A stretch of DNA of 64,000 bases from Motilibacter peucedani (GTDB lineage Bacteria; Actinomycetota; Actinomycetes; Motilibacterales; Motilibacteraceae): contig NZ_RBWV01000011.1 of the NCBI RefSeq assembly GCF_003634695.1, positions 434,001 through 498,000 on the forward strand, in the 5' to 3' direction. This document shows positions 1 through 64,000 of the stretch, in pieces; positions within the stretch are counted from its first letter, which is position 1; every line of letters starts with the position of its first letter. The notes under the pieces were generated by a model. That model was not told the DNA's origin and ran no database searches. It saw only the letters and a program-made list of their open reading frames with translations. The translations under genes and the position numbers were made by a program.

Positions 1-162
1 GGTCGTGGGGATGCCCTGCCGGGTGGCCTCGGCGGCGAACCCCCGCAGCAGCTCCGCCGCCTGTGCGGCGTCGGCCCGCCGGCGCGCCTCGGCGGCTGCG
101 GCCAGGTCGGTGGCCGCAGCCCGGCGCTGCTCCTGCCACGCCGACTGCTCCGGGTCGCTCAC
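1..162 (-). CDS. Hypothetical protein, N-terminal fragment (cut by window edge)
   Basis: Reading leftward from a GTG at 162 gives 54 open codons that run off the window. The start follows a GAGGA-like ribosome site (in GTCGAGGAC). The visible part begins MSDPEQSAWQEQRRAAATD and is a charged, alanine/arginine-rich helix (RRAAATDLAAAAEARRRADA), probably a coiled coil, then LLRGFAAEATRQGIPTT. It is divergent from the gene at 203. No catalytic motif is visible and I do not recognise the family; the function lies in the missing C-terminal part. Confidence 0.6.
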   Translation of the reverse strand, partial: MSDPEQSAWQEQRRAAATDLAAAAEARRRADAAQAAELLRGFAAEATRQGIPTT

Positions 163-202
163 GTCCTCGACGCTACCGCGCCGTCGGCGCCAGACTGGGC
201 CC

Positions 203-868
203 ATGGCGCCGGCCGAGGTGCTCGAGGACTGCTGGGACCGCGTGCTCCAGGCCGTGGCGCCGCTCGCCCCGCGCGACTTCCTGCGCCCGACGCTCGCCGA
301 CGGCTGGTGCGTCGGCGACCTGCTGTTCCACCTGCTGCTCGACGCCCAGCGGGCGCTCGTCGCCTTCGCGACGCCGGCCGACGGGCCGCCGGACACCGAC
401 CTGGTGTCCTACTGGGCACCGTTCCGCCCTGGGGAAGGCGACGGCGGCTACGGACACGCCCGGTTCGTCCGCGTCTCGTCCTCCGCCTACGCCTCGCCCA
501 CGACGCTCGTGGAGCACCTGTCCACGACGACGCGGGCCGCGCTGCGCGCAGCGGCGGCGGCCGACCCCCAGGGCTGCCTCGAGACGCAGGGCGTGGTGCT
601 CTCGACGGGCGACTTCGTCGCCACCCTGGTCGTCGAGGCGAGCGTGCACCACCTCGACCTGGTGGCGCACCTGCCGGAGGCCCCGGCGCCGAGCGCAGGG
701 GGCCTCGCGCTGGTGCGGCGGGTGCTCGACGGCCTGCTCGGCTCCCCGCTCCCGACCGAGTGGTCCGACGAGGTCGCGGCGCTGAAGGGCACCGGACGAA
801 CCGCCCTGGACGCGCACGACCGGGCGCTGCTCGGGACGGACTCGGGCAAGCTGCCGCTCTTCGGCTGA
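203..868 (+). CDS. Maleylpyruvate isomerase-like (DinB-fold) protein
   Basis: This 221-residue protein resembles the actinobacterial mycothiol-dependent maleylpyruvate isomerase N-terminal family (four-helix DinB-like bundle). Family-type features are the N-terminal helix ending in LADGWCVGDLLFHLLLDAQRAL (compare the usual W-x-V-x-D-x-x-x-H pattern), which carries the metal-type His, and a second pair of His in VEASVHHLDLVAHL. Members are often mycothiol transferases or uncharacterised thiol-dependent enzymes. The ATG at 203 was chosen because the open frame upstream has low-complexity Ala/Arg composition and is the shadow of the minus-strand gene. A second member of the family lies at 22789. 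Substrate unknown. Confidence 0.8.
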   Translation: MAPAEVLEDCWDRVLQAVAPLAPRDFLRPTLADGWCVGDLLFHLLLDAQRALVAFATPADGPPDTDLVSYWAPFRPGEGDGGYGHARFVRVSSSAYASPTTLVEHLSTTTRAALRAAAAADPQGCLETQGVVLSTGDFVATLVVEASVHHLDLVAHLPEAPAPSAGGLALVRRVLDGLLGSPLPTEWSDEVAALKGTGRTALDAHDRALLGTDSGKLPLFG

Positions 869-972
869 TCCCGCTCTTGACAACGCTGCGTCACCTCAGC
901 AGGTTGAAGGACGCAACCCGCGGGCGCGCCGCCCGGGCGCGCTCGTGTCCGACGAGTGCGAGGAGTCCAGCA

Positions 973-2187
973 GTGACGCTAGACATTGCACCAGAGGAAG
1001 ACGGCAGGGCGGGCCAGCGGCTCGTCACCCGCAGGGCCGCCCTCGTGGCCGGCCTCGGCGCCGTCACAGGGGCGGCCGCCCTGGCCGGCGCACCGGCCGC
1101 CCAGGCGCAGAGCTCCCGCGGCGGCGGCGTGACCGTCAGCTGGGAGCCGTGGGGCACCTACATGGGCCAGACCATCCGGCGCTACACGCTCGCCAACCAG
1201 CACGGCATGGCCGTGCGCCTGCTGACCTACGGCGCGACGGTGCAGTCGCTCGACGTGCCCGACAAGCACGGCGAGGTCGCCAACGTCGCGCTCGGCTTCG
1301 ACAACCTGGCCGACTACGTCGCGAAGTCGCCCTACTTCGGCGCGACGATCGGGCGCTACGGCAACCGCATCCGCGCCGGGGGCTTCACGCTCGACGGCCA
1401 CACCTACCCGCTGCCGCTCAACAACGGGCTCGCCACGCTGCACGGCGGCTTCGTGGGCTGGGACAAGCTGGTCTGGAGCGCGTCGACCTTCACGACCAAG
1501 CGGGGCACGGGCGTGCTCTTCAGCCTGGTGAGCCCCGACGGCGACCAGGGCTTCCCCGGCACGGTGCACGCGACGGCGTCCTACGAGCTGACCTCGCAGG
1601 ACGACCTCGAGCTGCACTACACCGCCACGACGGACATGCCCACGGTCATCAACATGACCAACCACACCTACTTCAACCTGGGCGGTGAGGGCACGGGGAC
1701 GATCGAGGACCACCTGCTCAAGCTGAACGCGAGCCGCTACACGCCCGTGGACGTCAACCTCATCCCGACCGGCGCGCTGCCCTCGGTGCACGGCACGCCC
1801 TTCGACTTCACGACCAAGCACCAGATCGGCGAGCGCATCGACGCCGACGACGAGCAGCTGCACCTCGCCAACGGCGGCTACGACCACAACTGGGTGCTCG
1901 ACCGCTGGGACGGCACCCTCCAGCGTGCGGCCTGGCTGCGGGACCCCGACTCGGGGCGCACGATGATGGTCGAGACGACCGAGCCCGGCATCCAGTTCTA
2001 CTCGGGCAACTTCCTCGACGGCAGCTTCGCCGGGACCAGCGGGCAGGTCTACCGCAAGCACGACGCCCTGACCCTGGAGACGCAGCACTTCCCCGACTCG
2101 CCCAACCAGCCCTCGTTCCCGTCGACGGTCCTGCGCCCCGGGCAGACCTACGACACGACGACGGTCTACCGCTTCAAGGCCCACTAG
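973..2187 (+). CDS. Tat-exported aldose 1-epimerase (galactose mutarotase)
   Basis: This 404-residue enzyme should interconvert alpha and beta anomers of aldoses. A twin-arginine signal is visible at residues 16-46 (RLVTRRAALVAGLG then APAAQAQ), so it probably acts outside the membrane. Mutarotase motifs follow in order: GATIGRYGNRI, TNHTYFNLGG with the catalytic His, DHNWVL, EPGIQFYSGN, and a C-terminal ALTLETQHFPDSPNQP holding the catalytic Glu. The GTG start has GAGGAG upstream. A possible -35 TTGACA lies at 877-882. It sits near the arabinose operon, so a role in presenting the right sugar anomer for uptake is plausible but inferred. The tail after the Glu ends normally, so the gene looks intact. 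Confidence 0.92.
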   Translation: MTLDIAPEEDGRAGQRLVTRRAALVAGLGAVTGAAALAGAPAAQAQSSRGGGVTVSWEPWGTYMGQTIRRYTLANQHGMAVRLLTYGATVQSLDVPDKHGEVANVALGFDNLADYVAKSPYFGATIGRYGNRIRAGGFTLDGHTYPLPLNNGLATLHGGFVGWDKLVWSASTFTTKRGTGVLFSLVSPDGDQGFPGTVHATASYELTSQDDLELHYTATTDMPTVINMTNHTYFNLGGEGTGTIEDHLLKLNASRYTPVDVNLIPTGALPSVHGTPFDFTTKHQIGERIDADDEQLHLANGGYDHNWVLDRWDGTLQRAAWLRDPDSGRTMMVETTEPGIQFYSGNFLDGSFAGTSGQVYRKHDALTLETQHFPDSPNQPSFPSTVLRPGQTYDTTTVYRFKAH

Positions 2188-2229
2188 GCAGGCCGGTCCG
2201 CCGTCGCGGGTGACGGCCCCCAGGACCCC

Positions 2230-2260
2230 GGGCCGGGTGCGGCGACCCCGCACCCGGCCC
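2230..2260 (+). terminator. Hairpin after the epimerase gene
   Basis: A 13-bp perfect stem (GGGCCGGGTGCGG with CCGCACCCGGCCC) closes a 5-nt loop 42 nt after the epimerase stop. There is no T-run, as is common in high-GC actinobacteria. Confidence 0.65.
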
Positions 2261-2300
2261 GCGGCAGGTGGCGCCCTCCGCGGTGCGGCATGCTCGAGGG

Positions 2301-3206
2301 GTGCAGATCTCGAGCCGGCGCCCGGTCCTGGTGGCGCTCTTGGTGGCCCTCGCGGCCTGCTCCGCGCTGCTCGTGGCCGTGGCCTTCGAGGTCTTCGTGC
2401 GCACCCAGACCGGCCAGCTGGTCGAGATCGCGGCCATGGGCGGCGTCACGATCGGCCAGGGCAGCCTCGCCCCGCACGCCAGCCGCGTCCTCGACGTGGT
2501 GTCGGTGTCGATGCTGGCGGCGGCGCTGCTCGTCACCATGGCGATCGGGCTCGCCCGCGGACGCTGGCGCTCGGCGCTGTCGGCAGCGCTGCTCATCGGC
2601 GGCTCGTCGCTGACCACCGAGCTGCTTAAGAAGCACGTGCTGACGCGGCCGAACTACGGCAACGGGGTCTCGAACTCGTTCCCGAGCGGCCACACCACGG
2701 TGGCGGCGTCCGTGGCGGCGGCCGCGGTGCTCGTGGCGCCCCGGCGCCTGCGGCCCTACGTCGCGGTGCTCGGGTGCGGCTACGCGATCGCCACCGGGCT
2801 GGCGACCGTGGTCGCCGGCTGGCACCGGCCCAGCGACGTCATCGCCGCGTACGCCGTGGTGCTGGCCTGGGCGTCGGTGACCGCCGCGCTGGTGGTCGAC
2901 GCCGCACCGCCGGACGCGAGCTCGCCGGCGCCCGACACGCCGCACCGGACGACCGCGCTGTTCCTCGCGAGCTCGGCCGCGCCGCTCGGCGTGCTCGCCG
3001 TCGGGCTCATCGCGATGACCGCCCGCCACGTGCCGGGCTCGTTCGGGCAGCTGCGGCAGGTGGCGGCCTACGCCGGCGGCATGGCGGCCATCGCCACGGC
3101 GGGGCTGGTGACGATGGCGGTGTGGCTGCTGGTGGTGCCGTTCGTCGACGCGGCCGGGCGCCACTCGTCGACCGGTGCCGAGCCCGCCCTCACGCTGCAG
3201 CGCTGA
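2301..3206 (+). CDS. PAP2-family membrane phosphatase
   Basis: This is an integral membrane protein of about 301 residues of the phosphatidic acid phosphatase type 2 superfamily, which hydrolyses lipid phosphates or pyrophosphates at the membrane surface. The three active-site blocks are visible: KKHVLTRPNYG, FPSGHTT, and GWHRPSDV (block-3 His and Asp). There are about six hydrophobic segments, the first directly at the N terminus (PVLVALLVALAACSALLVAVAF) and two after the active site. The start is uncertain: GTG at 2301 is adopted, GTG at 2268 adds 11 residues and neither has a good ribosome site. It converges with araA. Substrate unknown. Confidence 0.85.
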   Translation: MQISSRRPVLVALLVALAACSALLVAVAFEVFVRTQTGQLVEIAAMGGVTIGQGSLAPHASRVLDVVSVSMLAAALLVTMAIGLARGRWRSALSAALLIGGSSLTTELLKKHVLTRPNYGNGVSNSFPSGHTTVAASVAAAAVLVAPRRLRPYVAVLGCGYAIATGLATVVAGWHRPSDVIAAYAVVLAWASVTAALVVDAAPPDASSPAPDTPHRTTALFLASSAAPLGVLAVGLIAMTARHVPGSFGQLRQVAAYAGGMAAIATAGLVTMAVWLLVVPFVDAAGRHSSTGAEPALTLQR

Positions 3207-3236
3207 GACGGGCCCGGCCTCGGGCAGCGCGGTCGC

Positions 3237-4742
3237 TCAGAAGCCGCGGGCCAGCCGGTAGTAGGCCGAGTTCCACCGCAGCTCGTTGGCGAACTCGCGC
3301 GGCTTCGTGCCGGCGTCGATGAGCGCCAGCTCCGTGCGCGCCATCCCCGCGTAGTCCACGAGCGCCTCCACCGGCAGGGCCGACGACATCACCGTGTGGT
3401 GCGGGCCGCCGGCGAGCAGCCACGACTCGACCGAGGTCGTGAGGTCGGGCTGCGGCTTCCAGACCGCGCGGGCGACGGGCAGCTTGGGCAGCGGCTCGTC
3501 GGGGGTGACGACCTCGATCTCGTTGGCGACGAAGCGGAACCGCTCGCCGAGGTCCGAGAGGCCCACGACGAACGCCGGGCCGGGGACCGCGTCGAAGACC
3601 ATGCGCACAGGGTCCTCGCGGCCGCCGATGCCGAGCGGGTGGATCTCGATGCGCGGCGTCTCAACCGCGATCGACGGGCAGACCTCGAGCATGTGGGCGC
3701 CGAGGATCTTCGGCTCGCCCGGCCCGAAGTGGTAGGTGTAGTCCTCCATGAACGAGGTGCCGCCCTCGAGGCCCTCGGCCATCGTCTTGACGATGCGCAG
3801 CAGCGCCGAGGTCTTCCAGTCGCCCTCCCCGCCGAAGCCGTAGCCGTCGCCCATGAGGCGCTGCACGGCCAGGCCGGGGAGCTGGCGCAGGCCGCCGAGG
3901 TCCTCGAAGTTGGTCGTGAAGGCGGTGAAGCCGCCGTCGGTGAGGAAGCCGCGCAGCGCGACCTCCTGGCGGGCGCCGTAGCGCAGGGAGTCGTGCCGCT
4001 CGGCGCCCTTGCGCAGCTCGGGCACCACGTCGTAGAGCTCTTCGTACTCCGCGACCAGCGAGTCGATCTCGGCGTCGGACACCGCGTCGACACGAGCCAC
4101 CAGGTCGTTGACGCCGTAGGTGTTGACCGACATGCCGAAGACCCGCTGCGCCTCGACCTTGTCGGCCTCGGTGACCGCGACGTCGCGCATGTTGTCGCCG
4201 AAGCGCGCGAGCTTCAGGGTGCGGCTCTCGTGCCAGCCCCGCGCCGCGCGCGCCCAGATCGCCACCCGGCCCTGCACCGCGGGGTCGCCCGCAAAGCCGG
4301 CCACGGTCTTGCGGTGCACGCCCATGCGGGTCTCGATCGCCCCGAACTCCCGGTCGCCGTGCGCGGCCTGGTTGAGGTTCATGAAGTCCATGTCGATCTC
4401 GGACCACGGCAGCGAGGCGTTGGCCTGGGTGTGCAGGTGGAGCAGCGGCTTGCCGAGCGCGTCGAGGCCGGCGATCCACATCTTGGCCGGCGAGAAGGTG
4501 TGCATCCACGTGATGACGCCGATGCAGGTGTCGTCGGCCGTGGCGTCGAGGCAGGCGCGGCGGATCGCGTCGGCCGTCGTCAGCACCGGCTTCCAGACGA
4601 TCCGCACCGGGATCTGGCCCGACTCGTCGAGCAGGCGCGCGACGTCCTGCGACTGCTCGGCGACCTGGCGCAGCGTGTCGTCGCCGTAGAGCGACTGGCT
4701 GCCGGTGAGGAACCAGACCTCGTGCAGGTGGGGGGTGGTCAT
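3237..4742 (-). CDS. araA: L-arabinose isomerase
   Basis: This 501-residue enzyme converts L-arabinose to L-ribulose, the first step of the pathway. The length equals the family norm. Active-site signatures are present: GEGDWKTS and [10 protein letters not shown] (the two metal-binding Glu and a His) and GGPHHTV near the C terminus. The N terminus carries the usual [10 protein letters not shown]. It is the last gene of the minus-strand operon regulator-araB-araD-araA, 22 bp after araD, with an AAGGG ribosome site about 12 nt before the ATG. Regulation is expected from the promoter/operator at 8174-8209 in front of the LacI-type gene. Confidence 0.97.
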
Positions 4743-4764
4743 GAGTGGGATGTTCCCTTCACGG

Positions 4765-5448
4765 TCAGCGCTGTCCGTAGACGTTCTGGTAGCGGTCGTA
4801 GAGGCGGTCGATGTCGTCCTGCGGGATGGGTACGAGCTCGCCGCCCTGGCGCGCGATGTGCACGCTGCGGGCGACGTCCTCGCACATGACGGCGGCCTTG
4901 ACCGCAGCCTTCGCGTCCTTGCCGATGCTGAAGACGCCGTGGTTCTGCATGAGCACGGCCGGCGAGCGCGAGTCCTTCAGCGTCTCGACGATGCCGATGC
5001 CGATGTCGTCGTTGCCGATGAGGGCGAAGGGCCCGACCGGGATCGGGCCGCCGAACTCGTCGGCCATGGCGGTCAGCACGCACGGCACCGGCTCGGCGCG
5101 CGCGGCCCAGGCGCAGGCGTACGTCGAGTGCGTGTGCACCACGCCGCCGACCTCGGGCATGTGGCGGTAGACGTAGGCGTGCGCCGCCGTGTCGGAGCTC
5201 GGTGAGTGCTCGCCCTCGACGACCTCGCCGTCGAGCGTGCACACGATCATCGACTCGGGCGTCAGCTCGTCGTACTCGACGCCGCTGGGCTTGATGACGA
5301 AGAGGTCCGATCCCGGCACGCGGCCGGACACGTTGCCGGCGGTCCACACGACCAGCTCGTAGCGCACGAGCTGCGCGTGGAGCGCTGCGACCTGCACGCG
5401 TACGCGGTCGACCGCCTCCCGCACCGGTCCGTCGATCGTGGTCGTCAT
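4765..5448 (-). CDS. araD: L-ribulose-5-phosphate 4-epimerase
   Basis: The 227-residue class II aldolase-fold enzyme epimerises L-ribulose 5-phosphate to D-xylulose 5-phosphate, which enters the pentose phosphate pathway. Visible motifs are [13 protein letters not shown] (phosphate site), the zinc ligands in VVHTHS, and QNHGVFSIG with the third His. The ATG at 5448 overlaps the araB stop in ATGA, so translation is likely coupled. Length and order match canonical AraD. Confidence 0.96.
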
Positions 5449-7112
5449 GCCTGCGCCTCCCGCTTGATCGCGCGCAGCCGGTGGAGCAGGCCGCCCAGGG
5501 CGCCGTCGTCCGGGCCGAAGGCGTCGTGGAGCCGGCGGTACTCCGCGTAGAGCGCGTCGTAGGCGGTGGCCCGCTCCTCGTCGGGCACGAAGGCCGCCTC
5601 GTCCTTGCGGCCCATGGCCTCGCTGGCGGCGTAGACGTCGGGGTAGGCCCCGGCGGCGACGGCGGCATGGATGGCGGAGCCGAGGGCCGGGCCCTGCTCG
5701 CTGGCCAGCAGCGAGAGCGGGCGGCGGGTGACGTCGGCGTAGGTCTGCATGAGGAACCGGTTCTTGAGCAGACCACCAGCGACCACGAACTCGGTCACCG
5801 GGACGCCGCTCTCCTCGAACGCCTCGATGATGCGCCGGGTGCCGAAGGCCGTCGCCTCGAGCAGCGCGCGGTAGACCTCTTCGGGGCGCGTCGCGAGCGT
5901 CGCACCGACCAGCACTCCGGAGAGCTCGTGGTCGACGAGCACCGAGCGGTTGCCCAGGTGCCAGTCGAGGGCGACGAGGCCGTGCTCGCCGACCGCCTGC
6001 TCCGCGGACAGGTTGGTGAGGTGCTCGTGGATCGAGATGCCCTGCTGCTGCGCGGCTTCGGTGTAGGACGCGGGCACGCTGGTGCGGGTGAACCACGCGA
6101 AGATGTCACCGACGCCCGACTGGCCGGCTTCGTAGCCCCAGTAGCCCGGCGTGATGCCGTCACGCACGACGCCGCACATGCCCGGCACCTCGCCGAGGGT
6201 GTCGGAGTTCATGACGTGGCAGGTGCTCGTGCCCATGATGGCGAGCATCTGGCCGGGCGAGGTCGCCTTCGCGGCGGGGGCGGTGACGTGGGCGTCGACG
6301 TTGCCGACCGCGACCGCGATGCCGGCCGGCAGGCCGGTCCAGCCCGCAGCCTGCTCGGTCAGCCCGCCGACGCGGGCACCGAGAGGTGCGAGCTCGCGGG
6401 CGACCTTGGCCTCGAAGAAGTCGCCGAACCCGGGCGCCAGCGCCTCGAGGAACTCGCGGCTCGGGTACTCGCCCTCCTGCAGCACGGCCTTGTAGCCGGC
6501 CGTGCAGACGTTGCGCACGTAGGTGCCCGACAGCTGCCAGATGATCCAGTCGGCGGCCTCGACCCAGTGCTCGGTCCGCGCGTAGACGTCGGGCGCCTCC
6601 TCGAACAGCTGCAGGCCCTTCGCGAGCTCCCACTCGCTGGAGAGCTTGCCGCCGTAGCGGGCGATCCACGGCTCCTTGCGCTCGTGCGCGAGGGCGTTGA
6701 TGCGGTCGGCCTGGCCCTGAGCGGCGTGGTGCTTCCACAGCTTGACGTAGGCGTGCGGCTCGCCGCGCAGCTCGTCGAGCTCGCACAGCGGGGTGCCGTC
6801 GGCGAGCGTCGGCAGCACGGTGCAGGCCGTGAAGTCGGTGGCGATGCCGATGACGTCGGCGGGGTCGACCCCGCTGGCCGCGACCGCCGCGGGCACGGCG
6901 TTCTGGAGCACCTCGACGTAATCGCGGGGCACCTGCAGCGCCCAGTCGTGGCCGAGCCGCTCACCGCCGGGGAGCGTCTGCTCCAGCACCGCGTGGGGGT
7001 ACTCGTGGACGGCGCTGCCCAGCTCCGTGCCGTCTGCGACGCGCACGACCACGGCCCTGCCCGAGAGGGTGCCGTAGTCGACGCCGACCACGACCCTGCG
7101 GTCCTCGCTCAT
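5445..7112 (-). CDS. araB: L-ribulokinase
   Basis: The 555-residue FGGY-family sugar kinase phosphorylates L-ribulose at O5. The N-terminal VVGVDYGTLSGRAVVV is the first ATP/sugar lobe; IGIATDFTACTVLP and GNVDAHVTAPAA follow, and the C-terminal VVAGGLLKNRFLMQTYADV motif is typical of ribulokinases. It begins with ATGAGC, overlapping the regulator stop by 4 bp, and its own stop overlaps araD. The tight order kinase-epimerase-isomerase is a standard actinobacterial arrangement. Confidence 0.96.
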   Translation of the reverse strand: MSEDRRVVVGVDYGTLSGRAVVVRVADGTELGSAVHEYPHAVLEQTLPGGERLGHDWALQVPRDYVEVLQNAVPAAVAASGVDPADVIGIATDFTACTVLPTLADGTPLCELDELRGEPHAYVKLWKHHAAQGQADRINALAHERKEPWIARYGGKLSSEWELAKGLQLFEEAPDVYARTEHWVEAADWIIWQLSGTYVRNVCTAGYKAVLQEGEYPSREFLEALAPGFGDFFEAKVARELAPLGARVGGLTEQAAGWTGLPAGIAVAVGNVDAHVTAPAAKATSPGQMLAIMGTSTCHVMNSDTLGEVPGMCGVVRDGITPGYWGYEAGQSGVGDIFAWFTRTSVPASYTEAAQQQGISIHEHLTNLSAEQAVGEHGLVALDWHLGNRSVLVDHELSGVLVGATLATRPEEVYRALLEATAFGTRRIIEAFEESGVPVTEFVVAGGLLKNRFLMQTYADVTRRPLSLLASEQGPALGSAIHAAVAAGAYPDVYAASEAMGRKDEAAFVPDEERATAYDALYAEYRRLHDAFGPDDGALGGLLHRLRAIKREAQA

Positions 7113-8173
7113 GTTGTCCTTCCAGGTCTCTTGCTGCCGGTCCTGCCGGCCTTGCCGGTCTTCGTGGTGGAGGGGCGCAGGGAGCTGCGGCGCACGACGA
7201 GCTCCGCGGGGACCGTCACCGACTGCGGCTGCACGCCGTCGGTCAGCTGGCCGACGAGCAGCTCGATGCTGCGGCGCCCGAGCTCCTCGAAGTTCTGGCG
7301 CACAGTGGTCAGCGGTGGTCCGTAGTAGGCCGCTTCGGGCACGTCGTCGAAGCCGACCACGAGCACGTCGTCGGGCACGCGCAGGCCGGACTCCTCGAGC
7401 CCGCGCAGGACGCCCAGCGCCATGGGGTCGTTGCTCACGAACACCGCCTCGACGTCGCCGTGCTCGGCGAGCTGCCGGGCGGCCGCGTAGCCGGAGGCCG
7501 GGCTCCAGTCGCCGCGCAGCACGTCGGGCACCGGCGCCCCGGCCTCCTCGAGGGTGCGGCGCCAGCCGCGTACGCGCGCCTGCGACTCGATCCAGCTGCG
7601 CGGCCCGCTGACGTGGTGCACGGTGCGCACGCCCTGCTCGAGCAGGTGCCGGGTCGCCTGCGCGGCGCCGTCGACCTGGTCGACCGAGACGGTCGGCGGC
7701 CCGCCGTCAGCGGCCCCCTCGACGACGATGGTCGGCAGCGACGTGGACAGCTGGGCCAGCGCCGACTTGGCCTGCTCCTCGGTGGAGATGACGACGAGGC
7801 CCTCGACCGACTGCTCCTCGAGGCGCTGGAGCGCGGCGCGAAAGCTGCGCCCGTCGAGCACGCGCTCACTGGCGATGCTGAGGTAGTAGCCGGCGCGACG
7901 CGCGGCCTGCTCGACGGCGAAGATGACACTGGCGGGGCCGTAGAGCTGGGTGCCCGAGCTGATGACGCCGATCGTGTGGCTCCGGCGCGTCACCAGCGCG
8001 CGAGCGGCGATGTTGCGCCGGTAGCCGAGGTCCTGGATCGCGGCCAGCACGCGCTCGCGCGTGTGCGGTCGCACGGAGTCGGAGTCGTTGAGCACCCGCG
8101 AGACGGTCTGGTGCGACACGCCCGCCGCCGCCGCGACGTCGCCCATGGTGGCAGGGCGGGCGGCGGGAGGCAT
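7109..8173 (-). CDS. LacI-family regulator of the arabinose operon (AraR-type)
   Basis: This 354-residue regulator has an N-terminal LacI helix-turn-helix (residues 9-32, GDVAAAAGVSHQTVSRVLND) followed by a periplasmic-binding-like sensor domain with HTIGVISSG, VVGFDDVPEAAYYGPPLTTV and a basic C terminus. It is the first gene of the operon and overlaps araB by 4 bp, so it should control its own synthesis with araBDA. The ATG at 8173 has no ribosome site but lies 8 nt after a -10 element, which suggests a leaderless transcript. The inducer is presumably L-arabinose or a derivative; this is inferred from context. Confidence 0.93.
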   Translation of the reverse strand: MPPAARPATMGDVAAAAGVSHQTVSRVLNDSDSVRPHTRERVLAAIQDLGYRRNIAARALVTRRSHTIGVISSGTQLYGPASVIFAVEQAARRAGYYLSIASERVLDGRSFRAALQRLEEQSVEGLVVISTEEQAKSALAQLSTSLPTIVVEGAADGGPPTVSVDQVDGAAQATRHLLEQGVRTVHHVSGPRSWIESQARVRGWRRTLEEAGAPVPDVLRGDWSPASGYAAARQLAEHGDVEAVFVSNDPMALGVLRGLEESGLRVPDDVLVVGFDDVPEAAYYGPPLTTVRQNFEELGRRSIELLVGQLTDGVQPQSVTVPAELVVRRSSLRPSTTKTGKAGRTGSKRPGRTT

Positions 8174-8209
8174 GCCGAAGAGTGTTAACGCTCACATCAC
8201 CGATGTCAA
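8174..8209 (-). promoter_or_regulatory. Leaderless ara promoter with overlapping LacI-type operator
   Basis: On the minus strand a perfect -35 TTGACA (8209-8204) and a -10-like TAACAC (8187-8182) are separated by 16 nt. The -10 ends 8 nt before the ATG. An imperfect LacI-type palindrome TGTGAGCGTTAACACT (8196-8181) covers the -10 region, so bound repressor would block polymerase. Confidence 0.75.
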
Positions 8210-8273
8210 GCCCCGGGCCCGAGCTGGCCGGGCACCATGTCGCTGCCCCCAGCACGGTCGCCCAGGTGCCAGG

Positions 8274-9365
8274 ATGGCAGAGCCGCCCGGGTCCGGGCAG
8301 CACGACCGACGAACGGGGGCGTGGGTGCGAGCGGCAGCCCGGCAGTGCGCGCCTCGGCGCGCTCGCCTGGTCCCCGCGGTGGCGCTGGCCGCGCTGCTGC
8401 CGCTGTGCGCGTGCAGCCAGGCGGTACCCGTCGCGTCGTCGCACCCGGCGACGTCCGCCTCCGCCGCACCGGCCACGGCCGTCCCCCCGTCGCCGCCACC
8501 GGCAGCCCTCGACAGCGGCACGCCGGTGCCGCTCTGGCAGGAGGCGTTCTCAGCGGCACCGACGCCGGCGGCGCCCTCGACGGCGCTCCCGTCAGCACCC
8601 GCAGCGACCGCCCCGGCCGGAGCGACCGCTCCAGCCGCCGCGACCGCCACACCAGCGGCGCCCGCCGTCTCCGCCACGCCCGCGCCGCCCGTGACGTCGG
8701 CACCACCGGCCGCACCGCAGGCCCCCGCTGTGCCGGAGGGCACCGGCGTGCCGGCCGGCATGCGCACCTTCGCCGGCCTCCGCGTACCTCCCGGCCACGG
8801 GGCGTCGGTGTCCCTCACGTTCGACGACGGGCCAGCACCGGCCTACACCACCAAGGTGCTCGCGCTGCTCGCGAGCCACCGCGTCACTGCGGTGTTCTGC
8901 CTGGTCGGCACCCAGGTGGCGGCGCACCCGCAGCTCGTGCGCGCGGAGCACGCCGCCGGCCACCTGCTCTGCGACCACAGCCGCGACCACGACCTCACGA
9001 TGACGACGAAGGGCGCGGCCTACGTCACGGCGGAGGTCGACGACGGAATCGCCGCCGTGCGGCGGGCGGCGCCGGGCGTACCCGTGCCCTACTACCGCCA
9101 GCCGGGCGGCGAGTGGACACCCGAGGTCTTGTCCGCCGCGTCGGCGGCCGGGCTGCGGCCGTTGCGCTGGAGCGTCGACCCGCGGGACTGGTCACGGCCG
9201 GGCGAGCGGGCCATCGCTAGCCGCGTGCTGGAGCAGCTGCGTCCCGGCGGCGTCGTGCTGATGCACGACGGCGGTGGCGACCGCTCGGAGACCGTGGCGG
9301 TGCTCACCTGGCTGCTCGACGCGCTGCCCCAGGCGGGGTGGCACTTCACCCTGCCGGCGGCCTGA
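8274..9365 (+). CDS. Lipoprotein polysaccharide deacetylase (CE4, NodB domain)
   Basis: This 363-residue protein has a lipobox-like LCAC (Cys47) after a hydrophobic stretch, an Ala/Pro-rich spacer of about 100 residues, and a C-terminal NodB domain. The CE4 motifs are complete: SLTFDDGPAPAYT (catalytic Asp and metal Asp), CDHSRDHDL (metal His pair), YRQPGG, WSVDPRDW and VLMHDGGG. It should remove N- or O-acetyl groups from a cell-wall or exogenous polysaccharide while anchored outside the membrane. The spacer is typical of wall-spanning lipoproteins. It is divergent from the ara operon and converges with the XRE gene (7 bp). The ATG at 8274 has only a weak AGG before it. Confidence 0.9.
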   Translation: MAEPPGSGQHDRRTGAWVRAAARQCAPRRARLVPAVALAALLPLCACSQAVPVASSHPATSASAAPATAVPPSPPPAALDSGTPVPLWQEAFSAAPTPAAPSTALPSAPAATAPAGATAPAAATATPAAPAVSATPAPPVTSAPPAAPQAPAVPEGTGVPAGMRTFAGLRVPPGHGASVSLTFDDGPAPAYTTKVLALLASHRVTAVFCLVGTQVAAHPQLVRAEHAAGHLLCDHSRDHDLTMTTKGAAYVTAEVDDGIAAVRRAAPGVPVPYYRQPGGEWTPEVLSAASAAGLRPLRWSVDPRDWSRPGERAIASRVLEQLRPGGVVLMHDGGGDRSETVAVLTWLLDALPQAGWHFTLPAA

Positions 9366-9372
9366 GGTCGGC

Positions 9373-10233
9373 TCAGCCCGTCGCCGGCGAGAGACCTGCG
9401 CCGGTCACCCGGAGGAACTCGAGCTTCTCCTCCTCCGGCGACCCCGCCGGGACGGTGTAGACGACCAGCCGCACGTCGCTGCCCGGCACGGTGAGCACGT
9501 CGCAGTCGCAGGTCACCGGCCCGACGACGGGGTGCTGGACGGTCTTGCGCGACGACACGTGGCGACCCACCGCACCCTGGTCCCACAGCTCGGCGAAGCG
9601 GGGGCTGCCCTCGCGCATCTCCGCGACGAGGGCGGCCAGGCCGCGGTCGCGCGGGTAGTCGACGAGCGCCGCGCGCAGGTCGGCGACGAGCGCGGGGGGC
9701 AGCCCAGGGTCCTCGGCGGTCACCGGCCACGACGACAGCCGCGCTTCGGGGGTCGTGAAGACCGCGCGCACGAGGTTGCGCTGCACGGTCGTCCGCTCGC
9801 TCGGGTCGCCGATCAGCGCGGCCCACGCGGGCGTCCACGTCAGCAGCGTCCAGTCGGCGCTGAAGACGCCGACGGCGAAGTCGGTGAGCCGCGCGAGCAC
9901 GCGCTGCACACCCGGCGGGACGTGCGTCGAGATGGTCTTCTCGGCAGGGGGCTGGAGGCCGGCGAGGCGGTAGGCGTGGTCGCGCTCGCCGGGGTGGAGC
10001 TGCAGAGCCCGAGCCAGTGCCGCGACCACCTGCGCCGACGGGCTCGTCGCCCGGCCCTGCTCGAGTCGCACGACGTAGTCGACGGACAGGCCGGCCAGCT
10101 CGGCGAGCTCCTCGCGGCGCAGCCCGACGGCTCGGCGCCCGGTGCGACGCGGCAGCCCGACGTCGACCGGTGAGAGCCGGTCGCGCCAGAGGCGCAGGGC
10201 GCTGCCCAGGGTCTCGGTGTCCACGTGGTCCAT
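9373..10233 (-). CDS. XRE-family regulator with MmyB-like ligand domain
   Basis: The 286-residue protein has an N-terminal HTH (GLRREELAELAGLSVDYVVRLEQGRATSP, residues about 36-65) and a C-terminal PAS-like MmyB domain (VFSADWTLLTWTPAWAALIGDP through HPVVGPVTCDCDVLTVPGSDVRLVVYT). This layout is a common actinobacterial regulator, often next to a dehydrogenase it controls; no such target is adjacent here. The ligand may be a fatty acid or similar small molecule, from family knowledge only. Confidence 0.92.
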   Translation of the reverse strand: MDHVDTETLGSALRLWRDRLSPVDVGLPRRTGRRAVGLRREELAELAGLSVDYVVRLEQGRATSPSAQVVAALARALQLHPGERDHAYRLAGLQPPAEKTISTHVPPGVQRVLARLTDFAVGVFSADWTLLTWTPAWAALIGDPSERTTVQRNLVRAVFTTPEARLSSWPVTAEDPGLPPALVADLRAALVDYPRDRGLAALVAEMREGSPRFAELWDQGAVGRHVSSRKTVQHPVVGPVTCDCDVLTVPGSDVRLVVYTVPAGSPEEEKLEFLRVTGAGLSPATG

Positions 10234-10312
10234 GGTGGCGTGCGGAGCGGGGCGCTTCCAGGTACTCCCGGTGCCACCAAGCGGGTCTGGCCGGCGCGCC
10301 CGGGGTCTCCCC

Positions 10313-10750
10313 TCACCAGGTCGGCCGCACCGGCCCTGGCGGCACGATGCGCGCGAGGTCGTCGCGCAGCGTACGCAGCCGTCCTTCGCCGACCACGTGG
10401 GACCAGTGCTGGGTCTGCGTGCGGAGGGTCGCGTCGGCAGCGGCGGTGCAGGCGCGTCCCCGCTCGGTCAGCACGACCAGCACGGCGCGGCCGTCGTCGG
10501 GGTGGGGGGTGCGCTCGACGTACCCCTTGCGCGACAGCTCCTCGACGAGCTGGCTGGCGGCCTGCTTGGTGACGCCGAGGTGGCGAGCGAGCTCGACCAC
10601 GGTCGCACCCCCGCCGGAGAGCCGCAGGAAGGCGAAGCCGTGCGCGGGCCGCACGTCGTCGAAGCCGGCGTCGCGCACGCCGGCCTGCACGGCGTCGACG
10701 ACCGCGGTCGCGGCAGACAGCAGCAGGTAGGGCAGGTCGCTCTCGGCCAC
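10313..10750 (-). CDS. MarR-family regulator
   Basis: The 145-residue winged-helix repressor has its recognition region in VVELARHLGVTKQAASQLVEELSRKGYV, followed by the wing RTPHPDDGRAVLVVLTERGR. The GTG at 10750 was chosen because it gives the usual MarR N terminus, whereas the longer frame back to 10825 covers the operator and the cupin start. It is divergent from the cupin gene and separated from it only by the double palindrome, so it most likely represses both itself and the cupin. Ligand unknown. Confidence 0.92.
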   Translation of the reverse strand: MAESDLPYLLLSAATAVVDAVQAGVRDAGFDDVRPAHGFAFLRLSGGGATVVELARHLGVTKQAASQLVEELSRKGYVERTPHPDDGRAVLVVLTERGRACTAAADATLRTQTQHWSHVVGEGRLRTLRDDLARIVPPGPVRPTW

Positions 10751-10767
10751 GCGGCATCTTGACACAG

Positions 10768-10807
10768 TGGTCAACCGGCTGGACCATCTGGTCAACCATA
10801 TTGACCA
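10768..10807. promoter_or_regulatory. Two tandem 19-bp MarR-type operators
   Basis: Site 2 (10789-10807) is a perfect inverted repeat TGGTCAA-CCATA-TTGACCA. Site 1 (10768-10786) is TGGTCAA-CCGGC-TGGACCA with one mismatch in the right arm. Both have 7-bp arms and 5-bp spacers. Their centres are 21 bp apart, two helical turns, which would place two dimers on the same DNA face. The pair fills the gap between the marR and cupin starts. Confidence 0.85.
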
Positions 10808-10823
10808 TTGAGGGGACACCGCC

Positions 10824-11198
10824 ATGCCCGTCGTCCGCCGTCACGAGGCCGTGCGCTTCGAGCTGCACGGAGCAGCGTTCACCAGCTTCGCGAGCCCCAG
10901 CCGCGGCAGCAGCGAGCTGTGCGCCTGGCTGCTCGAGGTGCCGGCCGGCACCGTGGGCGCAGCGCACTCGGTGACGCGCGAGGAGGTGCTGCACGTGCTC
11001 GAGGGCGAGCTCGTGGTCTCCCTCGGCGACGAGTGCAGTCGCCTGGCGCCCGGCGACGTCGCGGTGGTCGGCCCCGGCGAGGTCCTGCAGGTCGACAACT
11101 GCTCGACGGCGCCTGCCCGCGCCTGGGTCACCACCTCCGCGGGGCTCGAGGCGGTGCTGCCCGACGGCACACGGCTCTCTCCGCCGTGGGCGCGGTGA
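10824..11198 (+). CDS. Cupin-domain protein
   Basis: The 124-residue single-cupin protein carries GAAHSVTREEVLHVLEGELVVSLGDE and LAPGDVAVVGPGEVLQVDN, the two conserved cupin blocks. The first block has His-x4-Glu-Glu-x3-His, so metal binding is possible. GAGGGG precedes the ATG. It is divergent from the MarR gene and probably under its control. Small cupins of this type can be isomerases, dioxygenases or binding proteins; substrate unknown. Confidence 0.88.
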   Translation: MPVVRRHEAVRFELHGAAFTSFASPSRGSSELCAWLLEVPAGTVGAAHSVTREEVLHVLEGELVVSLGDECSRLAPGDVAVVGPGEVLQVDNCSTAPARAWVTTSAGLEAVLPDGTRLSPPWAR

Positions 11199-11243
11199 GC
11201 CGACGCCTGGAGCAGCCCGATGTCGATGAGGAACCGCTCGGCC

Positions 11244-11480
11244 TCAGCCAGGTCCACCCGCGCGTCCTCGGCCCGGCCGAGAGGTACGCACGGGTGCCGA
11301 CGCCGCACCCTCGCCGGCGACCGCCACCAGGTGACCCGGTGCCACCCGCTCCACGCGCGGTGCGGGGAAGCCCCCTGCGAACGGCGCCACAGCCGTGCCG
11401 CCTGGTGCAGCGACCGTGCAGGCGTCCTCGGTCAATCCGAGCACGACCGCTGTGCTCAGCTGTTCGGCCTCGTCGCACAT
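11244..11480 (-). CDS. Possible small hypothetical protein or gene remnant
   Basis: Directly downstream of the beta-propeller gene an ATG at 11480 opens 78 codons (MCDEAEQLSTAVVLGLTED... ending GGPG). Codon third positions are mostly G/C and the composition looks protein-like over its first 60 residues (VAAPGGTAVAPFAGGF, PGHLVAVAGEG). In a second frame further down, about 11210-11300, a stretch reading AEDARVDLAEAERFLIDIG also looks protein-like, so a longer gene broken by a frameshift is possible. No family recognised. Confidence 0.35.
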   Translation of the reverse strand: MCDEAEQLSTAVVLGLTEDACTVAAPGGTAVAPFAGGFPAPRVERVAPGHLVAVAGEGAASAPVRTSRPGRGRAGGPG

Positions 11481-11500
11481 CTGCGTGACGGTGGCGTCGG

Positions 11501-12727
11501 CTACTCGGGCAGCGGAACTGCTTTCCAGGCCCCGCTGGCGCGGACGAGCAGGAGCCGTCCATCCATGGTCGTCGCCCAGGCCCCCGCGGCGCCCGCCTGC
11601 AGGGACGCGAGCGGCCCCTTCACTCCCGCGCCGAGCGGCGTGAACCGCAGGTCCCGACCTGCACGGAGTGGTTCGCCGTCGGTGCTGCTCGCGAGGTAGC
11701 CGTCTTGCGTCACGACGAGTGTGTCCATGGGGACGGCAGGCACGCGGGCGACACGGGTGGTCGACCACGTACGCCCGTCGTCGCTGGACCGGTAGAGGTG
11801 CCGCAGCGGCACCCAACCGGCGCCGTCGCCACCGCTTGCCCGCACCAGCGAGCCGTCGGGCGCCCGGCTCGCCGCACTGCCGAGCTCGCCGTCCGCGCGG
11901 GGTGCTGCACGCCAGGTCGCGCCGGCGTCGGTGCTGACCGACGCAGCGCCGTCGATCGAGGCGGTGAGCGTGCTCCCGCGGACGGCGATGCCGCTGCTCG
12001 AGACCTCGAACCGCCGCGCCACCGACACGGTCGCCACGGTAGAGGCCGCGGGGTCCACCACGTCGAGCGCAGAACCTTTCCCATCACTGAGCCCGCGGCC
12101 GAGCAGGATGTCGTGATCAGTCGACACGGACGACGGTTCGACCGCGTCGACCCGCCGCGTGACAGACCACGAGGTGCCACCGTCAGTGGTTATGAGTGGC
12201 TTGTCTGCTCTCGACCAGGTCAGGACGGCCGCCCGGCCGTCCTGCGACAGCACCAACGAGGGGAAGCCCTGGGTGGTGGCGGCCGTGGTCGGCCTCGACC
12301 AGGTCGCTCCACCGTCGCGCGACCCGTAGAGGCGCACGCTGCACCTCTGCACCGAGGCCGGGCAGGCGCCGTAGAGGGCCACGATCCCCTCCGTGGTGAC
12401 GACCGCTGCGGTGAGCTGCCCGCGAGGTGCCGACCGAACCGCAAGAGGCGTCTCCCGCGCCACGGACACTGAGCCGGTCGCCTCCGGCACGGCACCGGGT
12501 GACACCGTCCCCGCGCCCGGAAGACCCGGAGCGGCGCTGCCGCCGGGGCTCGTGACCGCCAGCAGCCCGATGACGGCTGCGACGGCGACTGCCCCGCCAC
12601 CGGCGTACGCCCCGCGGCGCCGACGACGCCGGGTAGCAGCCAGGTGTCGCAGCCTGCCGAGCGGAGGTCCGCTCGAGGCGCGCCCGGCTCCGGCAGCGGC
12701 GGCGACGAGCCGCTCGATCTCATCCAC
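11501..12727 (-). CDS. Membrane-anchored BNR/Asp-box beta-propeller protein coupled to a sigma factor
   Basis: The 408-residue protein has a short cytoplasmic N terminus (VDEIERLVAAAAGAG, then a polybasic RRRRRR), one membrane segment (GGGAVAVAAVIGLLAV, about residues 42-58) and a long extracellular domain with four Asp-boxes: SRDGGATWS, TTDGGTSWS, STDAGATWR and SSDDGRTWS. Such repeats form sialidase/sortilin-type propellers. The GTG at 12727 overlaps the end of the ECF sigma gene by 8 bp, implying coupled translation. By position it could be the anti-sigma factor or sensor, but no zinc-binding anti-sigma domain is seen; this is an inference. Confidence 0.8.
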   Translation of the reverse strand: MDEIERLVAAAAGAGRASSGPPLGRLRHLAATRRRRRRGAYAGGGAVAVAAVIGLLAVTSPGGSAAPGLPGAGTVSPGAVPEATGSVSVARETPLAVRSAPRGQLTAAVVTTEGIVALYGACPASVQRCSVRLYGSRDGGATWSRPTTAATTQGFPSLVLSQDGRAAVLTWSRADKPLITTDGGTSWSVTRRVDAVEPSSVSTDHDILLGRGLSDGKGSALDVVDPAASTVATVSVARRFEVSSSGIAVRGSTLTASIDGAASVSTDAGATWRAAPRADGELGSAASRAPDGSLVRASGGDGAGWVPLRHLYRSSDDGRTWSTTRVARVPAVPMDTLVVTQDGYLASSTDGEPLRAGRDLRFTPLGAGVKGPLASLQAGAAGAWATTMDGRLLLVRASGAWKAVPLPE

Positions 12728-13241
12728 GTGCCACCTCCGCAGGGTCAACGGTGCGCTCGTCGTCGGCAAGCAGCTGGGCGAGCCGGGCCCGTCCGCGGGA
12801 CAGCCGCGCCTTCACCGTGCCGACGGGCACGTCGAGCAGCGCTGCCACCTCACTGACCGGCAGGTCGGCGACGTGGTGCAGGGCGATGGCCTCCCGCTGC
12901 TCGCGCGGGATGCCGCGCAGCGCAGAGACGACCGCCACGTGGTCGGGGCTCAGCGCGGGCGCCGCCTCCGCAACTCCGGTGCGACCGACTCCGAGCAGGC
13001 GGTCGAGGTGCCGCAGCCGCCGCCACCTGCTGCGGGCGCTGTTGACCGCGACGGTGCGCAGCCAGGCCTCGGGGTTGTCAGCCCGGGCGATCGACTGCGG
13101 CGAGGAGAGCGCCTTCACGAACGCCTCCTGCACCGCGTCCTGGGCGGCCGCGAGGTCTGCGGTCAGCGCGAACAGCTGCGCGACCAGCCTGCGGTAGCAG
13201 GCGTCGTACAGCTCAGCGATGCTCGGTGCGCGCTCGTCCAT
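12720..13241 (-). CDS. ECF-subfamily RNA polymerase sigma factor
   Basis: The 173-residue protein has region 2 (IAELYDACYRRLVAQLFALT with DAVQEAFVKAL and WLRTVAVNSARS) and region 4 (IPREQREAIALHHVADLPV and VAALLDVPVGTVKARLSRGRARL), with no region 1 or 3. The ATG at 13241 has a strong AAGGGGGG ribosome site. The downstream membrane propeller gene overlaps it and is the natural candidate regulator. Target promoters are not identifiable here. Confidence 0.94.
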   Translation of the reverse strand: MDERAPSIAELYDACYRRLVAQLFALTADLAAAQDAVQEAFVKALSSPQSIARADNPEAWLRTVAVNSARSRWRRLRHLDRLLGVGRTGVAEAAPALSPDHVAVVSALRGIPREQREAIALHHVADLPVSEVAALLDVPVGTVKARLSRGRARLAQLLADDERTVDPAEVARG

Positions 13242-13306
13242 GCCCCCCCTTCCGTCACTACGACTCCTGGGGAGGCACGCCGGTTGCACCTGACCCGGGC
13301 GGGACT

Positions 13307-14194
13307 TCAGCCGGCCAGCAGCCAGGCGGCACCGGGCTGGTGGTCCGGCCGGAAGCCCTCGGCCGCGGCGAGCTGCGCCGCGTCGGAGAACCCGTGCCCG
13401 ACGAACTCCGGCCGGTGGGCGTCGCTGCCGAAGGTGACGCGCTGGCCGCCCTCCTCCCGCCACCAGCGCACGACGAGCGGCGCGAGCGGGAGCCGGGTGT
13501 TGATCTCGAGCACGCGCTCACCCTCGGCGACCGAGCGGAGGGCGAGGCGCAGCTCGTCCTCGAAGTCCAACGGGTCGAAGGGGCCGGCGTCGTCGGGCCA
13601 GCTGCGTACGGCGTAGTCGATGTGCGCCAGGGCGCTGAAGGCCTGCGACCCTGCCACCACGCGCGGGATCTCCGCGAGGTAGTCGCGCACGACCTCGGGC
13701 GCGGGCCGGTGCGGGAACAGCTCCCACGGCTCGGCGAAGTCGTCGCCGTCGGGGAGCGCGTGCAGCGAGCCGAGCACCCGTTGAAAGCCTCCGCGTGCCA
13801 CGAGGGCGTCGACGGCGCGTCGGTGCAGGTGCGGCTGGCCGACCTCGACGCCGGTGAGGATCGTCAGGTCGCGGTACTTCGAGCGGCAGCGTTCGACGGC
13901 CTCGAGGTAGCCCTCGACGTCGAGCGGTGGCGCGGTCAGGGTCCCGTCGTCGACGAGCTCGGGATGGACGTCGGCGAGGAAGCCGGCACGGAAGGGCGTC
14001 ATGTCGACGTGCTCGGTGAACGCGACCGCAGGGAGCCCGAGCGACACCGCCCGCGCGCACGAGGCGTCCATGTCGCCCACCCTCGTCGCGTCCCACGACC
14101 ACTCCGTGTGGACGTGCGAGTCCGCCGGCAGCGGTCCCCCCTGCGGATCCACCTTCTGATGGTGACAGCAATGCTGCGAGCGTGCACGGGGCAC
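13307..14194 (-). CDS. PHP-domain phosphoesterase (histidinol-phosphatase-like)
   Basis: The 295-residue protein contains the full PHP metal set: ADSHVHTEWSWD (HxH), AFTEHVD, GVEVG, LGSLH, LAHIDY and FGSDAHRP. Such enzymes hydrolyse phosphomonoesters; the closest named class is HisK-type histidinol phosphatase, but no other his genes are nearby and the substrate may differ. The GTG at 14194 has AAGGGAG 5 nt upstream. The short residue run before the domain (CCHHQK) may bind metal or be unstructured. Confidence 0.87.
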   Translation of the reverse strand: MPRARSQHCCHHQKVDPQGGPLPADSHVHTEWSWDATRVGDMDASCARAVSLGLPAVAFTEHVDMTPFRAGFLADVHPELVDDGTLTAPPLDVEGYLEAVERCRSKYRDLTILTGVEVGQPHLHRRAVDALVARGGFQRVLGSLHALPDGDDFAEPWELFPHRPAPEVVRDYLAEIPRVVAGSQAFSALAHIDYAVRSWPDDAGPFDPLDFEDELRLALRSVAEGERVLEINTRLPLAPLVVRWWREEGGQRVTFGSDAHRPEFVGHGFSDAAQLAAAEGFRPDHQPGAAWLLAG

Positions 14195-14213
14195 AGAAAC
14201 TCCCTTGACCGCT

Positions 14214-14232
14214 CACTTGTCTTTTGCAAGTG
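14214..14232. promoter_or_regulatory. Inverted repeat upstream of VOC/HxlR genes
   Basis: CACTTG-TCTTTTG-CAAGTG is a perfect 6-bp-arm palindrome 40 nt before the VOC start and 20 nt before the divergent PHP start. HxlR proteins bind palindromes of this kind, and the HxlR gene is in the operon read from here. Confidence 0.6.
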
Positions 14233-14271
14233 TGGCCGTGGCGACGACGCCAACGACCTGAGGAGAGCGCG

Positions 14272-14709
14272 ATGACCACCATGTTCGTCAACCTGCCGGT
14301 GACCGACCTCGAGCGCGCGAAGGCGTTCTACACAGCGGTCGGGTTCACCATCAACCCCAAGTTCACCGACCACAACGCCGCCTGCGTCGTCGTCGAGGAG
14401 GGCCACAGCTTCTTCATGCTGCTGGTGCGCGACTTCTTCCAGACCTTCACCCAGCGTCCGATCGCCGACCCGACGGCTGCCGCATGGGGCGCCACGGCGG
14501 TCTTCCTCGACTCCCGCGAGGCGGTCGACGCCACCGTCGCGGCCGGCCTGGCAGCGGGCGGCTCCGAGGCGCAGCCGGCGTCCGACTACGGCTTCATGTA
14601 CCAGCGCCAGCTCACCGACCCCGACGGCCACATCCTCGAGTTCGGCTGGATGGACCCGGTCGCCGCCGAGCAGGGGCCGGACGCGCACCTGGCGCAGCAG
14701 CAGGTCTGA
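14272..14709 (+). CDS. VOC-family (glyoxalase/bleomycin-resistance fold) protein
   Basis: The 145-residue protein has paired beta-alpha-beta-beta-beta modules: TTMFVNLPVTDLERAKAFY opens the first and YQRQLTDPDGHILEFGWMD closes the second, with the metal Glu in HILEFGW. The ATG at 14272 follows AGGAG. The family includes glyoxalases, dioxygenases and drug-binding proteins; the FFMLL core is close to the lactoylglutathione-lyase-like group of unknown substrate. It shares an operon with the HxlR regulator 5 bp downstream. Confidence 0.88.
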   Translation: MTTMFVNLPVTDLERAKAFYTAVGFTINPKFTDHNAACVVVEEGHSFFMLLVRDFFQTFTQRPIADPTAAAWGATAVFLDSREAVDATVAAGLAAGGSEAQPASDYGFMYQRQLTDPDGHILEFGWMDPVAAEQGPDAHLAQQQV

Positions 14710-14714
14710 GGTCG

Positions 14715-15356
14715 ATGGCCGCGCGCGACTACGGGCAGTACTGCGGCATCACGCGTGCGCTCGAGCTGGTCGGGGAGCGCTGGGCGCTGCTGATCGTCCG
14801 CGACCTGCTGGTCGGGCCGCGGCGCTACGGCGAGCTGGCCGCGGGGCTCCCCCGCATCCCGACCAACATCCTCGCGTCGCGGCTCAAGGAGCTCCAGGAG
14901 GCAGGCATCATCCGCCGGGCACCCCGCTCGCGCGTGATCGTCTACGAGCTGACGCCCTACGGCCGCGAGCTCGAGCCGGTCGTGGTCGCGCTCGGCGCCT
15001 GGGGGGCCAAGGCGCTGGGCGACCCGCGCGACGACCAGGTCATCACCCCTGACTCGATGACCATGGCCTTGCGCACCGCCTTCCGCCCCGAGGTGGCGGC
15101 GACGCTGCCCGCCACCGCGTACGCCGCCCACCTCGGCGCCGCCGGTCTGCTCATCCGCGTGGACGGTCCGGCCCTCGACGTGACGCGCGGCGAGGGGCCG
15201 GCCGACCTGGCCTTCAGCGCCGGCCCGGGCATCCACCGGCTGATCTCCGGGGCGCTCGAGCCGGATCGAGCGGTCACCACGGGTGTGGTCGAGGTGCTGC
15301 ACGGCCGGGCGACCCTGCTCGACCGCTTCGCGCGGACGTTCCGCCTGGCGGCCTGA
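14715..15356 (+). CDS. HxlR-family regulator with C-terminal SCP2-like domain
   Basis: The 213-residue protein starts with the HxlR winged helix ([48 protein letters not shown], wing [20 protein letters not shown]). The second half ([18 protein letters not shown] to [12 protein letters not shown]) resembles a sterol-carrier-like domain often attached to actinobacterial HxlR proteins. The early Cys in YCGI may act as a redox sensor as in related regulators. It lies 5 bp after the VOC gene and probably controls the palindrome at 14214. Confidence 0.9.
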
Positions 15357-15427
15357 CCCGGATCGAGGCGGGAAGCGGATCGCCGGCGGGCGCGTTGTCG
15401 AGAGCGAGTCAACTGGAAGGTCTTCGC

Positions 15428-16417
15428 ATGCGCATCCCGCTCTCCGTCCTCGACCTCGCCCCCATCCCGAAGGGCCAGACCGCCGGCAGCAGCTTCGCCG
15501 CCAGCGTGGCGCTCGCGCAGCGGGCGGAGGAGCTCGGCTACCAGCGGGTCTGGTACGCGGAGCACCACAACATGCCGCGCATCGCGTCGTCGGCGACCAG
15601 CGTGCTGATCGCGCACGTCGGGGCGCACACGTCGACCATCCGTCTGGGCGCGGGCGGGGTCATGCTGCCCAACCACTCGCCGCTGGTCATCGCGGAGCAG
15701 TTCGGCACCCTGGAGGCGATGTACCCCGGGCGCATCGACCTCGGCCTCGGCCGTGCCCCGGGCTCCGACCAGGCCACGATGTACGCGCTGCGCCGCGACC
15801 AGACCTCCTCCGACACGTTCCCGCAGGACGTGCTCGAGCTGCAGGCCTACCTCGCGGGCGAGAGCCGGGTGCCAGGGGTCGACGCCGTGCCGGGCAAGGG
15901 CTCGCACGTCCCGCTCTGGATCCTCGGCTCGTCGCTGTTCGGCGCGCAGCTCGCTGCGGCCCTCGGGCTGCCGTACGCGTTCGCGAGCCACTTCTCGCCG
16001 CAGGCGCTGGAGGCGGCCGTCGCGCTCTACCGACGCGACTTCAAGCCCTCCGCGCAGCTCGACAGGCCGTACGTCATCGCCGGCGTGAACGTCCTCGCTG
16101 CCGACACGACCAGCCAGGCGCAGGAGCACCTCGCGGCCATGCGCCGGACGCTGGCCGTCGGGCTCTTCGGCCGCGGCCGCACCTTCACCGACGACGAGGC
16201 CGAGCAGCTGCTGCGCCAGGGCGCCGCCGCGCACGTCGACTCGATGTTCACCTACGCCGCGGTCGGCACGCCGCACGAGGTGGCGGACTACCTCGAGCAG
16301 TTCCGCAAGCAGGCCGACGCCGACGAGCTGATCACCGCGCACCAGGCTCCTGACACCGAGTCTCGGCTACGGTCCTTGACGCTGACCGCCGAGGCCATGG
16401 AGCCGGTCGCCGCCTGA
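15428..16417 (+). CDS. LLM-class flavin-dependent oxidoreductase
   Basis: The 329-residue TIM-barrel enzyme is of the bacterial luciferase-like superfamily. Typical blocks are [52 protein letters not shown] and [14 protein letters not shown]. This MsnO8-like subgroup uses flavin and an aliphatic or unknown substrate. The ATG at 15428 has GGAAGG 7 nt upstream. The nearest neighbour is the Arr gene 24 bp downstream, possibly co-transcribed. Confidence 0.92.
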
Positions 16418-16441
16418 GTCCTCCAGCAGCTGAGGAGCGCG

Positions 16442-16903
16442 ATGCCCGAGAGCGACACGCAGCACGTCCCCGTCACCTTCGAGCGCTGCCGGCACGTGAC
16501 CGGCCCGTTCTTCCACGGCACGAGGTCCGTGCTCCAGCCCGGCGACGAGCTCGTCGCCGGGCGCGGGAGCAACTTCCAGTCCGGTCGGGTCTCGAACAAC
16601 ATCTACTTCTCGGCCGCGCTCGAAACGGCGGTGTGGGGAGCGGAGCTGTCGACCGCGCTCGCCGGCACCGGCGAGCGCGGTCACGTCTACGAGGTCGAGC
16701 CGCTGGGCCCGTTCGAGGACGACCCGAACGTCACGAACAAGAAGTTCCCCGGCAACCCGACGATGTCCTACCGCTCGCGCGAGCCGCTGCGCGTTCTGCG
16801 CGAGGTGTACGACTGGCAGGGGCACGAGCCCGACGTCCTGCAAGGCATGCTCGACGGGCTGGCTCGCCTGCGCGCCGAAGGGCGCGACGTCATCCTGGAC
16901 TAG
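16442..16903 (+). CDS. arr: NAD+-rifampin ADP-ribosyltransferase (Arr-type)
   Basis: The 153-residue enzyme should inactivate rifamycins by ADP-ribosylation at the ansa-chain hydroxyl. Conserved Arr blocks are clear: GPFFHGTRSVLQPGDEL, SNNIYFSAALETAVWGAEL, YEVEPLGPFEDDPNVTNKKFPGNP and YRSREPLRVLREV. The catalytic site in this family is minimal and lacks the classic R-S-E triad. Arr proteins are commonly about 140 residues, so this one has a short N-terminal extra segment. Such genes are frequent in environmental actinobacteria. It is followed by the 55-nt palindromic element. Confidence 0.93.
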   Translation: MPESDTQHVPVTFERCRHVTGPFFHGTRSVLQPGDELVAGRGSNFQSGRVSNNIYFSAALETAVWGAELSTALAGTGERGHVYEVEPLGPFEDDPNVTNKKFPGNPTMSYRSREPLRVLREVYDWQGHEPDVLQGMLDGLARLRAEGRDVILD

Positions 16904-16909
16904 GGCGCT

Positions 16910-16964
16910 GTGTCCGAACGCGCCGCCGCGTCCACCCTGGTGGACGCGCGGCGCGTTCGGACAC
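16910..16964. repeat. 55-nt palindromic intergenic element, copy A
   Basis: The ends are GTGTCCGAAC and GTTCGGACAC. The whole element folds into one long hairpin (GTGTCCGAACGCGCCG paired with its complement, then CGCGTCCACC with GGTGGACGCG, one bulged base). It lies 6 nt after the arr stop and 4 nt before the stop of the convergent SDR gene. Copies B (34127) and C (36601) have the same ends and exactly the same length. It could also act as a bidirectional terminator. Confidence 0.85.
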
Positions 16965-16968
16965 GGGC

Positions 16969-17793
16969 TCAGCCCTGGGCGAGCTCGGCGACGTCCTGCC
17001 ACTGGCGCCACGTCTCGAGCCGCGACGCGTAGTCCTTCTCCGCGATGCCGAGTGGGCTCGAGCCGAAGAAGCAGCGCAGCGGCGGGTTCTCCGCGTCGAC
17101 GATGCGCAGCACCGCCGCGGCACTGGCCTTGGGGTCGCCGGGCGTCGAGTTGCGCTGGCTGCGCTCCCGCTGGGCCTTCTCGTGGAACTCCGCGTAGTCC
17201 GGCAGCGGCTCGGACCGCTTCGCCGACGCGCCGGCCCAGTCGGTGGAGAAGCCGCCCGGCTCGATCAGGGTCACCTTGATGCCGAAGTCGGCCACCTCCT
17301 GCGCGAGCGCCTGGCTGATGCCCTCGAGCGCCCACTTCGACGCGTGGTAGATGCCGACCAGGGGGAACGCGGAGATCCCCCCGATCGAGGACACCTGCAG
17401 GATGTGGCCGCTGCGCTGCTCGCGCAGGAACGGCAGCGCGGCCTGCGTCACCCACAGCGCGCCGAACAGGTTGGTCTCGAGCTGGGCGCGGGCCTCGTCC
17501 TCCGTCAGCTCCTCGACCAGGCCGAAGTGCCCGTAGCCGGCGTTGTTGACGACGACGTCGAGCCGGCCGAAGTGCTCGTGCGCGCGCTGCACGGCGGCGA
17601 AGTCGGCTGCGCGGTCGGTGACGTCGAGCTGCAACGGCAGGAAGCGGTCGCCGTACGTCTCGGCGAGGTCGTCGAGCGTGCTCGTGTCGCGGGCGGTGGC
17701 GGCGACGGAGTCGCCGCGCTCGAGCGCGGCGATCGACCACTCGCGGCCGAAGCCGCGCGAGGCGCCGGTGATGAACCAGGTCTTCGATGTCAT
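16969..17793 (-). CDS. SDR-family oxidoreductase (classical, NADP-type)
   Basis: The 274-residue Rossmann enzyme has the glycine motif TGASRGFGREW, LDVTD, NNAGYGHFG and the catalytic Ser-Tyr-Lys in VSSIGG and YHASKWALEG. PGGFSTDW completes the cofactor site. The Arg after the second glycine (ASRGFG) and the ATARD pocket favour NADPH. It is divergent from a second SDR with 60 bp between them. Substrate unknown. Confidence 0.93.
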   Translation of the reverse strand: MTSKTWFITGASRGFGREWSIAALERGDSVAATARDTSTLDDLAETYGDRFLPLQLDVTDRAADFAAVQRAHEHFGRLDVVVNNAGYGHFGLVEELTEDEARAQLETNLFGALWVTQAALPFLREQRSGHILQVSSIGGISAFPLVGIYHASKWALEGISQALAQEVADFGIKVTLIEPGGFSTDWAGASAKRSEPLPDYAEFHEKAQRERSQRNSTPGDPKASAAAVLRIVDAENPPLRCFFGSSPLGIAEKDYASRLETWRQWQDVAELAQG

Positions 17794-17853
17794 GTCGGGT
17801 TCCTACCCAGGCTTGCGGGAACAACCTTCCTGTCTCCGACGATTGGTCCTGGC

Positions 17854-18624
17854 ATGACTGCGAACACCTACGCCTTCGACGGTTCGACCGTGCTGGTCAC
17901 CGGCGGCGGGTCGGGCATCGGCCGGGCCATCGCGCGCGCCTTCCTCGACAACGGCGCCAACGTCGCGGTGAGCGGCCGGCGCCGTGACCGGCTCGAGGAG
18001 ACGCTCGAGGGCCACCCCGCCGAGCGCGGGCTCGCGGTGGAGGCCGACGTCGCCGACGACGACTCGGCTGCGGCGATGGTCGCCGCCGTGGTCGAGCGCT
18101 TCGGGCGCCTCGACGTCGTCGTCAACAACGCCGCTGCCTACGTGAACTCGCCGTTCGACGAGCTGTCGCTCGACGCGTGGCAGGCGATCCGCAGCACCAA
18201 CATCGACGGCTTCGTGCACGTGGCCCGCCACGCGCTGCCCGAGCTGGAGCGCTCCGGTGGCAACCTGGTCGTCGTCGGCTCGGTCTCCGGGCTGCGCGGC
18301 GACTGGGGCCAGTCGGCCTACAACGCGACGAAGGCCGCCATCATGAACTTCGTCCAGTCGCTCGCTCTCGACTACGGCCCGCGCGGCGTGCGGCTCAACG
18401 CCGTGGCGCCGGCGCTGACGATCACGGAGATCACCCGGGCCGTGGAGGACGACCCGCAGGCGCTGGCCGCGGCCACCAACCGCATCGCGCTGGGCCGGCC
18501 AGCACGGCCGGAGGACATCGCACCTGCGGTCCTGTGGCTCGCGAGTCCGGACGCGGGCTACGTGACCGGCGCGTGGCTCGCCGTCGACGGCGGCACCTCG
18601 GCCAGCACCGGGCAGGCGCACTGA
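17854..18624 (+). CDS. SDR-family oxidoreductase
   Basis: The 256-residue protein is a classical short-chain dehydrogenase: TGGGSGIGRAIARAFL, EADVADD, VVNNAAAY, catalytic VGSVSG and YNATKAAIMNF, and a C-terminal YVTGAWLAVDGGTSAS, close to 3-oxoacyl-ACP reductase-like members. The ATG at 17854 was chosen by the fixed distance to the glycine motif. It is not in an obvious pathway context. Confidence 0.93.
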   Translation: MTANTYAFDGSTVLVTGGGSGIGRAIARAFLDNGANVAVSGRRRDRLEETLEGHPAERGLAVEADVADDDSAAAMVAAVVERFGRLDVVVNNAAAYVNSPFDELSLDAWQAIRSTNIDGFVHVARHALPELERSGGNLVVVGSVSGLRGDWGQSAYNATKAAIMNFVQSLALDYGPRGVRLNAVAPALTITEITRAVEDDPQALAAATNRIALGRPARPEDIAPAVLWLASPDAGYVTGAWLAVDGGTSASTGQAH

Positions 18625-18643
18625 CGCGTACGCGGTCGTCGCC

Positions 18644-19108
18644 TCACGCCCGCCGCTTCCCGAGCGCCGCAGCGAGCACCTCGTCGACCACGTCGGCGAG
18701 TGGCCGGTCGGTGCTCACCACGCGGTCGGCCACCCGGCGCAGCAGCGGCTCGACCTCGCGCAGGTCGAGGAGCACCCGCTCACGATCGGACTTGGACTTC
18801 CCGAAGTCGTTGCTGGTGCGCGACTTCAGCCGCTCGAGCAGCACGACCTCGGGGACGGTGAGGAGCACCTGGCGGTCCCAGGCGAACTGCGCCTGCTCGT
18901 CCGAGCAGCCGGCGAAGAACACCAGGCCGGCGTCGTGGCGGTCGAGCAGCGCGGTCACCGCAGACGTACGCCACCGCCACGTGCCGTCGCCCGCCGGCTC
19001 TGTGAAGCCGTCGTCGTCGGCGTCATAGGCCGCGAAGTCGCGCCGGCGCAGCTCGTGGACCACGGTGGACTTCCCCGTGCCCGACATGCCGGTGAGCAGG
19101 ACCCGCAT
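18644..19108 (-). CDS. P-loop NTPase (shikimate kinase-like AAA protein)
   Basis: The 154-residue protein begins MRVLLTGMSGTGKSTVV (Walker A at residues 7-14). YDADDDGF supplies the acceptor-side Asp typical of small kinases, and RTSNDFGKSKSDRERV forms a lid-like region rich in Lys/Arg. It resembles gluconate/shikimate-type kinases of uncertain substrate. It lies just beyond the katG terminator and ends near the convergent SDR. Confidence 0.8.
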   Translation of the reverse strand: MRVLLTGMSGTGKSTVVHELRRRDFAAYDADDDGFTEPAGDGTWRWRTSAVTALLDRHDAGLVFFAGCSDEQAQFAWDRQVLLTVPEVVLLERLKSRTSNDFGKSKSDRERVLLDLREVEPLLRRVADRVVSTDRPLADVVDEVLAAALGKRRA

Positions 19109-19125
19109 GAGCAGAGCCTACGACG

Positions 19126-19160
19126 ACGGCCCGCCCGCACCGGGGGTGCGAGCGGGCCGT
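19126..19160 (-). terminator. Terminator hairpin after katG
   Basis: ACGGCCCGC-c-CGCACC-ggg-GGTGCG-a-GCGGGCCGT forms 15 paired bases with one internal mismatch, 16 nt past the katG stop. Confidence 0.75.
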
Positions 19161-19176
19161 CAGCGGCGCTGAGCTG

Positions 19177-21414
19177 CTACTCCACGTCGTAGCGGTCGAG
19201 CATCATGACCTTGTCCCACGCGTCGACGAAGTCCTTGACGAACTTCTCCTTGGCGTCGTCGGAGGAGTAGACCTCCACGATGCCGCGCAGGATCGAGTTC
19301 GAGCCGAAGACCAGGTCGGCGGCGGTCGCCGTGCGGACGACGTTGCCGTCGGCGTCAAGACCCTCGTAGACGCCCTCGTCATCGGTGGACGTGCGCCACG
19401 AGACGCCGAGGTCGAGCAGGTTGCGGAAGAAGTCCTGCGACAGGACGCCCGGCGTCTGCGTGAAGACGCCGTGCTGCACGCCACCGGTGTTGGCGCCGAG
19501 CACGCGCAGGCCGCCGACCAGGACGGTCATCTCCTTGGCCGTCAGCTCGAGCATGTAGGCGCGGTCGACGAGCAGCGTCTCCGGCGAGAGCTTCGCACCA
19601 GGGGTGATCCAGTTGCGGAAGCCGTCGGCCCGCGGCTCGAGCCACTTGAAGGTGTCGACGTCGGTCTGCTCCTGCGAGGCGTCGGTGCGCCCCGGGGTGA
19701 ACGGCACCGTGATCTGGACGCCTGCGTCGGCGGCCGCCTTCTCGACGCCGGCGCAGCCGGCCAGCACGATGAGGTCGGCCAGCGAGATCGGCTTGGCGAA
19801 CGAGGACCGGATCTCGTCGAGCTTCGCGACCACCTCGGCGGTGCCGGCGTTGACGGCCCAGTCGCGCTGCGGCGCCAGGCGCAGGCGCGCGCCGTTGGCG
19901 CCACCGCGCTTGTCGGTGCCGCGGTAGGAGGCGGCCGAGGCCCACGCCGTGTTCACCAGCTGCGACACCGAGAGACCCGACTCGAGCACGAGGCGCTTGA
20001 GCTCCGCCACGTCGGCCTCGCCGACGAGCTCGTGGTCGACCGCCGGCACCGGGTCCTGCCAGAGCTGGACCTCCTGCGGCACCCACGGGCCGAGGTAGCG
20101 CGAGACCGGGCCCATGTCGCGGTGGAGCAGCTTGAACCACGCCTTGGCGTAGGCGGCGGCGAACTCGTCGGGGTTGTCACGGAAGCGCTCGGAGATCGCG
20201 CGGAACTCCGGGTCGGCGATGAGCGCGAGGTCGCTCGTGGCCATCATCGGGCGGTGCGTGACGCCCTCGCGGTGCGCGTCGGGCACGGTCGCCGAGGCCG
20301 GGTCGGTCGGCTGCCACTGCTTGGCGCCGGCGGGCGACTGCGTGAGCTCCCACTCCCAGGCGAACAGCGTGTCCCAGTAGGAGTTGTCCCACTTCGTGGG
20401 CGTGGGCGTCCACGCGCCCTCGAGCCCGGAGGTGATGGTGTCCTCGGCCTTGCCCTTGCCGAACTGGTTCTTCCAGCCGAGGCCGTTGCCGTGGACCGGG
20501 CAGCCCTCGGGCTCCGGCCCGACGAGCGAGGGGTCGCCGGCGCCGTGGGTCTTGCCGAAGGTGTGACCACCGGCGATGAGCGCGACCGTCTCCTCGCTGT
20601 TCATCGCCATCCGGCCGAACGTGACCTTGATGTCGTGCGCAGAGGCCAGCGGGTCCGGGATGCCCTTGGGGCCCTCGGGGTTGACGTAGATCAGGCCCAT
20701 GGTGACCGCGCCGAGAGGAGTCTCGTCGAGATCGAGCGGGTCCTCGCCGCTGTAGCGCTCGTCGCCGAGCCAGGTGTCCTCCGGACCCCAGAAGACCTCC
20801 TCGGGCTGCCACACGTCCTCGCGGCCGAAGGCGAAGCCGAAGGTCTGGAAGCCCATGTCCTCGTGGGCGACGTTGCCGGCGAGCACCAGCAGGTCGGCCC
20901 AGGACAGCGCCCGGCCGTACTTCTGCTTGACCGGCAGCAGCAGGCGGCGGGCCTTGTCGAGGCTGGCGTTGTCGGGCCAGCTGTTGAGCGGGGCGAAGCG
21001 CTGCTCACCAGCGCCCGCGCCGCCGCGGCCGTCGGCCTGGCGGTAGGTGCCCGCGGCGTGCCACGACATGCGGATGAACAGCGGGCCGTAGTGGCCGTAG
21101 TCGGCGGGCCACCAGTCCTGCGAGGTGTGCATGACCTCGACGAGGTCGGCCTTGACCGCCTCGAAGTCGAGCTGCTGCACAGCGGTCTTGTAGTCGAAGT
21201 CCTCGCCCAGCGGGTCGGACGAGCGCGCGGTCCGGTTGAGCACGCCGAGGTCGACCTGGTTGGGCCACCAGTCGCGGTTGCTCCGCGGCCGCTGGCTCAC
21301 GTGGGCGGTGGGCCCCGGGATCGCCGGGTTCTCGCTCTCGCTGGTGCTCGCGGTGGTGTCGGTGCCCTGCGGGCTGGCGCTGGTGTCGCGGGGCTTGGGG
21401 TCGATCTCGGTCAC
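19177..21414 (-). CDS. katG: Catalase-peroxidase
   Basis: The 745-residue haem enzyme has the distal-site [12 protein letters not shown] (Arg, Trp, His), the proximal-side [15 protein letters not shown] (haem His), and the parts of the Met-Tyr-Trp adduct: Trp in SWHAAG, Tyr in [10 protein letters not shown] and Met in RMAMNSEE. The duplicated C-terminal peroxidase-like domain is complete. It detoxifies hydrogen peroxide and would activate isoniazid-like compounds. The GTG at 21414 overlaps the furA stop by 4 bp, giving the standard furA-katG operon. A Ser/Thr-rich N terminus (residues 8-30) precedes the conserved region. Confidence 0.97.
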
Positions 21415-21911
21415 GGGTTGCCTCTCTGCTCGTACGCGTGGGCTGGGGGAGTCTGGCGGGCCGGCTCGGTCTGGTCTGCTGGTCCGGTCTGCGAGGTGGA
21501 GCACGCGGGGCAGCGGCCCCAGTAGGTCACCTCGGCCTCGTCGACCGAGAACCCGGCGTCGTCGACGGGATGGAGGCAGGGCGCCTCGCCCACCGAGCAG
21601 TCGACGTCGGTGATGGTGCCGCAGGAGCGGCACACGAGGTGGTGGTGGTTGTCGCCGACCCGCGCCTCGTAGCGTGCGACGGAGCCCGACGGCTGGATGC
21701 GGCGCAGCAGCCCGGCGTCGGTGAGCACGCGGAGCACGTCGTAGACCGCCTGGTGCGAGACGGCACCCAGGTCGCGTCGCGCCGCCTCGATCAACGTCTC
21801 CGTGTCGGCGTGCGGTCGCTCGTGGACGGCCTGGAGCACCGCGACGCGGGGGCGGGTCACGCGCAGCGCCGCCGAGCGCAGGAGGCCCTCGGCGTCGGCG
21901 GTGGTCGTCAC
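21411..21911 (-). CDS. furA: FurA-type peroxide/metal-responsive repressor
   Basis: The 166-residue Fur-family protein has the winged helix ([37 protein letters not shown]), the His-rich regulatory site ([13 protein letters not shown]), and two Cys pairs CRSCG and CPAC for structural zinc. The extended tail is rich in Thr/Pro/Gln. It precedes and overlaps katG, so redox-dependent repression of the pair is expected. A perfect palindrome at 21934 is the likely target. The GTG start has AAGG 8 nt upstream. Confidence 0.94.
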
Positions 21912-21933
21912 GGGACCGACCTTGCCCTACTTC

Positions 21934-21948
21934 CTTGAACAGTTCAAG
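21934..21948. promoter_or_regulatory. Palindrome upstream of furA (candidate FurA box)
   Basis: CTTGAAC-A-GTTCAAG is a perfect 7-bp inverted repeat 22 nt before the furA start, in an AT-richer stretch. Position and symmetry fit a FurA-binding site. Confidence 0.65.
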
Positions 21949-21978
21949 TCTGAGCACGCACTCTGTTGGTTCAAAATT

Positions 21979-21994
21979 ACGCTTGCACAAGCGT
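21979..21994. promoter_or_regulatory. Palindrome upstream of arsR-type gene
   Basis: ACGCTT-GCAC-AAGCGT is a perfect 6-bp inverted repeat 16 nt before the ArsR-family start, a likely autoregulatory operator. Confidence 0.55.
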
Positions 21995-22010
21995 GCGCTT
22001 GACTGGGTCC

Positions 22011-22355
22011 GTGACCGGCACCGTGCAGGACCAGACGCTCGACGCGCTGTTCACCGCCCTGAGCGACCCGACGAGGCGCGACATCGTCGCCCGCCTCAGT
22101 GCGGGCGAGGCGACGGTGACCGAGCTCGCGGAGCCCTACTCGATGAGCATGCAGGCGGTCTCCCAGCACATTCGTGTGCTCGAGAGGTGCGGTCTGGTCA
22201 GTCGTGGTCGGCACCGGCAGACCCGCCCGTGCCGGCTCGAGGCTGACGCTCTCGAGACCGCTGCCTCGTGGATCGAGGAGAGCCGGCGCACGTGGTCCGA
22301 GCGGATGGACCGCCTGGAGGGCCGCCTGGCCCAGTTGCAGGAGGGCGACGCGTGA
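22011..22355 (+). CDS. ArsR-family regulator
   Basis: The 114-residue winged helix reads [54 protein letters not shown], the group of ArsR proteins that lack the metal-binding CxC and are paired with AHSA1/SRPBCC genes. GTG 22011 is preferred because the longer frame reads through the operator palindrome. Its stop overlaps the SRPBCC gene by 4 bp. The partner is the likely ligand-binding or effector protein. Confidence 0.92.
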
Positions 22356-22792
22356 GCGACGACGAACTGGTCTACCGCAGGGTCTTGCGGGCGCCTCGGG
22401 AGCTGGTGTGGCGGTGCCTCACCGACCCGGCCGAGCTGGCGCACTTCTGGGGCCCTCGTGGCATGGAGACCCCTCCCGACGGCATCGTCGTGGAGCTGCG
22501 CCCCGGCGGCCGGTTCGAGACGCTGCTGGTCGGCGCCCACGGGACGCACCGCATGGTGGCGACCTTCACCGACGTGCTCGCTCCAGAGCTCCTCGCGTGG
22601 CTCGAGCCGGGAAGCGGGCTCCACACCACCAGCACGCTCCACGACCTCGGCGACGGCAGCACCGAGCTGGTCATCCACCAGCGCCACGTGCCCGAGGCGA
22701 TGCGGGCGCCGGAGGCCCGCGCCGGCTTCGCGACCTCGCTCGACAAGCTCGAGGAGCACCTCACCCGCCTCGTCCGAGAGGAAGCTCCGTGA
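22352..22792 (+). CDS. SRPBCC/AHSA1-domain protein
   Basis: The 146-residue protein shows the helix-grip signature: VYRRVLRAPRELVWRCLTDPAELAHFWGPRG, ELRPGGRFETLLVG, FTDVLAPELLAW, GWxxxL-like C-terminal helix (SLDKLEEHLTRLV). These proteins bind hydrophobic ligands. GTG 22352 overlaps the ArsR stop (GTGA), and its own stop overlaps the next gene, so the three genes form a coupled operon. Confidence 0.92.
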   Translation: MSDDELVYRRVLRAPRELVWRCLTDPAELAHFWGPRGMETPPDGIVVELRPGGRFETLLVGAHGTHRMVATFTDVLAPELLAWLEPGSGLHTTSTLHDLGDGSTELVIHQRHVPEAMRAPEARAGFATSLDKLEEHLTRLVREEAP

Positions 22793-23391
22793 CCGACCAC
22801 CACGCGCTCGTCGCCGCCACCTGCGACGGGCTCGCCGACGCTCTCGAGCGCTCCGTCGACCGGTGGGACGAGCCGTCGCTGTGCGAGGGCTGGCCGGTCC
22901 GGGCCGTGGTCGCGCACATGACCATGGCCGTGCGGCTGACCCCGGAGCGTTTCGGCGCCGAGATGGCCGCCGCCGGCGGGGACTTCCACCGGCTCTCCGA
23001 CACCGTCGCCCTCCGCGACGCGGGCCTGCCGAGGGAGGACCTCCTCGGACAGCTGCGCTCCACCGAGCTGCACGCCTGGGAGCCACCGGGCGGCGGAGCG
23101 GCCGGGGCACTGACCCACGCCGTCGTGCACTCGCTCGACGCGACGGTCCCGCTGGGCCTGCCCGCAGCCGCGCCTCCCGACGCGGTCGTCGCCGTGCTCG
23201 ACCTGCTCACCGGCGCGGGCGGCGCGATGTTCGGGGTCGAGCTCGGCGGCCTGCGGCTCGAGGCGACCGACACGGCGTGGGGCTGGGGTGCCGGCGAGGT
23301 CGTGAGTGCCGACAGCGGCTCGCTCGTGTCGCTGCTGGCGGCCCGTACGCTGCCCGGCGGCCGTGCGCTGGCGCGGACCGCGACGGGCTGA
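22789..23391 (+). CDS. Maleylpyruvate isomerase-like (DinB-fold) protein
   Basis: The 200-residue protein belongs to the same broad family as the gene at 203. The N-terminal helix contains WDEPSLCEGWPVRAVVAHMTMAVRL with the family His, and HAVVHSLDATVPLG provides a second His-x3-Asp. It is the third gene of the ArsR operon with a 4-bp overlap. Mycothiol is the cofactor known for characterised relatives. The reaction here is not predictable. Confidence 0.85.
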   Translation: MTDHHALVAATCDGLADALERSVDRWDEPSLCEGWPVRAVVAHMTMAVRLTPERFGAEMAAAGGDFHRLSDTVALRDAGLPREDLLGQLRSTELHAWEPPGGGAAGALTHAVVHSLDATVPLGLPAAAPPDAVVAVLDLLTGAGGAMFGVELGGLRLEATDTAWGWGAGEVVSADSGSLVSLLAARTLPGGRALARTATG

Positions 23392-23409
23392 CGCACGCGA
23401 GGCGGCGCC

Positions 23410-24396
23410 TCAGGTCGAGGCCCGCACGACCAGGTGGACGATCTCGCCCTCGACGTCGCTGACGGCGGGCTCGTCGCCGATGGCCTGGCGCACGTCGTGC
23501 ACGATCTGCCGTGCCACTCCCTCGCCGTCGACCACCACGGTGGTCAGTGGTGGCATGGCGAGTGGTGCGAGAGGTATGTCATCGACCCCGACGACCGCCA
23601 ACTCCTCCGGCACCCGCACCCCCAGCGAGTGCACCCCCGCCAGCACGGCGAACGCCACGTCGTCGTTGTAGGCACAGACGGCGGTGCATGCCTCGTGGGT
23701 CCACTCCTCGACCGCGAGGCGTGCGCCTTCGACGTCGAGCGGCACCTCCCGCACCAGCGGAGCCGGGAGGCCGAGGGCGCGGCAGGCGCTGCGTACGCCC
23801 TCGAGCCGCGGCACCGCGAACGCCGAGAGCACGTCGGCGTGGGTCGGCACCGCGTAGCCGAGCCGGCGGTGGCCGCGGTCGGCGAGGTGCTCGACCTGGC
23901 GCCGGCCGACCCGCTGCTGCAGCACGTCGTGGCTGCCCTCGTCACCGGGCCCGGCCTTCGGGACGACGACGACGGGCACCCTGGAGTGCCGCAGCGCGTC
24001 GCCGTCGGGGCCGTCGGGTGGGCGGATCGCGATGACCGCCGCCAGGCTCACCGAGCGCAGCAGCGCGGCGAGGTCGTGGCGGCCGCGCTCGGGCACGAGG
24101 TAGGTCGTCAGGCTGAGCCCGTGCTCGCCGAGCCCCACGGCGATGTCGTCGATCAGGCGGGCCAGCGCGGCACCGACCGGCAGCGGCGGCACGTAGAGCA
24201 GGACGAGGTCGCTGCGGCCGGCTCGCAGGGAGCGGGCCGCGCCGTGCGGCGCGTAGCCGAGGCGCTCGGCCGCGTCGAGGACGCGTCGGCGGGTCTGGGC
24301 CGAGACCGGCTTGCTGTCGTTGATCACGAAGCTGACCGTCGCCCGCGAGACGCCGCTCTCGCGGGCGACGTCGGCGCTGGTCGGTCGGCGCTCCAC
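23410..24396 (-). CDS. LacI-family regulator
   Basis: The 328-residue regulator has the HTH in SADVARESGVSRATVSFVINDSKPVSAQTRRR and a sensor domain with DLVLLYVPP, VVVPKAGPG, YNDDVAFAVLAG and VVGVDDIPLAPLAMPPLTTV. The GTG at 24396 follows GGGAG. It is divergent from the secreted carboxylesterase and shares 142 bp with it, which contains a LacI-type palindrome with the central CG. Control of the esterase is therefore likely. The inducer is unknown. Confidence 0.93.
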   Translation of the reverse strand: MERRPTSADVARESGVSRATVSFVINDSKPVSAQTRRRVLDAAERLGYAPHGAARSLRAGRSDLVLLYVPPLPVGAALARLIDDIAVGLGEHGLSLTTYLVPERGRHDLAALLRSVSLAAVIAIRPPDGPDGDALRHSRVPVVVVPKAGPGDEGSHDVLQQRVGRRQVEHLADRGHRRLGYAVPTHADVLSAFAVPRLEGVRSACRALGLPAPLVREVPLDVEGARLAVEEWTHEACTAVCAYNDDVAFAVLAGVHSLGVRVPEELAVVGVDDIPLAPLAMPPLTTVVVDGEGVARQIVHDVRQAIGDEPAVSDVEGEIVHLVVRAST

Positions 24397-24428
24397 GGCT
24401 CCCGCACCCCCTTCCTGCGACGACCCCC

Positions 24429-24485
24429 TTGACCGCGCGGGGAGGGGAAGTCTAGCGTCGCCCCGCTGACGGGTTACTCGTGTAA
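24429..24485 (+). promoter_or_regulatory. Carboxylesterase promoter and LacI-type operator
   Basis: TTGACC (24429-24434) and TCTAGC (24451-24456) form a -35/-10 pair with 16-nt spacing. Eighteen nt downstream, TTAC-TCGT-GTAA (24474-24485) has matching outer halves and a central CG, as in LacI operators, placed where repressor would block elongation. Confidence 0.65.
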
Positions 24486-24538
24486 TCCATCGCAAACCGC
24501 CCGTCCCACCTGCCCGCATCACCGCAAGGGAGCAGCAC

Positions 24539-26149
24539 ATGCAGCAGAGTGCAGACCGAGACCACGGCAGCGGGAGGGCGGGTGGCGGCCACCGCGTACG
24601 ACTGCGCGCCGCCCTCCTCGCCCTCCCCGTCGCGCTCGTCGGCCTCGTCCCCGCCACCGCAGCGCATGCGGCGCAAGGCGGCGTCGTGCAGACCGACAAG
24701 GGAGCCGTCCGCGGCACGACCGCCGACGGCGTCGAGAGCTTCCGCGGCATCCCCTACGCCGCAGCGCCCAACGGCGCGCGGCGCTGGAAGGCCCCGCAGC
24801 CGGCTGCCGCGTGGAGCGGCGTGCGCGACGCCAGCAGCTTCGGCAACGTGTGCCCGGTGCTGCCCAGCACCAACGGCCCGCGCTCGGAGACCGAGGACTG
24901 CCTCTTCATCAACGTGCAGCGCCCAGCGGGCACCAAGGCCGGCGACAACCTGCCCGTGCACGTCTTCATCCACGGCGGCGGGCTCACCAACGGCAGCTCG
25001 AACCAGAACGACGAGGCCAAGCTCGTCGCCGACACCGGCGTCATCGGCGTGTCGATGAACTACCGGCTCGGTGTCTTCGGCTTCCTCGCCACCTCGCAGC
25101 TCACCGCCGAGGGCGGGCAGTCGGGCAACTACGGCTTCCTCGACCAGCAGGCGGCGCTGCGCTGGGTGCAGCGCAACATCCGCGCGTTCGGCGGCAAGCC
25201 CTACGAGGTCACCATCGACGGGGAGTCGGCCGGCGCGTACTCCGTCTGCGGGCACATGATCTCGCCGGAGTCCCGCGGGCTGTTCAACCAGGCGATGATG
25301 CAGAGCACCTACTGCCCGAGCCGCACCGAGGCGCAGGCCGAGTCGGCCAGTGCCTCGTTCGTCAGCGCGGTCGGCTGCTCGTCGGCGGCGGACCCGCTCG
25401 CCTGCCTGCGGGCCGCGTCGCCCGCGAAGCTCCTCGACGCGAGCGGCGGCTTCGGCTCGACGTTCGTCCACGGCACCAGCACCTTCCCCGAGCCGACGCA
25501 GACGGCGCTGGCCGCCGGCCGGTTCGCGCACGTACCGGTCCTCACCGGCGTCAACCGCGACGAGGGCCGCACCTTCGTCGCCGGCGCCACGGGCACGAAG
25601 GCCGACTACCTCACCTACCTCAGCCGCAGCTACGGCGCACGGGCCGACGACGTCTACGCGCACTACCCGTGGCCGGCGCAGTCCGACCAGTTCACCTACG
25701 CGTACCTGCTGGGCGCACTGCTCACCGACAACGGCTTCATCGGCGGCTGCGTGCAGAGCGACTTCGTCCACACGCTGGCGAAGTACACCCGCACCTACGC
25801 CTACGAGTTCGACAACCGGACCGGCCCTGGCCTCCAGCAGTTCCCGGGCTACGTCTGGGGCGCCGGTCACGCGGCCGAGCTGGCCTACATCTGGCCGAGC
25901 TTCAACAACGGCACGCCCATCGCGCCGCTGTTCAACGCCGGTGAGCGCCAGCTGGCGAACGAGATGACGAAGTACTGGGGCGCGTTCGCGACCAACGGCC
26001 GCCCGCGCGTGGCCGGCCAGACCAGCTGGCCGCGCTTCGACAAGCACGGCTCGACGATCTCGCTGCGGCCCGGTGGGCAGAGCGTGGTCATCGACCAGGC
26101 GCAGTTCGACGCCGAGCACCAGTGCGGGTTCTGGAGCACTTTCTCCTAG
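24539..26149 (+). CDS. Secreted type-B carboxylesterase
   Basis: The 536-residue alpha/beta-hydrolase has a Sec signal peptide (LRAALLALPVALVGLVPATAAHA, cleavage near residue 44), then TDKGAVRG, EDCLFINV, the oxyanion HGGG and the nucleophile elbow GESAGAYS. The acidic residue is in NRDEGRT and the His in GAGHAAEL. AAGGGAG precedes the ATG. Cys pairs (NVC/EDC) match secreted members. It should cleave carboxylic esters outside the cell; paired with LacI control, a plant- or lignin-derived ester is plausible but unproven. Confidence 0.95.
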   Translation: MQQSADRDHGSGRAGGGHRVRLRAALLALPVALVGLVPATAAHAAQGGVVQTDKGAVRGTTADGVESFRGIPYAAAPNGARRWKAPQPAAAWSGVRDASSFGNVCPVLPSTNGPRSETEDCLFINVQRPAGTKAGDNLPVHVFIHGGGLTNGSSNQNDEAKLVADTGVIGVSMNYRLGVFGFLATSQLTAEGGQSGNYGFLDQQAALRWVQRNIRAFGGKPYEVTIDGESAGAYSVCGHMISPESRGLFNQAMMQSTYCPSRTEAQAESASASFVSAVGCSSAADPLACLRAASPAKLLDASGGFGSTFVHGTSTFPEPTQTALAAGRFAHVPVLTGVNRDEGRTFVAGATGTKADYLTYLSRSYGARADDVYAHYPWPAQSDQFTYAYLLGALLTDNGFIGGCVQSDFVHTLAKYTRTYAYEFDNRTGPGLQQFPGYVWGAGHAAELAYIWPSFNNGTPIAPLFNAGERQLANEMTKYWGAFATNGRPRVAGQTSWPRFDKHGSTISLRPGGQSVVIDQAQFDAEHQCGFWSTFS

Positions 26150-26167
26150 TACGCACCGGCTCGTCCC

Positions 26168-26200
26168 GAGGGCGCCCGGCCACGTCGGCCGGGCGCCCTC
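26168..26200 (+). terminator. Terminator hairpin after the esterase
   Basis: GAGGGCGCCCGGCC-ACGTC-GGCCGGGCGCCCTC is a perfect 14-bp stem with a 5-nt loop 18 nt after the stop codon. Confidence 0.8.
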
Positions 26201-26627
26201 ACGCGGAACGGTCCTGCGATGCCAGTCAGACGTGCCGCGCCCAGGGGCGGCCGAGAAGCTGAGCGACCACACGAACGGGGCAGACCGCATTGGGGGCCCC
26301 GCCGCGCGTCCCGCGCCCATCCGTGGCGAACCGACGGCAACGGCAGGCTCGGCCTTCTGACTTCGCCATCCGGCAGAACGCCCGTTCGTCGGCAGGCGTG
26401 CCACAGGGTTTCGGAGCACGTTGGCCGTGACCAACGGGTGTGTAGAAGTCGTGCGCGACGCGTCGCGCCAATGATGCCTGTGCTGACATGCAGCATAGGC
26501 ACCACCAGACTCTTCTACAACACCGTGGCACGCGTCGCCGTCTTAGGTCTCGTAAGTGTCGCCTAGCGGACGATTACGCCCAACTGACGCAGTGGTTCTC
26601 CTTCGGCTCATGCCGCCGTTGACAAGG
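26201..26627. other. Non-coding stretch, lower GC, flanking the RHS gene
   Basis: About 430 bases hold no convincing gene: all open frames lack protein-like composition, ribosome sites and family motifs. Base composition is visibly less GC-rich than in the flanking housekeeping genes. The only structure I see is the branched element at 26441-26519. The stretch could be the decayed downstream edge of the RHS island. Confidence 0.6.
26441..26519. other. Branched palindromic element, candidate structured RNA or mobile-element end
   Basis: Outer arms TGTAGAAG(TC) and (GAC)TCTTCTACA enclose two inner hairpins: the perfect 16-bp palindrome GCGCGACGCGTCGCGC (26453-26468) and TGCCTGTGCTG-ACATG-CAGCATAGGCA (26475-26501, one mismatch). 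The result is a three-way-junction fold on either strand. No gene overlaps it. Confidence 0.5.
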
Positions 26628-26711
26628 TCAGCGCATGACGACGGCGATCAAGATCGCCACAGCAAGGACGACCAGACAGAGACCCACGTAGGCACGTGTC
26701 TTTTTCGACAT
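26628..26711 (-). CDS. 27-residue single-span membrane micropeptide
   Basis: Four bases after the RHS stop, an ATG opens a 27-codon frame: a basic start (MSKKTR), a 19-residue hydrophobic span (AYVGLCLVVLAVAILIAVV) and a final Met-Arg. The basic head, uninterrupted membrane helix and position make it a credible small protein despite the lack of a clear ribosome site; it may be translated by coupling to the RHS gene. It could be an immunity or partner peptide for the RHS tip. This is inference from position and topology only. Confidence 0.5.
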   Translation of the reverse strand: MSKKTRAYVGLCLVVLAVAILIAVVMR

Positions 26712-26715
26712 GGCG

Positions 26716-29700
26716 TCAGCCGAAGATCGCGTCGTAGAGGTTGCCCACCTCGCAGGCGACGCCAGCGCCGATGAGGCCGGTCGCTGCACCGGCGGCGGCA
26801 CCGCCTGGAACACTCACCTCAGCGAGTGGCCCTCCGGCTACCCCTGCGGCCGCACCGGAAACTCCGGCAACCACTTCCGCCTTGAGGCAGTCCTCGGCGC
26901 CGTGGATGTCTACCTTGTTGACAGGGTCCGCCCCGCCGTAGAGATGGGCGTTTGCCTCCTGACCGGTCGGGTCTGGCTGAGTAAAGCGGCCGAGGCTGGG
27001 GTCGTAGTAGCGGTACCCGAGCTTGTACAGCCCGGTGACGCTGTCGCGGTAGCCCGCGGTGAAGCGGAGAGCGTTGTTGGACGCCTGCGCACCGGTGACG
27101 GTGCGGGTGTTGCCCGCAGGGTCGTAGCCGTACTTGGCGACGACCGCGCCGTTCTGGTCGGTCATGGCGATGACGCTACCGAGGTTGTCGGTGAGGTAGT
27201 AGTAGCTGGTGACGACACCGGCGGTCACCTGGCGCATGGAGATCGGTGTGCCGTTCGGCATGCGGGTGTAGGCCAGGGTTGATCCGGCGCTGTTGGTGAA
27301 GGTGGCGATGCCTTCGACGCCGTTGGTGAACGGTGTAGACCCCGCGCCGGTGCGCTCGAAGTTGGTGGCTCCGAAGTAGGTGAACGGCACGGTGGTGCCG
27401 CCGGTCCCCGCGGTGGAGGTGCGCAGCGAGGTGAGCTGCTCGCGGGGGTTGTGGGTGTCGGTGCGAGGCTGGACGTTGTAGACGCTTGCTGATCCGGGGC
27501 TCAGGGTCTCGTTGCCGTTGGCGTCGTAGGCCCAGCCGCTGGTGCTGCCGTTGCGGGTGGTGAGCTGGTCGGCGGCGTTGTAGGCCCAGGTGTCGATCCG
27601 GTGGGTGCCGCCGGTGAGGACGTCGGCGCGGGTGCGGTTGCCGTTGGCGTCGTAGCTGTAGGTCCAGGACGCGTTGGTCGTACCGCCGGAGGTGACCTCC
27701 ACTGCGCTGGCGAGCCGCGCCTGGCTGTCGTAGGCGTAGGTAGTGGTGCTGTTCGCCGGTCCGCCGATGCCGACGACGTCCCTGCGGCGCTGGACCCTCG
27801 TGCGGTCGTTGGCCGGGAGGCTGCCGCCGACGACGCTGTTGTAGGCGTAGTTGAAGTCGGTCAGGGTGCCGGCGGAACCGGTGGCCTTGATCTCGGTGGC
27901 GCGGCCGGAGTTGTCCCAGGTGGTGGTCTGGGTGACCCCGCCGGGGTAGTGCACCGCCTTCAGGTTGCCGTTGGCGTAGTAGTCGAACGTGGTGCAGGTG
28001 CTGGCGTCGGTGGCGCAGGTGTTGCGCTCGGCGAGCGAGGTGAGCTCGTTGGCGGCGTCGTAGCTGTAGCGGACGTGGACGAAGGTCTCGTCGACGTAGT
28101 CGACGAGGTTGCCATTCTCGTCATAGCCCATCTGCTGGGTGACGGTCTGCCCGGGCAGCTGCTTCGTGATCTGACGGTTGAGCGTGTCGTAGCTGTAGGT
28201 CGCCGAGGCGGCGGTGAGGCTGTCGTACTGGGTGGTGAGGTTGCCGTCGGCGTCGTAGACGTAGACGATGCTGCCGCCGGGTGAGGTGTACACCGTCTGG
28301 GTGCGGTGGTCCAGCTTGTCGTAGGAGTACGTCGTCGTCTGGCCCTTGCCGTCGGTCACCGAGGTGACCCGGCCCACGCTGTCGTAGGTGTAGGTCGTCG
28401 CGCCGAGCGGGGCGGGCGGGGTGACCGTGACCAGGTTGCCGTCGGTGTCGTAGGCGTAGGAGGTGACTCCACCGCGGCCGTCCGTGGCGGTGCACAGCTG
28501 GCCAACTTTGCCGCCGCATGAGGCGCCGCCGACGCCTTGGTGGGTGTAGGTCTTGGTGAAGACCCCGCCGGCCGGGTTGGGCGACTTCTCGGTCGCGACG
28601 TTGCCGGGCGTGTCATAGGAATAGGTCGTCTGGTTGCCGGCGTCATCTTCGCTGCACTTGACCTGGTACGGGTGCCCGGTGTCGGTGCTCGAGCAGCCGG
28701 ACACGTTGCCGTACTGCGCCTTGGCGGCAGCCCCGGTCGGCAGGGTGACCGACTGCAGGTTGTTCGTGCCATCGGTGGCGTAGGAGTAGGCGATCTGGTG
28801 GGCCGTGTCACTGGAGCCGGTGCCCATGGCGTCGACCGCGGACTGGACGTCGGAGTTGGTCGTCCAGGTGGTGTAGCGCGAGCGCCCGAGCGGGTCGGTG
28901 GTCTTGGTGACCCGGCCGGCGGAGTCCATCACGAAGGTGGACGTGTTGGCTCGCGGATCCTTGACGTCAGTGGTCATCGCCCCGCCATTGCCCGGGGTGT
29001 AGGTGAAAAACGTGGCGGCGGAGTTCCCGTTGTTGTCGCCGGCGTTCTTGTACTGCCGGAAGGAGGCGACCCGTCCGGAGGTGTCGTAGCGGACCTCGCT
29101 CCAGTTTCCCCGCGGGTCCTGGATGAATGCCAGCTTGCCGCTGTCCCAGGTGTAGTTGGTGACGCCACCGGAGGGGTCGGTGACGCTGGTCAGGTTCCCG
29201 GAGCCGTCGTAGCCGTAGGTCCAGGCGCGACCGGCGGGGTCGGTCTCCTGGGTGATGCGGCCCGAGGTGTAGGTGATGTTGGTGACCCGGCCGGCGGTGT
29301 CAGTGATGCTCGCGAGTCGGCCGTCGCTCCAGTAGCGCAGCGTCTGGACGACTCCGTTGCGATCCGCGACCGTCGACAGGTAGCCACCCGTGGTGAACGT
29401 GTACTTGACTGAGTTCTTGCGGTAGGTCAGCGACCAGGTGCCGTTGCTGTTGTGCACCAGGTCGGCGTTCAGGCCGGATGGTGCGGTCCAGCCGCCGGAC
29501 CCGTTGCTGGTGAAGGTGGCGGTGAAGCCCGACGGGGCGTGGAACGTGACGGTCGATCCGCTGGCGACGAGACCGACGTCCCGCCCGAGCGATAGCGAGC
29601 CGCCGGTGCCGAACGAGCCGGCGCCGGTCGCCTGCGAGTTGTAGAACCGGTCGAGGTTCAGCGACAGGCCCGGACCGTTGACGCCAAGGTCACTGGAGTG

Positions 29701-30033
29701 GAGCTCGAAGTTGCCTGTTGACAGGTTCACCGTCGCGTAGGCGTCGTCCCACAGCTGGAACGTCTGTGCCCCGTAGAACGACTGCTCCCCCAGTCGGCTG
29801 CCGGACGCGCCGGGCGCAGCCCACGTGGCTGTCGGCGTCGACCCGGCCGGCGTGCGGTCGATGGACGACGGCGCGTTCCAGACCACCGGAGTTGGGCCGG
29901 CCGCCTCCGCGGAGCCGGCAAATGGCACAGCGACCAGACCCCCCGCCGCCAGTGCCAGAACTGGCGCGCCTACCGCGAGCCGGCGCTGCAGACGCCGACT
30001 CCCCCACCCTTGCGTGCGTTGCGCATCCGCCAT
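26716..30033 (-). CDS. Secreted RHS/YD-repeat protein with short variable tip
   Basis: The 1105-residue protein has a signal peptide (RRLAVGAPVLALAAGGLVAVPFAGSAEA), an N-terminal domain (FQLWDDAYATVNLSTGNFEL) and a long series of YD repeats (for example YGYDGSGNLTSVTDPSGG and YSYDANGNRTRADVLTGG). It ends in an RHS core motif RYYDPSLGRFTQPDP and LYGGADPVNKVDIHG. After the core a 60-residue tip is rich in Gly/Ala with small-residue spacing and two Cys (tip positions 4 and 49). In polymorphic toxin systems the tip is the effector. The start at 30033 has AAGGAG. Base composition is lower in GC than the neighbours, suggesting transfer. Confidence 0.9.
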   Translation of the reverse strand: MADAQRTQGWGSRRLQRRLAVGAPVLALAAGGLVAVPFAGSAEAAGPTPVVWNAPSSIDRTPAGSTPTATWAAPGASGSRLGEQSFYGAQTFQLWDDAYATVNLSTGNFELHSSDLGVNGPGLSLNLDRFYNSQATGAGSFGTGGSLSLGRDVGLVASGSTVTFHAPSGFTATFTSNGSGGWTAPSGLNADLVHNSNGTWSLTYRKNSVKYTFTTGGYLSTVADRNGVVQTLRYWSDGRLASITDTAGRVTNITYTSGRITQETDPAGRAWTYGYDGSGNLTSVTDPSGGVTNYTWDSGKLAFIQDPRGNWSEVRYDTSGRVASFRQYKNAGDNNGNSAATFFTYTPGNGGAMTTDVKDPRANTSTFVMDSAGRVTKTTDPLGRSRYTTWTTNSDVQSAVDAMGTGSSDTAHQIAYSYATDGTNNLQSVTLPTGAAAKAQYGNVSGCSSTDTGHPYQVKCSEDDAGNQTTYSYDTPGNVATEKSPNPAGGVFTKTYTHQGVGGASCGGKVGQLCTATDGRGGVTSYAYDTDGNLVTVTPPAPLGATTYTYDSVGRVTSVTDGKGQTTTYSYDKLDHRTQTVYTSPGGSIVYVYDADGNLTTQYDSLTAASATYSYDTLNRQITKQLPGQTVTQQMGYDENGNLVDYVDETFVHVRYSYDAANELTSLAERNTCATDASTCTTFDYYANGNLKAVHYPGGVTQTTTWDNSGRATEIKATGSAGTLTDFNYAYNSVVGGSLPANDRTRVQRRRDVVGIGGPANSTTTYAYDSQARLASAVEVTSGGTTNASWTYSYDANGNRTRADVLTGGTHRIDTWAYNAADQLTTRNGSTSGWAYDANGNETLSPGSASVYNVQPRTDTHNPREQLTSLRTSTAGTGGTTVPFTYFGATNFERTGAGSTPFTNGVEGIATFTNSAGSTLAYTRMPNGTPISMRQVTAGVVTSYYYLTDNLGSVIAMTDQNGAVVAKYGYDPAGNTRTVTGAQASNNALRFTAGYRDSVTGLYKLGYRYYDPSLGRFTQPDPTGQEANAHLYGGADPVNKVDIHGAEDCLKAEVVAGVSGAAAGVAGGPLAEVSVPGGAAAGAATGLIGAGVACEVGNLYDAIFG

Positions 30034-30463
30034 GAACCGCTCCTTCGAGCAACACCCGGAGGTGGGAGGCGGCATCCATGCCACCTGCTACCACAAAATC
30101 GGGACACCGCAGGTCTACAGGCCATTGCTCGAGGTGATCAAGGAGGTCGCTGATGAACGATTCTCGGAGGTTATTGCAGGGCAGCTACGCGAAACGGGGA
30201 CAAGTTCGGTCACATTTGACGCGGGCGGCCCAATCGCAAGATCACTAAACACTTTGTGATATAGATCACATCACCCGGCCTGTGACCCTGGAAGCAGCTG
30301 TCGTGGGTGAAGCCGTCAGTGCGGCGGCGCTCATGTAGCGCATGAAGCGCCTGACGTCCGGCTTCGCGACCGACGTCGGCTGAAGCGACGGCGCCACCGG
30401 AGCAGGCACCCGCCACCAGTGGCTGTAATCCTGGCGCTGGCTTTGCGCGTCAGCATGCCGACG
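30034..30463. other. Non-coding leader region upstream of the RHS gene
   Basis: About 430 bases without a supported gene, AT-richer than average. It contains the CRP-like palindrome at 30255-30270, 222 bp before the RHS start. An open frame on the plus strand (30032-30259) exists but has no ribosome site and starts inside the RHS start region. Confidence 0.6.
30255..30270. promoter_or_regulatory. CRP/GlxR-like binding site
   Basis: TGTGATATAGATCACA matches the consensus TGTGA-N6-TCACA in all ten fixed positions. It is in the leader of the RHS gene, which would be its natural target; the actinobacterial CRP homologue uses this motif. Confidence 0.7.
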
Positions 30464-30501
30464 CGCCTCCGCCCCTGCGCAGACGCGCTGGGGCGGAGGC
30501 G
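30464..30501 (-). terminator. Strong hairpin after the beta-helix gene
   Basis: CGCCTCCGCCCC pairs perfectly with GGGGCGGAGGCG (12 bp), and inside it GCGC-AGAC-GCGC extends the stem past a single T/T mismatch. It lies 76 nt beyond the minus-strand beta-helix stop. Confidence 0.75.
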
Positions 30502-30577
30502 GGATGTCACAGCGGCTGACTAGTGCACCGGCGGCACCAGACGCTGCTGCGTTGGAGCGCCCCACGTCAGCGGTGCG

Positions 30578-31606
30578 TCAGGGCGTGCACTTGCGGTTGC
30601 TGATGCCCTTGTCGCCGTCGTCGGTGCGGACGTTGTCGCAGCCGATGGTGTTGTTGTCGCTGTTCTTGTAGACCTTGATGAGGTAGCCGGGCACGCCGCC
30701 GGTGACGGTGTTGCCGCGTACGACGTTGTCGTCGCCGGAGCCCGGGATCTGCTTGCCGTCGAGTCCCGCGATGGAGTGGATCTGCATGGCGTCGTCCTGA
30801 GCGCCGGCGCCGGTGTTGGAGACGACCCGCCAGCCGTTGCCCTTGAGGTCGACCCACGAGTCGCCGGAGTTCCAGCCGACGACACCGGCGTCGAGGAAGG
30901 TGTTGGCAGAGATCGTGCCGCCGATCGTGCCTTCCTTGACGTCGACGCCCTCCGCGGCCGTGCGCTCGATGCGGTTGCCCAGGACGCGTACCTTGTTGGT
31001 GCGGTCAGGCTTGCCGGCCGTCACGGCCGCCCAGTTGTCGACGGAGGAGCCGACGTCGATCCCCTCGCCGTAGCGCGCGTTGGTCAGCCCGGTGTCATGG
31101 ACGTAGCTGCGCTGTACGACGGCCTCGCTGCTGTTGCCCTGGAGGCGGATGCCCTTCTGGCCGATGGTGCCGACCTCGACCTTGTCGATGACGGTGCCCC
31201 AGGAGTGGCTGACCTCGATGCCGTTGAGGGCCTTCGTGACGGTGAAGCCGGTGAGGCGCCACTGCGCGCCGCCGATGGAGAGTGCAGTGCCCGTGCTGGT
31301 CGATCCAGTCGTCAGGACGGCACGGCGAGTGCCGGTGATCTTGATCGGGTTGCTGAACGGCGCGCTCTTGGCACCGACGAACTGCCCCGTGTAGGTGCCG
31401 TCCGCGAGGACGATGCTCGTGCCCGGCGCGGCGTTGGCCAGCGCGCTCGTCAGCTGTGCCGCCGTGCTGACGTTCACGACTGTGGCAGCTGACGCGGGCG
31501 AGGCCCAGGCGACGGCGCTCACGGCGACAACAGGGAGGGTGACCGCGGCTGCGGCCACCCTCGCACGGGACTCGGACAGCGCCGGCAGGGCGCGCAAGGG
31601 GTTCAT
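30578..31606 (-). CDS. Secreted parallel beta-helix protein
   Basis: The 342-residue protein has a signal peptide (RARVAAAAVTLPVVAVSAVAWASPASA) and a right-handed parallel beta-helix of the pectate-lyase-like superfamily, with repeated coils such as IVLADGTYTGQF, GIRLQGNSSEAVVQRSYVHDTGL, GIDVGSSVDNW, GVDVKEGTIGGTI and DNTIGCDN-type turns. It is clearly paralogous along its whole length to the C-terminal half of the divergent gene at 31942. A polysaccharide-binding or lyase role is likely; a catalytic set is not evident. No clear ribosome site precedes the ATG. Confidence 0.87.
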   Translation of the reverse strand: MNPLRALPALSESRARVAAAAVTLPVVAVSAVAWASPASAATVVNVSTAAQLTSALANAAPGTSIVLADGTYTGQFVGAKSAPFSNPIKITGTRRAVLTTGSTSTGTALSIGGAQWRLTGFTVTKALNGIEVSHSWGTVIDKVEVGTIGQKGIRLQGNSSEAVVQRSYVHDTGLTNARYGEGIDVGSSVDNWAAVTAGKPDRTNKVRVLGNRIERTAAEGVDVKEGTIGGTISANTFLDAGVVGWNSGDSWVDLKGNGWRVVSNTGAGAQDDAMQIHSIAGLDGKQIPGSGDDNVVRGNTVTGGVPGYLIKVYKNSDNNTIGCDNVRTDDGDKGISNRKCTP

Positions 31607-31941
31607 GGAGGCAGGCTGGGACGCCGATGATCTCCGCACCAGAGCCCTCGGTCGAGACGGCCGGGCCACCACGTGCGTCGGCGACCGATTGAGTGGATAT
31701 GTCTGGTCTGCAGGAAGCTGTGAGCGCCCGCGAGACACGTCTCGTCAACCGCTTCGACACGCAGGCATCACGAGAAGTTCAGCGGCACGGGACTTTGCGA
31801 CATCCGGTCGACTGAGGGACGCCGCCCGGCCCCACCTGCCGGCGCCTCCATTGCTTCTGGACACTGCGCTCCTGCGCACGGTAGGAAGTACGTGGGGCGG
31901 GTGGGTCGGCTGCCGGCCCGGCCCGCCGACCGAGGGACGCC
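31607..31941. other. Divergent intergenic region between beta-helix paralogues
   Basis: About 335 bases without a gene. It holds a palindrome CGAGAC-AC-GTCTCG (31731-31744) and a short direct repeat GAGGGACGCCG (near 31816 and 31933), the second copy giving the ribosome site of the plus-strand gene. Both secreted paralogues are presumably transcribed from here. Confidence 0.55.
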
Positions 31942-33831
31942 GTGTCCGCATCTCGACGCCTGCTCGTCCCCGCCCTCCTCGGCGCGCTCGTCGTCGGCGG
32001 CGCGCCGCCGGCCTCCGCCGCGAGCACCCCGTACACCGCGCGCGACGCGGCGAAGCACCTGCGGGTCGGTGCGTACGCTGCGGGCACCGGCTTCTCGGCC
32101 GCCCGCTTCGGCCGGGCGTGGCAGGACGTGGACCGCAACGGGTGCAGCACCCGCGACGACGTCCTGCGGCGCGACTTCGGCCGCACGGTGCGGTTCCGCA
32201 GGACGGGCTCGTGCGTGGTCGTAGCGGGCAGCGCGGCGAGCTTCTACAGCGGGCGGAAGGTCGCTCTGTCCGCCGCACACCCCGCAGCTGTCGTGGTCGA
32301 GCACGTCGTGCCGCTCGAGCAGGCGTGGCGCAGCGGCGCCCGCTCGTGGTCCCCGGCCAAGCGCGCCGCCTTCGCCAACGACCCGCTCGAGCTCGCGACG
32401 GCGGACGCGGCCTCGGTGCGGGCTCGCCGGGGTCGCGACCTGACGTCGTGGCGGCCGGCGTCCCGGACACGAGCGTGCGCCCTGGCTGGACGCGAGACGG
32501 CGGTGCTGTGGAAGTACGGCCTCAGCGCCACCGCGAAGGAGAAGGCACTGCTGCTCTCCCTGCTCTCGAGCTGCCCGCGGCAATCGCTGGTGCTCGCTGG
32601 TCCGGGGGTCGACGCGCCGGCGCGGCCGGGGATGGCGACGAGCACGCCGGTGCAGCAGCCGGCGCCGCCCGTGGTGCCGGGTGGGCCGGTGGTGCCGTCC
32701 CCGGCGCCCACCGTCCCTGCGGTCCCCACTACGGTCCCGGTGCCCCAGCCCGCTCCCGTGCCAGCGCCGACGCCTACGCCTACGCCTGCACCGGCGCCTG
32801 CGCCGACCCCGACGCCCGAGCCCGCGCCGCCCGCCGATCCGGCACCTCCGAGCGAGCCGGTGCCACCGCCCGTACCCGATCCGCCGGCGCAGCCGGACCC
32901 GGACTCCCCCGTGCCCCAGCCGGACGGCAGCGTGCTGGTGTCGACGGTCAAGGCGCTGCGCACGGCGCTCGCCGCAGCCGTACCCGGCTCTGTCATCGAC
33001 CTCGCGGACGGCACCTACGCGGGCTCTTTCGACGCGAAGGCCGACGGCACGGCCGACGCCCCGATTACCCTGCTGGGCGGCAGGGGCGCGGTCCTCGTCG
33101 GCACGTCGCTACGCAGCGGCAGCGTGCTGACGGTCACGGGCGACCACTGGCACGTGGTCGGCCTCAGCGTCACCGGCGGGCAGAAGGGCGTGCTGGTCGA
33201 CGGGTCGCAGGGGACGGTGCTCGAGGACGTCGAGGTGTCGGGCAGCGGCAACGAGGGCGTGCACTTCCGCGGCGGCTCGGCCGACGGGGCGGTCCTCGAC
33301 AGCTACGTCCACGACACGGGGCTGCAGGAGAAGAAGTTCGGTGAGGGCGTCTACGTCGGGTCTGCGGTGACCAACTGGGGCAAGTACTCGCACGGGCTGC
33401 CCGACCGCTCCGACCGCGTGCGCGTCGAGGGCAACCTCATCGCCCGCACGCAGGCCGAGGGCGTCGACATCAAGGAGCGCACCACCGGAGGCACCGTCGC
33501 GCACAACGCCTTCCTCGACGCCGGCACCTCAGACGAGAACTCGGCCGACTCCTGGGTCGACGTGAAGGGCTACGCCTGGAGCATCACGGACAACTCGGGC
33601 AGCGGCACCTTCGCCGACGCCCTCCAGTCGCACCGGGTCCTGGGCGGTGACGCGCCGGGCGAGCCGTCGGGCGAGGGCAACGTGTTCTCGCGCAACACCG
33701 TCAGCGGCGGCGTGCCGGGCTACGTGGTGCGTATCGAGAAGGGCGCGAACGGCGTGACGACCAACCGCGTCACGTGCGACAACACGCGCACCGACGGGAG
33801 CGCGGAGATCTCCAACGTGGCCTGCGGCTGA
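31942..33831 (+). CDS. Secreted HNH (DUF1524) nuclease fused to a parallel beta-helix
   Basis: The 629-residue protein has a signal peptide (1-26), an HNH-type DUF1524 nuclease domain (about 40-210: WQDVDRNGCSTRDDVLRRD, VVEHVVPLEQAWRSGARSW, AFANDPLEL, WKYGLSATAKEKALL), a Pro-rich linker (about 230-330) and a beta-helix (331-629) closely resembling the divergent gene product. In related nucleases the core motif reads D-H-V-V-P-L; here it is Glu120-His121. His121 and Asn146 are kept. The GTG start follows GAGGGA. It probably acts outside the cell; substrate of the helix domain is unknown. It converges with the next gene (5 bp). Confidence 0.85.
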   Translation: MSASRRLLVPALLGALVVGGAPPASAASTPYTARDAAKHLRVGAYAAGTGFSAARFGRAWQDVDRNGCSTRDDVLRRDFGRTVRFRRTGSCVVVAGSAASFYSGRKVALSAAHPAAVVVEHVVPLEQAWRSGARSWSPAKRAAFANDPLELATADAASVRARRGRDLTSWRPASRTRACALAGRETAVLWKYGLSATAKEKALLLSLLSSCPRQSLVLAGPGVDAPARPGMATSTPVQQPAPPVVPGGPVVPSPAPTVPAVPTTVPVPQPAPVPAPTPTPTPAPAPAPTPTPEPAPPADPAPPSEPVPPPVPDPPAQPDPDSPVPQPDGSVLVSTVKALRTALAAAVPGSVIDLADGTYAGSFDAKADGTADAPITLLGGRGAVLVGTSLRSGSVLTVTGDHWHVVGLSVTGGQKGVLVDGSQGTVLEDVEVSGSGNEGVHFRGGSADGAVLDSYVHDTGLQEKKFGEGVYVGSAVTNWGKYSHGLPDRSDRVRVEGNLIARTQAEGVDIKERTTGGTVAHNAFLDAGTSDENSADSWVDVKGYAWSITDNSGSGTFADALQSHRVLGGDAPGEPSGEGNVFSRNTVSGGVPGYVVRIEKGANGVTTNRVTCDNTRTDGSAEISNVACG

Positions 33832-33836
33832 GCAGG

Positions 33837-34094
33837 TCAGTGGTGGAGGTCGCGGACGTACTCGTAGCGGACGAAGGCGGCGTCGTGCTCGTCGACCAGC
33901 TCGACGCTGCGACCGTCGGTGCGTGCGGGCACGAGCCCGACGACGGCCCCGGGCCAGGTCGACAGCGCGCCGAGCAGTGCCCAGCCGGCGAGGGGTACGT
34001 GGTGCTCACCGCCGTGCTCCTCGCGGTAGACCGCGGTCCAGCCAGGAGCGGGTGAGATCGAGTCCACGGCCTCGGTGATGGGCACCTTTGGCAT
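33837..34094 (-). CDS. Small hypothetical protein (85 residues)
   Basis: The protein reads MPKVPITEAVDSISPAPGWTAVYRE..., has balanced composition, a conserved-looking W-A-L-L-G core and an acidic/basic C terminus (EHDAAFVRYEYVRDLHH). No transmembrane segment or known motif is present. It converges with the HNH fusion gene; upstream lies the palindromic copy B. I do not recognise the family. Confidence 0.65.
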   Translation of the reverse strand: MPKVPITEAVDSISPAPGWTAVYREEHGGEHHVPLAGWALLGALSTWPGAVVGLVPARTDGRSVELVDEHDAAFVRYEYVRDLHH

Positions 34095-34126
34095 CCTGCC
34101 ACCGCAACCTTCCCCGCACGGCCGTT

Positions 34127-34181
34127 GTGTCCGAACCTGCGCGGCCTCCGCCGCAGGCGGCGCGCGCGCAGGTTCGGACAC
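34127..34181. repeat. 55-nt palindromic intergenic element, copy B
   Basis: Ends are GTGTCCGAAC and GTTCGGACAC. The outer arms pair for 17 bp (GTGTCCGAACCTGCGCG), and an inner CCGCC-GCA-GGCGG hairpin sits in the middle. It lies 6 nt past the IclR stop and upstream of the 85-residue gene. The interior differs from copies A and C but the total length is identical. Confidence 0.85.
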
Positions 34182-34187
34182 GAGGCC

Positions 34188-34955
34188 TCAGCCCTGGCCG
34201 CCGATGCGCCTCCCGAGCTCGCTCGCCGCAGCGGCCACCGCCGCGACCAGCCGGTCGCGGCCGGGGTTGTCGACCTCGTCCGCCGGGTACGTCGTGGCGA
34301 GCCCCGCGGCCGGCAGCCCCGCGTGGTCGACCACCGCGTACGCCACCGAGGCGAAGCCGGCCGTGACCTCGCCGTCCTCGACCGCGTACCCCCGCGCCCG
34401 CGCGTCGACCAGCAGCCGGCGCAGCGCCGACGGCGAGTCGGGTCCCCCGGAACCCCGCTGCACGAACGAGTCGCGGTCGGGGAAGAGCGCGCGCACCTGC
34501 GGCGCCGGCAGGGCTGCGAGCATCGCCCGACCGCTCGCCGTGAGGGTCGCGGGCAGGCGTACGCCGACGTCGGTCACCAGCGGCGGCCGGCCGGGTGCGC
34601 GCTCCTCGACGACGTAGAGCACCTCGCGGCCGTGCAGCACCGCGAGGTGCGCCGCGAAGCCGGTGGCGTCGACCAGCCGGGCGAGGACCGGGCGCGCCAG
34701 GCGACCGAGCGGCGCCTGGTGCGTGTAGGCGGTGCCGACCTGCAGGGCGGCGACGCCCAGGCCGTAGCGCCGCTCCTCGGGCAGGTGGACGGCGTAGCCG
34801 GCGCTCACGAGCACGTTGAGCAGGTGGTAGACGGTCGAGCGAGGCAGCCCCAGGTCGGCGGCGATGCGCGCGGCGGGCAGCGGGCTCGCGTGCCGCGCCA
34901 GGTGGGTCAGCACCTGGAGCGTCTGCTCGGCGGCGGGGACGCGGCTGGCTCCCAT
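34188..34955 (-). CDS. IclR-family regulator, probable regulator of the hut cluster
   Basis: The 255-residue protein has the winged helix ([48 protein letters not shown]) and the IclR effector domain ([70 protein letters not shown]). It is divergent from hutH, and the shared region has a perfect palindrome, so histidine-pathway intermediates are its likely effectors. Inferred from position; no named hut IclR was matched. Confidence 0.92.
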
Positions 34956-34968
34956 GCGCTACAGCCTA

Positions 34969-34986
34969 TGTCTGCGATCCCAGACA
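34969..34986. promoter_or_regulatory. Palindromic operator between IclR gene and hutH
   Basis: TGTCTG-CGATCC-CAGACA is a perfect 6-bp inverted repeat 14 nt from the IclR start and about 55 nt from the hutH start. Confidence 0.7.
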
Positions 34987-35041
34987 GCAGATGCTCGACA
35001 CCGCTTCCCCGCGCGGGCGGCCACGCGGTCCACTGGGTGCC

Positions 35042-36601
35042 ATGACGAGCACCACCACCCGCACCACCGTCGAGGTCGGCTCCGGGCCGGTCTCCCCCGC
35101 CGACCTCGTGGCCGTCGCCCGCGACGACGCCGGCGTGCGGCTCTCGGCGGAGGCGCTCGACGGCATCGCCCGCTCGCGGGCGGTCATCGAGGCGCTCGCT
35201 GCCGACACCGTGCCGCACTACGGCGTCTCGACCGGCTTCGGTGCGCTGGCCACCGTCCACATCCCCGCCGCCCGCCGGGCCCAGCTCCAGGCGAGCCTCG
35301 TGCGCTCGCACGCGGCCGGCTCCGGGGCCGAGGTCGAGCGCGAGGTGGTGCGGGCGCTGATGCTGCTGCGGCTCTCCACGCTCGCGACCGGCCGCACGGG
35401 CGTCCGCCCGGTGGTGGCCGAGACCTACGCCGCGCTGCTCGACGCCGGAATCACGCCGGTCGTGCACGAGTACGGCTCGCTGGGCTGCTCCGGCGACCTC
35501 GCCCCGCTCGCGCACTGCGCGCTGGCGCTGATGGGCGAGGGGACCGTGCGCGACGCTGTCGGCGACCTGCGGCCCGCCGCCGAGGCGCTGGCCGAGGCCG
35601 GGATCGCACCCATCGCGCTCGCCGAGAAGGAGGGCCTCGCCCTCATCAACGGCACCGACGGCATGCTCGGGATGCTGCTGCTCGCGGCGCACGACCTGCG
35701 CGAGCTGCTCGTGGCCGCCGACATCGCCGCCGCCATGAGCGTCGAGGCACTGCTCGGCACCGACGCGGTCTTCGCCGCCGACCTCCAGGCGCTGCGCCCG
35801 CACCCGGGCCAGGCGGCCGCGGCCGCCAACCTGCGTACGCTGCTCGCCGGCTCCGGCGTCATGGCCAGCCACCGCACCGGCGAGTGCACGCGCGTGCAGG
35901 ACGCCTACTCGCTGCGCTGCTCGCCGCAGGTGCACGGCGCGGCGCGCGACACCCTCGCCCACGCCGAGCTGGTGGCCTCGCGCGAGCTCGCCGCCGCCGT
36001 CGACAACCCGGTCGTCACTACCGACGGCCGGGTCGAGAGCAACGGCAACTTCCACGGCGCACCGGTCGCCTACGTGCTCGACTTCCTCGCCATCGCCGCG
36101 GCCGACGTCGCCTCGATGAGCGAGCGGCGCACCGACCGGCACCTCGACGTCAACCGCAACCACGGCCTGACGCCGTTCCTCGCCGACGACCCGGGCGTCG
36201 ACAGCGGCCACATGATCGCGCAGTACACCGCCGCTGGCATCGTGAGCGAGATGAAGCGGCTGGCCGTGCCTGCGAGCGTCGACTCGATCCCCAGCAGCGC
36301 CATGCAGGAGGACCACGTGTCGATGGGCTGGGCGGCCGCGCGCAAGCTGCGGCGCTCGGTCGACGGGCTGACCCGCGTGGTGGCCGTCGAGCTGCTCACC
36401 GCCGCCCGCTCGCTCGACCTGCGCGCGCCGCTCTCACCGGCCGCCGCGACAGGGGCGGTCCGCGACGCGATCCGCGCGGCAGGGGTACCAGGCCCGGGTC
36501 CCGACCGCTACCTCGCACCCGAGATCGAGGCGGTCGTCGAGCTGGTACGCAGTGGTGCCATCCGCACCGCAGCCGAGTCGGTCACCGGCCCCCTCGCCTA
36601 G
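35042..36601 (+). CDS. hutH: Histidine ammonia-lyase
   Basis: The 519-residue enzyme deaminates L-histidine to urocanate. The MIO-forming site is [14 protein letters not shown] (Cys149-Ser150-Gly151) rather than the more common Ala-Ser-Gly; Cys-Ser-Gly is, to my knowledge, a known actinobacterial variant. Other family blocks are [56 protein letters not shown] and the C-terminal [11 protein letters not shown] 35042 is preferred over 34991, which sits next to the operator and gives an uncharacteristic 17-residue head. First gene of the hut operon. Confidence 0.96.
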
Positions 36602-36655
36602 TGTCCGAACGCACGAAGGCGTTCGGGCAGGTCGGCGGAGAACGAGTTCGGACAC
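36601..36655. repeat. 55-nt palindromic intergenic element, copy C
   Basis: It begins on the last base of the hutH stop codon and ends just before the hutU ribosome site. Ends are GTGTCCGAAC and GTTCGGACAC; an inner hairpin CCGAACGC-ACGAAG-GCGTTCGG makes alternative pairing possible. Inside an operon, so it is not a full terminator. Confidence 0.85.
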
Positions 36656-36666
36656 GAGGAGTTGAG

Positions 36667-38322
<1,656 letters not shown>

Positions 38323-38323
38323 C

Positions 38324-39514
38324 ATGGGCTTCGACGCGCTGTGGGCCGAGCTCGAGCCGGTCGGACGGGCTTCGAGCGGTGGCTACCGGAGGTACGCGTG
38401 GACTCCTGAGGACCGCACGCTGCGCGAGTGGTTCACCTCCTCTGCAGCCGGCCTCGGGCTCGACGTCACCACTGACCGCGCCGGCAACCTGTGGGCCTGG
38501 TGGGGCTCCCCCGACACCGACGGTCCCGGCGTCGTGATGGGCAGCCACCTCGACTCCGTGCCTGACGGCGGCGCGTTCGACGGCCCGCTCGGGGTGGTCT
38601 CGGCGTTCGCCGCTCTGGAGTCTCTTCGCGACAGCGGCTTCTCTCCCGCCAAGCCGATCGGCGTCGCCTGTTTCGGTGACGAGGAGGGCGCCCGCTTCGG
38701 CATCGCCTGCGCCGGGTCCCGGCTGCTGACCGGCGTGCTCGACGCCGACCGGGCCCGGGGCCTGCGCGACGGCGACGGCGTCACGATGGCCGAGGCGATG
38801 TCCGCCGCCGGCGTCGACCCGGCCCGCGTCGGTCGTGACGACGAGACGCTGCGACGCGTCGCCCACTTCGTCGAGCTGCACGTCGAGCAGGGCCGCGGGC
38901 TCGTGCACTCCGCCGCTGCCGTCGGTGTCGGCAGCTCCATCTGGCCGCACGGTCGCTGGCGGGTCGACCTCGCAGGACGGGCCGACCACGCCGGCACCAC
39001 GGCCCTGGTCGACAGGGACGACCCGATGCTCGAGCTGGCCCGGCTCGTCACCTCGGCGCGCACCGCGGCCGAACGCCGCTCCGCGCTGGCCACGGTCGGC
39101 AAGGTGCTCGTCTCGCCCAACGGCGTCAACGCCATCCCCTCGCGCGTCACCGCGTGGCTCGACGCCCGCGCGTCCGAGGAGACCGCCGTCCGGGCGGTCG
39201 TCGCAGACCTCGCTGCCGCGGGACTCGAGCCGGTCGAGGAGTCGTGGACGCCGCGTACGCCGTTCGACCGCTCCCTCGCGGTGCAGCTCTCGGCCCTCCT
39301 CCAGGGCGCGCCGGTCCTCGAGACAGGTGCAGGCCACGACGCCGGGGTCCTCGCCCAGGCGGGCATCCCGACGGCCATGCTGTTCGTGCGCAACCCGACC
39401 GGCGTCTCGCACTCGCCCGAGGAGCACGCCGAGCCGGCTGACTGCCACGCCGGCGTCGAGGCGCTGGCGTCGGTCGTGCGCGCGCTCGCCGGCCACACCT
39501 GGCCGGCTCCGTGA
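38324..39514 (+). CDS. M20 amidohydrolase (allantoate/N-carbamoyl amino acid hydrolase-like), probable N-formylglutamate deformylase
   Basis: The 396-residue metallo-amidohydrolase has GSHLDSVPDGGAFDGPLG (two metal ligands and the base region), FGDEEGARFG, FVELHVEQGRGL, and HAGTTAL in the lid domain, plus AGHDAGVLA near the end. It starts 1 nt after hutU. The cluster encodes hutF, which yields N-formylglutamate, but no classical HutG, so this enzyme probably removes the formyl group. The alternative is a carbamoyl or allantoate substrate. Confidence 0.88.
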   Translation: MGFDALWAELEPVGRASSGGYRRYAWTPEDRTLREWFTSSAAGLGLDVTTDRAGNLWAWWGSPDTDGPGVVMGSHLDSVPDGGAFDGPLGVVSAFAALESLRDSGFSPAKPIGVACFGDEEGARFGIACAGSRLLTGVLDADRARGLRDGDGVTMAEAMSAAGVDPARVGRDDETLRRVAHFVELHVEQGRGLVHSAAAVGVGSSIWPHGRWRVDLAGRADHAGTTALVDRDDPMLELARLVTSARTAAERRSALATVGKVLVSPNGVNAIPSRVTAWLDARASEETAVRAVVADLAAAGLEPVEESWTPRTPFDRSLAVQLSALLQGAPVLETGAGHDAGVLAQAGIPTAMLFVRNPTGVSHSPEEHAEPADCHAGVEALASVVRALAGHTWPAP

Positions 39515-40830
39515 CCTCCTGGTGGTGCGAGTACGCCTGGGTCGGCTCCGCGCCGGTCGCGTCCGTCCGCGTCGTGGCACACAGCGGCGTGGTCACCTCG
39601 GTCGAGACGGGCGTCCCGGCCTCCGACGGCGACGAGAGGCTCCGCGGCCTCGTGCTGCCGGGCTTCGCCAACGCGCACTCGCACGCCTTCCACCGCGCGC
39701 TGCGCGGGCGGACGCACGGCTCCGGCGGCACGTTCTGGACGTGGCGCGAGCAGATGTACGCGGTGGCCGCCCGCCTCGACCCGGACTCCTACTTGCGGCT
39801 GGCTCGCGCGGTCTACGCCGAGATGGCCCTCGCCGGGGTCACCTGCGTCGGTGAGTTCCACTACCTGCACCACGCGCCGGGCGGCGCCCGCTACGACGAG
39901 CCGAACGCGATGGGCGAGGCGCTGCGCCAGGCGGCCGGCGACGCCGGCATCCGCATCACGCTGCTCGACGCGTGCTACCTCTCCGGGGGTCTGTCCTCCG
40001 ACGGTCACCTCCCGCTCGACCCGGTGCAGCAGCGGTTCGGCGACGGCTCGGCCGAGGCCTGGGCGTCCCGCGTCGGGCAGCTGGCGCCCGACGCCACCCT
40101 GCGGCTGGGTGCAGCGGTGCACTCGGTCCGGGCCGTGCCCCGCGACGCCCTTCCCGAGGTCGCGTCCGCGTTCCCCGACGCACCCCTGCACGTGCACCTG
40201 TCGGAGCAGCAGGCCGAGAACGACGCAGCGCTCGCGCACTACGGCCGCACTCCGACCCAGCTACTCGCTGACGCGGGGGCGCTCGGCGCTCGTACCACCG
40301 CAGTCCACGCCACGTTCTCGCCCGGCATCGACATCCTCGGAGGCAGTGGCACCCGGATCTGCGCCTGCCCCACGACCGAGCGCGACCTGGCTGACGGCAT
40401 CGGGCCGATGCGCCTCCTCGTTACCGCCGGCTCCCCGCTGTGCCTGGGCAGCGACTCGCACGCCGTCATCGACCTGCTGGAAGAGGCGCGGGCGCTGGAG
40501 ATGCACGAGCGGCTCGCAACCCGGCGACGCGGGTCCTTCTCCCCCGCCGAGCTGGTCGATGCCCTGACCGCCGACGGTCACGCGGCGCTGGGCTGGCCGG
40601 AGGCCGGCCGCATCGAGACAGCGGCACCCGCCGACCTGGTCGCGGTGCGGCTCGACAGCGTACGCACCGCCGGTTCCACGCCCGAGCAGCTCGTGCTCGC
40701 CGCATCCTCACCTGATGTCCACACGGTGGTCGTAGGTGGTCGCACCGTCGTGCGCGACGGGGCACACGCACTGGGCGACGTCGGAGCGCTGCTGTGCGAT
40801 GCGGTGTCGTCGCTGTGGGCTGACGCATGA
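39511..40830 (+). CDS. hutF: Formimidoylglutamate deiminase
   Basis: The 439-residue amidohydrolase converts N-formimidoyl-L-glutamate to N-formyl-L-glutamate and ammonia. HxH is seen in [13 protein letters not shown], then [34 protein letters not shown] and [14 protein letters not shown]. The GTG overlaps the M20 gene stop (GTGA) and the stop overlaps hutI (ATGA), giving translational coupling across three genes. Confidence 0.95.
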
Positions 40831-42050
40831 GCACCGTCGTCACCGACATCGGTGAGCTGGTCACCAACGACGCGTCGACGGGCGACGGGTCTGCGCTCGG
40901 CGTCGTCCATGACGCAGCGGTCGTGGTGTCGGGTGGCCTCGTCGAGTGGGTCGGACCCGCGGCGTCAGCGCCGGCGGCGGACCACCGGCTCGACGTCGGG
41001 GGACGGGCCGTCGTCCCCGGGTTCGTCGACTCGCACTCCCACCTGCTGTTCTCCGGCGACCGCTCGGGCGAGTTCTCGGCGCGGATGACCGGCGAGCGCT
41101 ACGACGGCGGTGGCATCGCGACGACCGTCGCGGCCACCCGCGCCTCGAGCGACGACGAGCTGCGAGCGTCGCTGCGGGCGCTGGTCGCCGAGATGCGCAG
41201 GCAGGGCACCACCACGGTGGAGGTCAAGAGCGGCTACGGCCTGACGGTCGAGGACGAGGCACGCAGCCTCCGCCTTGCCCGCGAGGTCACCCCCGAGACG
41301 ACGTTCCTCGGAGCTCACGTCGTACCACCCGGCGCCGAACGCTCGGCCTACGTCGACCTGGTCGCCGGCCCCATGCTCGAGGCATGCGCGCCCTGGGCCC
41401 GCTGGGTCGACGTCTTCTGCGAGCCGGGGAGCGCGCACGCCTTCGACGCCGACGAGTCCCGTGCCGTCCTCAGCGCCGGCGCCCGGGCCGGCCTCGGGCT
41501 GCGCGTCCACGGCAACCAGCTCACCGCCGGCCCCGGCGTACGCCTCGCCGTCGAGCTCGGCGCCGCCAGCGTCGACCACTGCACGCACCTCACCGACGCC
41601 GACGTCGAGGCGCTCGCGGCCTCAGCGCCCGCGCAGGAGAGGCAGGGTACGGTCGCCACCCTCCTCCCGGGCGTCGAGTTCTCGACCCGCTCGCCCTACC
41701 CCGACGCGCGGCGCCTGCTCGACGCCGGCGCGGTCGTCGCCCTGGCCACCGACTGCAACCCCGGCAGCTGCTTCACCTCGTCCATGCCCTTCGTCATCGC
41801 GCTCGCCGTGCGCGAGACGGGCATGAGTCCCGACGAGGCGCTGTGGGCCGCCACGGCCGGCGGCGCGCTCGCCCTGCGCCGACACGACGTGGGCCGCATC
41901 GCGCCTGGTACGCGTGCCGACCTCACCGTCATCGACGCGCCCACGCACCTGCACCTCGCCTACCGGCCCGGCGTGCCGCTCGCGCGGGCGCTGGACCTGC
42001 CGGACGACGCCGTGCGACCCACGCAGCACCCCGTCGGACCGTCCACCTAG
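40827..42050 (+). CDS. hutI: Imidazolonepropionase
   Basis: The 407-residue amidohydrolase opens 4-imidazolone-5-propionate to N-formimidoylglutamate. Motifs: [17 protein letters not shown] (HxH), [28 protein letters not shown] and [10 protein letters not shown]. Although it acts before HutF in the pathway, it is last in the operon. The following gene lies 49 bp downstream and is probably a separate unit. Confidence 0.96.
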
Positions 42051-42099
42051 GGTGTCGAGCTGCCGGGAGCCCGGCTGCGTCGAGTCGAAGGAGACGAGC

Positions 42100-43158
42100 G
42101 TGCACTACCGTCAGCTGGGGCGCAGCGGCCTGCGCGTGTCCGCCCTCTCGCTCGGCACCATGACCTTCGGCGGCACCGGCTGGGCGTCCCCGCTCGGCGG
42201 CACCGGCGTCGAGGACGCCCGGCGCCAGGTCGAGATGTGCATCGAGGCCGGCGTCAACCTCTTCGACACCGCCGACGTCTACTCCACCGGGCTGTCCGAG
42301 CAGATCCTCGGCGAGGCGCTGGGCGCCCACCGCGACGACGTGCTGGTCGCCACGAAGGTGCGCATGGGCGGCATGGGCCCCGGCGCCAACGACGCCGGCT
42401 CCTCGCGCCACCACATCGTCCGCGGCTGCGAGGCGTCGCTGCGCCGGCTCGGCACCGACTGGATCGACCTCTACCAGCTGCACGAGTGGGACGGGCAGAC
42501 CCCGCTCGAGGAGACGCTGGCCGCGCTCGAGCACCTGGTGCAGTCGGGCAAGGTCCGCTACGTCGGCGCCTCCAACTACACCGGCTGGCAACTGATGAAG
42601 GCGCTGGCGGTCGCCGACTCCGCGCGCTGGTCGCGCTTCGCCAGCCACCAGATCCACTACACGCTGCAGGCCCGCGACGCCGAGTACGAGCTGCTGCCGG
42701 CCTCGGTCGACCAGGGCGTCGGCGTGCTGGTGTGGAGCCCGCTGGCCGGCGGCCTGCTCAGCGGCAAGTACCGCCGCGACGAGGCCGCGCCCGAGGGCAC
42801 CCGCCGCTTCGCCGGGTGGGACGAGCCGCCCGTGCGCGACGAGGACCAGCTCTACGCGATCGTCGACGTGCTGCTCGAGGTCGCCGAGGCGCACGGCGTC
42901 TCCGCTGCCCAGGTCTCGCTCGCGTGGCTGCTCACCCGCCCCGCGGTCAGCTCGGTCATCGTCGGCGCCCGCACCGACGAGCAGCTCGCCGACAACCTGC
43001 GCGCCGCCGAGCTGGTGCTCACCGACGACGAGCTCGACCGGCTCGAGCAGGTCAGCCGCCCGCCGCTCATCTACCCCCACTGGCACCAGGCCGCGACCTC
43101 CACCGACCGGCTCGGTCCCGCCGACCTGGCACTGCTGCGACCGTTCCTCCAGCGCTGA
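42100..43158 (+). CDS. Aldo/keto reductase
   Basis: The 352-residue NADPH-dependent reductase has the catalytic tetrad in LFDTADVYSTGLSE (Asp, Tyr), VATKVRM (Lys) and YQLHEWDG (His), with the cofactor loop at IVGARTDEQLADNL. The GTG at 42100 follows AAGGAG. It overlaps the GH3 gene by one base (TGATG), so a joint role in oligosaccharide or aglycone metabolism is likely. Confidence 0.94.
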   Translation: MHYRQLGRSGLRVSALSLGTMTFGGTGWASPLGGTGVEDARRQVEMCIEAGVNLFDTADVYSTGLSEQILGEALGAHRDDVLVATKVRMGGMGPGANDAGSSRHHIVRGCEASLRRLGTDWIDLYQLHEWDGQTPLEETLAALEHLVQSGKVRYVGASNYTGWQLMKALAVADSARWSRFASHQIHYTLQARDAEYELLPASVDQGVGVLVWSPLAGGLLSGKYRRDEAAPEGTRRFAGWDEPPVRDEDQLYAIVDVLLEVAEAHGVSAAQVSLAWLLTRPAVSSVIVGARTDEQLADNLRAAELVLTDDELDRLEQVSRPPLIYPHWHQAATSTDRLGPADLALLRPFLQR

Positions 43159-45401
43159 TGGCCGCGCCCTACCTCGACGCGTCACTGCCCGTCGCCGAGC
43201 GGGTCGCCGACCTGGTCGGGCGCATGACGCTGGCCGAGAAGGTCGGCCAGATGATGCAGCTCGACGCCCAGGTCGGTGTGCGCGAGCACATCGAGACCAT
43301 GCACGCGGGCTCGATCCTGCACGCGTCGCCCGCCTACCTCGACGAGGCCGCGGAGCTGACGCAGCAGACCCGGCTGCGCATCCCGCTGCTCGTGGGCGAG
43401 GACTGCATCCACGGGCACTCGTTCTGGAAGGGCGCCACGATCTACCCCACGCAGCTGGGGATGGCTGCGACCTGGGACGTCTCGCTGCTCGAGCGCGTGG
43501 CGCGCGCGACCGCCGTCGAGGCGGCGGCGACCGGTGTGCACTGGACCTTCTCGCCGGTGCTCTGCATCGCGCGCGACCTGCGCTGGGGCCGCGTCAGCGA
43601 GACCTTCGGCGAGGACCCCCACCTCATCGGCGAGCTCGGCGCAGCGATGGTCCGCGGCTACCAGGGCGACGGGCTCGACGACCCGACCGCGGTGCTGGCG
43701 TGCGCCAAGCACTTCGCCGGCTACTCCGAGACCCAGGGCGGACGGGACGCCAGCGAGGCCGACATCTCGCGCCGCAAGCTGCGCTCGTGGTTCCTGCCGC
43801 CGTTCGAGCGCGTGGCCCGCGAGGGCTGCCGCACCTTCATGCTCGGCTACCAGTCGATGGACGGCGTGCCCATCACCGTCAACGACTGGCTGCTTCGCGA
43901 GGTGCTGCGCGGCGAGTGGGGCTACACCGGAACGCTCGTCACCGACTGGGACAACGTCGGGCGCATGGTGTGGGAGCAGCACGTCTTCGCCGACCACACC
44001 CAGGCCGCGGCCGCCGCGGTCCGGGCCGGCAACGACATGGTCATGACGACACCGCAGTTCTTCGACGGCGCGCAGGAGGCGGTCGCCGCAGGGCTGCTCG
44101 ACGAGGCCGAGCTCGACGCCGCCGTCGCCCGGGTGCTCACCCTGAAGTTCGAGCTGGGGCTCTTCGAGGACCCGCGCCGCCCCGACCCCGCCCGCCAGGC
44201 GGCGGTCATCGGTGCGCCGGAGCACGCCGAGCTCAACCTCGAGGTGGCCCGCCGCTCACTCGTCCTGCTGGCCAACGACGGCACGCTGCCGCTCGACGCC
44301 GGGGGCACACCGCTCACGGTCGCCGTGGTCGGCCCGAACGCCGACGACGCGGACACGGTGCTGGGCGACTGGGCCGGCGCCTCCGGACAGGCCAACTGGC
44401 TGATGGAGGGCCACCCGCGCGAGCTGACGACGACGGTGCTCGACGGGCTGCGCGCAGCGGTCCCCGACTCGTGGACGGTGACGCACGCACGGGGGGCCGA
44501 CATCCTCACCGTCGGCCGCGACCCCGAGGGCGACGTCTTCCCCGACGGGCAGCCGCGCCCGCAGGTGGTGATCCCCGCCGAGCGCGACGAGGCGATGGTC
44601 GCCCAAGCCGTCGCCGCCGCGCAGTCGGCCGACGTCGTCGTGGCGGTCGTCGGCGACCGCATCGAGCTGGTCGGCGAGGGCAGGTCGACAGCGACGCTCG
44701 AGCTGGTCGGTGCCCAGGTCGCGCTCCTCGACGCCCTCGCGGCCACCGGCATCCCGCTCGTCGTGGTGCTGGTCGCCTCGAAGCCGCTCGTGCTGCCACC
44801 CTCCGTGCTCGGCGCAGCCGCGCTCGTGTGGGCGGCCAACCCCGGCATGCGCGGTGGCCAGGCCGTGGCCGAGCTGCTGCTGGGCGCGATCGAGCCCTCG
44901 GGCCGGCTGCCGATCTCGTTCGCCCGGCACGTCGGCCAGCAGCCGACGTTCTACAACCAGCTGCCCGGCCAGCACGCGACGCGCTACGCCGACCTGACCC
45001 AGAGTCCTGCCTTCGCGTTCGGCGAGGGGCTCAGCTACACCACCGTCGAGTGGTCCGACCTGCAGGTCGGCACTCCCGAGGTCGGTGCCGGCGGCACGGT
45101 GGAGGCGACGGTGCAGCTCCGCAACACCGGGACGCGGCCGGTGCTCGAGACCGTGCAGGTCTACATGCACGACGTCGTGTCGTCGGTGACCTGGGCCGCG
45201 AAGGAGCTCAAGGCCTGGGTGCAGGTGCCGCTCGCGCCGGGCGAGGAGCGCGTCATCGACCTCGTGCTGCCGGCGGCGGCCTGCACGCTGGTCGACGCCG
45301 CCGGAGTCCGCCGGGTCGAGCCGGGCGAGTTCGAGCTGCTGGTCGGCAGGTCGTCGCGCGACGAGCACCTGCTGCGCGCCGGCTTCCGCATCACCGGCTA
45401 G
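43158..45401 (+). CDS. Glycoside hydrolase family 3 (beta-glucosidase/beta-xylosidase type)
   Basis: The 747-residue enzyme has the two-domain GH3 layout: MTLAEKVGQMMQ, HGHSFWKGATIYPTQLGMAATWD, CAKHFAGYSET (sugar binding) and the nucleophile Asp about residue 262 in LVTDWDNVG. Domain 2 carries the acid/base Glu candidate in VGEGRSTATLEL, and a fibronectin-III-like C terminus follows (TVQLRNTGTRPVLETVQVY). No signal peptide is present, so it probably works on imported oligosaccharides. Its ATG overlaps the AKR stop. Confidence 0.94.
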   Translation: MAAPYLDASLPVAERVADLVGRMTLAEKVGQMMQLDAQVGVREHIETMHAGSILHASPAYLDEAAELTQQTRLRIPLLVGEDCIHGHSFWKGATIYPTQLGMAATWDVSLLERVARATAVEAAATGVHWTFSPVLCIARDLRWGRVSETFGEDPHLIGELGAAMVRGYQGDGLDDPTAVLACAKHFAGYSETQGGRDASEADISRRKLRSWFLPPFERVAREGCRTFMLGYQSMDGVPITVNDWLLREVLRGEWGYTGTLVTDWDNVGRMVWEQHVFADHTQAAAAAVRAGNDMVMTTPQFFDGAQEAVAAGLLDEAELDAAVARVLTLKFELGLFEDPRRPDPARQAAVIGAPEHAELNLEVARRSLVLLANDGTLPLDAGGTPLTVAVVGPNADDADTVLGDWAGASGQANWLMEGHPRELTTTVLDGLRAAVPDSWTVTHARGADILTVGRDPEGDVFPDGQPRPQVVIPAERDEAMVAQAVAAAQSADVVVAVVGDRIELVGEGRSTATLELVGAQVALLDALAATGIPLVVVLVASKPLVLPPSVLGAAALVWAANPGMRGGQAVAELLLGAIEPSGRLPISFARHVGQQPTFYNQLPGQHATRYADLTQSPAFAFGEGLSYTTVEWSDLQVGTPEVGAGGTVEATVQLRNTGTRPVLETVQVYMHDVVSSVTWAAKELKAWVQVPLAPGEERVIDLVLPAAACTLVDAAGVRRVEPGEFELLVGRSSRDEHLLRAGFRITG

Positions 45402-45426
45402 GGCCGTCGACCGGTCGGCGGACCGC

Positions 45427-46989
45427 TCAGTAGAACCCGAGGCGCGCCAGCGGCTCGACGAGCTCGCGCTCCTCGTAGGACAGGTGCGAGAGCAGCGCGT
45501 CCGTGAGCACGTCGAGCGCGTGCTGCAGCCTCGCCGGCCCGTCGGGGTCGCTGACGAACGCCACGAGCGCCCGGTCGACGCCCTCGAGCACGTCGTGGAT
45601 GACCAGGTGCTCGGCCTCGAGCCGGTCGAGCACCGGGCCGAGCGCCTCGTCGGCCCTGCGCAGGTGCGGGAAGACGCTCGCGTCCTCCAGCGAGTGGTGC
45701 GTGGTCACGACGCGGCAGTACTGCGCGCAGTAGACGCCAGCCGTCCAGTTGTTCTGCCGCACCGTCATCGTCTGGATCTGCGAGCGCGCGGAGTGCGGCT
45801 CGATGCCGCCGGCGATCACCTCGGCCACGATCTCGCGCAGCTGCTCGAGCTCCGAGCGCAGGTGGTCGTGCACGTCGACGAGGTGGCGCCCGGAGGCCTG
45901 CTCGTGCGGCGTGTAGAGGCGGTCGGCGTCCGGCGCCGGCGCGTGCGGCCGCGCCTCCTCGTCCCACAGCTGCTCGCCGCTGAGCCGCAGACCCGGGTCG
46001 GGGGTGGGCACGACGGCGAACGGCGTGGCGCCCGGCCGCGCACGCACCGGCTCGGTACGCACCGGCTCGGTACGCACCGGCTCGGTACGCGTCGGTTCGG
46101 CCGCGCCGCCAGCGCGGTGCGCCTCGACGATCTCGGTGACGGCCGGGGCGACCTCGGCGGCGTAGCGGCGGATCGTGTCGGCGTCGTCGGTCATCAGGAC
46201 GAAGGAGCTCGTGCCGTGCTCGAGCGCCAGCTCGGCCAGCTGCTCGGCCCACACCTGCGCAGGCCCGTCGAGGAAGCCGCCGCCGCTGGCGAAGGTGCCT
46301 GTCACGTTGTAGAGCCGGCGCACGGCGCCCGGGTCTCGTCCGGCGGCCGCAGCGGCCTCGTCGATGGCGGCGTTCATGGCGCCGAGCTGGTCGGGCGGGG
46401 CGTAGGGCGCGCTCGGCAGCCAGCCGTCGGCCAGCTCGCCGGTGAGCGCGAGCATCCGCGGCTTGTAGGCGCCGACCCAGATGCCGACCGGGTGCGCGGG
46501 TGCGGGGCCGGGGTGCGCACCGCGCACCCGGTAGTGCTCCCCCTCGACACGCACCGTGCCGCCGCTCTCGTCCCACACCGCGCGGATCACCGCGATCCCT
46601 TCGCGCAGCGCGTCGACCGACTCGCGCGGGCTGAGGCGCCGGCCGCCGAAGGCGGCGATCGCGTCGGCGAAGCCGCCGGCACCGAGCCCGAGCTCGACCC
46701 TGCCGCCGGTGAGCAGGTCGAGCGACGCGACGCTGCGCGCGAGCACCGCGGGCGGGCGCAGGGGCAGGTTCGCGACGTCGGGCGCGACGCGTACGCGGGT
46801 GGTGCGCGCCGCGATGACCGACAGCAGCGTCCAGGTGTCGAGGAACCGGGAGTTGTAGGGGTGGTCCTGCACGGCCACCAGGTCGAGCCCTACCTGCTCG
46901 GTCAGCGCGGCGAGCGCCAGCACCCGGTCGGGCGCGGCGGCGCCGGGCGTGAGGAACGTGCCGAACTCGAGGCTGTGGCCGTAGTCCAC
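45427..46989 (-). CDS. LLM-class oxidoreductase fused to a hemerythrin-like domain
   Basis: The 520-residue protein joins an LLM TIM barrel (residues 1-290: EFGTFLTPG, VQDHPYNSRFLDTWTLLSVIAART, GRVELGLGAGGF) to a hemerythrin/HHE four-helix domain (365-515) by a linker with a repeated TEPVR motif. The metal-type residues of the second domain are His374/376, HHSLED (431-436), FPHL His442, EHLVIH (His461, His465) and HLSYEE (His502, Glu506). The linker DNA holds a 15-bp triplication. The GTG at 46989 follows GGGAGG. The two halves suggest oxygen or NO handling linked to a flavin or F420 reaction. Confidence 0.88.
   Translation of the reverse strand: MDYGHSLEFGTFLTPGAAAPDRVLALAALTEQVGLDLVAVQDHPYNSRFLDTWTLLSVIAARTTRVRVAPDVANLPLRPPAVLARSVASLDLLTGGRVELGLGAGGFADAIAAFGGRRLSPRESVDALREGIAVIRAVWDESGGTVRVEGEHYRVRGAHPGPAPAHPVGIWVGAYKPRMLALTGELADGWLPSAPYAPPDQLGAMNAAIDEAAAAAGRDPGAVRRLYNVTGTFASGGGFLDGPAQVWAEQLAELALEHGTSSFVLMTDDADTIRRYAAEVAPAVTEIVEAHRAGGAAEPTRTEPVRTEPVRTEPVRARPGATPFAVVPTPDPGLRLSGEQLWDEEARPHAPAPDADRLYTPHEQASGRHLVDVHDHLRSELEQLREIVAEVIAGGIEPHSARSQIQTMTVRQNNWTAGVYCAQYCRVVTTHHSLEDASVFPHLRRADEALGPVLDRLEAEHLVIHDVLEGVDRALVAFVSDPDGPARLQHALDVLTDALLSHLSYEERELVEPLARLGFY
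46044..46088. repeat. 15-bp tandem repeat, three exact units, inside the fusion linker
   Basis: The unit GCACCGGCTCGGTAC repeats three times in tandem, with a degraded fourth unit after it. It encodes the TEPVR linker repeats of the LLM-hemerythrin protein, so its copy number can change linker length without breaking the frame. Confidence 0.85.
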
Positions 46990-47176
46990 CCGTGCCCTCC
47001 CGGCGTCGCGCGACCCGCACCGCGGGGCGTACACCCCGCACCGTACGACAGTGCCGCCCGCGCGGCGCACGAGGCCGGGGCCGCGACGCAGCACGTCCCC
47101 CCGGCCGGCCCGAGGGCCACCGGAGGGACGCGGAGACGGCGTCGGGCCGGCGGACGCACCGCCGGGCCCGTGCGGC

Positions 47177-47392
47177 CTAGAGGGAGTCGGCCTCGGTGCG
47201 CGGCTGCGGGACGGCGCTGAGCAACGCCCGCACCTCGGCCTCGCGGTAGCGGCGGTGGCCGCCCAGCGTCCGGATCGAGGTGAGCTTGCCGGCCTTGGCC
47301 CAGCGCGTGACCGTCTTCGGGTCGACGCGGAACATGGTGGCTACCTCGGCCGGGGTGAGCAACGACTCCGTGTCGGGTGTGCGTGTAGCCAT
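47177..47392 (-). CDS. bldC: BldC-type MerR-like DNA-binding protein
   Basis: The 71-residue single HTH protein (LLTPAEVATMFRVDPKTVTRWAKAGKLTSIRTLGGHRRYREAEVRALL) matches the actinobacterial BldC developmental regulator in length and sequence character. The winged HTH is MerR-like but has no effector domain. The start ATG at 47392 follows GGAGGGG. In streptomycetes BldC binds head-to-tail to direct repeats and delays differentiation. Confidence 0.95.
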   Translation of the reverse strand: MATRTPDTESLLTPAEVATMFRVDPKTVTRWAKAGKLTSIRTLGGHRRYREAEVRALLSAVPQPRTEADSL

Positions 47393-47657
47393 TCCAGAAC
47401 CCCTCCCAAGCGCGCGCAACCGACTGTTCGGCCCGCAGACGCCTATCGTGCCTTGTCAGCGGTGATGTCCGATATGGCTCACTCGGACTATTTCTCGTCC
47501 GGGGCGGCGGGCTAGCCCGAACGGGCACCCCCGCTCAGCCCTCCACTGGGTCGCCGGATGGACGAGGAGCCATGTACGGTTGGGGGCACGACGGAAACGA
47601 ATTCCGCGGGGCCGCTCCATGCCGGGCCGCCCCGTCATTGCATGAGGGGGTCGAGCC

Positions 47658-47855
47658 ATGGGGCGTGGCCGCGCCAAGGCCAAGCAGACCAAGGTCGCCC
47701 GGGAGCTGAAGTACTCCAGCCCCAGCACCGACTACGACGCCCTCCAGCGAGAGCTCGCTAACGGTGGCGGCGGACTGCTCAGCACGACTCCGAAGCCGGT
47801 CGAGGTCGACGTCGAGGGCGACGAGTCCGACGACTACGACGACCGCTGGGGCTGA
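47658..47855 (+). CDS. DUF3073 family protein
   Basis: The 65-residue actinobacterial-specific protein begins MGRGRAKAKQTKVARELKYSSP and ends in an acidic tail (DVEGDESDDYDDRWG). The basic head and acidic end are typical of the family, of unknown function. GAGGGGG precedes the ATG. It lies next to purM, as in many actinobacteria. Confidence 0.95.
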   Translation: MGRGRAKAKQTKVARELKYSSPSTDYDALQRELANGGGGLLSTTPKPVEVDVEGDESDDYDDRWG

Positions 47856-47876
47856 CGCCCCTCCCGCGCTGCGCGC

Positions 47877-47919
47877 CGCAAGGTCCCCCCTCCGCTCCGG
47901 CGGCCAGGGGGGCCTTGCG
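47877..47919. terminator. Bidirectional terminator between DUF3073 and purM
   Basis: CGCAAGG-(T)-CCCCCC pairs with GGGGGG-CCTTGCG with one bulged T and a 16-nt loop, filling the gap between two convergent stops. Confidence 0.8.
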
Positions 47920-47921
47920 CG

Positions 47922-48989
47922 TCAGGCGTGCGTGCCGACGAGCTCGGCCGTGCCGGGGGCTGAGGCGTCGTCGAGCTCCTCGACGGTGCCGGCCACCCAG
48001 GCGCGCAGCCCGCGCCCGGCCAGCAGCTCGACCGCGCGCGCCGCGTCGGCCTCGGGCAGCAGCGCGACCATGCCCACGCCCATGTTGAGCGTGCGCTCGA
48101 GCTCGTCCTGCGGCACCGCGCCGACCGAGCCGACCAGCGAGAAGACCGCGGGCGGTGTCCAGCTCGCGCGTTCGACGACCACGCGCAGGCCGGCCGGCAC
48201 CACCCGGGCGACGTTGGCGGCGAGCCCGCCCCCGGTGATGTGGGAGTAGGCGTGCACCTCGACCTCGCGGGCGAGCTGCAGGCAGTCGAGGGAGTAGATG
48301 CGGGTCGGCTCGAGCAGTTCCTCGCCGAGGGTGCGGCCGAGCTCGGCGACCTCCGCCTCGAGCGAGAGCCCCGCCCGCTGACCGGCCTCGCCGAGCACCA
48401 CGTGGCGCACGAGGCTGTAGCCGTTGGAGTGCAGCCCGCTGCTCGCGATCGCGAGCACGGCGTCACCGGCGCGCACCCGGTCGGCGCCCAGCAGCTCGTC
48501 GGCTTCGACCACGCCGGTCGCGGCGCCTGCCACGTCGTACTCGTCGGGGTCGAGCAGGCCGGGGTGCTCGGCGGTCTCGCCGCCGAGCAGCGCGCAGCCG
48601 GCGAGGGCGCAGCCTTCGGCGATGCCGCGCACCACAGCCGCGATGCGCTCGGGCACCACCTTGCCGCAGGCGATGTAGTCGGTCATGAACAGCGGCTCGG
48701 CCCCGCAGACGACCAGGTCGTCGACGACCATGGCCACCAGGTCGAGCCCGATCGTGTGGTGCACGCCGAGGCGCTGGGCGAGCGCCACCTTGGTGCCGAC
48801 GCCGTCGGTCGAGGTGGCGAGCAGGGGACGGCGGTAGCGTGCGAGGGCGCTGGCGTCGAACAGGCCGGCGAACCCGCCGATGCCGCCGACGACCTCGGGA
48901 CGCGAGGCGCGCGCGACCCACTCGCGCATGAGCTCGACGGCCCGGTCGCCGGCCTCGATGTCGACGCCGGCCGCTGCGTAGCTGGTCAC
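47922..48989 (-). CDS. purM: Phosphoribosylformylglycinamidine cyclo-ligase (AIR synthetase)
   Basis: The 355-residue enzyme closes the imidazole ring of AIR in purine synthesis (step 5). Motifs: STDGVGTKVALA, DLVAMVVDDLVVCGAEPLFMTDY, LLGGETAEHPG and HITGGGLAANVARV. GTG 48989 overlaps the purF stop (GTGA), so purF-purM are coupled. Confidence 0.97.
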   Translation of the reverse strand: MTSYAAAGVDIEAGDRAVELMREWVARASRPEVVGGIGGFAGLFDASALARYRRPLLATSTDGVGTKVALAQRLGVHHTIGLDLVAMVVDDLVVCGAEPLFMTDYIACGKVVPERIAAVVRGIAEGCALAGCALLGGETAEHPGLLDPDEYDVAGAATGVVEADELLGADRVRAGDAVLAIASSGLHSNGYSLVRHVVLGEAGQRAGLSLEAEVAELGRTLGEELLEPTRIYSLDCLQLAREVEVHAYSHITGGGLAANVARVVPAGLRVVVERASWTPPAVFSLVGSVGAVPQDELERTLNMGVGMVALLPEADAARAVELLAGRGLRAWVAGTVEELDDASAPGTAELVGTHA

Positions 48990-50521
48990 GCGGGGTTCGG
49001 CTCCGCCTCGAGGGACTCTGCGCGTTCGCTCTCGACCCGGCCCACCAGCCCCTCGAGCAGGTGCTTGCCCAGCGCCTGGTCGTCGGGGAGGGCGACGGGG
49101 TACTCGCCGGTGAAGCAGGCCGAGCACAGCGCCGAGGCCGGCTGGGCGGAGGCCTCGATGAGGCCCTCGAGCGAGACGTAGCTCAGGGAGTCGGCGCCGA
49201 TGGCGTGGCGCACCTCGTCGACGGCCAGCCCGTTGGCGATGAGCTCGGCCGGGGTCGCGAAGTCGATGCCGTAGAAGCACGGCCACTTGACCGGCGGGCT
49301 CGAGATCCGCACGTGCACCTCGGCGGCGCCGGCCTCGCGCAGCATGCGCACGAGCGCCCGCTGGGTGTTGCCGCGCACGATCGAGTCGTCGACGACCACC
49401 AGCCGCTTGCCGGCGATGACCTCGCGCAGCGGGTTGAGCTTGAGCCGGATGCCGAGCTGGCGGATCGTCTGGCTGGGCTGGATGAAGGTGCGGCCGACGT
49501 AGGCGTTCTTGACCAGGCCCACGCCGTACTGGATGCCGCTCTCGGCGGCGTAGCCGATGGCTGCGGGCGTGCCCGACTCGGGCACCGGGATGACCAGGTC
49601 GGCCTCGACCGGCGCCTCGCGCGCGAGCTGGCGGCCGATCTCGACGCGCGCCGCGTGCACGCTGCGCCCGGCGATGCGGGTGTCGGGGCGCGCGAGGTAG
49701 ACGTACTCGAACAGGCAGCCCTTGGGGTCGGACTCGGCGAAGCGGCGCGAGCGCAGCCCGTGCTCGTCGACCGAGAGCAGCTCGCCCGGCTCGATCTCGC
49801 GCACGAGGCTCGCGCCGACGATGTCGAGGGCCGCGGTCTCGCTGGCCACCACCCAGCCGCGCTCGAGCCGGCCGAGCACCAGCGGGCGGATGCCCTGCGG
49901 GTCGCGCGCGGCGTAGAGAGTCGTCTCGTCCATGAACACGAGGGAGTAGGCGCCGCGGAGCAGGGGCAGCACGCGCAGCGCCGCCTCCTCCATCGAGAGG
50001 TCGGGGTCCTGGGCCAGCAGCGCGGCGATCAGGTCGGTGTCGTTGGTCGACTCGATGACGCCGTCGGGCCGCCGGTGGGTCGGCGCGCCGTGCTCGGACT
50101 CGTGGTCGGCGACCAGCTTCGCGAGCTCGGCGGTGTTGGTCAGGTTGCCGTTGTGGCCCAGCGCGAGCGCGCCCGAGCCGGTGGAGCGGAACGTCGGCTG
50201 GGCGTTCTCCCAGGTCGAGGCGCCGGTCGTGGAGTAGCGCGCGTGCCCGATGCCGAGGTGGCCCTTGAGCGAGGCGAGGTGCGACTCGTCGAAGACCTGC
50301 GAGACCAGGCCCATGTCCTTGTAGACGAGGATCTGCGAGCCGTTGCTCACCGCGATGCCGGCTGCCTCCTGCCCGCGGTGCTGCAGGGCGTAGAGCCCGA
50401 AGTACGCGAGCTTGGCAACCTCTTCGCCGGGCGCCCACACGCCGAAGACCCCGCACGCGTCCTGCGGGCCCTTGTCACCGTCGAAGAGGTCGTGGTTCAG
50501 CCGTCCGTCACCGCGACCCAT
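48986..50521 (-). CDS. purF: Amidophosphoribosyltransferase
   Basis: The 511-residue enzyme makes phosphoribosylamine from PRPP and glutamine (step 1). A 22-residue propeptide precedes the catalytic Cys23 (DACGVFG), as in the Fe-S type. Cys residues for the 4Fe-4S cluster appear in KGCLFEYVY, PPVKWPCFYGID and LCSACFTGEY. The PRPP site is VVVDDSIVRGNTQ. It is followed by purM; a small membrane gene lies 9 bp upstream. Confidence 0.97.
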   Translation of the reverse strand: MGRGDGRLNHDLFDGDKGPQDACGVFGVWAPGEEVAKLAYFGLYALQHRGQEAAGIAVSNGSQILVYKDMGLVSQVFDESHLASLKGHLGIGHARYSTTGASTWENAQPTFRSTGSGALALGHNGNLTNTAELAKLVADHESEHGAPTHRRPDGVIESTNDTDLIAALLAQDPDLSMEEAALRVLPLLRGAYSLVFMDETTLYAARDPQGIRPLVLGRLERGWVVASETAALDIVGASLVREIEPGELLSVDEHGLRSRRFAESDPKGCLFEYVYLARPDTRIAGRSVHAARVEIGRQLAREAPVEADLVIPVPESGTPAAIGYAAESGIQYGVGLVKNAYVGRTFIQPSQTIRQLGIRLKLNPLREVIAGKRLVVVDDSIVRGNTQRALVRMLREAGAAEVHVRISSPPVKWPCFYGIDFATPAELIANGLAVDEVRHAIGADSLSYVSLEGLIEASAQPASALCSACFTGEYPVALPDDQALGKHLLEGLVGRVESERAESLEAEPNPA

Positions 50522-50530
50522 GGGGCAAGA

Positions 50531-50743
50531 CTACGGGGCGCGGCGGTCGAGCAGGACCGCGGCCACACCGCCGGCCAGCGCCCCGAGGGCGCCGAGCACC
50601 AGCGCGGTGTAGACCAGCGCGGTGCCGGCCGAGTAGCGCCCGGTGTCGTGCCGGACGGCGACCAGCACGAAGCCGAGCACGACGCCGACGCCCGCTCCTG
50701 CGGTGATGAAGCGGCTGTAGCGAGGGGTGCGTGCGAGTGCCAC
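50531..50743 (-). CDS. Small two-span membrane protein
   Basis: The 70-residue protein begins with GTG at 50743 and has two hydrophobic spans (FITAGAGVGVVLGFVLVAV and ALVYTALVLGALGALAGGVAAVLL) and basic ends. It lies 9 bp before purF on the same strand, probably in the same transcript. No known motif. A GGAGGG overlaps the start with tight spacing, so the start is less certain. Confidence 0.7.
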   Translation of the reverse strand: MALARTPRYSRFITAGAGVGVVLGFVLVAVRHDTGRYSAGTALVYTALVLGALGALAGGVAAVLLDRRAP

Positions 50744-50971
50744 CCCTCCACGCTACGGGGTCCGGCGGACCCCCGACACCCGTGCGCCGCCGGGCGGGCG
50801 CACCCGGCGCGTACGGGGGCTGTCCCCACCCCCGGGGCGGGGCAGGCCGGAGCCGGAGTTCGGAGGCCAGCGGCACAGACGCGAGGGGGTGCGCGGCGGG
50901 ACCTTGGAGCACGTACGCGGTGGCCGCCCGGCCGCCGCCCCCGACGCACCGCACCCGCCCCGGAGGCCGCC

Positions 50972-53272
50972 ATGTCCGCCACGCTCCAGCAGACCCGCCC
51001 CAGCCCGCCGCCGCCCGCCCGCCGACGCGGGGTGGTGACCCGCGTCGCGTCGTGGAGCGCCGCGCACCGCTGGACCGCGCTGGGCCTGTGGACGCTGTTC
51101 GTCGTCGTCACCGTCGCGCTCGGCGGGATCGTGGGCACGAGGACGCAGACCGACGCCGAGACCAGCGTCGGGCAGTCGGGCGTCGTGGACCGCGTCGTGG
51201 CCAAGACCTCGTTCGGCGAGAAGCCGGTCGAGAACGTGCTGTTCACCTCGAAGGCAGGGCCGATCGGCACCAGCGCCGACGCCGCGGTCGCCGACCTGCG
51301 CCACCGGCTGGCCGGGATGGAGGCGGTCGCCGACGTGAGCGCTCCCGTGACCGCGGCCAACGGCCGCAGCCAGCTGGTGCGCGTGACGCTCGCCGTGCCG
51401 GAGTCGGCGACGCCCGAGAAGGCTGCCGACATCGCCGAGGACGCCGTGCCCGCGGTGCAGGACGTGACCGCGGCGCTGGCGAAGGCGCACCCGGAGGTGA
51501 CCGTCGAGCAGGTCGGTGACGCGTCGGTCGACAACGCGGTCAACGACGTGGTCGCCGAGGACTTCGGCAAGGCCGAGATGTTCAGCGTCCCCGTCACGCT
51601 GGTCATCCTGCTCATGGTCTTCGGTGCCCTGGTCGCCGCCGGCGTGCCGGTGCTGCTGGCCATCACCTCGGTGGCCTCGGCGCTCGGCCTCTCGAGCCTG
51701 GTCTCCCACCTGGTGCCGGTGAGCCCGCAGCTCTCCAGCGTCGTGCTGCTCGTCGGCATGGCGGTTGGCGTCGACTACTCGCTGTTCTACGTACGCCGTG
51801 AGCGCGAGGAGCGCGCCCGCGGCCGGGCGCCGCGCGAGGCCGTCGAGCGGGCCGCCGAGACCGCCGGCCACGCCATCGTCGTGTCAGGCCTGTCGGTGAT
51901 CGTTGCCATGGCGGGGCTCTTCCTCTCGGGCACGGCGACGTTCGTCTCCTTCGGGATCGGCGCGACGCTCGTGGTGGCCGTGGCGATGGTCGGCTCCGTC
52001 ACCGCCCTGCCGGCCCTGCTCTCCCTGCTCGGCGGGGTGCTCGACCGGCCCCGCGTGCCGTTCCTGCACAAGAGGCTGCACCAGCGCCGCGTGGAGGCCG
52101 CCCGTGCGGGCTCGCAGCACGTCGGGGAGTCGCGGCTGTGGGGAGCCGTGCTGCGGCCGGTCCTCCGCTCGCCCAAGGCCGCGCTCACGGTGGGCGTCGG
52201 CGCCCTGCTCCTGCTCGCCCTGCCGGCGGTCGGCATGCGGCTCGCGTCCTCCGGCTCCGACGCGCTCCCCCGCACCATCCCCGAGGTCCGCAGCTACGAC
52301 CACCTGCTCGCCGCGTTCCCCAGCAACTCCGAGGCGCTGACCGTCGTCGTGTCGAGCACCGACGGCAAGCCCCTGGGCGCTGCGGCGACGCGGGCACTGT
52401 CGAGCGTCGCCTCGACGGCGCCGACGCACGCGGAGTTCGCCCCGCTGACCCCCGGCGACGCCCCGGAGGTCGAGACCTCGCGCGACGGCCGCGTCGCCCG
52501 CGTCGACGTGCCGCTCTCGGTCTCGAGCAGCTCGCCGGAGGGTCACCGCGCGGTGGGCGTCCTGCGCGACACCGTCGGAGCCGCAGCGCTCGACGGCATC
52601 CCGCACACGAGCTGGGGCGTCACCGGCAGCGCCGCGTGGGACCTCGACTTCAACAAGGCCACCATCGACCACTTGCCGATGGTGCTGGGGTTCGTGCTGC
52701 TGATGACCTTCCTCGTCATGCTGGTCAGCTTCCGGGCGCCTGTGGTCGCACTGGTGTCCATCGGGCTCAACATGCTCTCGGTCGCCGCGTCCTACGGCCT
52801 GCTGGTGCTCGTCTTCCAGCACACCTGGGCCGAGGGGCTGCTCCACTTCCGCTCGAACGGAGCGGTCATCTCGTGGCTGCCGCTCTTCGCCTTCGTGATC
52901 CTCTTCGGTCTCTCGATGGACTACACGGTCCTGGTCGTGAGCCGCATCAAGGAGGCCCTCGAGGCAGGACTGCCGACGCAGGAGGCGGTCCGCGTCGGCA
53001 TCACCCGCACGGCCGGCGTGGTCACCAGCGCCGCGGTCATCATGGTGGCGGTGTTCAGCATCTTCGCGACGCTGAGCCTGCTGGAGTTCAAGCAGATGGG
53101 CGTCGGGCTCGCCGCCGCGATCCTGATCGACGCGACGGTCGTGCGCGCGGTGCTTCTCCCGGCGGCGCTCGCCCTGCTGGGCGACCGCGCGTGGCCGAGG
53201 AAGCTGACCGCGGGCCGGCTCACGCCAGTGGCAGGAACGGCGCGAGGTCTGTCCGTTCCCCGCTCGCGCTGA
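50972..53272 (+). CDS. MMPL/RND-family membrane transporter
   Basis: The 766-residue protein has the MMPL two-fold layout: one N-terminal span, an extracellular domain, and then about five spans, repeated. The proton-relay Asp-Tyr pairs are visible in [14 protein letters not shown] and [14 protein letters not shown]. Such proteins export lipids or hydrophobic compounds. GGAGG precedes the ATG. Its 3' end overlaps the convergent SCP2-like gene by 53 bp. Substrate unknown. Confidence 0.95.
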
Positions 53273-53579
53273 CCGCGCTGGAGGCGAGAGCCTCCTCCCA
53301 CGAGACCCGCCCCGTGGCCAGGCCCAGCCAGGTCACGGGGTCGGTCTCGATCACCGCGGGCGGGGTGCCTCTGGTATGCCGTGGTCCGGCGATCGCCTGG
53401 ACCGCGGCGTAGGGCGGCACGCGCACCTCCACGCTGCGGCCCGGAGCGCGCGACGCCAGCTCCTCGCACAGGTAGCGGCAGGCGGTCCGCAGGTCGGCGG
53501 CCTCCGGCACCTCGGCGGCGAGGGCGCGCGCCACGGCGGCGCGGCCCTCGCCCACGTCGGTCCTCCTGCGCACTGCCAC
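53220..53579 (-). CDS. Sterol-carrier-like (SCP2) small protein
   Basis: The 119-residue protein resembles the sterol carrier family of actinobacteria ([57 protein letters not shown]). The fold has a hydrophobic lipid-binding tunnel. Its C-terminal 53 bp are antisense to the end of the MMPL gene, so the two convergent genes overlap. Start is GTG at 53579. Ligand unknown. Confidence 0.8.
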
Positions 53580-53589
53580 GCGAGGAACC

Positions 53590-54282
53590 CTACGACTGGA
53601 GGGCGGCCACCGCGTACGTGCCGGCGCGCACGCCCAGGCGGCGCGAGAAGGCGGTGTCGGTGGAGACGGTGGTGAGGGTCCGGCCCGAGACCCGCGTGGT
53701 CGTGCGGCTCGGCACGACGGAGACGATGTAGCGGCCGCTGAGGTAGATGTAGGTGCGGGTGCTGCCGCTGGCCCGCGAGGTCTTGCCGTTGACCGTGACG
53801 GTCACCGACGAGGTGGTGACGACGGTGAACGCGTGGCTCGCGCCCTTCACCACCGGCGTGCGGCCGACCGTCGCGCGGATGCGCACGTCGCTGCCGCTGG
53901 CCGCCTTGCTGACGCACCCGACGATCACCTTGCGCGCTCTCGCGAAGGTGGCCTTGGCGACGGCGGGCGACGAGAACTCGCTGAGCGACTCGGTGATGCC
54001 GGTCGCACGCGTGAGGGTGCCGCGTCGGGACGTGACGCCCAGGGCGGTGGCGACGCTCGTCGTGCCGGCGGGCGCCTTGCCGCCGCACGCGGCCGAGGCG
54101 TCGGGGTTCGTCACCGTCGGCTTGGCGAGGACCTTGTAGCCGGGGAACTGCGCCGGGGTGATGACCTTGTTCACCAGGGTCGGGTCCGCCACTGCCGTGC
54201 TCGAGGCCGACGCGGTCGCGGGCGCCGCCAGCAGCGCCGCGGCGCAGGTGGCACCCAGGACCAGACGTGAGGGCTTGCGCAT
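53590..54282 (-). CDS. Secreted hypothetical protein
   Basis: The 230-residue protein has a signal peptide ([26 protein letters not shown], about 26 residues) and a mature domain with two Cys (AACGGK and VGCVSK) in a beta-rich Thr/Val/Ser-rich chain. It resembles sensor-like extracellular domains of mycobacterial kinases or lipoproteins in general composition only. No enzyme motif is visible. Confidence 0.75.
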
Positions 54283-54360
54283 GCGAGGTCTCCTTCGTCG
54301 AGCCGGCTCCTCCGGCTGCCAGGGGCAACCTCCCCAAGATCACCGGCTCCAACCGTCGGC

Positions 54361-55344
54361 CTACGTCCGGTTGCGGACCCCCGTCACGACGACGCTGCGC
54401 GACACCGACGAGCGCCACTCCGCCGTCCTCGGCTGCACGACGCGCAGGGTCGTGCGGCCGGCCGGCAGCCGGAACGGGACCGCGTAGGCACCGGCCCGCG
54501 ACGCCGCCCCCGCCAGCGGGACCCACCGGGCGCCCACTCGCCGCTGCAGCAGCACCGCCGCACCAGGCGCCCCTTGCACCCGGCCGCGGACCACCACCCG
54601 TGCGCCGGCACGGGCCCTCGTCGCGCTGGGCACGGCGGTGACGGAGGTGCGCAGCCAGGCGACGCGGAGCTGCGTACGCTGCACGACCTGCTCGCCGAGC
54701 ACCCGTGCGACCGACACCACCGCGTCGCCACGGCCGTCCATGAGCTGGGTCCAGCGGAACCTGCCCTGCGCGTCGGTGCGCACGAATGGGACCGGCTCGC
54801 TGGGCGGCCCGCCCGCCAGGGCGGAGGACCACACGGCGAGACGGAGCCGGGCGGCGGGGCGCCCGCTGTCGCCGAGCACCGCGCGTCCGGCGATGACGAC
54901 CGTGCTGCCGCGCGGCACGGGCACGCGTGTCACGGGAGCGAAGGTGACCGCCGGAGCGTCGCTGCCCTGCACGACCGCCGTGGCGAGCGCCGCCCCGTGG
55001 GGCACCAGCTCGCCGCCCACCGTCACGTCGGCCAGCGTCCACGTGCCGGCCTGCGCGGCGGAGACCGGGACCGCGCCAGTCCAGTCGAGCCCGTCGGCCG
55101 CCAGCGGCAGCCGGGGCCCGTCCCCGGGGACGGCACCCTCGAGCAGCGCCACCACGGGCGCCGCGACCGGGGCCGCGAAGCGGACGTCCACGAGCAGCGA
55201 GCCGGTCGCGGCGCCGACGAGCGGAGCCGGTGCGGTGACCTGTGGGGCCGCCACAGGGGGCACGTCGGCCCGGGCCGGCGCCGCTGCCCCCAGCCCGCCG
55301 GCCGCGACGAGGAGGGCGAAGAGACCGCTGCCGGCGCGGGACAT
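54361..55344 (-). CDS. Secreted Ig-like domain protein coupled to the protease gene
   Basis: The 327-residue protein has a signal peptide (FALLVAAGGLGAAAPARA) and at least two beta-sandwich-like repeats (LLVDVRFAAPVAAPVVALLEG, then RTSVTAVPSATRARAGARVVVRGRV and AAVLLQRRVGARWVPLAG), of the kind seen in adhesive or wall-bound domains. The ATG overlaps the protease stop (TGATG), so both are probably made together. It may aid the protease, but direct evidence is lacking. Confidence 0.78.
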   Translation of the reverse strand: MSRAGSGLFALLVAAGGLGAAAPARADVPPVAAPQVTAPAPLVGAATGSLLVDVRFAAPVAAPVVALLEGAVPGDGPRLPLAADGLDWTGAVPVSAAQAGTWTLADVTVGGELVPHGAALATAVVQGSDAPAVTFAPVTRVPVPRGSTVVIAGRAVLGDSGRPAARLRLAVWSSALAGGPPSEPVPFVRTDAQGRFRWTQLMDGRGDAVVSVARVLGEQVVQRTQLRVAWLRTSVTAVPSATRARAGARVVVRGRVQGAPGAAVLLQRRVGARWVPLAGAASRAGAYAVPFRLPAGRTTLRVVQPRTAEWRSSVSRSVVVTGVRNRT

Positions 55345-58300
55345 CAGCCCACGGTATAGGTGTAGGGCACCGCCGTGACCTCGTCGACGCCGCCGGTGAG
55401 GATGTCGAGCGCGTCGAGGTAGACCGTGCCGTGCACGACCGTGCCGACCGGCGCGTCGGGCGTGAACGTCAGCTCGACGGCGCCCGTGCCGCCCGCGGCG
55501 ACGTCGAGCAGCGACGGGATGTCGGCGCCGGCGTCGACCTTGGAGAGCTGGGCGTCCCCGGTGCTCGAGGTGACCGACAGGTCGAACGCCTTCGTCCGCG
55601 CCGACGCCGAGAACACCGCGTCGATCTCGCCCGAGCCCTCGGCCGGCACGGGCCCGACCGGCGACGGCAGCGCGAGCCACGTCTGCGGAGCCACCTCCGG
55701 GTCCTCCACCGTCACCGACGGCGCGGTGCCGACCGGGCCGGCGACGCGGTCGGGGTCGCCCTGGAAGGCGAGGTCCTCGAGGTGGTCGGCCGGGAACGGC
55801 GCGACCTCGAAGAGCAGCGGCGCGCTGCTCTGCGCCGAGACGGTGAGTGCCGTGGTCTGCGTCGGCACGGACACCGCCGGGAACGGGCCCTGCGGGGCGC
55901 CGTACGCCGACCAGTAGTCGTTGGCCACCACCAGCGGCTGGTCCACGACCGTGTCGAGCCGAGGGTCGGCGAAGAAGTAGGCGTTCGCGCCGCCGCCGTT
56001 GGTGAACCGCAGGCTCGCGTGCACCGCCTTGCCGCGCTTGAGCACCGTCGACGCCGAGCCCGGTACGCCTGTGGCGCGCACCCGCGCCGCGTCCAGGTCG
56101 AGGTCGACGCGGAACGGCGTCTCGCGCGTCGTGTGCGACGACGAGCGGTAGGACGCGAGCACCAGCTGCCAGCGCCCCGCGAGCGGCGCGACGTGGGTCA
56201 GGTCGAAGCTGGGCGAGAGCAGCACCGTGCCGTCGCCGTCGAGCCGCTGGTTCGTCTGCACGGACACCGGCTCGCCGGCGGGGTCGACGAGGAAGCCGTA
56301 GAGCCGCTGCCCCGCGAGCTGCGGCACTGACACGTGCGCCGCGAGCGACTCGGTCGCCGGCGGCACGTCGAAGGCGTAGGTCAGCGACGGGCTGGGCACG
56401 CCGGCGCGGCCGTTCGTGCCCGTGAGCACGCCGTCGACACGCGCGCGGTGGGCGTGGAGGCGCAGCAGCGTACGCAGCACCACCGGAACCACGCTAGACG
56501 ACGGCATGCCACCGGTGACCGTCGTGCTGCTGAGGACGAGCGCGTCGGCGCGGTCACCCGCATCGTGCGGCTGCGGCACGTCGAGGGCGAGCTGCGCAGA
56601 GCGGCCCGGCGCGATCGTGACCGGCGCCGGCACCGCAGCATCGACGTCCTCGGCGAAGGCCGTCGTCGTCAGCTCGACGGGACCGGAGTACCCGTCGCCG
56701 TTGGACGTCGTGAAGACCACTGCCTTCCACGTGCCCGCTACCGGGTGGGGCACGTCGACGTAGCCGTAGTCGTCGTTGCCCTGCGGCAGCGAGTGCGCGG
56801 CGAAGGTGCCGTCGGGCTCCAACAGCGTGACGAAGACGCTGCCGAGCACGCTGGCGCCCGGGTAGGCGATCTCCGCCGACAGCCGCTGGGCGCCGGTTGG
56901 CACGGTGAAGGTCGCCGTCGCATAGGGCCGCGGAGCGCCTGTCGCGTCGAGGAAGGCGGGCGCCGACTCCGACGCGTCGAGCGCGACGCTCTGCGTCTGC
57001 GGCGTCCCGACGACCGCGCCGGCCGAACGGACGCGAGCGCGCAGCGTACGCGTGGAGCTCGACACGTTGGTCACCGTGACCGACACGTGCGCTGCGGTGC
57101 CGGACTCGGCCTCCACGGAGACCTGCGTCGGCGAGACGACCAGGTCGGTGCTCGCCGAGGCGGCCGTCGAGCCAGGCAGGGCCCGGGCGGCGCGGACCGC
57201 GCGCAGGGTGTCGAGCAACCCGGCGCCCTGCTCGTCGGCGGGCAGGCCGAGGTCGTCGGCGGTGCTGGTGAGCACCTGGCGCACCTGCGCCGGAGTCGGG
57301 CTCGCTCCCCCGTGCGAGTCGCGGAACGCCTGCACGACCAGCGCCGCCGCTCCTGCAGTCAGCGGTGCCGACTCGCTGGTGCCGCCGAACAGCTGCAGGT
57401 TCGAGGGACGCCCCTCGAGGTCGGTGCAGTCGGCGTAGAGCTCGGGGTCGGCGGTGCACGCCGACCAGCCGAGGTCGCCGGGCGCCACGAGGTCGATGGT
57501 CCGCCCGGACTGCGTGATGCCCGAGGAGCTGAGCCCGGAGATGCCGTTGCTGCGGTACTTCCCGTTGGACAGCGGGAAGCCGTGGTAGCCGAGCTGCGAG
57601 TAGGTGCGGAACTGGGTGGTGGCGCCGACGGCGATGACGCCCGGCGAGCTGCTGGGCGAGCCGATGGTGTTGGCCGAGCCCGAGTCGCCGGTGCTCGCGA
57701 CGACCGTGACACCGGCGGCCACGAGCTGCTCGTTGAACAGCGCCGTCGGGTCGTCACCGGTGTCGGGGAACTGGTTGCTGCCGAAGGACTCGCTGACGAT
57801 GTCGACGTGGTCGACGGTCACCGCGTAGTCCAGCGCCGCGAGGATCGCCGAGCTGAAGGCGTAGCCGTTGGCGGGGAAGACCTTCAGCCCCACGAGCTGC
57901 GCGTCGGGCGCGACGCCGCGCACGCGGATCGTGCACTTGGCGGGCAGCGGGTGGGCCGCGCTCGCGAAGCGGGAGAGGTCGTAGGTGCGACGGCCCTGGG
58001 CAGCGATGGACGACGCGTCGCCGAACGCCTCCCCGCCCGACGTCGGAGCCGACAGTCCCTCGCCGCTGAAGTCCTGGTAGTCGACGAAGACCGGGCGGCC
58101 GTCGGGCCGCACGAACTCGGGGTTCGCGACGTCGAGACCCTCGGCGAGGAAGGCGACCTTGACACCCTTGCCCGTCGCCGTCGCTGCGGCTGAAGGCGTT
58201 GTCCCGTCGGCGAAAGCGGTGTGGGTCAGCTGCAGCGCCTCCGGCTCCAGGCCCGGCTTGGACGGGTTCGCAGGGCACGCCCGGCCAGAGACCGGCCCCG

Positions 58301-58712
58301 GCACGGCGGGCGACGCGGCGGGTGTCTCCTGCGTCGAGCGCGCGGGCGCGGCGACGAGGCGGTCGGGCACGACCGCGGCGACGCCCGGGTCGGCGGCCAG
58401 CCGGGCCGCCTCCTCGCCGCTGACACGGGCGGCGAACGCGTTCGCGACGTGCAGCTGGCGCACCTGCGTGGCACCGGCGCGGGTAGCCGCGTCGACGAGC
58501 GTGCGCTGGTCAGCAGTGGTACGCGCGACGCGCGGTGCGAGCGACGCACCCGACGCAGGCAGCTCGGCGTGCTGGTCCCTGAGCACCACGACGACGTTGC
58601 GCGAGGCCTCGGAGGCCGCCGGAGCGATGGGACCGGCTGACGCCGGGGCGGCGGGCAGGGCGGCGGCGAACAGGCTGATGCAGGCAGCGGCCAGCAGGGG
58701 ACGGCAGGGCAT
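55344..58712 (-). CDS. Secreted S8/S53-like serine protease
   Basis: The 1122-residue protein has a signal peptide (1-26), an inhibitor-I9-like propeptide (about 38-125: NVVVVLRDQHAELP, VANAFAARVSGEEAARLA) and a subtilase-fold domain (about 150-490). The usual subtilisin Asp and His blocks are absent (AFLAEGLD at 187-194, no HGTH). Instead Glu228-x3-Asp232 (GGEAFGD), Asp343 (TGDSG) and Ser446 (GGTSESAP) resemble the sedolisin Ser-Glu-Asp arrangement. A 600-residue beta-rich tail follows. The gene overlaps the Ig-like partner by one base. Confidence 0.85.
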   Translation of the reverse strand: MPCRPLLAAACISLFAAALPAAPASAGPIAPAASEASRNVVVVLRDQHAELPASGASLAPRVARTTADQRTLVDAATRAGATQVRQLHVANAFAARVSGEEAARLAADPGVAAVVPDRLVAAPARSTQETPAASPAVPGPVSGRACPANPSKPGLEPEALQLTHTAFADGTTPSAAATATGKGVKVAFLAEGLDVANPEFVRPDGRPVFVDYQDFSGEGLSAPTSGGEAFGDASSIAAQGRRTYDLSRFASAAHPLPAKCTIRVRGVAPDAQLVGLKVFPANGYAFSSAILAALDYAVTVDHVDIVSESFGSNQFPDTGDDPTALFNEQLVAAGVTVVASTGDSGSANTIGSPSSSPGVIAVGATTQFRTYSQLGYHGFPLSNGKYRSNGISGLSSSGITQSGRTIDLVAPGDLGWSACTADPELYADCTDLEGRPSNLQLFGGTSESAPLTAGAAALVVQAFRDSHGGASPTPAQVRQVLTSTADDLGLPADEQGAGLLDTLRAVRAARALPGSTAASASTDLVVSPTQVSVEAESGTAAHVSVTVTNVSSSTRTLRARVRSAGAVVGTPQTQSVALDASESAPAFLDATGAPRPYATATFTVPTGAQRLSAEIAYPGASVLGSVFVTLLEPDGTFAAHSLPQGNDDYGYVDVPHPVAGTWKAVVFTTSNGDGYSGPVELTTTAFAEDVDAAVPAPVTIAPGRSAQLALDVPQPHDAGDRADALVLSSTTVTGGMPSSSVVPVVLRTLLRLHAHRARVDGVLTGTNGRAGVPSPSLTYAFDVPPATESLAAHVSVPQLAGQRLYGFLVDPAGEPVSVQTNQRLDGDGTVLLSPSFDLTHVAPLAGRWQLVLASYRSSSHTTRETPFRVDLDLDAARVRATGVPGSASTVLKRGKAVHASLRFTNGGGANAYFFADPRLDTVVDQPLVVANDYWSAYGAPQGPFPAVSVPTQTTALTVSAQSSAPLLFEVAPFPADHLEDLAFQGDPDRVAGPVGTAPSVTVEDPEVAPQTWLALPSPVGPVPAEGSGEIDAVFSASARTKAFDLSVTSSTGDAQLSKVDAGADIPSLLDVAAGGTGAVELTFTPDAPVGTVVHGTVYLDALDILTGGVDEVTAVPYTYTVG

Positions 58713-58782
58713 GAGCGTGGGCCTCTCGAGGGTGGGTCGACGGTGCACGCTGGCCGGGGCAGCAACTGGCCGGGCCGTCGCA

Positions 58783-58801
58783 TGTTCGAGGACATCGAAC
58801 A
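58783..58801. promoter_or_regulatory. Palindrome upstream of the protease gene
   Basis: TGTTCGA-GGACA-TCGAACA is a perfect 7-bp inverted repeat 71 nt before the protease start, a candidate operator for an unknown regulator. Confidence 0.5.
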
Positions 58802-58862
58802 CCAGTTCCGGCGCCGATGCGCCCCGAATGGCCCAATTCTGTCACGGTCGGTGGACCCGAGG

Positions 58863-59945
58863 TCACCGCACGGCGTGCTGCACGTGCACGTCTGCGCCCG
58901 GCGCCGCCATGGCGGCGAAGGCGTGAGCCTCGCGCTCCACGTCGTCGCGGACCCCCGGGCTCAGCCGGGCGAAGGAGGCGACCCGTACGCTGCACCGCGC
59001 TCCCGCGACCTCGCTGGTCCAGGTGCCCGCGACGCGGCCGTCGACCAGCACGGTGCGCGGGATGATGCCGTTGACCGTGAAGATGGCGCGGCGGTGCGAC
59101 TCGTCGACGACGTGCGTGCGCTCCACGTGCGAGAGCAGCAGGTTGTCGAAGTCGGCGAGCAGGCGCACGGGTGCCTCGACCTCAGCGTCCGGCCGTGGCG
59201 CGTCGGGCAGGTCCCACAGCGTGCGCCCGTCGTCGGCCGGCAGCCGCACCAAGGCCGGGCCGAGCCGGTCGAAGACCTCGCGAAGACGGGTGAGCCCCGA
59301 CCACGCCTGCGCGTCGGCCACCGTCGCCGGGCCGAAGGCCGCGAGGTAGCGCAGCACCAGCCGGTCGGACGAGGGCCGCGGATCGAGAGGCGCGCCCAGC
59401 CACTTCTCGACGGTCGTGTGCCGTGCTGGGCCGGACCTGCCCCACAGCCCGCGCGGCGGCACCTGCGCCAGCGCGAGCCCGCACCGCGCGGCTCGGGACA
59501 GCCGCTCGGGGTCCTCGCCCGGCCAGCGGGCCGCGAGCGCCGCGCCGATCTCCGCGAACGTGCGCGGTGCCTCCTCGACCAGCGCCCGGGCCTGTGCCGC
59601 CAGCTCGACCAGGTCGACGTCGGCGCCGGGTCCCTGGCCGCCGCGCAGGGCGCGCTCGAGCACGGGCTGCACGAGCGGGCGCAGGAACCGCGCGTCCTCC
59701 GCCGTGACCAGGTGGATCGTGCCGCGCATCAGCGCGATGCGCACGAGCGCCCGGCTCTCCAGCAGCTGCGAGGCCACCGCCGGGTCGAAGCCCTCGATGC
59801 GCGACCACAGGCCCGCGTAGTGCGCCTGCGGTGCCTGCGACTGCAGCCCGACGAGGGCCTCGACGACCTCAGGGACCGAGAGGCGCGAGCGCTCGAGCAG
59901 GAGCTGGCGGGCCAGCAGCGCCCGGTTCTGCGCTCGGGCGTCCAC
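58863..59945 (-). CDS. Winged-helix DNA-binding domain protein (YcaQ/HTH_42 type)
   Basis: The 360-residue protein begins VDARAQNRALLARQLLLERSRLSVPEVVEALVGLQSQAPQAHYAGLWSRIEGF, typical of the winged-helix family that includes the crosslink-repair glycosylase-like YcaQ proteins. Other blocks are IALMRGTIHLVTAEDARFLRPL, RYLAAFGPATVADAQAWSGL and DFDNLLLSHVERTHV. Whether this member repairs DNA is not shown. It lies 46 bp downstream of purL on the same strand. Confidence 0.87.
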   Translation of the reverse strand: MDARAQNRALLARQLLLERSRLSVPEVVEALVGLQSQAPQAHYAGLWSRIEGFDPAVASQLLESRALVRIALMRGTIHLVTAEDARFLRPLVQPVLERALRGGQGPGADVDLVELAAQARALVEEAPRTFAEIGAALAARWPGEDPERLSRAARCGLALAQVPPRGLWGRSGPARHTTVEKWLGAPLDPRPSSDRLVLRYLAAFGPATVADAQAWSGLTRLREVFDRLGPALVRLPADDGRTLWDLPDAPRPDAEVEAPVRLLADFDNLLLSHVERTHVVDESHRRAIFTVNGIIPRTVLVDGRVAGTWTSEVAGARCSVRVASFARLSPGVRDDVEREAHAFAAMAAPGADVHVQHAVR

Positions 59946-59991
59946 CGGGTGCCGCCGCCTCGTCAGCCCGCGCCGTCGGACCCGCGCGCCG

Positions 59992-62307
59992 TCAGACCTG
60001 CGCGGTGGCGTCGACCACCTCGGCCTCGAACAACGCAGGCAGCGTCGCGGTGTGCACGCGCCGCAGCTCCTCGACCGGCACCGAGAACAGCCCCTGCACG
60101 TCGAGGGTGTCGCCGTCGACCACGCCGATGCGCACGTGCGGCTGGCGACGCGCGATGCACATGTCCTGGAAGCGGACCTCCTCGGTCCGCGGCACCGAGA
60201 CCACGGCGCGGGCGACCGACTCGGAGAACAGCGCCACGAACGGCTCGACGCCCTCGGGCAGGTAGATGCGCGCACCCGACCCGCCGCGCAGGCACATCTC
60301 GACCACCCCGATGGCGAGCCCGCCGTCGGACAGGTCGTGCGCGGCGTCGAGGAGCCCGTCGCGCGAGGCGTTGAGCAGCACCTCGCCGAGCTTGCGCTCG
60401 GCGGCCAGGTCGACCTTCGGCGGCAGCCCGCCGAGGTGGCCGTGGAGCGCCGACGCCCACTCCGAGCCACCGAGCTCGTCGCGCGTCTCGCCGAGCAGGT
60501 AGAGCACGTTGCCGGTCTGCGACGCGTCGACCGCCATCGGCGTACGGCGTGCGACGTCGTCGAGGACGCCGAGCACACCGACGACCGGCGTCGGCAGGAT
60601 CGCGACGTCGCCGGTCTGGTTGTAGAAGCTGACGTTCCCGCCGGTCACGGGCACGCCGAGCTCGAGGCACGCGTCGGCGAGGCCGCGCACCGCCTCGGAG
60701 AACTGCCACATCACCGCGGGGTCCTCGGGCGAGCCGAAGTTGAGGCAGTTGGTGACGGCCAGCGGCTTGGCGCCGACGGTGGCCACGTTGCGGTAGGCCT
60801 CGGAGAGTGCGAGCTGGGCGCCGGCGTAGGGGTCGAGCCGGGCGTAGCGGCCGTTGCCGTCGGTGGCGAGCGCGATGCCGAGCCCGGTCTCCTCGTCGAC
60901 GCGCAGGACGCCGGAGTCTTCCGGCTGGGCGAGCACCGTGCCGCCCAGGACGTAGCGGTCGTACTGGTCGGTGACCCAGGTCTTGCTCGCCGTGTTGGGC
61001 GAGCCGAGCAGCGCGAGCAGGTCGGCGCGCAGCTCCTCGCCGGTCGACGGGCGGGCCAGCGACCCGGGGCCGGCGGCCTGGAGCGCGTCCTGGTCGGCCG
61101 GCCGGGCGATCGGGCGGTCGTAGACCGGACCCTCGTGGGCGACCGTGCGCGGCGGCACGTCGACGATGCGCTCGCCGTGCCAGTCGATCTGGAGCCGGCC
61201 GGTGCCGGTGACCGAGCCGATGACCGTCGCGGGCACGTCCCACTTGGCGCAGACGGCCAGGAACTGCTCGACCTTGGCCGGCTCCACGCAGGCCATCATG
61301 CGCTCCTGCGACTCGCTCATGAGGATCTCCTCAGGGGCGAGCGAGGGGTCGCGCAGCGGCACGAGGTCGAGGTCGACGTGCATGCCGCCGTCACCGGCCG
61401 AGGCGAGCTCGGAGGTCGCGCAGGAGATGCCGGCGCCGCCGAGGTCCTGGATGCCCACGACGAGGTCGGCCGCGTAGAGCTCGAGCGAGCACTCGATGAG
61501 CAGCTTCTCCATGAAGGGGTCGCCCACCTGGACGGCCGGGCGCTTGGTCGGCCCGGTCGACTCGAAGGTCTCCGAGGCGAGCACGGAGACGCCGCCGATG
61601 CCGTCGCCGCCCGTGCGGGCGCCGAACAGGACGACCAGGTTGCCCTCGCCAGAGGCGTGCGCGAGCTTGATGCCCGAGCCGTCGGGGCCGGGCTTGAGGA
61701 CCCCGACGCAGAGGGCGTTGACGAGCGGGTTGCCGGCGTAGCTCGCGTCGAAGACGACCTCGCCGCCGACGTTGGGCAGGCCGAGGCAGTTGCCGTAGCC
61801 GCCGACACCGGCGACGACGCCCGGCAGCACGCGCTTGGTGTCGTCGGCGTCGGCCGGGCCGAAGCGCAGCGGGTCCATGACGCCGATCGGGCGCGCGCCC
61901 ATGGTCAGCACGTCGCGCACGATGCCGCCGACCCCGGTCGCCGCGCCCTGGTAGGGCTCGACGTAGCTCGGGTGGTTGTGCGACTCGACCTTGAAGACCG
62001 CGGCCCAGCCGCCGCCGATGTCGACGACGCCGGCGTTCTCGCCGACGCCGACGAGCAGCGCGTCGGTCTGCGGGGCCTTGTCGCCGAACTGGCGCAGGTG
62101 GACCTTCGAGGACTTGTAGGAGCAGTGCTCGCTCCACATGACGCTGTACATCGCGAGCTCGCTCGAGGTCGGCCGGCGGCCGAGGATCTCGCGGATGCGG
62201 GCGTACTCGTCGTCCTTCAGCCCGAGCTCGCGGTAGGGCTGCGGCGCGTCAGGGGTCCGCTCGGCCGCGCCGACGGTGTCCACGCGGGAGCCTGCGTCGA
62301 CGCTCAT
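59992..62307 (-). CDS. purL: Phosphoribosylformylglycinamidine synthase subunit PurL
   Basis: The 771-residue small-type FGAM synthetase subunit uses ATP in step 4 of purine synthesis. Blocks: [83 protein letters not shown] and [15 protein letters not shown] 62307 overlaps purQ by 4 bp. With PurQ and PurS it forms the three-subunit enzyme. Confidence 0.97.
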
Positions 62308-62975
62308 GCGGCCACCAGCGAGGTGAGGACCGAGGTGAAGAACGGCAGCCCGTCGGTCGAGGGCCCGGTCAGCGTCTCGACGGCGTGCTCGGGGTGGGGC
62401 ATGAGCCCCACGACGCGGCCGTCGGCCGAGGCGATGCCGGCGATGTCGCGGTAGGACCCGTTGGGGTTGTCGCCGAGGTAGCGCGCGACGACGCGGCCCT
62501 CGCCCTCGAGCTCGTCGAGGACGGCGTCGGAGGCGACGAAGCCGCCCTCGCCGTTCTTCAGCGGCACGACGATCTCCTGGCCGTCGGAGTAGCCGGCCGT
62601 CCACGCCGTGGCGCTCGACTCGATGCGCAGCCGCTGGTCCTTGCAGACGAAGCGGCGCACGTCGTTGCGGATCAGCGCACCGGGGAGCAGGTGCGCCTCG
62701 CACAGGATCTGGAAGCCGTTGCAGATGCCGAGCACCGGCAGCCCCTGGCCCGCGGCGCGCACGACCTCGCCCATGACCGGCGCGAAGCGGGCGATGGCAC
62801 CGCAGCGCAGGTAGTCGCCGTAGGAGAAGCCGCCGGGGAGGACGACCGCGTCGACGCCGCGCAGGTCGGCGTCGCCGTGCCAAAGCGCCACCGGCTCGGC
62901 CCCGGCGACGCGGACCGCGCGACGGGCGTCGCCGTCGTCGAGCGAGCCGGGGAAGGTGACGACCCCGATCCTCAC
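62304..62975 (-). CDS. purQ: FGAM synthase glutaminase subunit PurQ
   Basis: The 223-residue class I glutamine amidotransferase shows the nucleophile Cys in [21 protein letters not shown] and His-Glu in [23 protein letters not shown] is the oxyanion-strand block. The GTG start overlaps purS (GTGA) and the stop overlaps purL, a tight purS-purQ-purL operon. Confidence 0.97.
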
Positions 62976-63229
62976 GCCGTGGCCTCCGCGTCGGTGTGCA
63001 CGACGTAGTCCTCGATGACCGGGTTGGACAGCAGGGTCCGCGCGGCCTCGTCGACGGCGGCGAGCCGCTCGGCGGTCAGCTCGCCGTCGAGCTCGAGCTC
63101 GAACCGCTTGCCCTGCCGCACGGAGGTCACCCCCGAGAAGCCCAGGCGGGGCAGCGCACCCGCGATGGCGGACCCCTGCGGGTCGAGGATCTCTGGCTTC
63201 AGCATGACGTCGACGACGACGCGAGGCAC
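62972..63229 (-). CDS. purS: FGAM synthase subunit PurS
   Basis: The 85-residue subunit reads [28 protein letters not shown] and [16 protein letters not shown], the canonical PurS fold that bridges PurL and PurQ. GTG start at 63229; 98 bp separate it from the divergent gene. Confidence 0.96.
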
Positions 63230-63327
63230 GGTCGCTCCAGCGGTCGGGGGTGGTCGGCGCGGCCATCCTACCGAGCGCCTCGGACCCGGGCGTGGCGCGA
63301 ACGCCGCCGGGGGCGCACAGTGGTGCC

Positions 63328-64000
63328 GTGGAGCTGCTGGACTCGCGCGTGGAGCTGGTCGACTCGCGCGCCGACGTGCTGCCGGCGGGGCACGACCTGC
63401 TCGACTCCGAGCCGCCGCCGCTCTCCGGCACCGACACCTTCACCGACTACGTCGACGCGCACGGCACCGAGCTCGTACGCCTCGCCTCCGCCGTCCTCCC
63501 CGACCCCTCGCGCGCGGTACGGCTGGTCGTCGCCGCGCTGGCCGCGGCGCACCGCGACTGGGCCGAGCTGACCGACGGCGGCCGCGACCCGCACGTCGCC
63601 GTGGTGCGCGAGCTGTGCCGCCGGCTGCCCAGCGAGGACGAGCTCGACTGGACGACGCGGCCGCACCCCCGCAGCGGCCCGCTGCGCGACGCGCTGTGGC
63701 GGATGATGCCGCGCGACCGGCTCGCCGGCGCGCTCGCGCTGGTGCTGCGGCTCGACGAGCACGAGGTCGCGGTCGCGATGCGTACGCGGTGGCTCGACGC
63801 CGTCGCCCCGATCGCCCGCGCCCGCGCGCGCGGACCGGAGCTGCTCGAGGCGGCGGGCGTCGACCTGGGGTTCGAGGAGGTGCTCGACCGGCTGGCGGAC
63901 GAGGTGGCGCCCGTGCCGGACCTCGCGACGCGCGCCCTGCGGGCTGCCCGGGTGCACAGCGCGGTGGCGGTCGGCGGCGCGGTGCTCGCGGTGGCCGCGC
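63328..64000 (+). CDS. Sigma-factor-like/membrane hypothetical protein, N-terminal part
   Basis: A GTG at 63328 opens a frame that runs off the window (224 complete codons). The N-terminal part ([19 protein letters not shown]... [14 protein letters not shown]) resembles ECF sigma region 2 and [20 protein letters not shown]...EHEVAVAM resembles region 4, but the motifs are weak. Near the window end, [16 protein letters not shown] looks like the start of a membrane segment. Identity is uncertain; divergent from purS. Confidence 0.6.

Follow-up and report, generated by a model that had tools for sequence, protein, structure and literature searches.

A putative secreted PL31-type lyase fused to a probably disarmed, strongly basic HNH domain in Motilibacter peucedani

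When a secreted protein unites an HNH nuclease domain with a parallel beta-helix, which half does the work, and what might the other half be for? The question is raised by P0001, an open reading frame of 629 codons with GTG as its start codon, which lies in the window that we analyzed, a stretch of 64,000 nucleotides from Motilibacter peucedani (contig NZ_RBWV01000011.1). A preliminary description of this DNA had proposed a working nuclease borne on a polysaccharide-binding helix. Our analysis indicates that these roles are probably reversed, with a lyase that would do the cutting and a nuclease domain that would grip polymers. The features concerned are the following, in window coordinates.

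31942..33831, + strand: whole gene P0001, a putative secreted pseudo-HNH / linker / PL31-type lyase fusion of 629 aa
31942..32019, + strand: signal peptide, residues 1-26, read by eye from the sequence (residues 1-27 have pLDDT <50 in the model)
32023..32592, + strand: HNH/DUF1524 (GmrSD_C) domain, residues 28-217, strongly basic, with four conserved Cys
32299..32304, + strand: Glu120-His121, the (D/E)-H position of the HNH site, kept in P0001 and D-R in four other fused copies
32416..32418, + strand: Val159, replacing the putative metal-ligand Asn (Asn in 49/49 unfused relatives examined)
32593..32928, + strand: Pro-rich flexible linker, residues 218-329, ~112 residues
32929..33828, + strand: predicted PL31-type (PsAly-like) parallel beta-helix lyase domain, residues 330-629
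33352..33354, + strand: Tyr471, equivalent to PsAly catalytic Tyr184
33472..33474, + strand: Lys511, equivalent to PsAly catalytic Lys221
30578..31738, - strand: P0002, a divergent unfused lyase paralogue, 47% identical, in the same lyase clade as the fusions, with the catalytic Tyr replaced by Asp

The architecture given in the preliminary description, a signal peptide, an HNH/DUF1524 domain, a Pro-rich linker and a beta-helix in one protein, was borne out, and the EHVVPL motif with Glu120-His121, as well as Asn146, sit where they had been placed. Pfam GmrSD_C (formerly DUF1524) matched residues 70–153 (26.3 bits against a cut-off of 23), and Pfam Beta_helix matched residues 400–528 (28.3 bits against 25.9). 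The AlphaFold model (mean pLDDT 82.6, pTM 0.60) consists of two confident halves, mostly above 90 per ten-residue block, and a linker at ~218–329 that is predicted to be disordered, its ten-residue pLDDT means being 30–52. The signal peptide, which in our by-eye reading ends PASAA-S, supports secretion. Because four further fused homologues with the same order of halves were found in genomes of the host family, P0001 is not a chance open reading frame.

Among solved structures, the only strong sequence relative of the beta-helix was PsAly (6kfn; phmmer E 3.5e-42), the next match lying at E 0.063. Foldseek paired the modeled lyase with 6KFN at E 3.5e-18 and a TM-score by target length of 0.87, and VIA structural comparison recovered the fold at Z 41.0 (286 aligned residues, rmsd 1.6, 38% identity), against Z 29.4 for the runner-up among the matches listed. 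PsAly, an enzyme given as 33 kDa in size, cleaves polymannuronate endolytically and uses Tyr184 and Lys221 as its catalytic residues (PMC6796002); it is classed as PL31 (PMC8618178). Of 14 PsAly active-site positions examined, P0001 keeps 13, including the catalytic pair as Tyr471 and Lys511. The first cation site (PsAly Glu181, Glu216, Asp219) is present as Glu468, Glu506 and Asp509; at the second (PsAly Tyr244, Asp246, Gln276), the Asp and Gln are kept and Tyr244, the one exception, is replaced by Ser534. The account of the PsAly variants gives Y244F as still active, listed as 42, and Y184F and K221A as N.D. (PMC6796002). Judged by sequence and model, the beta-helix is a predicted PL31-type lyase whose active site is intact, rather than the binding carrier first envisaged; the matrix-type substrate envisaged with it is supported. 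We infer that the enzyme would be active on an alginate-like polymer.

Two other identities for the beta-helix were considered and rejected. A NosD copper protein scored 25.1 against 300 bits in NCBIfam and 16.1 against 23.6 in Pfam, with PsAly far better, and a pectate lyase, Pel9A, was weak by sequence (E 0.053) and lower by structure (Z 29.3 against 41.0). With a nutritional alginate pathway in mind, PL7 was sought in the genome that carries P0001 and gave no match, but the control queries were equally silent, so the result carries no weight for or against such a pathway.

We compared the lyase site across relatives. In the host-family alignment A1, which leaves out two host-family lyases (L030 and L043), 17 of 20 rows are intact at the 13 positions, the exceptions being L024, L025 and P0002; P0001, L023 and L027 keep 13 of 14, all but Tyr244. 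Outside the host family, all 35 lyases compared from the same class have both Tyr184 and Lys221, and 33 of them have the full Glu-Tyr-Glu-Asp-Lys set. The catalytic Tyr184 has been lost from L024, L025 and P0002, half of the six-member fusion-lyase clade, against 0 of the 14 other host-family lyases of A1 and 0 of the 35 outside the family. Lyase activity is thus not a constant of the fusion, since the site is broken in two of five fused copies (L024 and L025), and some members of the clade may only bind, given that three of six are without the catalytic Tyr.

P0002, the neighbor of P0001, also lacks the equivalents of PsAly Lys128, His154 and Arg156, and on its sequence is a probable pseudo-lyase. 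It adjoins an RHS/YD-repeat protein (Pfam RHS_repeat, NCBIfam Rhs_assc_core) at 26716-30084 on the - strand. The core of that protein is followed by a short C-terminal tail, for which neither Pfam nor NCBIfam gave a toxin family at E 0.1. The GC content of positions 26001-32000, which span the RHS gene and P0002, is ~0.68, against 0.71–0.77 elsewhere in the window, and this segment is possibly acquired DNA. Downstream, at 34188-38322, lie genes that, judging by their translations, may encode an IclR-type regulator, a histidine ammonia-lyase-like protein and a urocanase-like protein.

The HNH half, modeled alone, reached a mean pLDDT of 93.2. Its best structural match was Vibrio endonuclease I/Vvn (VIA Z 10.7, 133 aligned, rmsd 2.9), and the next was the Cas9 HNH domain at Z 5.6; Foldseek by itself was weak (E 0.089). 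In the model, the half keeps the His-Me finger fold. One published account gives Vvn the motif Glu79-His80 and the metal ligand Asn127, and assigns to GmrD an (E/D)H pair plus two Asn residues; the second of these Asn aligns with the Vvn Mg ligand (PMC4619093). The Glu-for-Asp change in P0001, flagged earlier for testing, is therefore no defect in itself. Our assignment of the third Asn, position 159, as the metal ligand comes from the literature and from motif spacing (N150 and N159 lie nine residues apart, like N169 and N178 of GmrD), not from coordinates. In the published account of SspE, the N676A variant is markedly impaired (PMC9646914).

We then compared the five fused copies with 49 unfused relatives, of which 23 come from alignment A2 and 26 are further loci. 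This set consists of the nearest relatives of P0001 or L027 with a fetched locus and does not sample the family evenly. All 49 keep Asp-His, Asn146, Asn159 and Lys162. In the fused copies, the presumed metal-ligand Asn159 is absent in five of five (Val in P0001, Ser in the other four), and position 162 is Arg throughout. The two residues singled out in the preliminary description, His121 and Asn146, fared differently: both stand in every unfused relative, but among the four fused homologues His121 is Arg in all (Asp-Arg), whereas Asn146 is kept in three, or in four of five with P0001, which retains Glu-His. None of the five has kept three further family residues: Arg53 (49 of 49 unfused), Gln185 (49 of 49) and Arg45 (44 of the 46 unfused sequences that cover this position). 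The other motif Asn, position 150, is Glu in P0001; we did not count this as a loss because seven of the 49 unfused relatives also lack Asn there, having Glu, Asp or Val. GmrSD_C scores were 16.6–33.8 bits in the fused copies and 63.7–74.7 in three unfused proteins scanned; three of the four other fused copies pass the cut-off, and L025 falls below it (16.6 bits against 23). These substitutions suggest that the nuclease site of the fused proteins is probably disarmed and that the HNH half would no longer cut DNA, contrary to the working nuclease first proposed. If Arg45, Arg53 and Gln185 contact DNA, their loss means that the ligand of the domain is possibly no longer DNA. Several DUF1524 relatives (L004, L005, L047, L090, L093 and others) have an Excalibur-like C-terminal tail, identified by Pfam in L047 and by eye in the rest.

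The fused HNH domains also differ from their relatives in charge. Over residues 33–212, the net charges of the fused copies are +14, +16 (P0001), +21, +22 and +25, and those of the 49 unfused relatives range from -8 to +11. High GC or base composition is rejected as the source of the basic charge, because unfused copies from the same genomes as the fused ones reach only -3 to +8. Each of the five fused copies has Arg or Lys at positions 58, 81, 105, 130 and 165, where the unfused ones have a mean charge of -0.29 to +0.06, while 18 positions, the four Cys included, are invariant across all 54 HNH sequences. The fused HNH domains form one clade (support 100/100); the charge shift is therefore one evolutionary event kept five times, and not five events.

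Selection on the two halves was examined in L023 and L024, syntenic orthologues from two species of one genus and the one orthologue pair of fusions available, which does not include P0001. Omega was 0.18 for the HNH halves (bootstrap 0.09–0.30, 176 codons) and 0.84 for the lyase halves (0.65–1.13, 236 codons). For comparison, omega was 0.32 (0.21–0.48) in the unfused nuclease pair from these two genomes, 0.15–0.35 in three unfused lyase pairs and 0.13 in the flanking oxidoreductase gene, where the unfused pairs were compared over whole ORFs, N-terminal modules included, and the first residues of the flanking gene precede its likely start. In L023 and L024, the probably dead nuclease is the part kept by purifying selection, and the lyase is relaxed. 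Recombination of the HNH half alone as the cause of its low omega is made less likely by the dS values (0.45 for the HNH half, 0.56 for the lyase, 0.90 for the linker and 0.34 for the flanking gene). The HNH-tree branches are long in P0001 (0.81) and L025 (0.84), and the lyase branch of P0001 is 0.70; given the 0.81 branch, the HNH domain of P0001 itself could be drifting.

Five fused genes occur in four of the five genomes of the host family, which are the sole representatives of the host order in the genome set analyzed. Four of them, one per genome, share a syntenic locus that adjoins a 2-oxoacid:ferredoxin-oxidoreductase-like gene (POR_N) and is near an M48 peptidase gene (Pfam names taken from the G002 copy only). 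P0001 is an extra copy of genome G000 that lies off this locus, adjoining P0002. The five fused lyases and P0002 form one clade (98/92), whose internal order is not settled. Lyase relatives were found in 36 of 393 genomes of the class (E 1e-25) and HNH-domain relatives in 144 of 197 (E 1e-12), four host-family genomes being included in each count. No fusion was present at any of the 35 lyase loci checked, which cover 29 of the 32 outside genomes with lyase relatives (those of G251, G339 and G362 fall outside the check), and no lyase was present in the ORFs of 26 unfused nuclease loci. An apparent sixth fusion, L043 (match residues 65–613, two stops), was a false join, its lyase ORF having no HNH domain. 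PL31-like lyases are expanded in genomes G000-G003 (L028-L044), where several unfused copies per genome add to the fused genes, and some of them carry an Ig-like motif at the N terminus.

On balance, we consider it reasonably probable that P0001 is a secreted polyuronate endo-lyase in which a disarmed, strongly basic pseudo-nuclease serves as a polyanion-binding module. The protein would be exported, and the lyase would break down an acidic, mannuronate-type polymer through beta-elimination, in which, by homology to PsAly, Lys511 would be the base and Tyr471 the acid. The HNH/DUF1524 module, its cutting site apparently lost and its surface remade strongly basic, would bind polyanions, and the linker would tether it to the lyase, as in enzymes built from a binding module, a linker and a catalytic domain. 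In this way, the pseudo-nuclease may grip extracellular DNA or acidic polysaccharide and hold the lyase in the matrix, a role that its charge, its position and the linker suggest. One point against this reading is that P0001 is the sole fused copy to retain His121. That residue, standing behind Glu120 and together with Asn146, would suit a bifunctional matrix degrader whose lyase cuts polysaccharide and whose HNH half still cuts DNA through Glu120-His121 and a substitute metal ligand; Glu before the His is accepted in the Vvn and GmrD motifs as published (PMC4619093), and the fold is closest to that of Vibrio extracellular/periplasmic endonucleases. We regard such an enzyme as unlikely, because no fused copy has the metal-ligand Asn, which P0001 replaces with Val, because Arg53, Lys162 and Gln185 have also changed although all 49 unfused relatives have them, and because the SspE variant N676A is reported as markedly impaired (PMC9646914).

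The active-site loss and the long HNH branches of P0001 and L025 would equally fit a functionless, decaying relic kept merely by sitting before the lyase. An omega of 0.18 beside an attached lyase at 0.84, the 18 invariant positions with their four Cys, and basic residues at the same positions in every fused copy make this improbable. The high omega of that lyase, together with the loss of Tyr184 in half of the fusion-lyase clade and in none of the other lyases compared, would fit instead a clade that is becoming a two-domain matrix-binding protein, in which both halves bind and neither cuts; with 13 of 14 lyase positions kept in P0001, L023 and L027, we give this little credence. A basic surface fits any polyanion, and some unfused relatives have a C-terminal Excalibur domain (Pfam in L047, the others by eye), so the pseudo-nuclease might bind a protein or a teichoic acid-like cell-surface polymer and so fix the enzyme to the cell that makes it; no specific evidence for a protein partner emerged, and we think this very unlikely. 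A more tentative scenario, for which we see perhaps one chance in three, extends the polyanion-binding reading through time: the nuclease domain would have been disarmed once, fused to the lyase and selected as a polyanion grip tying it to a DNA-plus-polysaccharide matrix, after which part of the clade would have disarmed the lyase too, leaving two dead enzymes that together cross-link the matrix.

If the reading of P0001 as a lyase with a polyanion-binding pseudo-nuclease is true, a dead HNH nuclease has become the targeting module of a polysaccharide-cutting enzyme, a possible route to matrix-binding domains. The component families are known; their combination, in which a lyase retains a disarmed nuclease under selection, was not found described among the matches listed in the open-licence literature on pseudonucleases, matrix DNA with alginate lyase, Excalibur nucleases, lyase/HNH fusions and PL31. 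The gene is also an annotation trap, as an annotation by name would say nuclease or generic beta-helix protein when the likely working part is the PL31-type lyase. The pairing of pseudo-HNH and lyase may be useful for studying mixed DNA/polyuronate biofilms.

Among known systems, PsAly (Paenibacillus sp. FPU-7, PDB 6KFN) has in common with P0001 the beta-helix fold, at 35–38% identity over structural alignments, the catalytic Tyr/Lys, the cation ligands Glu181, Glu216 and Asp219 and the surrounding conserved residues; P0001 differs in having the pseudo-HNH domain and Pro-rich linker before the lyase and Ser in place of Tyr244. Vvn offers the closest solved fold for the HNH half and, as described, shares its Glu-His motif, but has Asn127 as metal ligand where P0001 has Val. 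The secreted actinobacterial DUF1524/GmrSD_C nucleases (L047 and others) have the same domain, with 34–44% identity to P0001 in A2, the four Cys in common and, in some, a Pro-rich linker; unfused, all 49 examined retain D-H, Asn159 and Lys162 at net charges of -8 to +11, whereas the fused copies have lost the site and stand at +14 to +25. The PL31-like lyases with an Ig-like module (L028-L035, L044) resemble P0001 in carrying an accessory module before the lyase with a Pro/Ala-rich joint. An Ig-like N-terminal motif was found by motif search in 11 of 39 lyase ORF rows (P0002 being counted twice in the 39), and Pfam Big_7 in L044; since such modules occupy the slot before the PL31-like lyase in relatives, we regard it as an accessory-module slot, and P0001 differs from those lyases in that its accessory module is apparently a former nuclease.
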